A stretch of DNA of 52,917 bases, from NCBI GenBank assembly GCA_030377915.1, contig JAUCFZ010000003.1, positions 1-52,917 on the forward strand. The letters are read 5' to 3'. Both the position numbers and the translations under genes were made by a program. Below the pieces are notes generated by a model, which did not search any database, had not been told where the DNA came from, and worked only from the letters and a program-made list of their open reading frames with translations. Of this stretch, positions 1 to 52,917 are shown one piece after another; the stretch's first letter is position 1, and the number at the start of each line of letters is the position of its first letter. Source of the DNA: Clostridiaceae bacterium HSG29. Its GTDB lineage: Bacteria > Bacillota > Clostridia > Peptostreptococcales > Acidaminobacteraceae.

Positions 1-1062
1 TTAGCAACGTATAGGAAAATAAGCTTTAAGGTAATAGACGACGTTAACAGTGATGAGTTTTTTGATGAAATTGTTGTTTTAGGAATAAAATTTAGGAAAG
101 AAAATAAAGTGTTTAGTTTAAATAATTCTATGAAGGTAAGTATTTTTTTATATGCCAAAAATATTAAACTCATTAAATATTTTCTTAAAGTATATAATAA
201 AAGATTGTTACTGGATAATAACGGAGATTTAAATATATATGATAAAATTAAAAATGAATATCCTGAAAATGATTTAGAGGAATTGTTTAGGAAAATAAGT
301 ATTAAAAATTGTATGCTATACTATTTTAGTACATTACGAAGTAATGATTACACATCAACTATAAAGTGTTCTGTTTTTTTAAATAGCGAAATATATTTTG
401 GTTTTTTTAATGAGAAACATAAATTATATATATTAAACCGAAATAAAAAAGAGATAGTTCAGACAGAAGCTAAAAATATTAAACCAAATCAGGAGCTTGT
501 TTTTTTATCTATGGAGTTTAAAACTGGTGATTTTATTGAAAATATTGTTGATAATTTGCTTGAAAATAAGGAATTTGAGAGGAAGTATAAAAAGAAAATT
601 GAAAACTCAAAATTATGGTCTAGTGAATTAGAAAAAATTAAAAATAGAGAAGGATGGACATATAAAGAAATTTCTGATATTTTCATGGAAAATGGTATAT
701 CTATCAATTTTAACACTGTAAGGAATTGGATTAATAATGAATATCTGATTGGTGCTCAAGATAAATCTGTGTTTGAAGTGATAGCGAATTTATCTGAAAA
801 TGAGTATTATAAAAAAAATTGGGAAGCAGTATTTAATTCATGTAAGGAAGTACGGTCTATGCATATAAAAATCAGACATGAATTAGCACAAGAAATTATT
901 TCAAGTTCAGTGGGAAGTAATGATTTTGATAATAAATTACTTAGCTATTTACATGTTGAGAAAAATAAATTGATTAAAACATGCCAAATAACATCTGTCT
1001 CGAGAAAAGTAGTACAATTATCATATTCGGATGCTAATACTATGAAAGTTAAAGGTGGATAA
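1..1062 (+). CDS. drmE: DrmE-like DISARM protein, C-terminal part (5' end outside window)
   Basis: The reading frame is open from the first base, so this is the last 353 residues of a longer protein. The family is normally about 800 residues. The C-terminal third carries a helix-turn-helix-like stretch (about residues 217-250, with EGWTYKEISDIF and TVRNWINNE) followed by a charged helical tail. This resembles the C-terminal domain of DrmE, the class 2 DISARM protein of unclear biochemical role. The stop lies 2 bases before drmA, and the order E-A-B matches class 2 DISARM. The family call rests on remembered motif similarity plus position, so it is less certain than drmA and drmB. Codon use is extremely AT-rich. 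Confidence 0.62.
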   Translation, partial: LATYRKISFKVIDDVNSDEFFDEIVVLGIKFRKENKVFSLNNSMKVSIFLYAKNIKLIKYFLKVYNKRLLLDNNGDLNIYDKIKNEYPENDLEELFRKISIKNCMLYYFSTLRSNDYTSTIKCSVFLNSEIYFGFFNEKHKLYILNRNKKEIVQTEAKNIKPNQELVFLSMEFKTGDFIENIVDNLLENKEFERKYKKKIENSKLWSSELEKIKNREGWTYKEISDIFMENGISINFNTVRNWINNEYLIGAQDKSVFEVIANLSENEYYKKNWEAVFNSCKEVRSMHIKIRHELAQEIISSSVGSNDFDNKLLSYLHVEKNKLIKTCQITSVSRKVVQLSYSDANTMKVKGG

Positions 1063-1064
1063 TT

Positions 1065-4000
1065 ATGGATAAATTAAAAGCTAGAGAAATAATAGTAGAT
1101 GAATTAAAAAGAGAAGTTTTGGGGCCTGGATCCGAAAAATTCACTTTTGATGATAATAAAGAAATTATTTGGGAGTCCCCAGCCAAAAGATACCTAACAG
1201 GTATTTTGCATCAAAGAGAGACTGTAATTTCTGGAATGAATGATGAAATTAATGAAGAAATAGATATTCATGATTTGGATAGCAGTGATATTGAAGTTCA
1301 AGATAAAACAAAGGGTAAATCTATTGATTACGATTTAAATATGGATGAAGAAATAGCTCTTTCAAATCAATTTAAACCCTCATCTATGGGAATGACTTTT
1401 TTTTGCAAAGGAGATATAGAAAAATTTTATGTTAATTTTTCATTTGCACGTTATAAATTGGCTGAATATTCAGATATTAAAACTATTTTTGATGAAACTA
1501 TATATAATAAAATAAAACAATTTATTCCATTAGATTTGTTTGGATATAGTGATGGTTATATTTATTTTAAAAAAAATTATATAGCCAAGAATCGTAATCA
1601 AGGAATTAGTATTGATGATAAAATAAAAGAAATTGATGAATCATCTTATTATTTGCTTAATAAAATGATCTATTCAAAAAATGCATATAAAAGAATGCCT
1701 TATGATTTTTTTGTCGAATTGAATTTTGATGGACAGAAATTTGTAAAGAAAAATATTTTCGATAATTTAGGTAATGATGAAAATCCCATATTAGTAGAAA
1801 TATTTGCCAAAAAAAAATATTTAAATGATTATGACGTTACTAGTATTACAATTATTGCAATAAACCAAAAGATAGGAAGTAAAATTATTGATAAATTATT
1901 TCAATCTAAATTTACCCTTTTATCGACTAAAAACAATTTCGAAATTTCTAAATATATTGATAATCCAAATGTAAGAAAATATGAAAGTGATGAAGATAAA
2001 AATCTTAAATTACTTTTTAGAAATAAAAAGAAGTATGCAGTCGGACACGGGACGAGTGTTTTCTATAAAGTAAAGGATATTAATGATTGGATTATTGCAA
2101 CTTGTTATTTACCTTCATATGAAGTTGAAAATATGAATTTTGAAATTGATGGTATCGATGATGAAATGTTATCAATGGAAAATTATTCTTCTATTAGTAA
2201 TTTGGAAAATTCTAAAATTTTGGAAATGTTAGATAAATTTATTGAAAAATATTCTATTTGGATTAAAGAAAATCATCAAAAAAGGAGCCAAATTGAGGAT
2301 ATTTATCATTCTTCTTTTGATGAAAATATTGCTAAAACAATTGAATTAAGAAATAGAATGATCAAAAGTTTGCAAATTTTGAAAAATGATAATAATGTCA
2401 TGACAGCATTTAAATATGCGAATTTTGCAATGTTGATGCAAAGAATTCAGGTTAATGAAATTAGAGCGGGATTATTTACGGGTAGGAATAGTAGTACAAA
2501 ATTATCTTATTCAGGGTATTCAAAAAAAAATGCAAAATGGCGATCGTTTCAATTAGCATTTTTGCTTCTTTCGATTGAATCTATTGTAAATTTGAATTCA
2601 GAATATCGTGATATTGTGGATTTAATTTGGGTTCCAACTGGAGGTGGAAAAACTGAAGCTTATCTTGGATTATCAGCGTTTACAATATTTTATAGAAGAC
2701 TGAGATATCCTAATAATGGTTGTGGAACTACAATAATTATGCGTTATACTCTTAGGTTATTAGCTGCGCAACAATTCAACAGAGCATCAGTATTAATATG
2801 TGCATGTGAAATAATAAGGAGAGATAATGAAACATTATTTGGAACTGAACCAATTACTATAGGATTGTGGATTGGAAGTTCGGTTACTCCTAACTCAAAT
2901 AAAAATGCAGTTGAAGAATATAAGAAATTAACTAGTGGAAAAAGAAGTGGAAAATATAATGATGATGAATATAAATTTCAAGTCTTAATTTGTCCTTGGT
3001 GTGGAACACCATTAACAAGAAAAGGTGGAAGTGATAGCTATGGATTAAGAAAAGATAAAAAAACTATTTTTTTACATTGTTTAAATGAAAATTGTGATTT
3101 TGAAAAACGATTACCAATAAGAATTATTGATGAAGATATTTATAATTATCCACCAACTTTGTTATTTGCAACTGTGGATAAATTTGCTCAACTTCCATGG
3201 AAAGGCGAAGCATCAGCATTACTTGGAGTAGGTAATAGTATGAATAAGGCACCTGAATTAATAATTCAAGATGAACTTCATTTAATTACCGGTCCCCTTG
3301 GAACAATAGTTGCTTTATATGAACATGCAATAAATATGATTATAAGCAAAAAAGGGATTAAACCAAAAATAATTGCATCTACTGCAACAATTAAAAATGC
3401 GGAAGAACAAGTTAAGAATTTATATAATAGGAAAATTTGTCAATTTCCACAACCAATTTCGCAAATAGAAGATTCATTTTTTGTTAAATCTGAAAAAGAA
3501 AAATATGGCAGGAAATATGTAGGAGTAATTGGTACTGGAATTACTCAAACTACTGTTGAAATTAAAGTTATTGGAAAATTACTTCAAACAGTAATCAATT
3601 TGGATACGAATGAGGATGTAATAGATGCTTATTATACTTTAATAGGATATTTTAATAGTATTAGAGAATTAGGTAAATGTACAACTTTAGTTAATGATGA
3701 TATTAAAGATTTTATGAGAAGATTAAGAAAGAGAACTGGCGAAAAGTTAAGAATTTTGATAAATAGTGATGAACTAACTAGTAGATTGAAGTCTAGTGAA
3801 ATAATTGAAACTCTTGAAAAATTAGAAATAAAATTTAAATCAAAAATATTTGAAAATAAATTATATTCAAATTATCCCTCTGATATTGTACTTGCAACTA
3901 ATATGATTTCTGTTGGAGTTGATGTGGGACGGTTGAATGGAATGGTTGTAATAGGGCAACCGAAGTTAACATCGGAGTATATTCAAGCATCAAGTAGAGT

Positions 4001-4520
4001 GGGAAGAAGTGATCCAGGATATGTTATAACTATATTTGATAGTGCAAAAGCAAGAGATAGATCACATTATGAGAATTATCAGTCATATCATGAAGCTTTT
4101 TATTACTATGTAGAGCCTACGAGTGTGACACCTTTTTCTGAAGCTGCGATTGATAGAGCAATACATGGAGTTATAGTTACATTGATTAGACATTATTATG
4201 ATAAATTAAACTCAGAAGACACTGCAATGTACTTTCAAAAAAATTCATCATATGTCGATGAAATTAAAACAAAATTTTTAAATATTGTAAGAGATATTGA
4301 TATTGATATGGTTGATGTAGTTGAAGACAAAATTGACAGATTTATGGAGTTTTGGGAATCAAAAATCAAAAATATTGGAGAAAATGAAATTTTAATGTAT
4401 GGTAAAGAAAATAAAAATAGAATAATTATGCCTTTTAAAAGAAGTACAGAAGAAGATGCATGGGAAACACTGCAAGCGATGAGAAATGTAGATTCAGAGT
4501 CTAAAGTATTTATACCATAG
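1065..4520 (+). CDS. drmA: DISARM helicase DrmA
   Basis: A 1151-residue SF2-type helicase, the usual DrmA size. Visible motifs are Walker A PTGGGKTEAYL (about residue 525), a zinc-knuckle pair CPWCG and CLNENC (about 645-685), Walker B as QDELHLITG (about 735, DELH instead of DEAH), motif III STATI, and a C-terminal helicase half with ATNMISVGVDVGRL and QASSRVGRSDPGY. The tail around FYYYVEPTSVTPFSEAA is typical of DrmA. The N-terminal 480 residues have no motif I recognise. In DISARM, DrmA and DrmB form the core complex that loads on incoming phage DNA with free 5' ends and blocks it. A GGTGG ribosome site overlaps the end of the upstream gene, and drmB follows after 10 bases, so the three are one transcript. 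Confidence 0.93.
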   Translation: MDKLKAREIIVDELKREVLGPGSEKFTFDDNKEIIWESPAKRYLTGILHQRETVISGMNDEINEEIDIHDLDSSDIEVQDKTKGKSIDYDLNMDEEIALSNQFKPSSMGMTFFCKGDIEKFYVNFSFARYKLAEYSDIKTIFDETIYNKIKQFIPLDLFGYSDGYIYFKKNYIAKNRNQGISIDDKIKEIDESSYYLLNKMIYSKNAYKRMPYDFFVELNFDGQKFVKKNIFDNLGNDENPILVEIFAKKKYLNDYDVTSITIIAINQKIGSKIIDKLFQSKFTLLSTKNNFEISKYIDNPNVRKYESDEDKNLKLLFRNKKKYAVGHGTSVFYKVKDINDWIIATCYLPSYEVENMNFEIDGIDDEMLSMENYSSISNLENSKILEMLDKFIEKYSIWIKENHQKRSQIEDIYHSSFDENIAKTIELRNRMIKSLQILKNDNNVMTAFKYANFAMLMQRIQVNEIRAGLFTGRNSSTKLSYSGYSKKNAKWRSFQLAFLLLSIESIVNLNSEYRDIVDLIWVPTGGGKTEAYLGLSAFTIFYRRLRYPNNGCGTTIIMRYTLRLLAAQQFNRASVLICACEIIRRDNETLFGTEPITIGLWIGSSVTPNSNKNAVEEYKKLTSGKRSGKYNDDEYKFQVLICPWCGTPLTRKGGSDSYGLRKDKKTIFLHCLNENCDFEKRLPIRIIDEDIYNYPPTLLFATVDKFAQLPWKGEASALLGVGNSMNKAPELIIQDELHLITGPLGTIVALYEHAINMIISKKGIKPKIIASTATIKNAEEQVKNLYNRKICQFPQPISQIEDSFFVKSEKEKYGRKYVGVIGTGITQTTVEIKVIGKLLQTVINLDTNEDVIDAYYTLIGYFNSIRELGKCTTLVNDDIKDFMRRLRKRTGEKLRILINSDELTSRLKSSEIIETLEKLEIKFKSKIFENKLYSNYPSDIVLATNMISVGVDVGRLNGMVVIGQPKLTSEYIQASSRVGRSDPGYVITIFDSAKARDRSHYENYQSYHEAFYYYVEPTSVTPFSEAAIDRAIHGVIVTLIRHYYDKLNSEDTAMYFQKNSSYVDEIKTKFLNIVRDIDIDMVDVVEDKIDRFMEFWESKIKNIGENEILMYGKENKNRIIMPFKRSTEEDAWETLQAMRNVDSESKVFIP

Positions 4521-4530
4521 GAGTTATTAA

Positions 4531-6408
4531 ATGAAAATAAATGAGAAAATTAGAACTTCACAAGGAATATCTCCGTTTGGAGTTGGAGCAATTGTTGATT
4601 TTAAAAATGTTTCATTAATGGCTGGTTCGATAAAATATTGGAAAGAGGAAAATACAAGTGAGATTTATGATGAAAGATTATCAAAAATTCTAGGAGTGAA
4701 TAAATTTAGAGTTCCAATGTCTACAACAAATAAAAAACCTGTTGAAGGATTTCCGTTTGTTGTATTTCCGGAATGGTACTTTTGCCCGAAATGTAGAATA
4801 TTTAAAAGAATAGAAGAATGGGAAAAAGATTTCACAAGAAGAAATAAAAATGCTTGGGAAATGGAAGTGCCGAAGTGTAGCGATTGTAAAATAAATTTGG
4901 TTCCTGCTAGAATTTTATCAGTATGCAAGCATGGTCATATTCAAGATTTTCCTTGGGTTGCGTGGACACATTATCGTTCAAAGAAAAAAATTTGTGATAA
5001 TCCAAAATTGAAAATCTGCACTTTTGGTAGTACAAGTGGTTTGGAAGGAATTAAAATAGAATGCACAAATTGTGGTGCTAAGACAACATTAAGGGGGGCT
5101 TTCAATAAAGAGGTATTTAAAGATATCATAGATAAACTTTATGCTGATAATAAAATTAATTATGCTAGAGAATTTCAGTGTAAAGGGTATATGCCGTGGG
5201 AAAACGAGTCAGAAGAATGTAAATCTCCAAATGAACTAATGACAGTGCAAAGAGGTGCTAATAATGTTTATTATTCAAAAATTATTAGCTCGATTGTAAT
5301 TCCACCATACTCCAATTTGATTACAAAAAAAATCGAAAATAGTAAAATTTTTAAATATATAGTTGATTCTATAAAATTTGAAGATTATAGTATTAAAGAT
5401 TATATTGAAAGTGGTAAATTTCATAATCTTATTGATAAACTTGCCAATGATATTTCATGTTCTGTTTCTGAGGTGCAAAAGATTGTGTTGCGCAAAGTTT
5501 TACCTGAAAAAGAATATGAATCTGAATTTGATGAAAAAAAATATAGAATTCAAGAATATAAAGCAATTACTGGAGTGATTAAACCAGAAGGTATTGATAA
5601 TGATTTTGTTATTGAGGATAAAGATATTAATAATTATAACTTAAATTTTCTTTCAAAGGTTGTATTAGTAAAAAAAATGAGAGAAGTAAGATCACTTGTT
5701 GGATTTACTAGAATTTATCCGCCAGATAGATCATATTTGAGTTTTGACGATGAAGCTAAGGAAGCAACGTTTGTAAATATTAAAAAGAGTAATATTGATT
5801 GGTATCCAGCTTATCAGGTTAGAGGCGAAGGAATATTTATAGAAATCGATAAAAAAATGTTAGATACTTGGGCAGAAAAGAAAATAGTTAATGATAGAAT
5901 TTCAGTTTTAAATAAACGAGCATATGAATTTAATAATAAGCGGAATATTACAGATAGAGAAATAACACCACAATTTGTACTGCTTCATACGTTAGCACAT
6001 TTACTAATAAGACAATTGAGTTTTGAAAGCGGATATTCATCAGCAGCGCTGAGAGAAAAAATATATTATTCAAATGATGAATATAACATGAATGGAATAT
6101 TGATATATACTGCAAGTGGGGATTCTGAAGGATCACTAGGCGGACTTATTAGACAAGGAGAGAGTGATAAATTGGCTAAATTAATTATTAAATCATTGTC
6201 GGGTGCTCAATGGTGTTCAAATGATCCTGTATGTATCGAATCAAGTGCTCAAGGAAGTTATTCACTAAATATTTCTGCTTGTTATGCGTGCTCATTAATT
6301 TCAGAAACAAGTTGCGAAGAATTCAACGTATTTTTAGATAGAGGAGTTGTTATAGGTACTTTGGATAATCCAGAAATTGGATTTTTTACAAAATACCTTA
6401 TCGATTAA
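4531..6408 (+). CDS. drmB: DISARM protein DrmB (DUF1998)
   Basis: A 625-residue protein, the usual DrmB length. The N-terminal half has cysteine pairs that can hold zinc (FCPKC at about residue 86, CSDC, VCKHGH, CTNCG). The C-terminal DUF1998 region contains LLHTLAHLLIRQLSFESGYS (about 487-506), then GSLGGLIRQG, and a final cysteine cluster with CYACSLISETSCEEFN. These are DrmB hallmarks. DrmB partners DrmA in the DISARM core. GGAG lies 5 bases before the ATG. A weak terminator-like hairpin follows the stop codon, so the downstream PLD-helicase is probably transcribed separately. Confidence 0.92.
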   Translation: MKINEKIRTSQGISPFGVGAIVDFKNVSLMAGSIKYWKEENTSEIYDERLSKILGVNKFRVPMSTTNKKPVEGFPFVVFPEWYFCPKCRIFKRIEEWEKDFTRRNKNAWEMEVPKCSDCKINLVPARILSVCKHGHIQDFPWVAWTHYRSKKKICDNPKLKICTFGSTSGLEGIKIECTNCGAKTTLRGAFNKEVFKDIIDKLYADNKINYAREFQCKGYMPWENESEECKSPNELMTVQRGANNVYYSKIISSIVIPPYSNLITKKIENSKIFKYIVDSIKFEDYSIKDYIESGKFHNLIDKLANDISCSVSEVQKIVLRKVLPEKEYESEFDEKKYRIQEYKAITGVIKPEGIDNDFVIEDKDINNYNLNFLSKVVLVKKMREVRSLVGFTRIYPPDRSYLSFDDEAKEATFVNIKKSNIDWYPAYQVRGEGIFIEIDKKMLDTWAEKKIVNDRISVLNKRAYEFNNKRNITDREITPQFVLLHTLAHLLIRQLSFESGYSSAALREKIYYSNDEYNMNGILIYTASGDSEGSLGGLIRQGESDKLAKLIIKSLSGAQWCSNDPVCIESSAQGSYSLNISACYACSLISETSCEEFNVFLDRGVVIGTLDNPEIGFFTKYLID

Positions 6409-6515
6409 TATTTGACAGATATTTTTATATTATTATTTCTAAATTATGTATGAAAAGAAAATAATATTTTTAGTAGAAAATAATTAGAAAAAATTATAAT
6501 CATTAAAATAATATA

Positions 6516-6554
6516 AAAAACGAGTTATTGTTATATAAAAAATAATCCGTTTTT
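6516..6554 (+). terminator. weak terminator-like hairpin after drmB
   Basis: AAAAACGAGTTATT pairs with AATAATCCGTTTTT (12 of 14 positions are Watson-Crick, one G-T, one mismatch) around a 10-base loop, ending in a T run. It sits about 110 bases after the drmB stop. The rest of the 350-bp gap (6409-6758) is very AT-rich. I see no gene in it, only a possible -10 box (TATAAT at 6634-6639) for the next gene. Confidence 0.45.
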
Positions 6555-6758
6555 ATATAAGTTTTTTGCTTATATATATTTTTACAGTTAAAATTCGATT
6601 TTTTTTGTTAAGAGAATTGTAGTGAAAATCATATATAATTAATAGCAATATAAAATGCTATATTATTAATAATTATTATAACACTATAAATAATTGCTTC
6701 CAATTTCTAAATTGTTTTGTGGAAATAAAAGTTTAGGTTTTACGAGAGGAAAGTTCAT

Positions 6759-9146
6759 ATGAATAATGCAATAATTAACAATATTAATCCATTATATAAT
6801 GAATTGAAAAATGATTTTAAAGAGGCTAAAAGTATTAAAATACTTGTATCTTTTTTGAGAGAATCGGGAGCTAAACTTATTGTTCCATTATTTAAATCAG
6901 TTCCTGAAGGATGTAAAATTACAATTGTTACAGGAAGATATTTAAATATTACTGAACCTTCAGCTTTGTATTATATAAAAAAAGAATTATCTGAAAAAGT
7001 CGAATTAAAATTTTATAATAAAAATGTTATATCATTTCATCCAAAAGTATATATTATCGAAAAAGAGAATGAAGATGTTATATATATTGGATCTTCAAAT
7101 ATTTCAAAAGCAGCATTATTAAATGGAATTGAATGGAATTATAGATTAAAAAGAGAAACTGACAAATTGAGTTATGATAAATTTAATAGTGAATTTTTAA
7201 ATATAAATGATAATTTATCAATAATAGCAACTGATGATATTATAAAAGAATATAAAAAAATATGGCAAAGAGGTCAAGTTGCAAAAGAACTTGATATTTA
7301 TGAAAAGAGTTTTGAGGATCCAGAAAGCCCTGAATTGCTTGAACCAAGAGGAGCGCAAATAGAAGCGTTATATGAACTAAGTATTGCAAGAGATGAAGGT
7401 ATAAAAAAAGGTCTTATAGCTGCAGCTACAGGAATTGGGAAAACATATTTAGCAGCATTTGATTCTATTGATTTTAAAAAGATACTTTTTGTTGCACATA
7501 GAGAAGAAATTTTAACTCAAGCTTATGATTCTTTTAAGAATATTTTTAAAAATAAAAAAACATATGGTTATTTCAAAGGAACACAAAAAAATACAGAATT
7601 TGATGTGATATTTGCTAGTAATCAAACACTTGGAAAAGAAGAATATTTAAATGAAGAATTTTTTAAAAAAAATGAATTTGATTATATTGTGATTGATGAG
7701 TTTCATCATGCTGCAGCAAATACTTATAGGAAAATCATAGAATATTTCAATCCTAAGTTTTTATTAGGACTTACTGCAACTCCTTATAGAATGGATAATC
7801 AAGATATTTTTAGTTTATGTAATGATAATTTAATTTATGAGATTTCAATTAAAGAAGCAATAAATAGAGATTTGCTTGTACCATTTGATTATCATGCAAT
7901 TTATGATTCAACTGATTATAATATTATTAAATATGCCAATGGTAAATATGAAAAAAAAGATTTAGAAAAGAATCTTTCTACGAATAAAAGATCAGATTTA
8001 ATTATAGATAATTATAAAAATCTTGGTGGTACTAAAACAATTGCATTTTGTGCTGGGATTACTCATGCAGAGTATATGGCAAAAGAATTTAATGAAAAAG
8101 GTATAAAAGCGCGTACTGTTCATTCGAAACAAATTAATAGTGAATTTAAAGTAGAAAGAGATAAAGCTGTTAAAATGTTAAGTAGTGGAGAAGTTGAAGT
8201 ATTATTTACTGTAGATATGTTTAATGAAGGAGTGGATATTCCTGCTGTTGATACAGTATTATTTTTAAGACCTACTGAATCATATGTTGTTTTTTTACAG
8301 CAATTGGGAAGAGGATTACGTTTATCAGAAGGGAAAGAAAAATTAACTGTGTTAGATTTTATTGGAAACTATAAAAGAGCACATTTTATTCCTAAAATAT
8401 TATCAGGTGAAAACCCGTTTAATAGTAAGAAAAAATCAAGCGAAATAAAAACATTTGAATATCCAAAAGATTGTAATATTCAATTTGATTTTAGATTAAT
8501 TAATCTTTTTAAAACTTTAGAAAACACTGATCCAATACGTGTTCAAATGAAAGAAGAATATTTTAGATTGAAAAATACACTTGGGTTTAAACCTTTAAGA
8601 GTAGATATGTATAATGGCGTTGATATTGATTTTAATGAATTTAGATTAAAAAGTAAACGTGGATATAATGGATATTTACAATTTCTTGAAGATATAAAAG
8701 AGTTAACTGATATTGAAAAAAGTTGGATGAATGATTATGTTGAAGAATTTCTTTTAGAAATTGAGAAAACTGCTATGGCAAAATCTTATAAAATTCCTTT
8801 ATTAAGAGCTTTTATTGATGAAAATAAATTAAAAATGAAAGTTTCATTAAATGAAATAGGAATTGAATTCAAAAATTATTATAGTGATAATAAACTACAT
8901 CAAAAAGATTTGAATAATAAGAGGCATTTTAAGTGGAAAAATTGGGATTTAAATAAATGGGAAAATGAAGCAAGATTGAATCCGATAAAGTTTCTAAATA
9001 AAACAGAGTATTTTTATTATGATGAAATTAATAAAGAGTTTAAACTTGCTGATGAATTAGAAAAATTTAACAGTATTGAATTAAGAAACCATTTTAAAGA
9101 TATAATTGAATATAAAAGTATTAATTACTTCGCTAGAAGATATTAA
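6759..9146 (+). CDS. phospholipase-D-like nuclease fused to SF2 helicase
   Basis: A 795-residue two-part protein. Residues about 1-150 are a PLD-like nuclease half-site: FHPKVYII supplies the H-x-K (H94, K96) and IGSSNIS (about 112-117) the following serine/asparagine. A single HKD-type motif suggests the active nuclease is a dimer. Residues about 200-560 are a UvsW/RecG-like SF2 helicase: AATGIGKT (about 224), IDEFHHAA (about 313), GLTATPYR (about 337), VDMFNEGVDIP, and QQLGRGLR (about 514). The C-terminal 230 residues hold a conserved-looking helical region with no function I can name. The RBS is GAGAGG before the ATG. Such PLD-helicases recur in defence islands, and here it sits where class 2 DISARM usually has the PLD protein DrmC. 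Whether it acts with DrmAB is inference. Confidence 0.85.
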   Translation: MNNAIINNINPLYNELKNDFKEAKSIKILVSFLRESGAKLIVPLFKSVPEGCKITIVTGRYLNITEPSALYYIKKELSEKVELKFYNKNVISFHPKVYIIEKENEDVIYIGSSNISKAALLNGIEWNYRLKRETDKLSYDKFNSEFLNINDNLSIIATDDIIKEYKKIWQRGQVAKELDIYEKSFEDPESPELLEPRGAQIEALYELSIARDEGIKKGLIAAATGIGKTYLAAFDSIDFKKILFVAHREEILTQAYDSFKNIFKNKKTYGYFKGTQKNTEFDVIFASNQTLGKEEYLNEEFFKKNEFDYIVIDEFHHAAANTYRKIIEYFNPKFLLGLTATPYRMDNQDIFSLCNDNLIYEISIKEAINRDLLVPFDYHAIYDSTDYNIIKYANGKYEKKDLEKNLSTNKRSDLIIDNYKNLGGTKTIAFCAGITHAEYMAKEFNEKGIKARTVHSKQINSEFKVERDKAVKMLSSGEVEVLFTVDMFNEGVDIPAVDTVLFLRPTESYVVFLQQLGRGLRLSEGKEKLTVLDFIGNYKRAHFIPKILSGENPFNSKKKSSEIKTFEYPKDCNIQFDFRLINLFKTLENTDPIRVQMKEEYFRLKNTLGFKPLRVDMYNGVDIDFNEFRLKSKRGYNGYLQFLEDIKELTDIEKSWMNDYVEEFLLEIEKTAMAKSYKIPLLRAFIDENKLKMKVSLNEIGIEFKNYYSDNKLHQKDLNNKRHFKWKNWDLNKWENEARLNPIKFLNKTEYFYYDEINKEFKLADELEKFNSIELRNHFKDIIEYKSINYFARRY

Positions 9147-9155
9147 TAAAATACC

Positions 9156-9190
9156 AAAACCTCCAAGACATAAAAACTTGGAGTTTTTTA
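9156..9190 (+). terminator. intrinsic terminator after the PLD-helicase gene
   Basis: Perfect 7-bp stem CTCCAAG/CTTGGAG (9161-9167 and 9177-9183) with a 9-base loop, followed by TTTTTT. It closes the defence block before the symporter operon. Confidence 0.88.
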
Positions 9191-9315
9191 TTTCACAAAA
9201 TATTCTTTAGTACTTTTGTAGTATTATTAAATGCTTATGATTGTAAAAATATAAATGTTTACGATGAGAAATGAAAATGATAGAATTAGAAATATTAATA
9301 AATAAGGGGGATAAT

Positions 9316-10776
9316 ATGCCAAATTCATATATATTTTTAATGTTTTTTTTCTTCTATTCAATTGCTTTACTTTATTTTGGAAAGCTTGGATACAAAGAAA
9401 CAAATACAATTCATGATTTTTTTGAAGGTGGAGGAAAATTAGGCTTATTAGTAAGTATTGTTACGTTTTCTGCAACATGGTTTAGTGCAGCTTCAATGCA
9501 AGGATTATCAGGATCAATATATACATATGGTATTGTATCTGTTTTTTATTCAATAATTCCATGGTTTTTAGGAGCACTTTTTTTAATATGGTTAACACCA
9601 GGATTAAGAGCAAGTGGAGCGGTAACGATTCCTGGATATTTTAAAAAACGTTATAATAGTAAAACACTTCAAATTACAGGTGGCTTAATAATTTTATTAA
9701 ATTTTGTTTTATATATAGTAATACAAATTCGTGGTTTTGGTATTGTAATATCTCAGTATTTGGAAATACCGTATTATTTAGCTGTTATAATTATTTATAT
9801 GTTTATTTTATATACTACATTTGGAGGATTATTTTCAATAGCTAGAAGTGATGCATTTAATTTTGTTATTATTTGTTTAGGAATAATAATAGCAGCAGTT
9901 TTAATTGTCTATAAAATTGGTGGAATTTCAGAAATATTTCATAAAGCAAGTATAATTGAAGGTTATGCAATTCAAAGTGGATCATATTATACAGAAAAAG
10001 GATCGCTTACTCATCCACTAGTAAAAGGAGCAATGCCTGTTTTAAGTTTAATATCTGTTTTTTTTGCATGGGGATTTGGAATTTCAACTAATCCTCAATA
10101 TACTGTTCGTATTATTGCTGCAAAAGATGATAAAACAGCAATAAATATGATAATAAAATCAATTATGTTATTAACGATTATATATAGTGCAGTTGTTTTA
10201 ATAGGTCTTGGAAGTAGAATATTGATTCCATCTGTAGGAATTATTGATTCAATAGATGCAATACTACCAGTAGTTTCTAATTCAATATTTTCACTATATA
10301 TTAACGGTTTTATAATGTTAGCTATTATGGCAGCAGCAATTTCAACAGCAAATTCTCAACTTATTGTTGCTTCAAGTAGTTTTATTTATGATATATTTGG
10401 AGTTTTATCAAAAAAGAATTATGATGATGAAACTTTATTAAGAATAAGCAGATTTGTAGTATTTATTGTTGGAAGTCTTTCAATGGTACTTTCATTAACA
10501 CCACCTGAGAATTTATTAGTATATGGAGGATATATTTGGGGTGTATTTTCAGCATCTTTCCTAATTCCATTATATGGTGGAATGTTTTATGAAAAAGCAA
10601 CAAAGAAATCTGCATTATATAGTATGTTTTCAGGATTATTAGTAATTTTTATATTAATTTTATTAAATTACAAATCACATTCAATGTTTGATATTCATCC
10701 TGCAATGCCTGGAGTAATAACATCCTTTGTTGTTTTTTGTATATCAAGTAAATTGGAAGAAGCTGATATAATATGA
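9316..10776 (+). CDS. sodium:solute symporter (SSF family)
   Basis: A 486-residue membrane protein with about 13 hydrophobic segments, typical of the Na+/solute symporter family (PutP/PanF type). Family-like features are FSATWFSAASMQG in the second membrane segment, GFGISTNPQYTVR in the middle, and AAAISTANSQLIVASS late in the protein. I place the start at 9316 because AAGGGGGAT lies just before that ATG; an earlier in-frame ATG at 9271 lacks a good site. The stop overlaps the kinase start by 4 bases. Substrate cannot be read from sequence. The partner regulator and the 5-oxoprolinase operon next door make 5-oxoproline or a related amino-acid derivative a reasonable guess. Pairing an SSF protein with a kinase recalls CbrA. 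Confidence 0.85.
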   Translation: MPNSYIFLMFFFFYSIALLYFGKLGYKETNTIHDFFEGGGKLGLLVSIVTFSATWFSAASMQGLSGSIYTYGIVSVFYSIIPWFLGALFLIWLTPGLRASGAVTIPGYFKKRYNSKTLQITGGLIILLNFVLYIVIQIRGFGIVISQYLEIPYYLAVIIIYMFILYTTFGGLFSIARSDAFNFVIICLGIIIAAVLIVYKIGGISEIFHKASIIEGYAIQSGSYYTEKGSLTHPLVKGAMPVLSLISVFFAWGFGISTNPQYTVRIIAAKDDKTAINMIIKSIMLLTIIYSAVVLIGLGSRILIPSVGIIDSIDAILPVVSNSIFSLYINGFIMLAIMAAAISTANSQLIVASSSFIYDIFGVLSKKNYDDETLLRISRFVVFIVGSLSMVLSLTPPENLLVYGGYIWGVFSASFLIPLYGGMFYEKATKKSALYSMFSGLLVIFILILLNYKSHSMFDIHPAMPGVITSFVVFCISSKLEEADII

Positions 10777-12506
10777 AATTAAATATTGAAAATAAAATAC
10801 TGATTCCATTTGTACTCTTATTTTTCATTTCATTAAGTGTATTACTACTAATTTCATTTAGAAATGATTATAATTTCATAATTAATAATAGTTTTAGATA
10901 TATGGATAATAAATTAAATGAATTTGAAATAAGTTTTAATGAAAATGATTTGCTTAATGAAGAAGAAATGATTAATGATATTAAAAATGTAAAATTAACA
11001 AATTTCATAATAGTAAAAGATGGTGATGTTATATTTAATAATACTTCTTTTGATATTAATTTAAATGAAGTAAATGCAGAAAAAGAAAACGGAAAGATTA
11101 AGCATTTTATAGGAGAAAATTATTTACTAAGTTTTATGGAATATGATTTTTTTAGTTGGACCGTATTGATATTAGAAGATAAAAACGAATTGCTTTCATT
11201 TTTTTATGAATCCTATAAATATAATATTTTAGCAAGTATTATATTTTTAACGTTTTCACTTCAAATTACCATTTTTATTTCAGCTAATATTACAAAACCT
11301 ATAAAAAAACTTGTTGGATTTTGTGAAGTAATATCTGATGGTCAATATAGTGAAAAAATTGATTTGAAAAGAAATGATGAAATAGGCCAACTTGGCATAG
11401 CTTTTAATCAAATGGTTGGAAAACTTGATACATCAATAAATGAATTAGTAAATATGAAAAATTATAATGAAGATATTCTTAAATATATTGATAAAGGTAT
11501 TATTACCTTTAACAGTGATAAATCAATAATTTCAAAAAATCCATTTGCTATTCAAACTATTATAGAAACTAAAAATTATTTAAATAATAGAAATTCTTTT
11601 ATGGATATAGTTAATAAATCAATAGAATTAACATATAAAGAGAAAAAAAGTAATGATAATCTTTTTGAATTTACTAAAAAAGTAGATGGTGATATTAAAT
11701 ATTATGACTTTTATACATCCATTATGTGGGGAGAAAACAGAAATATTAATGGTTATATTTGTAGTTTTAATAATGTTACCGAAAGGAAAAAACTTGAAAG
11801 CAGAATTCAAAGACTTGATCGTTTAGCAACAGCAGGAACTCTCGCTTCAGGTGTTGCACATGAAATAAGAAATCCTTTAACAGGAATGCGCACATCAATA
11901 CAAGTTTTAAAAAGAAGATTGAAAGAGAATCTTACAGGAAATAACGAAATAATGTTTGAAAGATTAATAAAAGAAATAGATAGAATCAATAAATTAATAT
12001 CAGATTTATTAAATTATTCAAAAAGAGTAGATAGTAAACTTCAAAAAGTTAAAGTATTTCAAAGTGTATCAGATACATTAGCTCTTTTAGATGGTGAATT
12101 AAAAAGAAAAAATATTAAAACGTTAATTGATTGTGAAGATTCAGAAATTACTTTTTTAATTGACCCGTCACAGTTTAATCAAATTCTACTTAATCTTATT
12201 AAAAATTCAGTTGACGCTATAGAACACGAAAATGGAGAAATTTCAGTAAAAATGAATTATATTGATAATTTGAAAAATGGAGCAGAATTAATTATTAATG
12301 ATAATGGTTCCGGTATTTCAAATGAGTTAATTAAAAAAGTATTTGATCCTTTTTTTACAACAAAATCAAGTGGTACTGGCTTGGGTTTATCGGTAGTACA
12401 TGAACTTGTATATCAAAATGGTGGAGAAATTAATATTCAAAGTATAGTAGGTAAAGGAACAACAGTAAGTTTATATTTTAAAACTGGAGGTATTTCAAAT
12501 GAATAA
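10773..12506 (+). CDS. sensor histidine kinase, NtrB-type catalytic core
   Basis: A 577-residue kinase. Membrane segment 1 is about residues 9-29, an extracytoplasmic sensor of about 115 residues follows, membrane segment 2 is about 148-170, then HAMP (to about 220), a PAS-like region (about 225-335), HisKA with SGVAHEIRNPLTG (phosphoacceptor H363), and an ATPase domain with NLIKNSVDA, IINDNGSGIS and FFTTKSSGTGLGLSV. The core resembles kinases that phosphorylate NtrC-type regulators. The start overlaps the symporter stop (ATGA) and the gene overlaps the regulator start by 8 bases, so symporter, kinase and regulator are translationally coupled. It probably senses the symporter substrate, directly or through the symporter. 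Confidence 0.9.
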   Translation: MKLNIENKILIPFVLLFFISLSVLLLISFRNDYNFIINNSFRYMDNKLNEFEISFNENDLLNEEEMINDIKNVKLTNFIIVKDGDVIFNNTSFDINLNEVNAEKENGKIKHFIGENYLLSFMEYDFFSWTVLILEDKNELLSFFYESYKYNILASIIFLTFSLQITIFISANITKPIKKLVGFCEVISDGQYSEKIDLKRNDEIGQLGIAFNQMVGKLDTSINELVNMKNYNEDILKYIDKGIITFNSDKSIISKNPFAIQTIIETKNYLNNRNSFMDIVNKSIELTYKEKKSNDNLFEFTKKVDGDIKYYDFYTSIMWGENRNINGYICSFNNVTERKKLESRIQRLDRLATAGTLASGVAHEIRNPLTGMRTSIQVLKRRLKENLTGNNEIMFERLIKEIDRINKLISDLLNYSKRVDSKLQKVKVFQSVSDTLALLDGELKRKNIKTLIDCEDSEITFLIDPSQFNQILLNLIKNSVDAIEHENGEISVKMNYIDNLKNGAELIINDNGSGISNELIKKVFDPFFTTKSSGTGLGLSVVHELVYQNGGEINIQSIVGKGTTVSLYFKTGGISNE

Positions 12507-13863
12507 AAGAGTTATGGTAATAGATGATGAAGAATCAATACGTTTTTCTCTTGAAGAAGGACTTTCAGATTTTGGATATAAAGTAAATACATCAGAATCT
12601 TTAAAAAAATCAGATGCAATTATAAAGGATTTTAGACCACATGTAATACTTTTAGATATGCGATTAAAAGATGGAAATGGTGTAGAATATATTGAAAATA
12701 TTAAAACCATTGATGAGGATATAAAAGTAATTATTATTACTGCATATGGAGATATTGAATCTGCAATTCATGCAATGAAAGCAGGAGCATTTGAATATAT
12801 TACAAAACCATTTGATTTAGATGAAATTGAATTTCAAATTGAACGTGCTTTTGATCAAATTCAATTAAATCAAAAAATTCAAATTTTTGAAGAAAAAAAT
12901 AGAAATGAAGAAGTATCAATAATTTCTAAAAATGAAGGAATGTTAGAACTTTTAAAAAATGTTAAAAATATTGCTAAACAATCAAATGTTACCATTCTTA
13001 TAACTGGAGAAACTGGAACAGGAAAAGAACTTATGGCAGACTTTATTCATTCGAATAGTCCAGAGAAAAAAGTTCCAATGGTAAAAATCAATTGCGCAAC
13101 TATTCCAGATAGTTTATTTGAGAGTGAATTATTTGGACATGAAAAAAATGCATTTACAGGTGCTGAAAAACTTAAAAAAGGATTAATAGAAATTGCTGAT
13201 GGTGGTACAATTTTTTTAGATGAAATAGGTGAAATTCCGCTTAATCAACAAGCAAAACTTTTAAGATTTCTTGAAGAAAGAAAAATAAAAAGAGTAGGTG
13301 GAACTAAAGACGTAGATGTAAATGTTAGAGTACTTGCAGCTACAAATAGAAATTTATTAGATATGGTTAATAAAGGTTTATTTAGAGCAGATTTATATTA
13401 TCGATTAAATGTTGTATTTATAAATATTTTACCACTTCGTGAAAGAAAATCAGACATTTCTGTATTAGCTGAATATTTTATAAAGCATTTCAATATAAAA
13501 TTTAATAAGAATTTTTTAGGATTTACAAATAAAGCAATTGAAGCAATGAATGAGTATTCCTGGCCAGGAAATATTCGTGAACTTAGAAATATAGTTGAAA
13601 GAATTTGTATAATTCAGAATGATGAGTGGATAGATTTTGTAGATTTACCAATTCATTCTAATAATAACTTAAATGAAAAAAATACTTATGATTTTTTATT
13701 TGAACTTGAACAAAATAGACCGCTTGATTTACCAGAATTACTTATGGATATTGAGAAGGAGTGTATTGAAAAATCTCTTGAAATATGTAATGGAAATCAA
13801 TCAAAGGCTGCTGAGATGTTAAATATAAGTAGATTTGCCTTAAAACGAAAATTAGATAAATAG
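12499..13863 (+). CDS. NtrC-family sigma-54 response regulator
   Basis: 454 residues in three domains: a receiver (D9/D10, phosphoacceptor D53, T81, K103), a sigma-54 AAA+ ATPase (GETGTGKE Walker A, about 175-182; [11 protein letters not shown] Walker B), and a C-terminal Fis-type helix-turn-helix ([21 protein letters not shown]). The loop that touches sigma-54 reads NAFTGA (residues 217-222) instead of the usual GAFTGA. GGAGGT lies upstream of the ATG inside the kinase gene. Two 16-bp palindromes and a -24/-12 promoter begin only a few bases after its stop, so it very likely activates the pxp operon downstream. Confidence 0.93.
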
Positions 13864-13868
13864 TATAA

Positions 13869-13904
13869 TGAGCGATAATGCACAATAGTGAGCGTAATTG
13901 CTCA
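13869..13904. promoter_or_regulatory. paired enhancer sites for the NtrC-type regulator
   Basis: Two 16-bp dyads with the same plan: TGAGCGATAATGCACA (13869-13884, one imperfect arm base) and TGAGCGTAATTGCTCA (13889-13904, perfect 5-6-5 palindrome). Their centres are 20 bp apart, about two helical turns. They lie about 50-85 bp upstream of the -24/-12 element, the expected place for upstream activating sequences bound by a dimeric enhancer-binding protein. Assignment to the adjacent regulator is inference from position. Confidence 0.75.
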
Positions 13905-13954
13905 TTATTTGTTATTAGAAAATTAAAAGTCGTGTATTTTAGTGGTTTTTTATA

Positions 13955-13971
13955 TTGGCATACAATTTGCA
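13955..13971 (+). promoter_or_regulatory. sigma-54 (-24/-12) promoter of the pxp operon
   Basis: TTGGCATACAATTTGCA carries the GG and GC elements with the required 10 bases between them; only the base after TGGCA differs from the TGGCAC consensus. It lies about 40 bases before the pxpA ATG and downstream of the paired enhancer sites. Confidence 0.88.
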
Positions 13972-14012
13972 ATATAAACATTAAAATAAAGTGAATATTG
14001 AGAGGGGGAAAA

Positions 14013-14771
14013 ATGAGAATTGATTTAAACAGTGATTTAGGTGAAAGTTTTGGCAATTATAAAATAGGTATGGATGATGAAATTATAAAAGTTGTAAGTT
14101 CAGTAAATATTGCATGTGGCTGGCATGCAGGTGATCCAAATGTTATGGATAGAACAGTTAAAAAAGCAATTGAAAATAATGTAGCAATAGGATGCCATCC
14201 AGGCTTTCCTGATTTAATGGGATTTGGAAGAAGAGAAATGAAAGTATCACCTTATGAATTGAAAAATTACGTAAAATATCAAATTGGTGCATTAAAAGCA
14301 TTTGTTGATTCGGAGGGTGGAACAATGCAACATGTTAAACCACATGGTGCAATGTATAATATGGCAGCAAAAGATGAAAATTATGCAAATGCAATTGCAG
14401 AAGCAGTTTATGAAGTGGATTCAAATCTTATACTTATGGGATCATACGGAAGTAAAATGATTGAAAGTGCAAAAAAAATAGGACTTAAAACAGCAAATGA
14501 AGTATTTGCAGATCGTGCTTATCAAAAAGATGGAACATTAGTTCCAAGAAGTATGGATGGTGCAGTTATCCATGATACAGAAAAAGCAATCAATCAAGTA
14601 ATGCAAATGATTCAACATAATACAGTAACAGCTATTACTGGAGAAACAATAGAAATTCATGCAGATTCAATATGTGTTCATGGTGACAATATTAAAGCGG
14701 TTGAATTTGTTAAAGAAATTAAAAAAAGATTAATTAATGAAAATATAAATATTATTGCAATTGGTGATTAA
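14013..14771 (+). CDS. pxpA: 5-oxoprolinase subunit A (LamB/YcsF family)
   Basis: 252 residues, the family's usual length. The N-terminus [14 protein letters not shown] and later [26 protein letters not shown] and VKPHGAMYN are signature stretches of LamB/YcsF proteins. With PxpB and PxpC it forms the ATP-dependent prokaryotic 5-oxoprolinase that opens 5-oxo-L-proline to L-glutamate in the cytoplasm. The start at 14013 is chosen because GAGGGGGA lies 5 bases upstream; an in-frame TTG at 13998 would sit on top of that site. First gene after the sigma-54 promoter. Confidence 0.95.
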
Positions 14772-14788
14772 GAAAAGGGGAAAGAATA

Positions 14789-16018
14789 ATGGCGGAAAAA
14801 TTAGAAATAAAGAATTCAAAAAATAAAAAAGTAACAAGTAATATAAGTGCTCTTTTTGGTGCTGCATTTATTATGGCGACATCAGCAATAGGACCTGGGT
14901 TTTTAACACAAACTGCAACATTTACTCAGCAATTTGCTGCAAGTTTTGCATTTGTTATATTTATTTCAGTAATTTTTGATATAGTAGCGCAAATGAACGT
15001 ATGGCGGGTTATTGGTGTTTCAGGAATGCGTGGACAAGATATAGCAAATAAAATTGTTCCAGGACTTGGTTATTTTGTAGCAATTATAGTTGCACTTGGT
15101 GGTCTTGCATTTAATATTGGAAATGTTGGTGGAGCAGCTTTAGGACTTAATGTATTAACAGGTTTAAATATGAAAATATGTTTTATTATTGCAGGAACAG
15201 CAGCACTTGGAATATTTGTTAATAAAGATGCTGGATCTACAATTGATAAAGTAACAAAATATTTAGGAATAATGATGATTCTTATTGTAGGATATATGGC
15301 AGTTGTTACTAAGCCACCAGTAGGTGAAGCAATTTTACGTACATTTGCACCTGAGAATCCAGGAAGTTTAGTTTTCCCAATAATAACATTATTAGGTGGA
15401 ACAGTTGGTGGATATATTACTTTTGCTGGTGGACATCGTTTAATTGATGCAGGAATAACTGGTGAAGAAAATTTAAAAGAAATTGATAAAGGTGCCATCA
15501 TGGGAATAGGAATTGCTTCAATAATGCGTGTACTTTTATTCTTAGCAATATTAGGAGTAGTAGCAAAAGGATTTACACTTGAAGCATCAAACCCTGCTGC
15601 TTCAGCATTTAAACAAGGCGCAGGAATGATTGGATATAAATTCTTTGGTTTAGTTCTTTTAGCTGCAGGACTTACTTCAGTTATAGGAGCGGCATATACA
15701 TCTGTTTCATTTTTAAAGACATTACATCCAGCAATTGAAAGAAATGAAAGATATTGGATTATGGGGTTTATTGTAGTATCAACTATTATTATGACAGTTC
15801 TTGGAAAACCAGCGAAATTACTTATTTTAGCAGGTTCATTAAATGGATTGATTTTACCAATAACAATTGGAGTAATATTAATAGCTGCAACAAGAAAAGA
15901 TATTATTGGAGATTATAAACATCCTACTTATTTATTAGTACTTGGAGCTATTGTTGTAGTTCTTGCAAGTTATGCAGGTGTTATATCACTTTCTAAAATT
16001 CAAATGTTGCTACACTAG
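14789..16018 (+). CDS. NRAMP-fold transporter, YcsG-like, lacking metal-site residues
   Basis: 409 residues, about 11 membrane segments. It belongs to the NRAMP-related proteins found inside pxp operons (YcsG in Bacillus subtilis ycsF-ycsG-kipI-kipA). In true NRAMP metal transporters segment 1 has DPGN and segment 6 has MPH. Here the matching places read AIGPGFLTQ and TFAGGHRL, so the metal-ligating Asp, Asn and Met are missing. It is therefore unlikely to be a manganese/iron carrier and more likely moves 5-oxoproline or another small solute (inference). AAGGGGAAAG precedes the ATG, 17 bases after pxpA. Confidence 0.85.
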   Translation: MAEKLEIKNSKNKKVTSNISALFGAAFIMATSAIGPGFLTQTATFTQQFAASFAFVIFISVIFDIVAQMNVWRVIGVSGMRGQDIANKIVPGLGYFVAIIVALGGLAFNIGNVGGAALGLNVLTGLNMKICFIIAGTAALGIFVNKDAGSTIDKVTKYLGIMMILIVGYMAVVTKPPVGEAILRTFAPENPGSLVFPIITLLGGTVGGYITFAGGHRLIDAGITGEENLKEIDKGAIMGIGIASIMRVLLFLAILGVVAKGFTLEASNPAASAFKQGAGMIGYKFFGLVLLAAGLTSVIGAAYTSVSFLKTLHPAIERNERYWIMGFIVVSTIIMTVLGKPAKLLILAGSLNGLILPITIGVILIAATRKDIIGDYKHPTYLLVLGAIVVVLASYAGVISLSKIQMLLH

Positions 16019-16030
16019 GAGTTGAGTAAT

Positions 16031-16771
16031 TTGGAAAAATTATTTAAAATAAAATTTGCTGGAGATAAAGCGATTTCAGTGGAATTTAAAAACGAAATTT
16101 CAGAAGAAACAAATAATTATGTTGCTGCACTTCGAAATCTAATTGAGGATTCGAAAACTATTGGAATAGAAGAATGCATTCCAACATACCGTGCTTTAAC
16201 AATATGCTATAATCCAATTGAATTAACTTATGAAAAACTTGAAGAAAAAATTAATGAGTTAATGGGAGATATTGAATCATTTTCAAATACCGAATCAAAA
16301 GTATATGTAATTCCAGTATATTATGGTGGTGAATTTGGCCCCGATATTGAAAATGTTGCAAAACAAAATAATCTAACAAAAAAAGAAGTAGTAAAAATTC
16401 ATACGGGAGTAGATTATAGAATTTATATGCTTGGATTTACTCCTGGCTTTCCTTATCTTGGAGGAATGGATGAAACAATATCTACACCAAGACTTGTGAA
16501 ACCTAGAATAAAAGTTAATGCTGGTTCAGTAGGAATTGCAGGAAGCCAAACTGGAATTTATCCTATTGATAGTCCAGGAGGATGGCAGATTATTGGAAGA
16601 ACACCAGTTAAATTATTCGATATTGATAATGAAGAGCCTGTATTACTTAATGCAGGAAATTATATTCGTTTTAAATCAATTGACTATAAAACTTATGAAA
16701 GAATATTAAAAGAAGTGAATTCTAATACTTTTAATATTGAAATTAAAAAAACAACTAAAAGAGGTGAGTAA
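16031..16771 (+). CDS. pxpB: 5-oxoprolinase subunit B (KipI family)
   Basis: 246 residues. Family marks are GDKAISVEF near the start, VIPVYYGGEFGPD (about 97-109), YMLGFTPGFPYLGGM (about 135-149) and SPGGWQIIGRTPVKLFD. KipI/PxpB is one half of the allophanate-hydrolase-like pair of 5-oxoprolinase. I choose the TTG at 16031 because AGGAG (16017-16021, overlapping the ycsG-like stop) is 9 bases away; the TTG at 16022 directly abuts the site. The stop overlaps the lead-in to pxpC, whose ATG starts 2 bases after this gene ends. Confidence 0.93.
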   Translation: MEKLFKIKFAGDKAISVEFKNEISEETNNYVAALRNLIEDSKTIGIEECIPTYRALTICYNPIELTYEKLEEKINELMGDIESFSNTESKVYVIPVYYGGEFGPDIENVAKQNNLTKKEVVKIHTGVDYRIYMLGFTPGFPYLGGMDETISTPRLVKPRIKVNAGSVGIAGSQTGIYPIDSPGGWQIIGRTPVKLFDIDNEEPVLLNAGNYIRFKSIDYKTYERILKEVNSNTFNIEIKKTTKRGE

Positions 16772-16772
16772 A

Positions 16773-17816
16773 ATGGCATCTATTAAAGTAATAAATCCTG
16801 GAATGTATACTACAATTCAAGATTTAGGAAGAACCGGTTACCAAGAGTATGGTGTTACAGTTTCAGGAAGTATGGATCAATTTGCTCATCGCATTGCTAA
16901 TTTATTAGTTGGAAATAATCAAAATGAAGCATTATTGGAAATGACAATAATGGGTGGTTCATTTATATTTAATAGTGATACATTTATTTCAATAACAGGT
17001 GCAGATATGAAACCAATGTTAAATAATAGTATTAGATTAGATTTGTGGCGAACAATTAAAATACAAAAAGGTGATATTATAACATTTGGAGCTGCTAAAA
17101 ATGGATGTAGAAGTTATTTATCTATTGCCGGAGGATTTGAATTACCTACTATTATGAATAGTAAATCAACTTATGTACGTGGTAAATTTGGTGGTTTTAA
17201 AGGTAGAGCATTAAAAAAAGATGATGAAATACTTTTAAATAATGATATTTGTAATGAAGAAGAATTATCAGGTAGATTTATTGATTTAAAAACAGTACCT
17301 AAATATAATAATAAAGTAAATATAAGAGTAATTTTAGGGCCACAAGATGATGAATTTTCAGAAGAAGGAATTTTTGATTTTTTAAATAATCCTTATAAAG
17401 TATCGAGTGAATTTGATAGAATGGGATATCGTTTAGAAGGAACAGAAATTAAACATTTAAAAACTGCAGATATTATTTCAGATGGAATTGTTAAAGGAGC
17501 TATTCAAATACCAGGAAAAGGACAACCTATTATTATGTTAGCTGATTGTCAAACAACAGGCGGATATACAAAAATAGCGCATGTTATTTCATCTGATTTA
17601 TGGAAAATAGCGCAGTTAAAACCAAATGATGAGATTAGTTTTATTAAAGTTGATATTAAAAATGCACATGAAATATTAAAAGAACAAGAAGAAATAATTA
17701 ATAAGATAATAAAAGGATTTGATAAACAAAGATTAAAAGTAGAAAAAAACTTAAAAATAGCAATTAATAATAAAACATTTATTGTAAAAGTAAATGAAAT
17801 AAGTGAAACTTATTAA
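16773..17816 (+). CDS. pxpC: 5-oxoprolinase subunit C (KipA family)
   Basis: 347 residues. The N-terminus MASIKVINPGMYTTIQDLGR and later GYQEYGVTVSGSMDQFAHR, SITGADM and LADCQTTGGYTKIAHV are characteristic of the biotin-dependent-carboxylase-like/KipA family. It pairs with PxpB, which together with PxpA hydrolyses 5-oxoproline. The start at 16773 is supported by GAGGTGA 6 bases upstream. Last gene of the pxp operon; a terminator follows at about 17941 after a stretch (17817-17940) in which I see no gene. Confidence 0.93.
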   Translation: MASIKVINPGMYTTIQDLGRTGYQEYGVTVSGSMDQFAHRIANLLVGNNQNEALLEMTIMGGSFIFNSDTFISITGADMKPMLNNSIRLDLWRTIKIQKGDIITFGAAKNGCRSYLSIAGGFELPTIMNSKSTYVRGKFGGFKGRALKKDDEILLNNDICNEEELSGRFIDLKTVPKYNNKVNIRVILGPQDDEFSEEGIFDFLNNPYKVSSEFDRMGYRLEGTEIKHLKTADIISDGIVKGAIQIPGKGQPIIMLADCQTTGGYTKIAHVISSDLWKIAQLKPNDEISFIKVDIKNAHEILKEQEEIINKIIKGFDKQRLKVEKNLKIAINNKTFIVKVNEISETY

Positions 17817-17940
17817 GTGCACTAATTCTTTAGCTTTATGATGAAAATAAACAAAAGGATAAATGGGAATTAATGTATAATGAATTTAAAACAGAGCATT
17901 AACTTAATAGATGAATTATATTAATATCACCTTATATGAA

Positions 17941-17979
17941 AAATCACCAAGATATCATAATCTAGGTGATTTTTTTTTC
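17941..17979 (+). terminator. intrinsic terminator of the pxp operon
   Basis: AAATCACC/GGTGATTT plus an inner AGAT/ATCT helix (one A-A mismatch between them), 6-base loop, followed by a run of T. Confidence 0.9.
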
Positions 17980-18050
17980 TAATAATGGGTATTATTAAAT
18001 GATAGTTTGTAGTCTATTCTACTAAAATAATTCTAAGAAGGGAGAGACAA

Positions 18051-20651
18051 ATGAAAAAGATAATTTCCGTTATTATTATCATATCTATAATTATGCAATT
18101 AAGTGGTTGCTCTGCACCTAAGATAAGCAAAGAAGAAGATATTATTAATCAAATATATGGTGGTTTTTTATATACTTCTAATCTTAAGGCTGAAAGCAAA
18201 AACGAGAATAAATTTAACGAGGAAAGAAAAAAAGCAATTGAAATCTTTATGAAAATGATTGAAAATACAGCAAAATCTGCTTTTAAAGTAACTAATGAAA
18301 TTGAAGAATATGAAGAGAATTTAATGAAATACATGGATGAAATCGAAGATGAAAACGAATATATTCAAATTCAAGAAATCGCAAATAAAATGCTTGCATA
18401 TAAAATAGCGATTAATTCATATGAAGAACAAATTAATACATATCTTTCATTGAAATCAGAAAATGAAGTTACTGATACAATAATTGATAATTATGTATTT
18501 ACTGATCTAATTAGTTTAGTAGAAACTCAAAATCAGTATATTTTGTGGCTTAAAGATAATAAAATTATAATCTCAGATTTAATAAGTAGCGAAAGAAAAT
18601 CAGATAAATTAATTTCATCAAGTGAAAAAATATATGAAGATATTGATGAAAAATATAATGAAATGATATTTGAATATCAAAAATTAGCAAATATATATTC
18701 ATATATTACTTCTGCTGATTACTATGTAAATTTATACCATATGATTGAAATTAAAAAAAATATAGATACATTAAAAGAGGATCAATCTGATGATGTAAAA
18801 GAACTTGAGGATTTATATAATAAAATTATTGCAACAAATTCAAAACCCTCTATTCTTAGAGATATTCCAAAAAATGAAAAAAGTTTTCAATTAATAAAAA
18901 AAGTATATGCCTTTGAAAATGATGCGATAAGTGGATTTGCTTTTTTAGATCTTTTTACAGAAATTTCAGTTATTGAAGATGCGAAATATAGTGAAGATAA
19001 TAAGAAACAAGTTAAATCAAAAGAATCTACTGCAATGGAAGAAGAAATCAAAAAAAGAAATGCAAGGAATCAAGAAATTATTAAAAAAATTTCTGATGGG
19101 CAATCTGCTATGGGTTGGCTTTCTGCTGCTCCTGATTTACAATTCGCAGGAATTTTAGGTATTATGTCTAGTGCGCTTTTATCAAAGAAAGATAAATTAA
19201 ATCCAACTCAATATGAGGCAATTAGTAATTTAATTACTAAGGATTTAGAACAAGTTCTTGGCGATAAAAAAGGTGATTTCCTTAATATAATTATTAATAC
19301 TAATGCAAATCAATTATTAGAGGTTTTTAATAAATGGAAGGATAAAACTGATAATTTAAAAAATCTAAATTTTAATAAACAAGAGCTAATTGGGTTTTTA
19401 AATATGCTTGGACTTAATATTGAACAAGTAAAGGTTGAAACACAGCCGGTTGCTCCTACTACTACACCTGCTGTAGATGTAGCAGCTCCATCTCAAAATA
19501 TGAAATACGATATTACTCAGATAAAAGCTACACGTAGTGAAATTAATAATATTGATCCAAGTATGGGAAATGATGAGATATTAGGAGCTTTATTTGGATG
19601 GAAAGACGATGTTAGTTATAGTGGATATAAAAAAGTAGAAGACTCAGGGGTATGGGATCATTATGTAGATAGTGAAAATAATAAGATTGGTTGGGCAGAA
19701 CGCAGTAATAATTCAGGATATGCTTATATATATTATTTCCCTAATGATCTACCTTATCATATTGAAATAAAAAGAGGATTAGAAGGAGAAAAAAGTGATA
19801 TTTATTCAATAGATGTTAGAGATGATGATATAAATAAAGTAATTTCAATAAAACTAAAAAGAGATGATAAAAGTGATGTATATTATAAAGTTTTAGTTGA
19901 TATAATTCAAAAAGTAGATCGTGAATATGATGGTTTAAATATAAAAACAAATTCAAATTCGCAATATGTTAGAAATTATTCTTCAGGTAATCTTATAGAT
20001 TTAGTAGCATATAAAAAAGAAATTATTGTAAAAGAAGAATCTCATGAATATATAGAAAACGATGTTGTAAGTAATATTTCTGAATATACAGATAATGGAG
20101 ATATGTTAGAAACCTATGAAGAAAAGAATGGTAAGTTAAATGGGCTTTATACTATGTATTACGAAAAAGAAAAAATTAAGTCTAAGATAGATTATGCAAA
20201 TGGAATGAAAAATGGAAATTCATATATTTATTATGAAAATGGAAAAAATAAAGAAATTATTGTATATAAAGATAATGAAAGAAATGGAGAATATCAGTCC
20301 TTTTATGAAACTGGTAAATTAGCAAAAAAAGAAGAATATGAAATGGGAATTAAAAATGGGATGTTTTATGATTATAACTCTAATGAATCTCTTGCAAAAG
20401 AAGCAGAATATAAACAAGGTGAATTAAATGGAATTTATCGTGAATATGCTGTATCTGCTAATGGTTCTAGGTGGGAAACAACTTATGTATATGGACAATA
20501 TGAAGATGGTAAACAAGTTGGATATTGGGAGTGGGGAAACTATGGTGATGTGTGGACTGCTAAACGAGAATATTCTAATGGTATAATGACATACTTCCAA
20601 AACAGAAAAGAAATAATTCACTATAATGATGATGGCACAATAAAAAAATAA
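18051..20651 (+). CDS. large lipoprotein with C-terminal MORN-like repeats
   Basis: 866 residues beginning with a lipoprotein signal peptide (lipobox LSGC, Cys20), so surface-anchored. Residues about 30-440 are mostly charged helix with coiled-coil character. A short Pro/Thr/Ala linker (about 465-483) leads to a middle domain with several Trp and Gly. From about residue 690 there are at least five 20-25-residue MORN/YwqK-like repeats (NGKLNGLYTMYY, NGMKNGNSYIYYENGK, NERNGEYQSFYETGK, GIKNGMFYDYN, GELNGIYREY). Such repeats are found in phospholipid-binding and YwqK-type proteins. No enzyme motif is seen and I assign no function. GGGAGAG precedes the ATG. It heads a run of four co-directional exported proteins with no terminator until 23202. 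Confidence 0.85.
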   Translation: MKKIISVIIIISIIMQLSGCSAPKISKEEDIINQIYGGFLYTSNLKAESKNENKFNEERKKAIEIFMKMIENTAKSAFKVTNEIEEYEENLMKYMDEIEDENEYIQIQEIANKMLAYKIAINSYEEQINTYLSLKSENEVTDTIIDNYVFTDLISLVETQNQYILWLKDNKIIISDLISSERKSDKLISSSEKIYEDIDEKYNEMIFEYQKLANIYSYITSADYYVNLYHMIEIKKNIDTLKEDQSDDVKELEDLYNKIIATNSKPSILRDIPKNEKSFQLIKKVYAFENDAISGFAFLDLFTEISVIEDAKYSEDNKKQVKSKESTAMEEEIKKRNARNQEIIKKISDGQSAMGWLSAAPDLQFAGILGIMSSALLSKKDKLNPTQYEAISNLITKDLEQVLGDKKGDFLNIIINTNANQLLEVFNKWKDKTDNLKNLNFNKQELIGFLNMLGLNIEQVKVETQPVAPTTTPAVDVAAPSQNMKYDITQIKATRSEINNIDPSMGNDEILGALFGWKDDVSYSGYKKVEDSGVWDHYVDSENNKIGWAERSNNSGYAYIYYFPNDLPYHIEIKRGLEGEKSDIYSIDVRDDDINKVISIKLKRDDKSDVYYKVLVDIIQKVDREYDGLNIKTNSNSQYVRNYSSGNLIDLVAYKKEIIVKEESHEYIENDVVSNISEYTDNGDMLETYEEKNGKLNGLYTMYYEKEKIKSKIDYANGMKNGNSYIYYENGKNKEIIVYKDNERNGEYQSFYETGKLAKKEEYEMGIKNGMFYDYNSNESLAKEAEYKQGELNGIYREYAVSANGSRWETTYVYGQYEDGKQVGYWEWGNYGDVWTAKREYSNGIMTYFQNRKEIIHYNDDGTIKK

Positions 20652-20700
20652 CATAGAAAAATTAATTGTATTTAAATGAAAGCATTCGAGGGGAGAATTA

Positions 20701-22017
20701 ATGGAAAAATTTTGTGAGCAATGTGGAGAACAACTTGAAACAGATTCAAAATTTTGTGGTAAATGTGGGGCAAGAATATTTGAGATATCTGATGACCAAA
20801 GTAGTTCTAATACAAAGAATCACTTAAACAAAGCAAATAAAAAAATAAAGTCTAAAAAAAAGAAAAAGAGTATTGGAAAAACAATAGTTTCTATTATGCT
20901 TATATTACTTTTGCTATTTGTTTTATTTATAAGTGCAGTTATTTTTTTCGTTAAAAGTACAGATGCAAGCTTAGATGCAAGTAAATTTTCTGGATATTAT
21001 AGTGGTGAATTATGGATTACAGAGATAACTATAGAGGGTAATGAAAAAGATATTTCTGAATATATGTCTACAATTAAAGATATTAAAATGCCTATGGCTG
21101 TTGAAATTAAAGAAGATAAAACCTATGATGGTAATTTTATAGTGAAAGATTCTAATACATTAGAAGATGAACAATTGTTTATTTTTAATGGGGAATATGA
21201 TCAATTTATTGGAGATACAGAGTTAGAAGATGGAATGATTCTATCATTAGAAGGCATCGTAGATATAGATAAAGAACCTATTATAATTGATGGGTTTATT
21301 GATGTAGTTAATGATGAATTTATAAATATTGTGGCTGAATATCATATAGAAAAAGTAGAAAAATTAATTCCTATAGACTCTCTTGAATCCACAAATGCTG
21401 TTAACGAAGCTTTAAAGGATTATTTTGATAAAACATTAGTAAATGATTTAGAAGAACAGGATAGTAATGATTCGAGTTTAATTGAAGATGAGAATTTAAT
21501 ACCAGATGAAGGATTATTTTCATTAAATCAAGATACACTTACAGGTGTTTGGGAATTAGATGATGGTTATGAAGGAACTTTTATTATATTCGATAAAGGT
21601 GAGTATTATGATTCGTTTTCTGAGTGGACTTATATTTGGGATAATGAAGGATATGCTTTATTCTATTTAGATGAAGATGTAGAAGTTGTTCCTTATGAAA
21701 TTCAAGCTAATAAGGTAATGATTCATTATGAAAGATATGGGAATGAATCAGAATGCTATATTAAACATAATGATATTAGTCATCAATTAATTTTTAATCC
21801 TTTTGATGAAAATACTGATTCTAATACAATGATTGATGATTATTCAGATGTTCAAATTATAGAAAAAGATATTCCTAGTAATATGAATAAAGAATTAATT
21901 TTTGCAATTGAAGCAGAAGTTGATGAAGATAGTAAAACATTGAATGGAATATTATATGTTGATTTCATAGACGGAAATATTGTAGAACTAAAATTAAATG
22001 GGTCAAAAGTTGAGTAG
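20701..22017 (+). CDS. zinc-ribbon membrane protein of unknown function
   Basis: 438 residues. The N-terminus is a double-CxxC zinc ribbon (C5, C8, C19, C22), then a Lys-rich linker, one membrane segment (about 61-88), and an acidic extracytoplasmic region of about 350 residues with no recognised motif. This cytoplasmic-ribbon/membrane/external-domain plan is common in Firmicute proteins of unknown role. GAGGGGAG lies 7 bases before the ATG, 49 bases after the MORN lipoprotein. Confidence 0.8.
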   Translation: MEKFCEQCGEQLETDSKFCGKCGARIFEISDDQSSSNTKNHLNKANKKIKSKKKKKSIGKTIVSIMLILLLLFVLFISAVIFFVKSTDASLDASKFSGYYSGELWITEITIEGNEKDISEYMSTIKDIKMPMAVEIKEDKTYDGNFIVKDSNTLEDEQLFIFNGEYDQFIGDTELEDGMILSLEGIVDIDKEPIIIDGFIDVVNDEFINIVAEYHIEKVEKLIPIDSLESTNAVNEALKDYFDKTLVNDLEEQDSNDSSLIEDENLIPDEGLFSLNQDTLTGVWELDDGYEGTFIIFDKGEYYDSFSEWTYIWDNEGYALFYLDEDVEVVPYEIQANKVMIHYERYGNESECYIKHNDISHQLIFNPFDENTDSNTMIDDYSDVQIIEKDIPSNMNKELIFAIEAEVDEDSKTLNGILYVDFIDGNIVELKLNGSKVE

Positions 22018-22154
22018 AGAAGAAACTATTATTGATAGAATGTTATGTGAGTTGGAAACTTTCATGTTGGTGGATTAATGGAAAAGCTGGAGATTATTTC
22101 AAAGGCTTACCTATTAATATAATCATGTTAGATTTAAGATAGAAAGGTGAATTT

Positions 22155-22577
22155 ATGAAAAAAAAAGCGTTTCTTTTTATGATTGTATTAGTCCTACTTA
22201 TTGTAGCATGTGATCATACTAAATTAGATGGAGAAATATTGATTGTAGAGAGTAATATTGTTGATGATAGTATTGTACCATTAAAACTTGAAGTTTCTGA
22301 TGAATTAAGTGAGATTTATCAAGTTATGTGGACAACAATAAAAGTAAATGAAGAAGATGAAATGATCATACATGATCTGATTGTTAGAGATAAGGATTTA
22401 TTAAACTATTATTCTGAAGATGAACTAAAGCAAATTTTTAATGTTGAGGCACTTAACTATGATAGAATAGCATTGTTTATTCCAATTTCAAATGGTAAAT
22501 ACATAATAGAAGTAGATGGCTTTTATAAACAAACAAACCCTCAGCCAATTACAAGAAAAGAGGTTATTATTAAATGA
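22155..22577 (+). CDS. small lipoprotein of unknown function
   Basis: 140 residues with a lipoprotein signal peptide (LLIVAC, Cys19). The mature part is acidic and shows no motif I recognise. GAAAGGTG precedes the ATG. The stop overlaps the next start by 4 bases (ATGA), so the two are translationally coupled and probably work together. The 137 bases before it contain no convincing gene. Confidence 0.75.
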   Translation: MKKKAFLFMIVLVLLIVACDHTKLDGEILIVESNIVDDSIVPLKLEVSDELSEIYQVMWTTIKVNEEDEMIIHDLIVRDKDLLNYYSEDELKQIFNVEALNYDRIALFIPISNGKYIIEVDGFYKQTNPQPITRKEVIIK

Positions 22578-23080
22578 AAAAAATAATAATTTTAATTATA
22601 ATAATTGTTATTATATTTATTATGTTTTTTATGAGTAGAAGTAATGATATAAATATTATCGGCAATCCTGATTTTGAAGCAAGTTTTTTAGAGGTTACAA
22701 GTAGCAATTTTATTTCAAAAATTGAAGATACAGCAGATGAAATGAATTTTCCGTTATCAGTAATTAGATCTAGTGAAGATATATATATTATTAACGATAT
22801 TTATACAATATATTATAGTGAAGGTTTTCTGCGAATGACTTTCAAAAAAGAAAATGATGAAAATAAAGTAGTTAAAATGATTGAAATATTAGTTAGAACT
22901 CTTGAACCTTTAGATTCTGATTTGAACTTTATTATGCAAGAAGTAGTTAATAGTGAAAATGCAGAAGAGCTTTTTTCTGGTAAATATGGAATGTATTCTA
23001 TTGCGAATAGGTATGAGTTTATTATTAGAGAAGATAATAGTTATGAGTTTCATATTGAAGATGCTAGAATGGGTCATTAA
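22574..23080 (+). CDS. small membrane-anchored protein of unknown function
   Basis: 168 residues with an N-terminal membrane anchor (about 2-20, very Ile-rich) and an extracytoplasmic acidic domain. No Cys at the end of the hydrophobic segment, so not a lipoprotein. No family recognised. Coupled by a 4-base overlap to the preceding lipoprotein; a strong terminator follows about 120 bases later. Confidence 0.72.
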   Translation: MKKIIILIIIIVIIFIMFFMSRSNDINIIGNPDFEASFLEVTSSNFISKIEDTADEMNFPLSVIRSSEDIYIINDIYTIYYSEGFLRMTFKKENDENKVVKMIEILVRTLEPLDSDLNFIMQEVVNSENAEELFSGKYGMYSIANRYEFIIREDNSYEFHIEDARMGH

Positions 23081-23201
23081 AAATAAGAAGTAGGTTATTG
23101 TATTTTTGATGTTTTATTATTAATTTAAAATCTAGAAACTTAAAAATGATTTCTTAGAAGAGGAACAAGTTCTTGCTAGATTAATTGAAAAAATAGTTAT
23201 T

Positions 23202-23228
23202 AGCACATATAATATGTGCTATTTTTTT
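23202..23228 (+). terminator. intrinsic terminator closing the exported-protein cluster
   Basis: AGCACATAT and ATATGTGCT form a perfect dyad (23202-23220) followed by A then seven T. Confidence 0.9.
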
Positions 23229-23244
23229 GATTATAATTGGTAAT

Positions 23245-23274
23245 TTGTGTTTTTAATGTAATAAAGGGTATAAT
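23245..23274 (+). promoter_or_regulatory. sigma-70-type promoter of the sigma-54 activator gene
   Basis: TTGTGT, an 18-base spacer, then TATAAT (23269-23274), about 30 bases before the start codon. Consistent with constitutive expression of the activator. A TTGTAT half-site like those upstream of its target operon follows directly, so self-regulation is possible. Confidence 0.6.
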
Positions 23275-23304
23275 TGTATAAATGGTAACAAGATGGGAGA
23301 ATAT

Positions 23305-25326
23305 ATGAAAAAAATTATAATAGTAAGTCGTTCAAGAAGAATTGGGTTGCATTATTTAGAAAAATTAAGCGATATATTTGAAGATGATATTTTCATTGAT
23401 GCAATTATTCAGGATGATGATAATTTGGATAGTATTATGGAATATGATTTAGTATTAATAACAACTTATACTGTGCTAGATAGTATTATGCAATATGTTA
23501 GCAAAGATTCCAAAGTATTAAAAGTTGCAAAAAACATTGATCCTAGAGGTATTGAAGAAATTCAAAAGTTGCCGCTTGGAACAGAGGCACTGGTAGTTAA
23601 TGTTGGGCCTAAAACGGTTTCGGAGAGTATTTATTTAATTTATTCACATGGTAGAGCTGATCTGGAGTTACATCCATATTATCCAGGTATTGATCGTTAT
23701 AAGGAAGTAGATTATATATTAACGCAAGGTGAGGCAGGTTTAGCACCTGCTGGATTCAAAGGAAAGATAATTGAACTTCATAATTCGATTATAGATTCTA
23801 AAACATATATTGAAATAATTGAATTTTGTAAACTTGATCGGACTTATTATTTGAAAAAGATTTTTGGACTTAATAAAATCAATATCCCATCAAATGATGG
23901 TGTTTCACTTGTAATAAGTGAACGCTCAATGTTTGAGAATATTATTAATGTGCTTTTTGAGAATATGAATGAAGGCGTTTTAATTTTTAATGAAGTTGGT
24001 ATAGTAACTACTAGTAGTTTAAGCGTACAAAGATTTTTAAATAAATCTGTTCATAAAATAAATAATCATGCTATTACAGAGATTATTGATATTGATTCTG
24101 AGTTTCTTTATGGAGAGGAAACAAAAGAGATAGTAATAAAGGTTAGAGGAATACCATTGATTTGCAATGTGTTGCCTCAATTTACAATTGGAGAGAATAC
24201 TTATGGATTGATTATATTGAAAAATTATAGTGATACTGAAATGAAAATGCATTTATATAAACAAGAATTAAAAGAAAAAGGTCATAGAACAAAATATAAA
24301 ATATCGGATATAATAGGCGTTTCAGACAGTATGGTAAAGCTAAAAAATTATGCTGTAAGGATTGCTAAAAGTGAATCAACTGTATTGATATTTGGCGAAA
24401 GTGGTACTGGTAAGGAGTTATTTGCTCATGCTATACATAATAATTCCCATAGAAAAAAGGAACAGTTTGTAGCTATTAACTGTTCTGCAATACCAGATAG
24501 TTTATTAGAAAGTGAGTTATTTGGATATGAAGTTGGTGCATTTACTGGCGCTAAAAAAAGTGGAAAAAAAGGATTATTTGAAATTGCTAATGGTGGGACT
24601 TTATTTTTAGATGAAGTAGGAGAAATACCTTTAAGGTTACAAAATAGACTTTTGAGGGTGTTACAAGAAAAAGAAATTATGAAAGTTGGAGGAAACTCAA
24701 TTATTAAGACTGATGTAAGGGTTATTGTTGCAACAAATGTAGATTTAAAGCAACAGGTTAGAGATGGAAAATTTAGAAAAGATCTTTATTATAGATTAAG
24801 TGTATTCCCATTGTATTTGCCGCCATTACGTGATCGTCAAGAAGATGTGTTATTAATATTTGACCATATGGTGAAACAGAAATCTGAAGAAATGGTATTA
24901 AAAGATACTACAAAAGAGTTTTTATTAAATTACGAATGGGACGGCAATGTACGTGAATTAAGTAACTGTGTAGAATATCTTATTAATTTAGGCAAATATG
25001 AAATAAGTATTGAAGATCTTCCAGAAAGCATGCATTTTAATTCAGAAATTAGACCTAATATAGTAGAAGTAAAAATTAATAATAAAGAATCTGTAGAAGA
25101 TGTAATCTTAGAAATTCTTTATACAAAAGCAAGGGAGGGTAAGAAAGTAGGGAGAAAGCAGTTAGCAAGTATTCTTTCAAGTAGAGATTATTTTTATAGT
25201 GAACAAGAAGTTAGAAATTTTCTTTTAGTTATGCAAGAAAAAGGTTTAGTAAATATATCGAGGGGTCGTGGTGGAACCGTGATTACTCAAGAAGGTTTAG
25301 AAATGATAAATAATAAGGTAAATTAA
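23305..25326 (+). CDS. sigma-54-dependent activator with N-terminal sensor, PAS and winged-helix tail
   Basis: 673 residues. N-terminal sensor region (about 1-200) of a PrpR_N-like, two-lobed character, without a phosphorylatable receiver. A PAS-like segment (about 210-315) follows, then a sigma-54 AAA+ domain with GESGTGKE (364-371), canonical GAFTGA (411-416) and GGTLFLDEVGE. The C-terminus (about 595-673) looks like a winged helix (GRKQLASILSS, then VRNFLLVMQEKGLVNISRGRGG) rather than the usual Fis helix-turn-helix. Start at 23305: GGGAGA lies 4 bases upstream, whereas the ATG at 23293 overlaps that site. Its position right before a sigma-54 promoter makes it the likely ligand-responsive activator of the peptide operon. 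Confidence 0.88.
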   Translation: MKKIIIVSRSRRIGLHYLEKLSDIFEDDIFIDAIIQDDDNLDSIMEYDLVLITTYTVLDSIMQYVSKDSKVLKVAKNIDPRGIEEIQKLPLGTEALVVNVGPKTVSESIYLIYSHGRADLELHPYYPGIDRYKEVDYILTQGEAGLAPAGFKGKIIELHNSIIDSKTYIEIIEFCKLDRTYYLKKIFGLNKINIPSNDGVSLVISERSMFENIINVLFENMNEGVLIFNEVGIVTTSSLSVQRFLNKSVHKINNHAITEIIDIDSEFLYGEETKEIVIKVRGIPLICNVLPQFTIGENTYGLIILKNYSDTEMKMHLYKQELKEKGHRTKYKISDIIGVSDSMVKLKNYAVRIAKSESTVLIFGESGTGKELFAHAIHNNSHRKKEQFVAINCSAIPDSLLESELFGYEVGAFTGAKKSGKKGLFEIANGGTLFLDEVGEIPLRLQNRLLRVLQEKEIMKVGGNSIIKTDVRVIVATNVDLKQQVRDGKFRKDLYYRLSVFPLYLPPLRDRQEDVLLIFDHMVKQKSEEMVLKDTTKEFLLNYEWDGNVRELSNCVEYLINLGKYEISIEDLPESMHFNSEIRPNIVEVKINNKESVEDVILEILYTKAREGKKVGRKQLASILSSRDYFYSEQEVRNFLLVMQEKGLVNISRGRGGTVITQEGLEMINNKVN

Positions 25327-25334
25327 TCAATTTA

Positions 25335-25371
25335 ATTGTAACAATTGTATTTTAAGATACATAAGATACAA
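25335..25371. promoter_or_regulatory. dyad cluster, probable enhancer sites of the activator
   Basis: ATTGTAACAAT (25335-25345) is a perfect 11-bp dyad. TGTATTTTAAGATACA (25346-25361) is a perfect 5-6-5 dyad, and a second ATACAA half-site follows at 25366. The cluster lies about 60-95 bp upstream of the -24 element, the normal distance for a sigma-54 activator site. Exact boundaries are uncertain. Confidence 0.65.
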
Positions 25372-25429
25372 TTAAAACAATTTATAAAGTGATTTTTCTT
25401 ATATTTAAGCAATTAACCTCATTTTTATG

Positions 25430-25446
25430 TTGGCACGGTAATTGCA
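25430..25446 (+). promoter_or_regulatory. sigma-54 (-24/-12) promoter of the peptide-utilisation operon
   Basis: TTGGCACGGTAATTGCA matches the TTGGCACG-N4-TTGC consensus at nearly every position with correct spacing. It lies 33 bases before the binding-protein ATG. Confidence 0.93.
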
Positions 25447-25478
25447 AATATAAATAACAGATGGATAGAGGAGGAATT

Positions 25479-27197
25479 ATGAAAAATTTAAAAAAATTAA
25501 TTGCAAGTATGATGATTTTTGTTTTAATCATTGGAACATTCGTAGGATGTTCAGGGGGGAATAGTAAAGAAGTAAATAATGATAGCGGTAGTGAAGATCA
25601 AGTAAATGTTGTTGAAAACGTTGATCCTAGTTTAAAAGTACCGGTAATAGATTTATGGCTTCAATCACAAACAAAAGATCCAATTAGATATGAAGCTGGA
25701 TTAATGATTGCTGATAATTGGAGAAAACTTGGTTTTGAAGTAAATGCAGAAACTAGAGAGTGGGCAACAATGTCTGCTGAAGGTATGAAAGCACATGATC
25801 ATGATGTATTTATGGTTAAATGGGGTGGAAAACCTGAAAGAATAGATCCTTATCACTGGTTATATTCAATGCATCATTCTGATGAAGCGGTTGAAGGTGG
25901 CTACAATATTACTGGTTATTTAAATCCAGAATATGATAAATTAGCAAAAACATTTGCAACTAGTTTAGATTCAGCAGAAAGACAAGCTGCAGCTAAAGAA
26001 ATGCAAGTATTATTAGCTCAAGATGTACCACAACCACCTATGTTTAAATTAAAGTTAAAAAATGCTTATAATAATGAAAAATTCACAAACGTAACACCTG
26101 GCGTTGGACTTGGGGTTTATAGTTTTTGGAATTTTATGAATATTACACCGATTACAGATGATAAGATTTTAAATCTTGGACAAACTAATGATATTAACTT
26201 ATTAAATCCATTAGCTACTAAGACTGGTCAAGATTTATATATGTTAAAGAATATTTATGATCCATTAGTTAGACTTGATGTTAAAGGTGATGTAGTAAAT
26301 TGGTTAGCTACAGAAGTTAATGATATTGATGATACTACTATAGAAGTAACAATTAGAGATGATGTATATTTCCATGATGGAGAACAATTAACTGTAGAAG
26401 ATGTTAAATTTACTTTTGATTTTGCAAAAGAAATTAAATCACCAACATATAATGCATATGTTAGAAATATCGAATCAATTGATATTGTTGGAGATCAAAC
26501 TGTTAAATTTAATTTATCAGAACCATATGCACCATTTTTAACAAATACACTTTCTCAAGTATTAATTTTACCAGAGCATATTTGGGCTTCAGTTTATGAA
26601 GAAAAAGGAGCAGAGGGAGTATTAACTTGGGAAAATGATGAGCCAGTTGGTTCAGGACCATTTAAGTTTGATTATTGGAGACCTAATGAAGAATTTGCAT
26701 TGAAAGCTAATAAAGATCATTTCCAAGTTGCACATATAGATGGAATTGTAAGAACTCCATATACTCAATCATTTGGAATTGTTCAAGGTTTGATCGCAGG
26801 AGAAATTGAAATGACATCATATAATATGATGCCTTTAGATCTTGAAGAAGTAGCAAAGGCTTCGCATGTGGAAATTGTAGAATTACCAGATGCAGGTAGT
26901 TATATTATTCACTACAATATGAGACATAAACCATTTGATGATGTATGGGCGAGACGTGCATTAACAATGGCTATTCCTAGACAAGCAATACTTGATATTG
27001 TATTTGATGGAGGAGCTTTAAAAACATTTACTCTTGTAACTGAAGATAATATATTCTGGACAAACCCAGATGTTGAAAAACTTGATTTTGATTTAGAAAA
27101 AGCAAAAGCAGAATTAGTAGAAGCTGGTTATCAGTGGGATGTTGATGGAGCTATTTATTATCCAGAGAATTTTGAGCCAACTCCTATAATGGAATAA
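25479..27197 (+). CDS. peptide ABC transporter binding lipoprotein, apparently circularly permuted
   Basis: 572 residues with a lipoprotein signal (FVGC, Cys24). It belongs to the family 5 peptide/nickel-binding proteins, but the domain order looks rotated. Residues about 52-222 (YEAGLMIADNWRKLGFEVNA, then GGYNITGYLNPEYDKL) match what is normally the C-terminal end of the family. From about 228 the usual N-terminal part begins (LNLGQTNDINLLNPLA, IYDPLVRLD, VYFHDGEQLTVEDVKFTF, PVGSGPFKF). The protein stops at AGYQWDVDGAIYYP, just where the ordinary C-terminal lobe would follow. AGGAGGA before the ATG at 25479 sets the start. A hairpin follows the stop. Confidence 0.88.
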   Translation: MKNLKKLIASMMIFVLIIGTFVGCSGGNSKEVNNDSGSEDQVNVVENVDPSLKVPVIDLWLQSQTKDPIRYEAGLMIADNWRKLGFEVNAETREWATMSAEGMKAHDHDVFMVKWGGKPERIDPYHWLYSMHHSDEAVEGGYNITGYLNPEYDKLAKTFATSLDSAERQAAAKEMQVLLAQDVPQPPMFKLKLKNAYNNEKFTNVTPGVGLGVYSFWNFMNITPITDDKILNLGQTNDINLLNPLATKTGQDLYMLKNIYDPLVRLDVKGDVVNWLATEVNDIDDTTIEVTIRDDVYFHDGEQLTVEDVKFTFDFAKEIKSPTYNAYVRNIESIDIVGDQTVKFNLSEPYAPFLTNTLSQVLILPEHIWASVYEEKGAEGVLTWENDEPVGSGPFKFDYWRPNEEFALKANKDHFQVAHIDGIVRTPYTQSFGIVQGLIAGEIEMTSYNMMPLDLEEVAKASHVEIVELPDAGSYIIHYNMRHKPFDDVWARRALTMAIPRQAILDIVFDGGALKTFTLVTEDNIFWTNPDVEKLDFDLEKAKAELVEAGYQWDVDGAIYYPENFEPTPIME

Positions 27198-27210
27198 AAT
27201 ATTAAGTAAT

Positions 27211-27238
27211 AACTGACAATCCATTTGGATTGTCAGTT
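27211..27238 (+). other. intra-operon hairpin after the binding-protein gene
   Basis: AACTGACAATCC and GGATTGTCAGTT form a perfect 12-bp stem with an ATTT loop. There is no T run, so it is more likely a 3'-end stabiliser or attenuator that raises binding-protein mRNA over the permease part than a full terminator. Confidence 0.7.
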
Positions 27239-27298
27239 TAATAAAAAGTATGGGTCTGATATAAAGGCCCTTTCTTTTGGAAGGAGAATTATCTACAA

Positions 27299-28273
27299 AT
27301 GAGGATGACTAAATATATTTTAAAAAGATTGAGCATTGTTGCTTTAACTTTGTTCATTCTACTAACAATTGTATTCTTCATGTTTAGAGTTATACCAGGT
27401 GATCCTGTTAGTATGTTTATTGATTCAGGACTTGATAAAGAATCACAGGAATTAATGATGAAGATGTATGGATTAGATAAACCACTTTGGGATCAATATG
27501 TTATATATATTAAAGGTGTATTGCATGGTGATTTTGGTAATTCATTTACTTATAGCAAACCTGTACTAGACGTTATTGGAGAAAGATTTTTAAATACACT
27601 TGTTTTAACTACAACATCTCTATTAATTGCTTTTTCAGTTGGTATAACTGCAGGAAGTTATCTAGCTTGGCATAGGAATACAAAAATAGATTTGTTTGGT
27701 ACAGTGATGGCATTAATTATTAGATGTGCTCCTGTATTTTGGACAGGTATGATTTTATTGACAGTTTTTGCATTTAAACTTGATTGGTTACCGCTAGGTG
27801 GTATGACAACAGTGGGATCGAATTTCACTAGTTTCTGGGATAAAATTTTCAGTCTTGATTTCCTAAAACATCTTATTTTACCGGCTATAACTTCAGCATT
27901 ATATTCAATGGCAACTCCTACACTTCTTATGAGAACATCAATGTTAGAGGTTATCAAAGAAGATTATATTGAACTTGCTTATGCAAAAGGGTTATCGGAT
28001 AGAAATGTTAGAATAAGACATGCTATGAGAACAGCACTATTACCAGTTGTAACAATATTTGCTGTACAAGCTGGATTAGCAATTGGTGGATCTGTATTAG
28101 TAGAAACAGTATTTAGATGGCCAGGAATGGGTAGAGAAATTGTACTTGCTGTAGCTTCGAGAGATTATCCTATGGCGCAAGGTGCATTTTTGTTTATTGG
28201 ATTTACAACTATATCTTTTAATCTACTTGCAGATGTATTGTATGCATATCTAGATCCAAGAGTATCTTTATAG
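27299..28273 (+). CDS. peptide ABC transporter permease, DppB type
   Basis: 324 residues, six predicted membrane segments, starting with the family's typical MRMTKYILKRL and RVIPGDPVSMF. The cytoplasmic EAA-type loop that docks on the ATPases reads YIELAYAKGLSDRNVRIRHA. It forms the membrane channel with the DppC-type permease encoded next. AAGGAG lies 12 bases before the ATG, a slightly long spacing; an in-frame ATG at 27305 is the alternative start. Confidence 0.93.
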   Translation: MRMTKYILKRLSIVALTLFILLTIVFFMFRVIPGDPVSMFIDSGLDKESQELMMKMYGLDKPLWDQYVIYIKGVLHGDFGNSFTYSKPVLDVIGERFLNTLVLTTTSLLIAFSVGITAGSYLAWHRNTKIDLFGTVMALIIRCAPVFWTGMILLTVFAFKLDWLPLGGMTTVGSNFTSFWDKIFSLDFLKHLILPAITSALYSMATPTLLMRTSMLEVIKEDYIELAYAKGLSDRNVRIRHAMRTALLPVVTIFAVQAGLAIGGSVLVETVFRWPGMGREIVLAVASRDYPMAQGAFLFIGFTTISFNLLADVLYAYLDPRVSL

Positions 28274-28357
28274 AAAAATAAAAAATAAAATTAATAATTT
28301 AAAAAAGTATTTTGCATAAATTCTCCTTTCAAATGAGTTTGATTGTTTGTACAATAT

Positions 28358-28459
28358 ATACCCTACGTGGGGAGAGAGAAGCAAAATGTTATGAAAAAAC
28401 GTTGATATTGCAGTGGTTAATTTATCTGCAATTATCTAGGGTATCTTTATGGTAGGGGG
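28358..28459 (+). other. structured leader between the two permease genes
   Basis: The 190-base gap between the permeases is not coding. CCCTACGTGGGG (28361-28372) can fold locally. ATACCCTA (28358-28365) can instead pair perfectly with TAGGGTAT (28437-28444), enclosing a TTGCAG/CTGCAA hairpin (28408-28431). CCCTAC can also pair with GTAGGG in the ribosome site of the next gene (28452-28457). These exclusive pairings suggest RNA-level control of the downstream genes. I do not match it to a known riboswitch class. Confidence 0.45.
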
Positions 28460-28463
28460 CAAC

Positions 28464-29315
28464 ATGAAAAACGTATTTAAAGTATTTAGCAAAAATAAAA
28501 TTGGACTTATTGGATTAATTATTTTCGTATCTTTTGTATTAATAGCTATATTTGCCAATTTCCTTGCTCCTTATGATCCGATGGAAATTCAGTTTTTAGC
28601 TGAGGGTGGAGTAGCAAGACTTCAACCGCCATCATTGGATCATTTGCTTGGAACAACATATATGGGTAGAGATGTATTATCTCAAATGATTATTGGTTCC
28701 AGAGTAGCTGTTTTAGTAGGTGTTATATCTGCAGTATGTGTAGCCTTTATTGGTACAAATATTGGTCTGATAGCTGGCTATTTTGGAGGTATTACTGAGA
28801 GAATTCTTATGGGGATTGTAGATGTAATGTATGGTCTACCGTTTTTACCATTTGCTTTGATTCTAGTATCAGTGCTAGGACCAGGTGTTCAAAATGTGAT
28901 ATTGGCAATTGTATTAATAACGTGGAGAAACTCATCAAGAGTTATTCGTTCACAAGCATTGTCTCTTAAAAATAGAACATTTATAGAGGCAGCAAAATTA
29001 AGTGGAGCTAGTGATTGGAGAATACTATATAAACATATAGCGCCAAATGTAATTCCTATTTCTCTTATTTATGTATCAACATCTATGGCTTCAGCAATTA
29101 TGACTGAATCTAGTATTAGTTTTCTTGGATTAGGTGATCCAATGCAAGTTAGTTGGGGAAGAATATTATTTACTTGTTATTCGTCTCAGGCTATGTTTAA
29201 GGCACCTTGGTGGATTCTTCCTCCAGGTTTTGCAATAACCTTACTAGTATTATCAGGTTATATGATGGGAAGGGGATTTGAAGAAGTTGCGAATCCGAAA
29301 TTGAAGGAGAGATAG
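28464..29315 (+). CDS. peptide ABC transporter permease, DppC type
   Basis: 283 residues, DppC/OppC-like: N-terminal anchor with NKIGLIGLIIF, then LAPYDPMEIQF, LGTTYMGRDVLSQMI, and an EAA loop TFIEAAKLSGASDWRILYKH. The start at 28464 is set by TAGGGGG 4 bases upstream; the in-frame ATG at 28449 lies before that site. It pairs with the DppB-type permease. Its ribosome site may be masked by the upstream leader RNA. Confidence 0.93.
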   Translation: MKNVFKVFSKNKIGLIGLIIFVSFVLIAIFANFLAPYDPMEIQFLAEGGVARLQPPSLDHLLGTTYMGRDVLSQMIIGSRVAVLVGVISAVCVAFIGTNIGLIAGYFGGITERILMGIVDVMYGLPFLPFALILVSVLGPGVQNVILAIVLITWRNSSRVIRSQALSLKNRTFIEAAKLSGASDWRILYKHIAPNVIPISLIYVSTSMASAIMTESSISFLGLGDPMQVSWGRILFTCYSSQAMFKAPWWILPPGFAITLLVLSGYMMGRGFEEVANPKLKER

Positions 29316-29317
29316 AG

Positions 29318-30319
29318 ATGGCATTATTAGAATTGAATGAAGTATCAATTGAATATAAATTATCTAATGGTAAATTGAAAGCTGTTGATAACGTTTCATT
29401 AAATGTTGAGAATGGTGATGTAGTTGGTCTTGTTGGAGAGAGTGGCTGTGGTAAAAGTACATTGATAAAAGGAATAATTAATTTATTACCATCTAATGGA
29501 AAAATTACAAATGGAGAAGTTATTTTTGAGGGAGAAGATCTTTCAAAGCTTGAATTTGAGAAAATGCGAAAGAAAAGATGGAAAGAAATTTCTATGATAA
29601 CACAAAGTGCAATGAATTCACTAAATCCGGTATATAGAGTTGGAAATCAAATAACAGAGGTAATTTTAGAACATGAGAAAATGTCTAAGCATGACGCAAT
29701 GGAAAAAGCAAAAGAATTATTTGATCTTGTTGGACTAGACCGTGCAAGATTAGAAGATTATCCTCATCAATATAGTGGTGGAATGAAACAAAGAGCGATT
29801 ATAGCTATGAGTTTAGCATTAGATCCAAAACTAATAATAGCTGATGAGCCAACGACTGCACTTGATGTAATTGTTCAATCACAAATATTAGAAAAAATTA
29901 ATGCTCTTTTAGAGGGCTATAGTGGTTCGATGATTCTAGTAACCCATGATATATCAGTTGTTGCACAGACTTGTAACAAAGTAGCTGTTATGTATGGCGG
30001 AAGAATAATCGAATATGGTGATGTTAAACAGGTTCTTAAAAAGCCTAATCATCCATATACTATGGGATTAAAGAATGCATTTCCGTCATTAACAGGGGAG
30101 AAAAAGGATTTGATTTCTATTGAAGGAACACCTCCAGATCTTTCTAAAAAAATTGATGGTTGTCGTTTTAAAGATAGATGCCCATTTGTACTTGATAAAT
30201 GTAAAAGTGGAGAAATGCCATTTACTCGAGTAGAATCAGGTTATTATTATTGTGCTAGACATGATGAAATCGACCATTTACGAGAATTGGCCGACTTGTC
30301 TGAAACATGGGATGTGTAA
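29318..30319 (+). CDS. peptide ABC transporter ATPase, DppD type
   Basis: 333 residues with a complete ABC ATPase: GESGCGKST Walker A (about 41-49), YSGGMKQR signature, LIIADEPTTALD Walker B and VTHDIS switch. The C-terminal oligopeptide-transporter extension has four Cys (CRFKDRCPFVLDKC and a later YYCARH), a pattern typical of DppD/OppD. Starts 2 bases after the permease stop with GGAGAGATAGAG before the ATG. Confidence 0.94.
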   Translation: MALLELNEVSIEYKLSNGKLKAVDNVSLNVENGDVVGLVGESGCGKSTLIKGIINLLPSNGKITNGEVIFEGEDLSKLEFEKMRKKRWKEISMITQSAMNSLNPVYRVGNQITEVILEHEKMSKHDAMEKAKELFDLVGLDRARLEDYPHQYSGGMKQRAIIAMSLALDPKLIIADEPTTALDVIVQSQILEKINALLEGYSGSMILVTHDISVVAQTCNKVAVMYGGRIIEYGDVKQVLKKPNHPYTMGLKNAFPSLTGEKKDLISIEGTPPDLSKKIDGCRFKDRCPFVLDKCKSGEMPFTRVESGYYYCARHDEIDHLRELADLSETWDV

Positions 30320-30332
30320 TGGGAGGACTCAG

Positions 30333-31334
30333 ATGACAGAGAGAACTAAAGTAATTGAAGCTATAGATTTACACAAGGAATTTATGGTTAAGATCAAGGG
30401 TGATGGAAAAGTAAGAGAGATTAAATCTCTTAAAGCTGTTGATGGAATCAATCTTCATGTATGTAAAGGTGAAACTTTAGGAATAGTTGGTGAAAGTGGA
30501 TGTGGAAAAACTACTACAGCAAAATTATTTTTAGGATTACATAATGCAACAATGGGATCTATTCTTTTAGGTGATAAAGATATTTCTCATCTTAAAGGAA
30601 AAGAACTAAAGAATTTTAGAAAACATGCTCAAATGATATTTCAGGATCCGTATGAGTCTTTGAATCCAAGATTTAAAATTAAAAATACAATTATGGAGCC
30701 ATTAGAAATACATGGGATTGGTAAAGATAAAGCTGAAAGATATGAAATGGCAAAGCAGATGCTATCTGAAGCAGGATTAAAACCACCAGAAGAATATATG
30801 GATAGATATCCACATGAGATGAGTGGTGGACAAAAACAAAGAGTTGCAATTGCAAGAGCATTAGTTTTAAATCCAGATTTTTTAATTGCTGATGAGCCAG
30901 TTTCAATGCTTGATGTATCTATTAGAGCAAGTATCTTAAAACTTTTAAGAAAAATGATTACGGAAAAAGATCTTGCTGGAATTATAATATCTCACGATAT
31001 TTCACTTATTAGATATATAAGTGATAGAACAGCTGTAATGTATCTAGGGAAAATTGTTGAGCAAGGTAGTACAGAAGAGCTAATAGAAAAAAGGTATCAT
31101 CCATATACAAAAGCTTTACTTGAAGCTGCACCGAATCCAGATCCAGAAGTGAAATTCACATTAGAGAATATTAAAGGTGAAGCTCCAAATCCAGTAGATA
31201 TACCAAAAGGTTGTAGATTTCATCCTAGATGTCCAGAGTGTATGGAAATATGTAAAATGATAACGCCACAGGAATATGATATGGGAAATGGACATAAAGT
31301 AATGTGCCATTTATACGGTGATAAAAATGAATAA
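30333..31334 (+). CDS. peptide ABC transporter ATPase, DppF type
   Basis: 333 residues: Walker A GESGCGKTT, FQDPYESLNPR (typical of DppF/OppF), MSGGQKQRVAIARAL signature, Walker B FLIADEPVSMLD, and a Cys-containing C-terminal extension (GCRFHPRCPECMEIC). The start at 30333 is set by GGGAGGA 6 bases upstream; a longer in-frame reading from 30252 would overlap dppD by 68 bases without a ribosome site. Partner of the DppD-type ATPase. Confidence 0.94.
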   Translation: MTERTKVIEAIDLHKEFMVKIKGDGKVREIKSLKAVDGINLHVCKGETLGIVGESGCGKTTTAKLFLGLHNATMGSILLGDKDISHLKGKELKNFRKHAQMIFQDPYESLNPRFKIKNTIMEPLEIHGIGKDKAERYEMAKQMLSEAGLKPPEEYMDRYPHEMSGGQKQRVAIARALVLNPDFLIADEPVSMLDVSIRASILKLLRKMITEKDLAGIIISHDISLIRYISDRTAVMYLGKIVEQGSTEELIEKRYHPYTKALLEAAPNPDPEVKFTLENIKGEAPNPVDIPKGCRFHPRCPECMEICKMITPQEYDMGNGHKVMCHLYGDKNE

Positions 31335-32082
31335 AGCTTTGATTTTAGAAGAACTTACATGGGTAGAATTTGATGCTGTAAAGGACCAAGTAGAGTTGGT
31401 TATAATACCTTTGGGATCCACTGAACAACATGGTCCTAACACAACTTTAGCAACAGATACAGTTAGAGCTAGAGCGATGGGAAAATTAATTGGTGAGGAA
31501 TATGGAAATAGAGTTCTTATTGGACCAACACTACCAATAGGGTTAGCATATCATCATATGAAATTTCCAGGGACGATGACATTTTCGCTTCAAACTTATA
31601 TACAGGTTATACGTGATATTTGTTGGAGTTTTAATGAACATGGATTTAAAAAAATTCTGTTTATAACTGGGCACGGTGGTAATAAAAGACCAGTTCATGA
31701 GTATGCTACTGAAGCAAGAAAAGAATTTGGTATGGATATTTATATTTCTAGTATGGGAGGCAGTTTAGTTAGAGAGCTAAGTGCACAGGAAGACTTTACA
31801 AAGGTTAAAGGACATGCTTGTGAAGTGGAAACTTCTCAGACTATGTTTTTGGCACCAGATCACGTAAGACCAGATGCTTTAGAGGCAGCTAAATTCATAG
31901 AAGGAACTAAATACTTAGATAGAGAGCATATGTATGATTGCGGTATGTTTTGGGATTTTAGTAAAGTTTCTGAGAATGGTGCTTTAGGTGATGCGACAAG
32001 AGCAAGTGTTGAATTTGGTGAGAAAATGAATGCTTTAGTAGTAGAAAAAATAAAGAAATTCATTGATAATATAATTCTTTAA
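31327..32082 (+). CDS. creatininase-family amidohydrolase
   Basis: 251 residues of the creatininase superfamily, metal-dependent amidases that cleave cyclic or linear amides. Metal-ligand motifs are GSTEQHGP (E33, H35), ATDT (D44), TGHGGNK (about 117-123) and HACEVETS (about 163-170). The start at 31327 overlaps the ATPase end by 8 bases and is preceded by GGTGA; a GTG at 31318 is the less likely alternative. Its position between the transporter and the gamma-glutamyltransferases suggests it acts on the imported compound. The true substrate, creatinine or otherwise, cannot be told. Confidence 0.9.
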   Translation: MNKALILEELTWVEFDAVKDQVELVIIPLGSTEQHGPNTTLATDTVRARAMGKLIGEEYGNRVLIGPTLPIGLAYHHMKFPGTMTFSLQTYIQVIRDICWSFNEHGFKKILFITGHGGNKRPVHEYATEARKEFGMDIYISSMGGSLVRELSAQEDFTKVKGHACEVETSQTMFLAPDHVRPDALEAAKFIEGTKYLDREHMYDCGMFWDFSKVSENGALGDATRASVEFGEKMNALVVEKIKKFIDNIIL

Positions 32083-32092
32083 AGGAGTTATT

Positions 32093-33700
32093 ATGCTATA
32101 TAAAAATATTGAAAATTTAACAATATCAAATAAATCAAATAGCGCTAATAATGTTATGGTAGCAAGTGCTAGATACGAAGCATCGGATATTGGAATCGGA
32201 ATAATGAAAAAAGGCGGAAACGCTATAGATGCAGCAGTTGCTGTAGGATTTGCATTATCAGTTTGTGAGGCAAACGCCAGCGGTTTAGGTGGTGGTGGTT
32301 TTATGAATTTGTATATTAAAGATGAAAATCTAAATACATTTATTGATTTTAGAGAAATTGCACCTGAAAATGCTAGCCCTTCGATGTGGGAAGTAGTTGA
32401 TGGTGAGGTTGTAGGAAATCAGAAAGCTGAAGGAGGCAAATCAGTTTGTGTACCAGGAGAAACAGCTGGACTAATACATGCACATAAAAAATATGGAAAA
32501 TTAGATTTAAAAACAGTTATTGAGCCAGCTATAATATTGGCTGAAACTGGTATAGAAATTACGAATGCATTTAACCAAGATTTGATTAATAATAAAGATA
32601 AAATGATGCGATTTTTAGAAGAAGGAAACTCCTTTGTTAAAGCAAATAAAGTGATAAAAAATCCAGCATTGGCAAATACTTTAAAAGAAATTATGTTAAA
32701 TGGAGCAGATGGATTTTATAAAGGTTCAGTTGCTAAACAAATAGTAGAAAGCATAAACAAACATAATGGGATATTTAAACTTTCTGATTTAAGTGATTAT
32801 AAAGTGAGAGAAATGAGTCCTTTAAAAGGATTTTATAAAGGCTATGAAATTATTTCATCTCCGTTACCTAGTTCAGGTGGTACTCATATACTTCAGATAT
32901 TAAATATATTAGAGCTATTAGATATATCTCAATATAGGGTCAATTCATTAGAATATATACATATGCTCTCTGAGGTATTTAAAATATGTTTTGCAGATAG
33001 ACAGGAATTTATGGGAGATCCTTGTTTCAATCATGTACCAATTAAAGGTATTCTTTCTAAAAATTATAGTAAGGAATTATCAAAAAATATTGAAATGGAT
33101 AGTGTTAAGTCTTATGAATATGGTAATCCTATGGATTATGAATCATTAGATACAACCCATTATTCAATTGTTGACAATGAAGGAAATATGGTATCTGTTA
33201 CTAAGACAATAAGTGCATTTTTCGGTTCGGGAGTTATTCCAAAGAATACAGGAGTTGTACTAAATTGTCAGGCTAGAGGGTTTGCAATAGGTGAAGGAAA
33301 GACAAATTCTATTGCACCAAAGAAGAAACCATTAAGTTCAATGAGTCCAACAATTATTATGAAGGATGGAAATCCATTTGCAGTTATTGGAACTCCTGGT
33401 GCAAATAGAATAATAACTACAATGGTACAGATAATAATAAAAATGATAGATTATGAAATGACTATGGAAGATGCAATAGATTCTCCAAGAATTTCAAATG
33501 ATATGTCAGAAATATTATATTGTGAAGATAGAATTGATGAAGATATTATAAATAGGCTATCTTTATTAGGTCATAAAGTAGAAGTTTGCAAAAGTTATGA
33601 TAGAAAATTCGGTGGTGTTCAGGGAATAAAATGCAACATTGATAAGACTTTACAAGGGGCTGCTGACTTACGAAGAGATGGAGTGGCATTAGGTTACTAA
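32093..33700 (+). CDS. gamma-glutamyltransferase, cytoplasmic type (copy 1)
   Basis: 535 residues of the Ntn-hydrolase gamma-glutamyltransferase family. GNAIDAAVAVGFAL and SGLGGGGFMNL mark the large subunit. The autocleavage site is LDTTHYSIVD with T354 as the predicted N-terminal nucleophile of the small subunit. KKKPLSSMSPT and IGTPGANRI complete the active site. Unlike most bacterial GGTs, no signal peptide is present, so it should act inside the cell on imported gamma-glutamyl compounds by hydrolysis or transfer. AAGGAG precedes the ATG. A second paralogue follows after 11 bases. Confidence 0.92.
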   Translation: MLYKNIENLTISNKSNSANNVMVASARYEASDIGIGIMKKGGNAIDAAVAVGFALSVCEANASGLGGGGFMNLYIKDENLNTFIDFREIAPENASPSMWEVVDGEVVGNQKAEGGKSVCVPGETAGLIHAHKKYGKLDLKTVIEPAIILAETGIEITNAFNQDLINNKDKMMRFLEEGNSFVKANKVIKNPALANTLKEIMLNGADGFYKGSVAKQIVESINKHNGIFKLSDLSDYKVREMSPLKGFYKGYEIISSPLPSSGGTHILQILNILELLDISQYRVNSLEYIHMLSEVFKICFADRQEFMGDPCFNHVPIKGILSKNYSKELSKNIEMDSVKSYEYGNPMDYESLDTTHYSIVDNEGNMVSVTKTISAFFGSGVIPKNTGVVLNCQARGFAIGEGKTNSIAPKKKPLSSMSPTIIMKDGNPFAVIGTPGANRIITTMVQIIIKMIDYEMTMEDAIDSPRISNDMSEILYCEDRIDEDIINRLSLLGHKVEVCKSYDRKFGGVQGIKCNIDKTLQGAADLRRDGVALGY

Positions 33701-33711
33701 AAGGTGAGATT

Positions 33712-35310
33712 ATGAATACAAAACAAATTAGAAGATATGAAAGTAATAACGCTATGGTTTCTAGTGGTCGTAAAGAAGCCACTGATATTGGCATTCAAAT
33801 ATTTAAAAAAGGTGGAAATGCCATTGATGCAGCTGTAGCAGTAGGGTTTGCTATGGGTGTTGCTGAGCCGGCTACTTCTGGTTTAGGTGGTGGTGGTTTT
33901 ATGACTATCAATTTACCAGGTAATTCAGAGTCAATATTTATAGATTTTAGAGAAAACGCACCTAAGAGTGCCTATCCTGATATGTGGTGTTTAGATGAAA
34001 AAGGTAAGGTTATAGATAAAGCTAATGCAATTGGTGCAAAGTCAATTAGTGTTCCAGGAGAGGTTGCTGGATTAATATATGTATTAGAAAATTATGGAAC
34101 AATGACTTTGGAAGAAGTTATGGCTCCAACAATTAAATTGGCAGAAGAAGGTATTGTTGTAACTGCGATGCTTGAAAATATGCTAGGTATATATGGTAAG
34201 CATTTGGAAAAATGCGAGAGTGCAAAAGATATATACTGTAAAGATTTTAAAGAAGGTGATCTTCTTAGAAATAAGAAAATTGCTAATACATTAAAAACTA
34301 TAGCTTTTGAAGGAAGAGATGTATTTTATAAAGGTAAAATTAGCAAAGAGATAATTAAATCAGTGCAAGATATGGGTGGTTTATTAACAAAAGAAGATTT
34401 AGAAGAATATGAAGTAGAAGTAAAAGAACCTGTAGTTGGAGAATATAGAGGATATACTATAATATCATCTCCACCTCCAAGTTCAGGTGGAACACATATT
34501 ATTCAAAGTTTAAATATACTTGAAAATTTTGATATTGGAAGTTTGGAAGTTAATTCAGCCGAGTATTTACATATGTTTTCTGAGGCATTTAAATTGTCAT
34601 ATGAAGATAGAGCTAAATTTATGGCAGATACTAAATTTATTGATGTTCCATTAAAAGGACTTCGCTCAAAGAAGTATGCAAAAGTACTTAGTAAAAAGAT
34701 TGATCTTAACACGGCAAGAAAACCAGAATGCTATGACCCTTGGAATTATGAGCATGATGATACTACTCATTATTCTATTGGTGATAAAGAAGGGTATTTA
34801 GTTTCCGTTACAAAAACTATAAATCACTTTTTTGGTTCGTGTATGGTTGGTGGAAATACTGGAATATTACTTAATGATACTATGGCAGATTTCTCAACAA
34901 ATAAATATGATGTTAATTCAGTTGATTCTAGGAAGAAGCCATTAAGTTCTATGTCTCCAACACTTATCCTTAAAGATGGTAAACCGGTAGCTATTATTGG
35001 TTCTCCTGGAGGCGTTAGGATTATAAATGTGATAGTACAGATTATTAGTAAAATTGTGGATCATGGTATGGATATTCAAGAAGCAATAGAGTCGCCAAGA
35101 ATCACTCAAAATGCAACAAATACAATGCTTTATGAGAATAGAATTTCTTCTAAAGTAATTGAAGATTTAAAAGCTATGGGACACGATATGAATCAATGCT
35201 TAGATTATGATAAAAAAATGGGTGGAGTTAATGGTATATATTATACTGAAGATGGTAAAATCATTGGCGCTGCAGATCCAAGAAGAGATGGTGTAGCTTA
35301 TGGTATATAA
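33712..35310 (+). CDS. gamma-glutamyltransferase, cytoplasmic type (copy 2)
   Basis: 532 residues, clearly paralogous to the preceding gene along its whole length but well diverged. It has GNAIDAAVAVGFAM, SGLGGGGFMTI, the cleavage motif DDTTHYSIGD (nucleophile T351), RKKPLSSMSPT and IGSPGGVRI. Again no signal peptide. The two copies may form a heteromeric enzyme or have split substrate preference. AAAGGTGAG lies before the ATG, and the end overlaps the racemase start. Confidence 0.92.
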   Translation: MNTKQIRRYESNNAMVSSGRKEATDIGIQIFKKGGNAIDAAVAVGFAMGVAEPATSGLGGGGFMTINLPGNSESIFIDFRENAPKSAYPDMWCLDEKGKVIDKANAIGAKSISVPGEVAGLIYVLENYGTMTLEEVMAPTIKLAEEGIVVTAMLENMLGIYGKHLEKCESAKDIYCKDFKEGDLLRNKKIANTLKTIAFEGRDVFYKGKISKEIIKSVQDMGGLLTKEDLEEYEVEVKEPVVGEYRGYTIISSPPPSSGGTHIIQSLNILENFDIGSLEVNSAEYLHMFSEAFKLSYEDRAKFMADTKFIDVPLKGLRSKKYAKVLSKKIDLNTARKPECYDPWNYEHDDTTHYSIGDKEGYLVSVTKTINHFFGSCMVGGNTGILLNDTMADFSTNKYDVNSVDSRKKPLSSMSPTLILKDGKPVAIIGSPGGVRIINVIVQIISKIVDHGMDIQEAIESPRITQNATNTMLYENRISSKVIEDLKAMGHDMNQCLDYDKKMGGVNGIYYTEDGKIIGAADPRRDGVAYGI

Positions 35311-36481
35311 AGGTGTTGATTTATTAAGAGATACTTTTGTAGAAATTAATCTAGACTCTTTAAAAGATAATATTAAAAATATAAAAGAAAGAGTTGGTGA
35401 AAATGTTTCAATAGCTGCTGTTGTAAAATCAGATGGCTATGGTCATGGCGCAGTAGAGATTGGAAAAATACTAATTGAAAATGGGGCATCACATCTTGCC
35501 GTTGCAACGTTGACAGAAGCGTTAGAACTTAGAAATGTATATGAAAATATTAAAATATTTATTATGGGATATACTCCAGATAGTCATTTAAGAATTGCTG
35601 CTGAGAAAAATATTGATATGACAATTTTTTCTATTCATCAAGCAAGATTATTAAATGAAATTGGAGAAATATTAGATAAAAAACCAGTAGTTCATATTAA
35701 ATATGATACGGGATTTAATAGATTAGGATATAAAGACTGCAATGAAAGTATAGTAGAAATATCTGAAATAGTTAAATTAGATAATTTAAATGTAGAAGGA
35801 ATTTTCTCTCATTTTGCATTGGCAGGAAATGAATCTAATCACAAACAATTTAATGATTTTATAAAAGCTGTAGAAGCAATCGAAGCAACAGGTTTTATTT
35901 TCAAATATAAACATATTTGTGATAGCATAGCTGCAATCGATTATCCTGAATTCAATTTAGATATGGTGAGAACTGGCGCAATACTTTATGGAATGAAGTC
36001 ATTTAGATTTAGAGACATTGATTTAAAAAGCGTTATGTCGTTTAAAACAAAGATTTATCATGTGAAAACATTAAAAATTGGAGAAGGAGTTAGCTATAAT
36101 TTTAAGTGGAAAGCTAAGCGTGATAGTGTAATAGCAACAATACCAGTAGGATATTCTGATGGTTTACCAAGAAATATGGCAGATGTAGGTATGGTAACTA
36201 TTAAAGGAAAAAGAGCACCTCTAGTAGGAGTTATTTGTATGGATCAATGTATGGTTGATATTACTGACTTAAAGGATGCACAAGTGGGTGATGAAGTGAT
36301 AATTTTTGATGATGGTACAGGAAATTCACTTACTGTCGGAGAATTTTCAAAGTTAGGTAATACAAATAAGAATGAAATACTGACAAGAATCACTAGGAGA
36401 ACTCCTAGAGTATATATAAAAAATAATAAAATTCACAAGATAGTGGATTATTTAATAGGAGATAGCCTTTATGAATACTAA
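35300..36481 (+). CDS. alanine racemase family PLP enzyme
   Basis: 393 residues. A fold-type III PLP barrel enzyme: AAVVKSDGYGHG carries the PLP lysine (K43), FSHFALAGNES is family-typical, and EGVSYNFKWKAKRDSVIATIPVGYSDGLPR contains the second catalytic tyrosine. The C-terminal beta domain has GVICMDQCMVDITD. It overlaps the upstream gene by 11 bases and the next by 11, so it is firmly part of the operon rather than a housekeeping alr. It probably converts D- to L-amino acids released from imported peptides (or the reverse). Other amino acids than alanine are possible. Confidence 0.9.
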   Translation: MVYKGVDLLRDTFVEINLDSLKDNIKNIKERVGENVSIAAVVKSDGYGHGAVEIGKILIENGASHLAVATLTEALELRNVYENIKIFIMGYTPDSHLRIAAEKNIDMTIFSIHQARLLNEIGEILDKKPVVHIKYDTGFNRLGYKDCNESIVEISEIVKLDNLNVEGIFSHFALAGNESNHKQFNDFIKAVEAIEATGFIFKYKHICDSIAAIDYPEFNLDMVRTGAILYGMKSFRFRDIDLKSVMSFKTKIYHVKTLKIGEGVSYNFKWKAKRDSVIATIPVGYSDGLPRNMADVGMVTIKGKRAPLVGVICMDQCMVDITDLKDAQVGDEVIIFDDGTGNSLTVGEFSKLGNTNKNEILTRITRRTPRVYIKNNKIHKIVDYLIGDSLYEY

Positions 36482-37646
36482 AAAATGTGTAGATGATATA
36501 TTTAGCCAATTAGTAGATATTAGAAGAGATTTTCATAGAAATCCTGAGCTTAGTGGAAAAGAAATTAGAACAGGTGCACAGATATGCAAATATCTTGATA
36601 AGTGGGGTATTGAATATGAATATGGAATTGCAGATACTGGTGTAGTTGGTTTGATTAGAGGTAAAAAAGGTGATGGCAAGACAGTTGCTATCCGAGCAGA
36701 TATGGATGCACTTCCTATAAATGAAGATGCAGATGTACCATTTAAATCAGAAGTACCTGGAGTAATGCATGCATGCGGCCATGATGCTCATACTACTATT
36801 TTGCTTGGTGCTGCTAAGATTTTAAAAGATATTGAAAATGAATTAGAAGGTAATATAAAACTATTATTCCAGCCTGCTGAAGAAGCTATTGGCGGAGCTG
36901 ATAGAATGGTTAAAGCTGGTTGTTTAGAAAACCCTAAAGTGGATTATGCAATCGGTTTACATGTTATGCCTAATATACCAGTGGGAAAAGTTGAACTTAA
37001 GTATGGTAAATTAAACGGAAATTCAGGTAGTGTAAAAATAAAATTAAAAGGTAGAAAAGGACATGCTGCTTATCCTGATCAATCAATAGATTCAATAGTA
37101 ATGGCTGCTTCAGTTATTATGAATTTACAAACTTTAGTGAGTAGAAGTATATCTCCGTTGAATTCAGTAGTTCTTACATTTGGTAAGATTAATGGGGGAA
37201 CAAAAAGCAATATAATTACTGATGAAGTTGAATTAGTTGGAACACTAAGAGCGCTTGATACACCATCAAGAACTATAGCTAAAGATAAAATAAGAGAGAT
37301 TGCTGAAAATACTGCTATAGCAATGGGTGGCGAAGCAGAGGTAATATTTAATGATGGATATGTGGCGTTGATAAATGATGATTCTGTGGTTGATATTGTT
37401 AAAGAAGCTGCAATGAATGAATTAGGCGAAGAAAATATAGTTTATAAAGAATTTCCTAGTATGGGTGGAGAGGATTTTTCATATTTTACTGAGAAAGTTC
37501 CGTCAGCATTTTTTCATTTAGGTTGTATGAATAAAAAATTAGGAATGGATTTTCCATTACATAGTAATAAATTCATGTTAGATGAAGAATCACTAAGAAT
37601 TGGCGTTATTGTTGAAGTGGAAACTGTTTTAAGATTGTTGAAGTAA
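36471..37646 (+). CDS. M20 family amidohydrolase/aminoacylase
   Basis: 391 residues of the M20D/IAA-amino-acid hydrolase family. Metal and active-site motifs are RRDFHRNPELSGKE, IRADMDALPINED, HACGHDAHTT, QPAEEAIGGADRM, GLHVMPNIPVG and MGGEDFSYF. It cleaves N-acyl or dipeptide-like amides in the cytoplasm. It overlaps the racemase by 11 bases, with GGAGAT before the ATG, and is the last gene of the operon before a clear terminator. Confidence 0.92.
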   Translation: MNTKKCVDDIFSQLVDIRRDFHRNPELSGKEIRTGAQICKYLDKWGIEYEYGIADTGVVGLIRGKKGDGKTVAIRADMDALPINEDADVPFKSEVPGVMHACGHDAHTTILLGAAKILKDIENELEGNIKLLFQPAEEAIGGADRMVKAGCLENPKVDYAIGLHVMPNIPVGKVELKYGKLNGNSGSVKIKLKGRKGHAAYPDQSIDSIVMAASVIMNLQTLVSRSISPLNSVVLTFGKINGGTKSNIITDEVELVGTLRALDTPSRTIAKDKIREIAENTAIAMGGEAEVIFNDGYVALINDDSVVDIVKEAAMNELGEENIVYKEFPSMGGEDFSYFTEKVPSAFFHLGCMNKKLGMDFPLHSNKFMLDEESLRIGVIVEVETVLRLLK

Positions 37647-37650
37647 TAGA

Positions 37651-37680
37651 AAACCTCCATTAACGGAGGTTTTTATTTTT
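37651..37680 (+). terminator. intrinsic terminator of the peptide-utilisation operon
   Basis: AACCTCC and GGAGGTT form a 7-bp perfect stem (37652-37658 and 37665-37671) with a 6-base loop, followed by T-rich DNA, 5 bases after the M20 stop. Confidence 0.92.
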
Positions 37681-37683
37681 TAC

Positions 37684-37725
37684 AAAAAAGAGCGAAACTC
37701 CCACTACTTTAGTGGTGGGAGTTTC
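37684..37725 (-). terminator. long perfect hairpin ending the dus transcript
   Basis: GAAACTCCCACTAC pairs with GTGGTGGGAGTTTC (37694-37725; 14 bp with one T-G) over a TTTA loop. Read on the - strand it is followed closely by a TTTTTT run, so it can terminate the dus gene, whose stop codon overlaps its edge. The G/C-rich, very regular palindrome also resembles hairpins at the ends of IS200/IS605-family elements. Confidence 0.75.
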
Positions 37726-38683
37726 AGAGTGTATCAATCCATTTATTTGAAGGATCAAATATTTGATCTATAACTTTCATATATGAATCACATTTATGAG
37801 CTTTTTTAATTTTTTTAAAAAATTTGCCATTTGGATCAAGATGAATAGATGTATAAGTCCAAAATTCTTTCATTTTATCACATAAATGTTTATCTCCTGA
37901 AAGAATATTTTTATAATAATTATAAACAGAATCATGAAAAAGTTTCATTTTTCTTAGTTTTTCTTCATTTGAAATATCAATACCTTTTATTTTTAATGGT
38001 AAAAAAGGATCTCGTAAAGCGCCTCTTCCAATCATAAATTTATCAATTGAAGGAAATCTTTTTTGAATTTTTTCGAAATCTTCAAATGTGAAAATATCAC
38101 CATTATAAATTATTTCATGCTTACTTAATGAATTAAGTGTTTCAAAAGAATCAAGATTAACATTTCCTTTATATTTTTGTATCCCAGTACGTCCATGAAT
38201 GATTAAATTCTTTATTGGATAATCATTAAGAATTTTAACTATCTCAATACCTTCATCTAAGTCGTTAAGACCAAGCCTCATTTTTACAGATAAATCATAA
38301 GAATTATCTTTTAAAACTTTTTCAAGGAATTCTCTAACCATATCTGGATGTTGTAAAATACCAGAGCCTTTTTTCTTTTTAGTTACAGTTGCATATGGGC
38401 AACCAATATTCCAATTTATTTCCTTATATCCCATATCTGAAATAATTGAAGCATAATGTTTAAAATCTTCTGGATTATTACCAAGAAGTTGTGGAATAAT
38501 TTTTATATTTTCATTGTTATTTTCTTTTTTAAGATCTTTAAAAAGTATTGGACTTGAAGATTTATGATTTGATGTTGCTATAAAAGGAGCATAGTACTTA
38601 TCAATACCTCCAAATATTTCCTCATATAAATTTCTATAAAAAGCAATTGTCATTCCTTGAATTGGTGCTAAAAAAAGTTTCAT
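37724..38683 (-). CDS. tRNA dihydrouridine synthase family protein
   Basis: 319 residues, the usual Dus length. FMN-barrel features: LAPIQGMT at the N-terminus, PQLLGNNPEDF, NWNIGCPYATV with the catalytic Cys (NIGCP for the common NMGCP), SVKMRLGL, LIIHGRT, YNGDIFTFEDF and FMIGRGALRDPF. It reduces specific uridines in tRNA to dihydrouridine using a flavin and NAD(P)H. GGAG lies upstream of the ATG on the - strand. It is the only convincing - strand gene, convergent with the peptide operon and divergent from the propeller cyclase. Confidence 0.92.
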   Translation of the reverse strand: MKLFLAPIQGMTIAFYRNLYEEIFGGIDKYYAPFIATSNHKSSSPILFKDLKKENNNENIKIIPQLLGNNPEDFKHYASIISDMGYKEINWNIGCPYATVTKKKKGSGILQHPDMVREFLEKVLKDNSYDLSVKMRLGLNDLDEGIEIVKILNDYPIKNLIIHGRTGIQKYKGNVNLDSFETLNSLSKHEIIYNGDIFTFEDFEKIQKRFPSIDKFMIGRGALRDPFLPLKIKGIDISNEEKLRKMKLFHDSVYNYYKNILSGDKHLCDKMKEFWTYTSIHLDPNGKFFKKIKKAHKCDSYMKVIDQIFDPSNKWIDTL

Positions 38684-38872
38684 ATTTTCTCCATTTCTGT
38701 TATTAAAACGCTACATAATATTTTACCATATGTGTAAAATACTATAAAGCTTATTTACAGAAATTATTTAAATAAGAGATTTATTATGATAAAATAAATT
38801 TAATGTAAAGTTTAGGCATTGGAAATAATGGGTATAGATATTATTAGTTAAAACAAATAAGCGGGGTATGAG

Positions 38873-41845
38873 ATGATTAAAAATAAGATATTAAAAAAAA
38901 TATTAATATTTATAATTATATTTAGTTTTCAAATTATTTTTGGTTTATTTAATTATGCAAATACTATATCTGATGAAAACCATGAATTTTCTTTTGAAAT
39001 AATTGATAGAGATTCTGGACTTTCAAATTTATCTGTGTCTTCAATTATTCAAGATAAATATGGTTTTATTTGGTTAGGAACTCAGAGTGGATTGAATAGA
39101 TATGATGGAAGAAAAATGAAAGTTATAAAAAACAATCCATTTCATGAAGATGGACTTGTACACAATTTAATTCAAACGATGTATTATGATGAAAAAAATC
39201 ATGAAATTTGGATAGGTACTTATCAAGGTGTATCACGATATAATATCGAAAATAATGAATTCATTAATTATACACAGAAGGAAAATGGGTTGTCTGACTC
39301 CGTAATTGTTGCAATTATAAAAGATTTAAACGAAAATGTTTGGATAGGAACTTTAGATGGATTAAATAAATTAAATGTAGAAACTGGAATGATAAAAAAA
39401 TATGAAATTTCTGAAAAAACAGTTAGAACATTACTAGTTGATTCTAAAGGAAGACTATTAATTGGGACATATGATGGTTTATTTTATTATAATGAAAATA
39501 ATGATGAAATAGAAAAAATAGAAATTGATTTACCATCTGAATACGTGATGATAATAAAAGAATACGATAAAGGAATTTTAACTATAGGAACATGGGGTGG
39601 TGGAGTTTGTGAACTTGATTTAGAAACAAATGAAATAGAAATTACTGCATATGAAACGAATGATATTTATTCTTTATTAAAAACAAAAGATAATTCGCTT
39701 TGGGTAGGAACGTGGGGTGGCGGATTATTTATAGAAGAAGAAAATAATGAAACAATTCATTGTTCTGGTGATGGTAAAGATAATTCATTAGCCCATCCAA
39801 TAGTATATTCATTATTTCAGGATGATTCAGGAATTATTTGGATAGGAACAAATGGTGGAGGGTTATTTAAAGTTAATCCTGAAAAAGAAAATTATATAAA
39901 ATTGGCTTATGATTCAGAAAATCCCAATAGTCTGAGCCAAGGAAAAATTAATTGTATATATCATGATAGTAATGAAAAATTTTGGTTTGCAATATATAAT
40001 AATGGATTAAATTATTATGATCCTGAAGAAGATACAATTAAAAAATATATTAATGATCCAGAAGATTTTTATTCATTACCAAGTAATCAAATCGTTGATA
40101 TTGTAGAACTTGAAAATGAAAGACTTTTATTAGCAACTGATAAAGGATTAGTATATTTTGATATGAAAACAGAGAAATTCTCTTTGTGGGATATATTACC
40201 TAGTGATATGATAATATATAAAATATGTAAAATTAATGAAAATGAATTATGGATTGGAACATATAATGATGGAATATATTATTATAATGAACTTACAAAT
40301 GAATTAAAACAATATAGTTATGAAAATGAAAATAATAATTTATTATCTGATAATTTAATATATGCAATTTTATATGACTCTAAAAATAGACTTTGGGTTG
40401 GAACTAATAATGGACTTAATTTATTAGAGGAAAATTCAAATGAATTTAAAATGTATTATAGAGTGGATTCAGATTACACAAATATTGCAAGTAGTACAGT
40501 AAGAGATATATTTGAAGATTCAAGTGGTGATATTTGGATTGCAACAGTAGGTGGTGGATTATCATTATACGAAGAAAAAACAGATACATTTAAAACGTTT
40601 ACAGAAAAAGAAGGATTATCAAGCAATATTTGTATGGGAATTTTAGAAAATAACGATGGTAAAATCTATGTTTCAACATATGATGGGATTTCGATTATTG
40701 ATAAAGATACATTTGAAATATCTGTTTTAACACCTGATGATGGTATTGGTGGTTGGGAATTTAATGTAGGACATATTTCACCACATGGTGATGAATTAAT
40801 ATTTGGTGGAATTCATGGTATTGTAGTTATTTCATCTAATGAAAAAAAAGGAAATATAAAAAAACCTGAAATTTATATTAGTGATATTCAATTATTTCAG
40901 AAATCAATTGATGAAAATAAAATGTTTTTTAATGATGAAAAATTAGAATTTTCATATGATGAATCGTTTCTAAGTTTTGAATTTGTAGCTTTAGATTATG
41001 CTTCACCAGAAAAAATTATATTTTCATATAAACTAGAAGGATTTAGTGATGAATGGATTAATTCTGGTGTGCGTGATTATGTTTCTTATTCAAATTTACC
41101 ACCAGGGGATTATAGATTTAAAGTTATTGCTGAAACATCAAAAAATATAAAATCAGATGAAGTTGAAGTATTAATTACTATAAAAAAACCCTGGTTTAGA
41201 AATAATATTGCATATAGTATTTATGGATTACTAATTTTTTTAGTTATTATTGGAATTGATAAAATAATAAGAGGAAGAAATATAAAATTAAAAAATTTAG
41301 AATTATCAAATATAAATGAAAAATTAGAAGAACTTGCTACAAAAGATAAACTTACAGGACTTTATAATAGAAGATATTTTGATATGTTATTAGAAAATCA
41401 ATTGCAATTAGCTATAAGAAGTAGTGTTAGCTTATCACTTATTATGTTTGATATTGATGATTTTAAAGATATCAATGATAGTTTGGGACATGTTGCAGGA
41501 GATTATTTTTTATCAGATATTAGTAAGAAAATATTAGAAAAATTACCTAGAAGTACAGATTCTATAGCTAGATATGGTGGAGATGAATTTGTAGTAGTTT
41601 TATATGATACTGATAGAGATGGAACATTATTAATTGCAAATGAAATAAATCAAGCGATTAAAAATGTGAATATTAGAGACGAGTTTTCAAAAGAAAAAAT
41701 AAATAGAACAATCAGTATGGGAGTTGTTAATATAATTCCAGAGAAAAATATAACATCTAAGAAAATAATACAACTAGTAGATGAGGCTCTTTATAAAGCT
41801 AAAAGAGAAGGTAAAAATCGTATATCAATAAGTGAGAATAAATAA
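38873..41845 (+). CDS. beta-propeller sensor diguanylate cyclase
   Basis: 990 residues. An N-terminal signal/anchor is followed by 13-14 Reg_prop repeats (for example FIWLGTQSGLNRYDG, IWIGTYQGVSRY, VWIGTLDGL, LWVGTNNGLNLL), enough for two seven-bladed propellers, then a Y_Y_Y domain (about 690-765), a membrane segment (about 775-795) and a GGDEF domain. RYGGDEF (GGDEF 902-906) is intact and RSTD five residues before it forms an inhibitory site, so it should make cyclic di-GMP with product feedback. The sensor plan is that of Bacteroidetes hybrid two-component systems for glycans, here joined to a GGDEF output. The ligand is unknown. Confidence 0.92.
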   Translation: MIKNKILKKILIFIIIFSFQIIFGLFNYANTISDENHEFSFEIIDRDSGLSNLSVSSIIQDKYGFIWLGTQSGLNRYDGRKMKVIKNNPFHEDGLVHNLIQTMYYDEKNHEIWIGTYQGVSRYNIENNEFINYTQKENGLSDSVIVAIIKDLNENVWIGTLDGLNKLNVETGMIKKYEISEKTVRTLLVDSKGRLLIGTYDGLFYYNENNDEIEKIEIDLPSEYVMIIKEYDKGILTIGTWGGGVCELDLETNEIEITAYETNDIYSLLKTKDNSLWVGTWGGGLFIEEENNETIHCSGDGKDNSLAHPIVYSLFQDDSGIIWIGTNGGGLFKVNPEKENYIKLAYDSENPNSLSQGKINCIYHDSNEKFWFAIYNNGLNYYDPEEDTIKKYINDPEDFYSLPSNQIVDIVELENERLLLATDKGLVYFDMKTEKFSLWDILPSDMIIYKICKINENELWIGTYNDGIYYYNELTNELKQYSYENENNNLLSDNLIYAILYDSKNRLWVGTNNGLNLLEENSNEFKMYYRVDSDYTNIASSTVRDIFEDSSGDIWIATVGGGLSLYEEKTDTFKTFTEKEGLSSNICMGILENNDGKIYVSTYDGISIIDKDTFEISVLTPDDGIGGWEFNVGHISPHGDELIFGGIHGIVVISSNEKKGNIKKPEIYISDIQLFQKSIDENKMFFNDEKLEFSYDESFLSFEFVALDYASPEKIIFSYKLEGFSDEWINSGVRDYVSYSNLPPGDYRFKVIAETSKNIKSDEVEVLITIKKPWFRNNIAYSIYGLLIFLVIIGIDKIIRGRNIKLKNLELSNINEKLEELATKDKLTGLYNRRYFDMLLENQLQLAIRSSVSLSLIMFDIDDFKDINDSLGHVAGDYFLSDISKKILEKLPRSTDSIARYGGDEFVVVLYDTDRDGTLLIANEINQAIKNVNIRDEFSKEKINRTISMGVVNIIPEKNITSKKIIQLVDEALYKAKREGKNRISISENK

Positions 41846-41872
41846 TGGATTTCATAATGAAGTCCATTTTTA
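41844..41872 (+). terminator. intrinsic terminator after the propeller cyclase
   Basis: AATGGATTTC pairs with GAAGTCCATT (10 bp, one T-G) over a 5-base loop and is followed by TTTTATT. It begins inside the stop codon region. Confidence 0.85.
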
Positions 41873-41959
41873 TTGAAACAAATTATAAGTAATTATTGAA
41901 AATACATTTAATCGAATAAGTTGAAATGATATACTTATATTAGTAAGAAGGGAGAATAT

Positions 41960-42261
41960 ATGAATATCGATGAAATTAGAAGTTACTTATTAAGTAAATC
42001 CTTTGCAATAGAAGATTATCCTTTTGATCTTAAAACACCAGTTTACAAAGTAGGTGACAAAATGTTTGCATTATTGAGTTTTCATGAACCGGATAGATTA
42101 AGCATAAAACACATTGGAATACAGTATATTTAGATAGAAATTTAGAAGATAAATTAATAAAGAAGTTAATAGATAATTCATATGAACTTGTATATAATTT
42201 ACTTACTAAAAAAACGAAAAAAATTCTTGAGATTCAAAATGAAAATAATTTATATGATTAA
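41960..42261 (+). pseudogene. YjbR/MmcQ-family gene broken by internal deletion and frameshift
   Basis: GGGAGA precedes an ATG that opens a reading MNIDEIRSYLLSK, then FPFDLKTP-like and KVGDKMFALLSF stretches, which are the N-terminal half of YjbR-type DNA-binding proteins. This frame stops at 42133. A second frame from about 42106 reads HKTHWNTVYLDRNLEDKL and KLIDNSYELV up to 42261, the normal C-terminal half. The middle part (roughly 25 residues in the family) is missing and the frame changes. The gene is therefore almost certainly inactive. Confidence 0.82.
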
Positions 42262-42263
42262 AT

Positions 42264-42326
42264 ATGAATAATATTAAAAACTTTGATGATAATTTCGATA
42301 AATATATAGAAGGTAGTTTATTTTAG
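42264..42326 (+). pseudogene. stump of a duplicated SAM-methyltransferase gene
   Basis: A 20-codon reading MNNIKNFDDNFDKYIEGSLF ends at 42326. It matches the N-terminus of the intact methyltransferase at 46329 (MNNITYYNENYDKYISESF). The next gene on both occasions is a paralogous diguanylate cyclase with the same GGATGTGAT leader. The simplest reading is a duplicated methyltransferase-cyclase pair in which this copy lost nearly all of the methyltransferase. Confidence 0.75.
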
Positions 42327-42349
42327 CATAAAAAACGGATGTGATATAT

Positions 42350-43894
42350 GTGAAAAAAACAAACCAAAAACAATTAATAGGACTTATAATAATACTAATA
42401 CTGGTAACATTTGTAATCGGTTTGTTTCAATTTGCATTAATAAAAGAATATCAGGAAAATATTAAATTAAATGGTGAAGAGATATTAACTAGATATGAAG
42501 ATGAATATAATACAATAAAATATGCATATAGAAAACTTTCAAGAGCATATTTTGAGGAGCGAGTTAATAAAGAAGAAATACTTAAAATTATAGATGAAGC
42601 TAATTCTGCAGATGAAGCAAGAAAAGATGAATTAAGAAAAAAATTAAATGATATTTTAAAAGATACTTATAATAATACTATTAAGAATAAATTTAGAAGC
42701 TTCCAATTTATTTTAAAAGATAATACTAGTTTTTTAAGAATGCATTCAATTGAAAATTTTGGCGATGATTTAACCGAAATTAGAGATACATTAAGAATAT
42801 CAAATGATCAAAAAAGATATGTAGAAGGGTTTGAAGAAGGAAGAATTTTTAATGCATATCGTTTTGTATATCCACTTTTTAATAATTATGAACATATTGG
42901 ATGCATGGAAATAAGTCCATCTTTTGTTTCGGTTTCTGCGTTAATGGATGAGCTTTTTAATGATTCAAGTATTTTTATGATGAAAAAATCAATTGTTGAT
43001 GAAAAAGTTTGGAAAGAGGAAATTGAAAAAAATTATGGGAATTGTAAATTATCTGATTCTTATTATTATGATAGAGAAATATATTCATATATTAAAAATA
43101 TGATGGAATTTGATGATTTGATATTAGAAATTAAAAATAGTAGAAAAAAAGAATTAGATGAATTTTTATTAAAAGAAGATTCTTTTACACTTAATGTAAA
43201 AATTAATAATAGCATTTATTCTGTTGTATTTTTAGAAGTTTATAATATAATGAGAAATCAAGTTGGATATTTAATGTTTTATCAAGAGAATAATGAGTTA
43301 GTATATTTAAAAGATAGTACTATATATAAGGTTGTTTTAATGGGGATTATTTGGTTAATTTTAATTGCTGGAATTTTGATGTTTTATAGATCAAGAATAA
43401 AGATGATTAAAATTACTTATTTTGATAAATTGACTGGTGCATTTAACAGGAATAAACTGCAAAGTTATTTATCAGATGAAATAGAAAGAAGTAATAGATA
43501 TGGCACAAAATTTTCAATTATTATGTTTGATATTGATTATTTTAAAAATGTAAATGATACATATGGTCATACAAAGGGGGATGAAGTTTTAAAAGAAGTT
43601 ATTAAAATAGCTCAAGATAAGTTAAGAATTAATGATTTAGTGTTTAGATTTGGAGGAGATGAATTTATAATTTTTTTACCAAATACTGAACTTAAAAATG
43701 CAATAAAAGCAGCTGAAAAATTAAGAATAAATATTTGCAATAAGGAAATAATTGCAGAAGTGGTTAAAAATTTGACTTTAAGTATGGGTGTTGTAGAATA
43801 TGATGACGATTTTGCATGGCTTGACCTTATTAACAGAGCAGATGAAAAACTATATAAAGCAAAAGAGATGGGAAGAAATAAAGTGTGTTGTTAG
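42350..43894 (+). CDS. sensor diguanylate cyclase (copy 1 of two paralogues)
   Basis: 514 residues. A membrane segment (about 8-27), a long extracytoplasmic region that looks like a double-Cache-type sensor (FILKDNTSFLRMHSIENFGDD, VEGFEEGRIFNAYRFVYPLF), a second membrane segment (about 325-347) and a GGDEF domain. FGGDEF (435-439) is intact, with RIND five residues upstream as inhibitory site, so it should be active. I choose the GTG at 42350 because GGATGTGAT, close to a full anti-SD match, lies 4-5 bases upstream; a GTG at 42341 lies inside that site. Paralogous throughout to the gene at 46936. Confidence 0.9.
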   Translation: MKKTNQKQLIGLIIILILVTFVIGLFQFALIKEYQENIKLNGEEILTRYEDEYNTIKYAYRKLSRAYFEERVNKEEILKIIDEANSADEARKDELRKKLNDILKDTYNNTIKNKFRSFQFILKDNTSFLRMHSIENFGDDLTEIRDTLRISNDQKRYVEGFEEGRIFNAYRFVYPLFNNYEHIGCMEISPSFVSVSALMDELFNDSSIFMMKKSIVDEKVWKEEIEKNYGNCKLSDSYYYDREIYSYIKNMMEFDDLILEIKNSRKKELDEFLLKEDSFTLNVKINNSIYSVVFLEVYNIMRNQVGYLMFYQENNELVYLKDSTIYKVVLMGIIWLILIAGILMFYRSRIKMIKITYFDKLTGAFNRNKLQSYLSDEIERSNRYGTKFSIIMFDIDYFKNVNDTYGHTKGDEVLKEVIKIAQDKLRINDLVFRFGGDEFIIFLPNTELKNAIKAAEKLRINICNKEIIAEVVKNLTLSMGVVEYDDDFAWLDLINRADEKLYKAKEMGRNKVCC

Positions 43895-43915
43895 AAATGA
43901 TAATTTTTATATTTT

Positions 43916-43940
43916 GGCGGTTTTCGTAAATATAGTGGTT
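43916..43940 (+). repeat. left terminal inverted repeat
   Basis: 25 bp, 22 matching the reverse complement of 44769-44793. Preceded directly by the target-duplication octamer. Confidence 0.8.
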
Positions 43941-44024
43941 GATTAAGTTATTTGTAATGGTGAGGAAATAAAAAGTCATGGGGAATACAGAGGTTGTTAG
44001 CGAAATAAGTGTATTTAAAAGTAT

Positions 44025-44352
44025 ATGACAAAACAATTTGTGATGGTATTTCTTTTAATAAGCATTATTTGTGTGGGGTGCAATCAAAATATGAAAATAG
44101 AATCAAGCGTACCAGAATCCGATACATATGTTGAAGTGTTTTACAAAATTCAGGATTCAAATATTTCAGAGATAATAAGAACACAAATGGTTGAGAACCA
44201 TCCAGAAGTAAAAAAATTATTAATGAAGCAGAAATTGCAGATTTTGTGAGATTATTAAGTGAAGTTAAAGGAAAAAAAGTAGAATCAAGTGGTAACAGGT
44301 AACAAAGGTTGGGATTTGAAAACTTTAACAAATTGCACAAAAAAGAAATAGA
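44025..44352 (+). pseudogene. broken small lipoprotein gene inside the element
   Basis: The reading starts with a lipoprotein signal (SIICVGC, Cys19) and runs to a premature stop at 44249. Shifting frame at the A-run at 44220-44226 restores a sensible sequence (KKIINEAEIADFVRLLSEVKGKK) of the kind seen in small Firmicute lipoproteins. It is interrupted again at a 7-bp tandem duplication, GGTAACAGGTAACA (44291-44304); removing one copy joins it to NKGWDLKTL. Two independent lesions indicate a dead gene. Function unknown. Confidence 0.65.
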
Positions 44353-44591
44353 AAGATTAGAAAAATTAAAAAAAAGAAAACATAAATTAATAAGCAGTTT
44401 TGGAATATAGAAACAAGAAAAAAACAACAAGCAAAAAAAAAGGTTTTGAATTGAGCCTTAAACTATCGCTAATGTATTCATTAGAATACTTGGTAGTGAA
44501 ATTCTAACAGTATTTAAGTGAGTTCATATATGTTGTAACTTAATGGTTTTAATTAAGTGAGAGTATTCGAGAAGCTTAATGAAGTTAGAAC

Positions 44592-44611
44592 CACGTGATT
44601 TCAATCATGTG
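44592..44611. other. hairpin reminiscent of IS605/TnpB right-end RNA
   Basis: CACGTGAT and ATCATGTG pair (one G-T) over a TTCA loop, flanked by GAAC and GAAATTC. Such GAACCACGTGAT-type hairpins resemble the 3' scaffold of TnpB-associated RNAs in clostridial IS200/IS605 elements as I remember them. No TnpB gene is recognisable nearby, so this is only suggestive. Confidence 0.25.
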
Positions 44612-44634
44612 AAATTCAGGACTATAATATTAGT

Positions 44635-44739
44635 ATTCACGGCTCAAGATTAGAAGTAAACAATTTAGAATATGAGTTTAAGAATCCAATAATCAAAATG
44701 TACAACGAATCTATAGCAGAAGGGGAAATATATCCTTAA
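44635..44739 (+). pseudogene. C-terminal coding fragment of unknown gene
   Basis: An open frame without its own start reads IHGSRLEVNNLEYEF and then MYNESIAEGEIYP before a stop. The composition looks protein-coding, but I recognise no family and see no ribosome site. It may be the tail of a gene otherwise deleted. The region 44353-44634 before it shows no intact gene. Confidence 0.3.
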
Positions 44740-44768
44740 ACCATTGGATATAACTAATCTTTTTTCTT

Positions 44769-44793
44769 AACTACAATATTTACGAAAACCTCC
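44769..44793 (-). repeat. right terminal inverted repeat
   Basis: 25 bp, reverse complement of the left repeat with three mismatches. Followed directly by the second TATATTTT octamer. Confidence 0.8.
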
Positions 44794-44879
44794 TATATTT
44801 TTAAGATTAAATGTTTAAAAGTAATTAAAAATGATATACATAGTATAGGTTTATTAATGTGAAAGTATAAGGAGGAATT

Positions 44880-46184
44880 ATGAGATTTGAGAAGAAAATT
44901 GTTTTATTAGTAATAATTGCTTTAGTAGTAGCTATATTTCCAGTAATGGCTGCAGTTTCAACTGAAGTAAAAGGGAGTGTATTAGAAGTTCAGAAATATG
45001 GGAATCTTACAATGGATATTGAACCTTTAGCACTTTATGATGCAGGATATGAATTAGGAGATATTCTTTTAGTTAAAGTTGGAGAAAATGAACTTGAAAT
45101 ACCATTTTGTACATCATATAGTGATGTAGATACAGGAAGTATGCTTGTACGCGATGATCAAGGAAAGAATTTGCTTGTTGTAGCAATTAATATGGGTAAT
45201 TTTTCTACTACTTATGAAGTTGAAGCTGGGGATGAATTAATTTTCTCAATGATTGAAAAAGGTGGATATCTTAGTGAATATCTTTTACATCAATTAGAAA
45301 GAACAAATGAAAGAGCGGATTATGCTACTGATGCAGTATTTGCAAATTTTAGAAATATTAATACAACGGGAATGGAAGCTAATGTTCTATTTAGAAGTAG
45401 TAGCCCTGTGAATAATGAATTAAACAGAGCTTCATATTCAAATGAATTAATGGAATATGCTAAAATTGAAACAGTCATAAATTTAGCTGATTCAAAAGAA
45501 GAAATAGAAGGATATTATGAAGTTGAAGATTTCAACTCTAATTATTATAAATCTCTTTATGATAATGGAAAAGTAATATATTTAGATATGGGAGTTGATT
45601 TATCTAGTTCTGATTTTGAAACAAAATTAGCAGAGGGATTTAAATTTATTATTAATAATGAAGGTCCATATCTTGTTCATTGTACTGAAGGTAAAGATAG
45701 AGCAGGTTTCGCAAGTGCTGTTCTTGAATCTTTAATGGGAGCAAGTCTTAATGAAATAGTTACAGATTATATGGTAACATATAAAAATTATTATGGCGTT
45801 GAAGAAGGAACTGAACAATATGATGCAATAGCAGAAAGTAATATTGTTACATCACTTACAACAATAGTATCTGGACTTGAGAAAGGAACAGATATTTCGA
45901 GATTAAATCTTCAAAAAGCGGCTGAAATGTATTTATTAAAAATTGGTTTAACATTAGAAGAAATTAATCAATTAAAAAATAATCTTGCAACAGCTGAATT
46001 AACTGAAGAAGTAGTTGAAAGTGAAAATTATATTGTTGTAAGCGGAGATAATTTATGGGATATAGCATTAAAATATCTTGATGAAGGTGAACGTTATAAT
46101 GAAATATTTGAAATGAATAAAACTATTATTAATAATCCTGATTTAATTTTTGTTGGTCAAGAATTAATTATGCCTACAAAATAG
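44880..46184 (+). CDS. secreted tyrosine-phosphatase-like protein with LysM domain
   Basis: 434 residues with an N-terminal signal peptide (about 1-25). Residues about 30-125 resemble the C-terminal beta-domain of the SAM hydroxide adenosyltransferase family (YGNLTMDIE, then TSYSDVDTGSMLVRDDQGK and LVVAINMGN). Next is a dual-specificity/tyrosine phosphatase domain with a complete P-loop HCTEGKDRAG (C268, R274), and finally LysM (about 384-432, VVSGDNLWDIALKYL), which binds peptidoglycan. It should be an extracellular, wall-held phosphatase acting on phosphoprotein, phosphoinositide or another phospho-ester; the substrate is unknown. AGGAGGA precedes the ATG. Confidence 0.88.
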   Translation: MRFEKKIVLLVIIALVVAIFPVMAAVSTEVKGSVLEVQKYGNLTMDIEPLALYDAGYELGDILLVKVGENELEIPFCTSYSDVDTGSMLVRDDQGKNLLVVAINMGNFSTTYEVEAGDELIFSMIEKGGYLSEYLLHQLERTNERADYATDAVFANFRNINTTGMEANVLFRSSSPVNNELNRASYSNELMEYAKIETVINLADSKEEIEGYYEVEDFNSNYYKSLYDNGKVIYLDMGVDLSSSDFETKLAEGFKFIINNEGPYLVHCTEGKDRAGFASAVLESLMGASLNEIVTDYMVTYKNYYGVEEGTEQYDAIAESNIVTSLTTIVSGLEKGTDISRLNLQKAAEMYLLKIGLTLEEINQLKNNLATAELTEEVVESENYIVVSGDNLWDIALKYLDEGERYNEIFEMNKTIINNPDLIFVGQELIMPTK

Positions 46185-46193
46185 AAAAATTAT

Positions 46194-46222
46194 AGCCTAG
46201 AAGAAATTCTAGGCTGTTTTAT
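46194..46222 (+). terminator. intrinsic terminator after the phosphatase gene
   Basis: AGCCTAGAA and TTCTAGGCT form a perfect 9-bp stem with a GAAA tetraloop, followed by GTTTTATAT. Confidence 0.92.
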
Positions 46223-46328
46223 ATATGCTATACTTTTTTTATCATTACTTGCTTAAATTATTTGTTTTTTATTTTTCTCCGAATATATAATAATATGATA
46301 AAATAGTATGTAAGGAATGGAGTTAATG

Positions 46329-46916
46329 ATGAACAATATTACATATTATAATGAAAATTACGATAAATACATAAGTGAAAGTTTTAAAGCAGATATGTCA
46401 TTACTGTATAATGAATTTGAAAAATATTTGAATGTAAAAGATATAATTTTAGATTTAGGTTGTGGTTCTGGAAGAGATAGTTTATATTTTCATAATAAAG
46501 GTTATAATGTTATATCGCTTGATGGATCAATTAAAATAATTGAGCATTTAAAAATAATATTAAAAAATGAAATTGTTTTTTCTACATTTGAAGAATATAA
46601 AACAGATAAGAAATTTGATGGAATATGGGCTTGTGCTTCATTACTTCATGTAAAAAAAGAAAGTATGGAAGAGATACTTTTAAAATATATTGATTTATTA
46701 TCGGTAAATGGTATATTTTTTATATCTTTTAAACTAAGAGATAATAATTTTTCAAATAATGGAAGAGTTTTTACTTGCTTTACAGAAAATTCATTAAAGA
46801 TTTTATTAAATAAATTATTAGGTATTGAAATAATAAAATTTATTGAAACTAAAGATGTAAGAAAAAATAGAGAAAATGAAAAATGGATTAGTGTTATTAT
46901 TAAAAGAATAAAATAA
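46329..46916 (+). CDS. class I SAM-dependent methyltransferase
   Basis: 195 residues. Motif I IILDLGCGSGRDSLYF (about 38-53) and the acidic end of strand 2 (SLDGS) bind S-adenosylmethionine; ACASLLHV is motif IV. The size and spacing are like TehB/UbiE-type small-molecule methyltransferases. The start at 46329 is chosen from GGAG 6 bases upstream; ATG codons at 46317 and 46326 are too close to that site. The target is unknown. It sits directly before a diguanylate cyclase, an arrangement partly preserved around 42264-43894. Confidence 0.88.
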   Translation: MNNITYYNENYDKYISESFKADMSLLYNEFEKYLNVKDIILDLGCGSGRDSLYFHNKGYNVISLDGSIKIIEHLKIILKNEIVFSTFEEYKTDKKFDGIWACASLLHVKKESMEEILLKYIDLLSVNGIFFISFKLRDNNFSNNGRVFTCFTENSLKILLNKLLGIEIIKFIETKDVRKNRENEKWISVIIKRIK

Positions 46917-46935
46917 TTAAACGGATGTGATATTT

Positions 46936-48474
46936 GTGAATAAAACAAATAAAAAAGAAATTTATATATTTATATTAATAATAATTCTAATTATTTTTGT
47001 ATTCTCAATATTAGAGTATGAATTAATAAAAGGATATAGGGAGCAAAATAGTAGTAATAAAGAAGAATTATTAAATAGATATGAAGAACAATATAACACA
47101 ATTAAATACTCTAATAGAAAGCTTTCAGAAGCATATTTTAATGAAGTTATTTGTAATAATGAAATATTAGAAATAATTGATGAAGCTAATAATGCAAGTG
47201 AAGAAAGAAAAGATGAATTAAGAAAAATTTTAAGTAATAATGTAGAAAAAATATACAATAGAACTAAGAAAAATAAATTTAGACAATTTCATTTCGTTTT
47301 AAAAGATAATGAGAGTTTTTTAAGAATGCATGCAATTGATAAATATGGAGATAATTTAACTGATGTTAGAAATACAGTGAGAATTTCAAATGAGAAAGAA
47401 ATATTTGTTGAAGGATTTGAAGAAGGAAGAATATTTAATGGATATAGATTTCAATATCCTTTATTTAATAATGAAAAACATATTGGTTCTATGGAAATAA
47501 GTTTATCTTTTGGTTCAATTGCTGAATTAATGAAAAAACTTTATAATAATCAAAGTATTTTTATGATAAAAAAATCAATTGTAAATGAAAAAGTATGGGA
47601 AGAACAAATAAAAGAAAATTATGATGAATGTTTAATATCTGACTTATATTATTTTGATAAGGAAATATATGATTATATTGAAGATGAAAATAAACTAAAT
47701 AAAATGATTTCATTTTTAATAAATGATGAAAAATTAGATGAATTATTATTAGCGGAAGAATCATTTTTAATTAATTATAGTTCTAAAAATAATGATTGTT
47801 CTGTTATATTTTTGCAAATAGATAATGTTATAGGGAATCATGTTGGATATTTAGTTTTACAGGAAAAAAATAATGTTTTTGTATATTTTAAAAGTAACAT
47901 AATATATAAAAGTATTTTATTAATAAGTATTGCATTAATATTAATAATATTAAATGTATTTTTATATAAATCGCGAATTAAAATGATAAAAATTACTTAT
48001 TTTGATAAATTAACAGGTGCTTTTAATAGAAATAAATTAGAAAAATATTTATCAGATGAAGTTGAAAAAAGCAATAGATATGATATACCATTTTCAATAA
48101 TAATGTTTGATTTTGATCATTTTAAAAATGTAAATGACACATATGGTCATACTAAAGGAGATGAAGTATTAAAGGAAGTTATTAATATAATTCATAATAA
48201 GTTAAGGATTAATGATTCTATATTTAGGTATGGTGGGGATGAATTTATAATATTTTTATCAAATACTGAACTTGAAAATGCGTTGATAGTAGCTGAAAAA
48301 TTAAGGTTAAATATTAGCAAAATGGAAAAAATTTCAGATATTGTTGATAATATAACTTTAAGTATGGGTGTAGTAGAATATGATGATGATCTTTCATGGC
48401 TTGAACTTATTAATAGAGCGGATAGGAAATTATATGAAGCAAAAAAAATGGGTAGAAATAAAGTCTGTTTTTAA
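46936..48474 (+). CDS. sensor diguanylate cyclase (copy 2 of two paralogues)
   Basis: 512 residues with the same plan as the gene at 42350: membrane segment, double-Cache-like external sensor (FVLKDNESFLRMHAIDKYGD, VEGFEEGRIFNGYRFQYPLF), second membrane segment and GGDEF output. YGGDEF (433-437) and the RIND inhibitory site are intact. The external domains have diverged more than the GGDEF halves, so ligands may differ. The GTG at 46936 is chosen because GGATGTGAT lies 4 bases upstream. A terminator follows at 48498. Confidence 0.9.
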   Translation: MNKTNKKEIYIFILIIILIIFVFSILEYELIKGYREQNSSNKEELLNRYEEQYNTIKYSNRKLSEAYFNEVICNNEILEIIDEANNASEERKDELRKILSNNVEKIYNRTKKNKFRQFHFVLKDNESFLRMHAIDKYGDNLTDVRNTVRISNEKEIFVEGFEEGRIFNGYRFQYPLFNNEKHIGSMEISLSFGSIAELMKKLYNNQSIFMIKKSIVNEKVWEEQIKENYDECLISDLYYFDKEIYDYIEDENKLNKMISFLINDEKLDELLLAEESFLINYSSKNNDCSVIFLQIDNVIGNHVGYLVLQEKNNVFVYFKSNIIYKSILLISIALILIILNVFLYKSRIKMIKITYFDKLTGAFNRNKLEKYLSDEVEKSNRYDIPFSIIMFDFDHFKNVNDTYGHTKGDEVLKEVINIIHNKLRINDSIFRYGGDEFIIFLSNTELENALIVAEKLRLNISKMEKISDIVDNITLSMGVVEYDDDLSWLELINRADRKLYEAKKMGRNKVCF

Positions 48475-48497
48475 AAATATTTACTGTGTAGTTGAAG

Positions 48498-48530
48498 TGA
48501 ACTGTTACTAAAGGAATAGTTCATTTTTTC
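48498..48530 (+). terminator. intrinsic terminator after cyclase copy 2
   Basis: TGAACTGTT pairs with AATAGTTCA (9 bp, one G-T) over an 8-base loop and is followed by TTTTTT. Confidence 0.85.
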
Positions 48531-48599
48531 TATTTAAAAATGATTATTTAGATTTAAAAAGGGTAAATTTGCTAATAAGTCCGATAAATTTCTTATGAG

Positions 48600-48622
48600 A
48601 GGAGGATCTACTTAATAAGTAG
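48600..48622 (+). promoter_or_regulatory. ribosome site separated from its start by a hairpin
   Basis: AGGAGG (48600-48605) is the only good ribosome site for the next gene but lies 25 bases before the ATG. Between them CTACTT and AAGTAG form a perfect 6-bp hairpin with an AAT loop (48608-48622). Folding it would bring the site to a normal distance; alternatively a six-codon leader, ATG at 48594, overlaps the site. Confidence 0.5.
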
Positions 48623-48630
48623 TTATTTAT

Positions 48631-50238
48631 ATGAAATATAATAAAATTGAGAAGATTATTTTAAGTGTTGCAGTTTTAATTTTTTTATCCTCATTAACTG
48701 TATATATAATAAATATTAATAAAACACAAGTTTTAGAAGAAACAACTGATAATGATAATGTTTATGAGAAAGAAATTATTTATCCATCTAATAAAACTTA
48801 TAGTGAAGTAAAAACTGATTTTAGTGGACCGTATTCGTATAGTTCAATTAATGAAAAAAATTATGATGGAATTATTTTAAAAATATTAACTCATGAAAAA
48901 CCTGTTATGGGTGAGCCTACTCAATTACATGCACAGCAATTTGCAAATTTAACTGGAGCTATAGTGGAAATTACATATGTTCCGTTTAAAGATTTATATT
49001 CAGAAGTAAAATATGGAATTAAAAAAAATAAATATGATATAGTTTTTTATGGTTCGCAATGGATAGCAGATTTTGTTGATGATTTAGCACCAGTTCCAGA
49101 TTCTATGATTAATTCGCAGCAATTTCAAAATACTATTACGATATATAAAAAATTAGCAAAATGGGAAGATAAGTATTATAATGTCACGATTGATGGCGAT
49201 AGAAATTATATGCAATTTCGTACGGATATTTATAGTGATTTAAATATTAATAAGGAATATTATGATGAAACTGGTGAAGAACTGAAGATTCCAGAGACAT
49301 GGAAAGAACTTATTGAAGTTTCAAAATTTTTTCAAAATAAAGTTTATAATGGTAAAAAAATAAATGGAATAAGTCAAATAACTAATCAAGATGACTTATT
49401 ATTTTCGCAATTTCTTCAATATGCAACCCCGTATGTTAAACATCCGGATTATATAGGAAAGTGTATATATTTTGATTCTGACTCTGAGGATATGGAACCT
49501 TTGATAAATTCGCCAGGTTTTATTGAAGCATTAAATAAATTTGTTGAGATGCAAGATATTAATGTATCAGAAGAAAAAAAATCATTAAGTGATCAAATTA
49601 ACGAATTTGGAAAAGGGAATGCTGTTTTTTGTACCTCATGGGATGATCCTTTTGTAGAAGCCATGCAAAAAAAATCTGAAATTAGAAATAAAGTAGTAGC
49701 AGAAGTTTTACCAGGCTCTAGAAAAGTTTGGAATGAAGAGGAAAACAGATGGGATAATTTTCCTGATATTAATTATGCACCGTATATTGCATGGGGATGG
49801 ACTAGTGCAGTATCACGAGTTTCAGAAAATAAAACTATTGCATTTGATTATTTAGGTTTTTTTAGTAATGAAGTGAATCATAAATCAGATTTAATTATAG
49901 GAAGATTTGGAGTAAATCCTTATAGAGTTTCTGATTTGGATATTGAGTTTTGGGTAAATGATGCAGGATGGGATTTAAATGTAGCGTCTTCATATGTTAG
50001 AACTATGAATAAAATTAGTCAACATCCAAATAGAGTAATAGATTTAAGAATTCATAATAGTCAATTATATATGAGAAGTTTAGCAGTTGGAATAAATAGG
50101 GCTCTAGAAGGGCGTAGTACAGCAGAAGAAGCGCTAAATGTTGTTTACGAAGAATGGAAAATAATAACTAAAAATATAGGGGTTGAAAAACAACGTGAAG
50201 CATATAAAAAGAGTTTAGAAGTATTTAAAACAGAATAA
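48631..50238 (+). CDS. membrane-anchored extracellular solute-binding protein
   Basis: 535 residues. One N-terminal membrane segment (about 8-30, no lipobox Cys), then a family 1/8-type sugar or polyol binding-protein fold: ILTHEKPVMGEPTQLHAQQF, TGAIVEITYVPF, YDIVFYGSQWIADFVDDLAP, IPETWKELIEVSKFF, GNAVFCTSWDDPF, YAPYIAWGWTSAVS. No ABC permease or ATPase gene follows; instead a sensor kinase starts 22 bases downstream. I infer that it is a ligand-binding partner of that kinase rather than a transporter part. The ATG at 48631 is the only usable start found, despite the remote ribosome site. Confidence 0.82.
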   Translation: MKYNKIEKIILSVAVLIFLSSLTVYIININKTQVLEETTDNDNVYEKEIIYPSNKTYSEVKTDFSGPYSYSSINEKNYDGIILKILTHEKPVMGEPTQLHAQQFANLTGAIVEITYVPFKDLYSEVKYGIKKNKYDIVFYGSQWIADFVDDLAPVPDSMINSQQFQNTITIYKKLAKWEDKYYNVTIDGDRNYMQFRTDIYSDLNINKEYYDETGEELKIPETWKELIEVSKFFQNKVYNGKKINGISQITNQDDLLFSQFLQYATPYVKHPDYIGKCIYFDSDSEDMEPLINSPGFIEALNKFVEMQDINVSEEKKSLSDQINEFGKGNAVFCTSWDDPFVEAMQKKSEIRNKVVAEVLPGSRKVWNEEENRWDNFPDINYAPYIAWGWTSAVSRVSENKTIAFDYLGFFSNEVNHKSDLIIGRFGVNPYRVSDLDIEFWVNDAGWDLNVASSYVRTMNKISQHPNRVIDLRIHNSQLYMRSLAVGINRALEGRSTAEEALNVVYEEWKIITKNIGVEKQREAYKKSLEVFKTE

Positions 50239-50260
50239 CAAGTAGAGGAGTCAGAATAGT

Positions 50261-52414
50261 ATGAAAATTAATAGAGCCACAAATATAAGAACAAGATTTA
50301 TTATTATACTATCCATAGTGATTACATTAATTATGATTATTATAGGTGTAAGTATTATTTATATTCAGAATAAGCAAAGAACTAAAACTTTGTATAATCG
50401 TTCTGATTCAATAATAAAACAATTATCTCTTGTATTACAAACTCCACTATGGGAATCTGATAAGGATGATCTTGATACAATTATAAATTCCTATTTAAAG
50501 GATAAAATAGTTTTATCAATAAAAGTAAAAGAAAATGATGAAATAATAAGTTTTGTTAGTGAAAATAATGAATCTAAAGATATAAATAAAAAATATCAAT
50601 TTACTAAGAGTGGTATTGTTATTTCAAAAATTGGTGATAAAATTGGTGATTTTGAGGTATGTTTTTCAAGGATAGTAATTGCTAAAGAAATATACAATAT
50701 TGTGAATTTAATTATTATATTTGAAGGCATTTTGATTGTAATAATTGTATTTATAGTTACATTAATTACAGGGAAATATATTTCAAAGCCATTAAATTTA
50801 CTTGTTAAAATAGCAAAAGAAGTTGATGCAAATAATTTAAATGTAAAATTACCAGATATGCAAAATAATTATGAAATTAACGCTTTAATAAACGCATATG
50901 ATATTATGCTTAAAAATATGAATGAAAGTATTGATAAATTAAAAGAAAGTGAGGAATATAATCGAACAATAATAGAGATATTACCTGATACAATTATTAA
51001 AACAAATATTGAAGGGAAATATTTAGATATTATTGGCTTAAATAAAAAAAATTCGTTTTATACGAAAGAAGAAACAATTGGTAAATATATATCAGATTTC
51101 TTGTCAGAAGTAGAAGCGAATAAAATACTAGATTCAATTAAAAAATGTATTGAGGAAAAAAATATTCAAACTGTTGAATATATGTTTTCTACGCCAGAAG
51201 GAAAATTATGTTTTGAAGCAAGAATTATTGAAACTGGAAATAATGAAGCACTTGTTCTTGTTAGAGATATTACTATTCAAAAAAAAGCGGAGATAGATTT
51301 AAAAGAAAGTGAGGAAAGATTTTCATTATTTATGGGATATTTACCGGCTTTGGCGTTTATAAAAACTTCAAATTCTGAAATTATATATACAAATGAGTAT
51401 ATGAATAAAAATTTTGAAACAAAAAATTGGAAAGGTAAAACAGCAAAAGATTTTTATTCTGAGGAAGTAGGTAATAAAATTATTGCTTTAGATAAACTTG
51501 CGCTTGAAGAAGGCAACCAATTATCAGTTGAACATTTATATCATAAAGATGGTTCAGAACATATTTATGAAACCAAGAGATTTGTACTTCATAGAGATGG
51601 TAAAAAATCTTTATTAGCTGGAATTGGATTAGACGTTACAAAACAAAAAAAGGCAGAAAAAGAATTAAAATTATATCAAAGCAATCTTGAAAAAACAATT
51701 TTAAAGCGAACTGAAGAATTAGATAAATCAAATAAAGAGTTAGAGAGATTTGCATATATTGCTTCACACGATTTACAAGAACCGCTTAGAATGGTAACTA
51801 GTTATCTTCAGTTATTAGTAAAAAGATATTCTGATAAATTTGATCAAGATGGAACTGACTTTATTGAATATGCTGTTGATGGGGCTAAACGAATGCAGAT
51901 TTTAATTGATGATTTATTAAAATATTCTAGAATTGGAACTAAAGTTAAAAAATTTGAATTAATTGATTTAGAGAAAGTTTTAGAGAATACGCTTAAAAAT
52001 ATTGAAGTAATTATTGAAGAAAATGATGCAACAATAGTACACTCATCTTTGCCTATTATTTTTGGAGATGAAGTTCAAATATCTAGATTATTTCAAAATT
52101 TAATTGGAAATGCAATTAAGTTCAAAGGTGATAGACAACCTGAAATAAGAATAACTTCGGAAGAAAATGAAGAATTTTGGAAATTTAAAATTGAAGATAA
52201 TGGAATTGGTATTAAAGAAGAATATTTTGATAAAATTTTTCAAGTTTTTCAAAGATTGCATAGTAGAGGTGAATATCCTGGAACAGGTATTGGATTAGCA
52301 ATTTGTGAAAAAATTGTAGATAGTCATAATGGAATAATAAATGTAGATTCTGAATATGGTAGAGGGACAACATTTAATTTTACTATAGCCAAACGAGGGA
52401 TTGATGATGAATAA
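50261..52414 (+). CDS. membrane sensor histidine kinase with HAMP and two PAS domains
   Basis: 717 residues. Membrane segments at about 11-34 and 147-170 enclose a small external domain. HAMP (about 170-222), two PAS domains (about 232-345 and 350-465), a coiled linker, HisKA with YIASHDLQEPLRM (H503), and an ATPase domain (LIGNAIKF, IEDNGIGIKEEYF, GTGIGLAICEKIVDSHNG) follow. The core is of the phytochrome-like family. No receiver gene is in the window; it may follow downstream. AGAGGAG lies 12 bases before the ATG. The gene is preceded by a binding protein and overlaps the next gene's start by 8 bases, so all three probably form one sensing operon. Confidence 0.9.
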   Translation: MKINRATNIRTRFIIILSIVITLIMIIIGVSIIYIQNKQRTKTLYNRSDSIIKQLSLVLQTPLWESDKDDLDTIINSYLKDKIVLSIKVKENDEIISFVSENNESKDINKKYQFTKSGIVISKIGDKIGDFEVCFSRIVIAKEIYNIVNLIIIFEGILIVIIVFIVTLITGKYISKPLNLLVKIAKEVDANNLNVKLPDMQNNYEINALINAYDIMLKNMNESIDKLKESEEYNRTIIEILPDTIIKTNIEGKYLDIIGLNKKNSFYTKEETIGKYISDFLSEVEANKILDSIKKCIEEKNIQTVEYMFSTPEGKLCFEARIIETGNNEALVLVRDITIQKKAEIDLKESEERFSLFMGYLPALAFIKTSNSEIIYTNEYMNKNFETKNWKGKTAKDFYSEEVGNKIIALDKLALEEGNQLSVEHLYHKDGSEHIYETKRFVLHRDGKKSLLAGIGLDVTKQKKAEKELKLYQSNLEKTILKRTEELDKSNKELERFAYIASHDLQEPLRMVTSYLQLLVKRYSDKFDQDGTDFIEYAVDGAKRMQILIDDLLKYSRIGTKVKKFELIDLEKVLENTLKNIEVIIEENDATIVHSSLPIIFGDEVQISRLFQNLIGNAIKFKGDRQPEIRITSEENEEFWKFKIEDNGIGIKEEYFDKIFQVFQRLHSRGEYPGTGIGLAICEKIVDSHNGIINVDSEYGRGTTFNFTIAKRGIDDE

Positions 52415-52917
52415 TAAAATAATAATAAAAACAATTTTAATGTTTCTGGTAATTATAACTATTTTTTCTATTGGAACATTTGCTACTAATAAAAAATATT
52501 TAAACGTTGCTGGATCTACCGAATATCCACCATTTGAATTTATTAATGATAATGGCGAACCTGATGGTTTTTTAGTGGATATATTTATTGCAGTTGCAGA
52601 AGTAATGGAAATTGATTATGAAATAAATTTAGATAAATGGGATATTGTACGCAAAGACTTAGAAGAGGGGCAAATTAATGCTTTGATGGGAATGTATAAA
52701 ACTGAAAAGCGTGATAAATTAGTAGACTTTTCTGTTCCTCATTTTATATCTTCTTATGCTGTTTTTGTTAGTGAAAATTCAGATATAAAAAATATTGAAG
52801 ATGCAAAAAATAAAAAAATAAGTGTTTTAGAAGATGACCTTGGGCACGACTATATTGTAGAAGAAGGGATAACTGATAAAATATTTGTTACTAATTCAAT
52901 TGAAAAAACTCTTAAAG
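52407..52917 (+). CDS. family 3 periplasmic-binding domain protein, 3' end outside window
   Basis: 170 residues are visible. A signal peptide or anchor (about 1-27) is followed by a type 3 amino-acid-binding-protein domain: NVAGSTEYPPFEFINDNGE, DGFLVDIFIAVAE, NALMGMYKTEKRDKLVDFSVP and SAVFV-like SYAVFVSE. The frame is open at the window end. Such domains occur as free transport proteins but also at the N-terminus of BvgS-like kinases and cyclases; the overlap with a kinase gene favours a sensor. GAGGGA lies 6 bases before the ATG at 52407; an ATG at 52404 is also in frame. Confidence 0.8.
   Translation, partial: MNNKIIIKTILMFLVIITIFSIGTFATNKKYLNVAGSTEYPPFEFINDNGEPDGFLVDIFIAVAEVMEIDYEINLDKWDIVRKDLEEGQINALMGMYKTEKRDKLVDFSVPHFISSYAVFVSENSDIKNIEDAKNKKISVLEDDLGHDYIVEEGITDKIFVTNSIEKTLK

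Follow-up and report, generated by a model that had tools for sequence, protein, structure and literature searches.

The solute-binding proteins of family 5 (PF00496; class II, cluster C), which include DppA, OppA, AppA, NikA and GsiB, are among the most numerous surface proteins of bacteria and archaea. In OppA, domain I comprises residues 1-44, 189-269 and 487-517, domain II residues 45-188 and domain III residues 270-486 (PMC6305025), and the domain organization of AliD is like that of OppA (PMC11192437). By these published boundaries, the canonical N- and C-termini of both proteins lie in domain I. Circular permutation has been published for the glycine betaine-binding proteins OpuAC (2b4l) and ProX (1r9l, 1sw1), for molybdate-binding proteins and for CysB (PMC2395249). 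We found no description of natural permuted family-5 binding proteins in the open-access literature, where the matches on permuted binding proteins concerned designed permutants or proteins of unrelated kinds, with one mention of a permuted ATP-grasp, and the CIRPIN preprint does not mention them. Here we analyze a stretch of 52,917 nucleotides from Clostridiaceae bacterium HSG29 (hereafter the window), in which the ORF at 25479-27197 very probably encodes the binding lipoprotein of a Dpp/Opp-type ABC importer, a protein in which the family-5 fold has undergone natural circular permutation. We propose that this form arose in one ancient event, retains an ordinary clamshell, serves a permease pair of its own and spread horizontally as an operon; our confidence extends to this reading as a whole and leaves the ligand class aside. 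A permuted cluster C subfamily with its own permease lineage, present in bacteria and salt-loving archaea, is apparently undescribed.

At the sequence level, the ORF encodes a complete family-5 (cluster C) binding protein in circularly permuted order: after the lipoprotein signal, the chain opens with what is the C-terminal third of a canonical protein and continues with the N-terminal two thirds. First, PF00496 scores 227.4 bits in total (gathering cut-off 32.4), and its match is divided into two stretches whose order is swapped: profile positions 2-286 fall in the second part of the protein (E about 1e-60) and positions 292-360 in the first (E 2.3e-8 in a scan of that part by itself). The order is thus not the collinear one of canonical members, and the protein is classed as a permuted variant. 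The swap is likewise visible with the NCBIfam profiles for DppA, Opp4A and SapA, and all scores against the equivalogs DppA, OppA, NikA and GsiB lie far under their cut-offs (for example, 90 vs 1005 bits for DppA). Second, in a PDB search, residues 27-346 of AppA (1xoc) align to query residues 240-560 and residues 365-483 to query residues 68-191. Third, we derived a profile from 33 canonical family members and compared the protein with it. The first-pass annotation had placed the usual C-terminal segment at residues 52-222 and the usual beginning from about residue 228; numbered from the ATG at 25479, canonical profile positions 374-523 correspond to residues 59-219 and positions 48-370 to residues 226-555, in close agreement. 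The first segment matched the C-terminal region of DppA, OppA and AppA and not the N-terminal lobe, so the sequence comparison that could have refuted the first-pass claim upholds it. Between about 45 and 523, each position of the canonical profile is present once, in swapped order, with nothing duplicated or missing, and a simple tandem duplication was rejected as an explanation on this ground. Compared profile to profile without rotation, the permuted and canonical families align as two swapped blocks of 328 and 147 columns; after rotation they form a single collinear block of 473 of 532 columns (Prob 100, E 1e-98). Pairwise, the rotated window protein is collinear with canonical proteins over ~465 positions at no more than 30% identity. 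The E-values rule out a chance match. We therefore regard the rotation of segment order, as opposed to duplication, as confirmed for this ORF in so far as sequence comparison can establish it, and the earlier claim of a true rotation stands, since every canonical region occurs once and rotation restores collinearity. The features of the locus are given in the table.

Table. Features of the permuted binding-protein locus and its operon in the window
Feature	Coordinates	Strand	Evidence
Sigma-54-dependent transcriptional activator, likely operon regulator	23293..25326	+	PF00158 E 1e-70; syntenic in L011-L014
Sigma-54 (-24/-12) promoter TTGGCACGGTAATTGCA, perfect consensus match	25430..25446	+	Sole match in window; 0.01 expected by chance
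Ribosome-binding site AGGAGG before ATG 25479	25469..25474	+	Sequence
Circularly permuted family-5 solute-binding lipoprotein, 572 aa	25479..27197	+	ORF and profile evidence
Lipoprotein signal peptide, lipobox Cys at residue 24 (FVGC)	25479..25550	+	Sequence; Cys invariant in five close relatives
Low-complexity linker from lipid-modified Cys to fold, about 34 aa	25551..25652	+	Poorly conserved in alignment
Canonical C-terminal segment (profile 374-523): end of domain III and C-terminal part of domain I	25653..26135	+	Profile/structure matches
Junction of old C-terminus to old mature N-terminus (FMNITPITDD-KILNLGQ)	26136..26153	+	Same in all permuted members
Canonical N-terminal segment (profile 48-370): domains I and II and start of domain III	26154..27143	+	Profile/structure matches
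New C-terminus just past AGYxWDxDG loop	27144..27194	+	Same end point in relatives
DppB/OppB-type permease, permuted-associated branch	27299..28273	+	Pfam; permease tree
DppC/OppC-type permease, permuted-associated branch	28449..29315	+	Pfam; permease tree
DppD/OppD-type ATPase	29318..30319	+	PF00005, PF08352
DppF/OppF-type ATPase (GTG start as listed; true start probably later)	30252..31334	+	PF00005, PF08352
Creatininase-family amidohydrolase	31318..32082	+	PF02633 E 7e-64; also after permuted operon in L011-L014 and Halalkalicoccus
Gamma-glutamyltranspeptidase family protein 1	32093..33700	+	TIGR00066 above cut-off
Gamma-glutamyltranspeptidase family protein 2	33712..35310	+	TIGR00066 above cut-off
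Alanine racemase family protein	35300..36481	+	TIGR00492 above cut-off
M20 amidohydrolase/peptidase	36471..37646	+	TIGR01891 above cut-off

The cut falls in the loop between the '...AKxLLxEAG' helix and the next strand of domain III, and the new termini correspond to about residue 371 in the E. coli DppA precursor, 383 in the OppA precursor and about 357 in mature OppA. Because this position lies within domain III (OppA 270-486), lobe 2 itself is divided, and a lobe-by-lobe swap was rejected for the same reason. The new C-terminus lies just past the AGYxWDxDG loop; the first-pass annotation had the protein stop at AGYQWDVDG. At the junction, no more than a few residues separate the canonical C-terminus from the canonical mature N-terminus, as suggested by a canonical relative (L044) that ends at a tail matching this junction. 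Given the location of both old termini in domain I and a short junction to close the chain, we infer that the permuted chain would fold into the ordinary two-lobed clamshell. A cut in domain III, and not at the hinge, does imply that the two ends of the chain have to come together to restore this domain, and the AlphaFold models of the permuted protein have pLDDT values below 40 (35 from the single sequence and 39.5 from a five-sequence alignment). Both points leave room for an exchange of segments between subunits, with a domain-swapped dimer or a receptor of another shape as the result. We nevertheless give this arrangement only a very slim chance, as the location of both canonical termini in domain I would allow a short junction to close the ring, the loop at the cut site is already variable in length among canonical proteins such as NikA, and the core motifs of both halves are conserved. 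Among the 60 listed of 115 PDB matches to a profile of 22 permuted sequences, there was no solved chain in permuted order.

The source assembly is a fragmented draft of 266 contigs that is 86% complete, and a mis-assembly, frameshift or wrong start could in principle mimic a swap. However, the ORF is a single open frame from the ATG at 25479 to 27197; a longer in-frame ATG is present at 25461, and we favor the start at 25479 on account of the AGGAGG that lies ahead of it at 25469-25474. The same order is found at 67-74% identity in the separately sequenced genomes of Acidaminobacter, Dethiosulfatibacter, a Marinisporobacter MAG and a Clostridiales MAG, including the isolates Acidaminobacter sp. 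JC074 and Dethiosulfatibacter aminovorans, and it remains continuous in these independent genomes (74% identity over 3-577). The permuted order also occurs on complete plasmids. An artefact is thus refuted by independent genomes, and we attach practically no probability to it.

The search for relatives with the same order returned 41 distinct permuted proteins, which come from Bacillota, Alphaproteobacteria and Halobacteria and have their cut in one and the same loop. Each of these ORFs switches near canonical profile positions 367-383 and shares the junction and the end point. Distant permuted relatives (25-38% identity) are found in other Bacillota and on plasmids of Alphaproteobacteria and Halobacteria. 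With the genome of the window included in each count, strong matches are present in 12 of 394 sampled whole genomes of the same taxonomic order and 2 of 391 of the same class (both at E <= 1e-60), and in 7 of 398 of the same phylum (E <= 1e-45). A scan of viral_contigs found no relatives. In 14 plasmid records, permuted genes occur alongside many canonical paralogues, and PF00496 matches the permuted proteins at about 288-366 and then 2-287 and the canonical ones at about 1-364. Some loci depart in detail. On pNgVX of Neorhizobium galegae (L067, 5929-7582), the permuted gene is annotated as two ORFs, probably owing to a frameshift or sequencing error. Second, more divergent swapped-order copies are found on the same replicons as the first in Haladaptatus (L102) and Nitratireductor (NZ_CP029209.1, 518961-520496).

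We examined the origin of the permuted order with unrooted trees, which contain long branches, of the 41 permuted proteins after re-rotation and a cluster C sample of 49 canonical ones. The full-length tree requires a single change of order (SH-aLRT 96 for the branch concerned), and the tree of the N-part, which needs no rotation, also requires one change (SH-aLRT 97). The tree of the C-part, a short segment, has two weakly supported changes. The two segments are thus not placed beside the same sister, which leaves room for a chimera in which the C-terminal and N-terminal segments derived from different family-5 paralogues through recombination and not permutation. We consider such a chimera improbable, though slightly less so than an exchange between subunits: the cut and the junction fit each other to within a few residues and leave no sequence missing or doubled, the N-part falls into one branch, and duplication and fusion of near-identical tandem copies explains the same observations without further assumption. 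We infer that the canonical order is ancestral because it is overwhelmingly common. On the duplication and fusion model, which we favor, a single ancient tandem duplication of a binding-protein gene would have been followed by in-frame, tail-to-head fusion of the two copies and loss of the outer halves, and a signal peptide would have come to be placed ahead of the C-terminal segment.

The binding-protein gene shares its operon with the genes of a pair of BPD permeases and a pair of ATPases carrying oligo_HPY (PF00528, PF19300, PF12911, PF00005 and PF08352), and a complete operon in the order binding protein, permease, permease, ATPase, ATPase is present in nearly all permuted loci with enough flank. 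We hypothesize that the permuted protein captures its ligand and hands it to the adjoining permease pair of its own, with transport powered by the two ATPases. The permeases were placed in unrooted trees of 64 rows (DppB-type) and 65 rows (DppC-type) that included canonical haloarchaeal and alphaproteobacterial operons of the same replicons. In each case the permeases beside permuted binding proteins form one branch with one change (SH-aLRT 99 for DppB-type and 97 for DppC-type), and they branch apart from the canonical permeases of the same organisms. Within the permuted branch of the binding proteins, archaeal, alphaproteobacterial and Bacillota sequences are interleaved, and the transporter may have spread as an operon through horizontal transfer. 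The nearest canonical clade that we found consists of the binding proteins L021, L022, L030 and L031 and the permeases L132, L133, L140 and L141. These permeases are sister to the permuted-associated ones (SH-aLRT 97 in a tree drawn with a midpoint root). The binding proteins of this clade differ from the permuted proteins in having canonical order and a C-terminal hydrophobic anchor in place of an N-terminal lipid; they end in a hydrophobic helix and a basic tail, have no obvious lipobox and look membrane-anchored at the C-terminus. With respect to regulation, the sigma-54 promoter of the window occupies the gap that separates the gene of the sigma-54 activator from that of the binding protein. 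The activator gene is also conserved upstream in close relatives, and one similar site precedes the permuted gene in L012.

Genes near the permuted transporters point to the possible nature of the ligand. In the window, the operon runs on into the creatininase-family gene and an adjacent pair of gamma-glutamyltranspeptidase genes without an obvious signal peptide, followed by the alanine racemase and M20 genes; the pair and the racemase are also conserved in L114 and L115. The first of these downstream genes come after the transporter in close relatives as well. Creatininase and M20 genes lie downstream of the transporter in Halalkalicoccus, and genes for a D-aminoacylase, a dipeptide epimerase and a DUF1611 protein lie near it in Haladaptatus. 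Oxoprolinase/hydantoinase, M20 and M28 genes are nearby in Ketogulonicigenium and Roseomonas, as is a gamma-glutamylcyclotransferase gene in Maritalea. Based on these neighbors, we tentatively and weakly favor, at less than even probability, a small gamma-glutamyl, D-amino-acid-containing or N-acyl dipeptide-like compound that would be hydrolysed in the cytoplasm by the neighboring enzymes. A single shared ligand class is doubtful because the neighboring hydrolases differ between lineages. On the haloarchaeal plasmids L071 (1-3505) and L076 (1-3474), the D-aminoacylase, dipeptide epimerase and DUF1611 genes adjoin the permuted transporter, a neighborhood that suggests D-amino-acid use in archaea. 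DgcA, a dipeptide epimerase relative, and DgcN, a DUF1611 protein, turn D- into L-glutamate. The DgcN-DgcA pathway for D-glutamate has been mentioned in a paper that does not name DUF1611 (PMC10845958).

The ORF carries a signal and an FVGC lipobox, as expected of a secreted or tethered cluster C protein, and a linker of ~34 residues separates the lipid-modified cysteine from the fold. Because the cut lies inside domain III, the lipid tether would be attached to lobe 2; judging from the OppA domain boundaries, the new N-terminus would lie in domain III instead of domain I and the tether on the other lobe, in line with the first-pass annotation, which had it move to another face of the protein. 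The permutation could be functional and not neutral, if anchoring through lobe 2 (domain III) altered docking and ligand handover to co-evolved permeases and so defined a distinct Dpp/Opp importer subtype, which we think rather unlikely. Export signals suit the lineage of each group: most Bacillota members have a Sec lipobox, those of Halobacteria have an RR motif and a lipobox, and those of Alphaproteobacteria have no lipobox, which is also missing in several other permuted members. Since some members are without a lipobox, we argue that the tether was not the reason for the permutation, and a new tether as a selected trait was not adopted as an explanation in view of the alphaproteobacterial members.

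The permuted family amounts to a natural experiment that spans Bacteria and Archaea: one fold has had its ends and tether relocated and is paired with a permease lineage to match. The effect of chain order and tether point on the clamshell and docking cycle thereby becomes testable, and the family offers a natural template for new termini in biosensor design. A permuted class can go unnoticed under the name 'ABC transporter substrate-binding protein' because such names are assigned automatically from Pfam hits, and homology models in canonical order will misplace the termini and signal attachment of permuted members.

Compared with known systems, the permuted protein has the same regions, motifs, length (about 570 aa as a precursor) and operon partners as DppA, OppA, AppA, NikA and GsiB. 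It differs from these proteins in that the segments are rotated, the termini lie in domain III and the old C-terminus is fused to the old N-terminus. The likeness to OpuAC, ProX, the molybdate-binding proteins and CysB is that of natural permutation between homologous two-lobed binding folds. However, those proteins share less than 24% identity and were compared by structure, whereas the family described here shows the swap plainly in sequence, inside a single Pfam family of cluster C, and has both a conserved cut and a permease lineage that matches.
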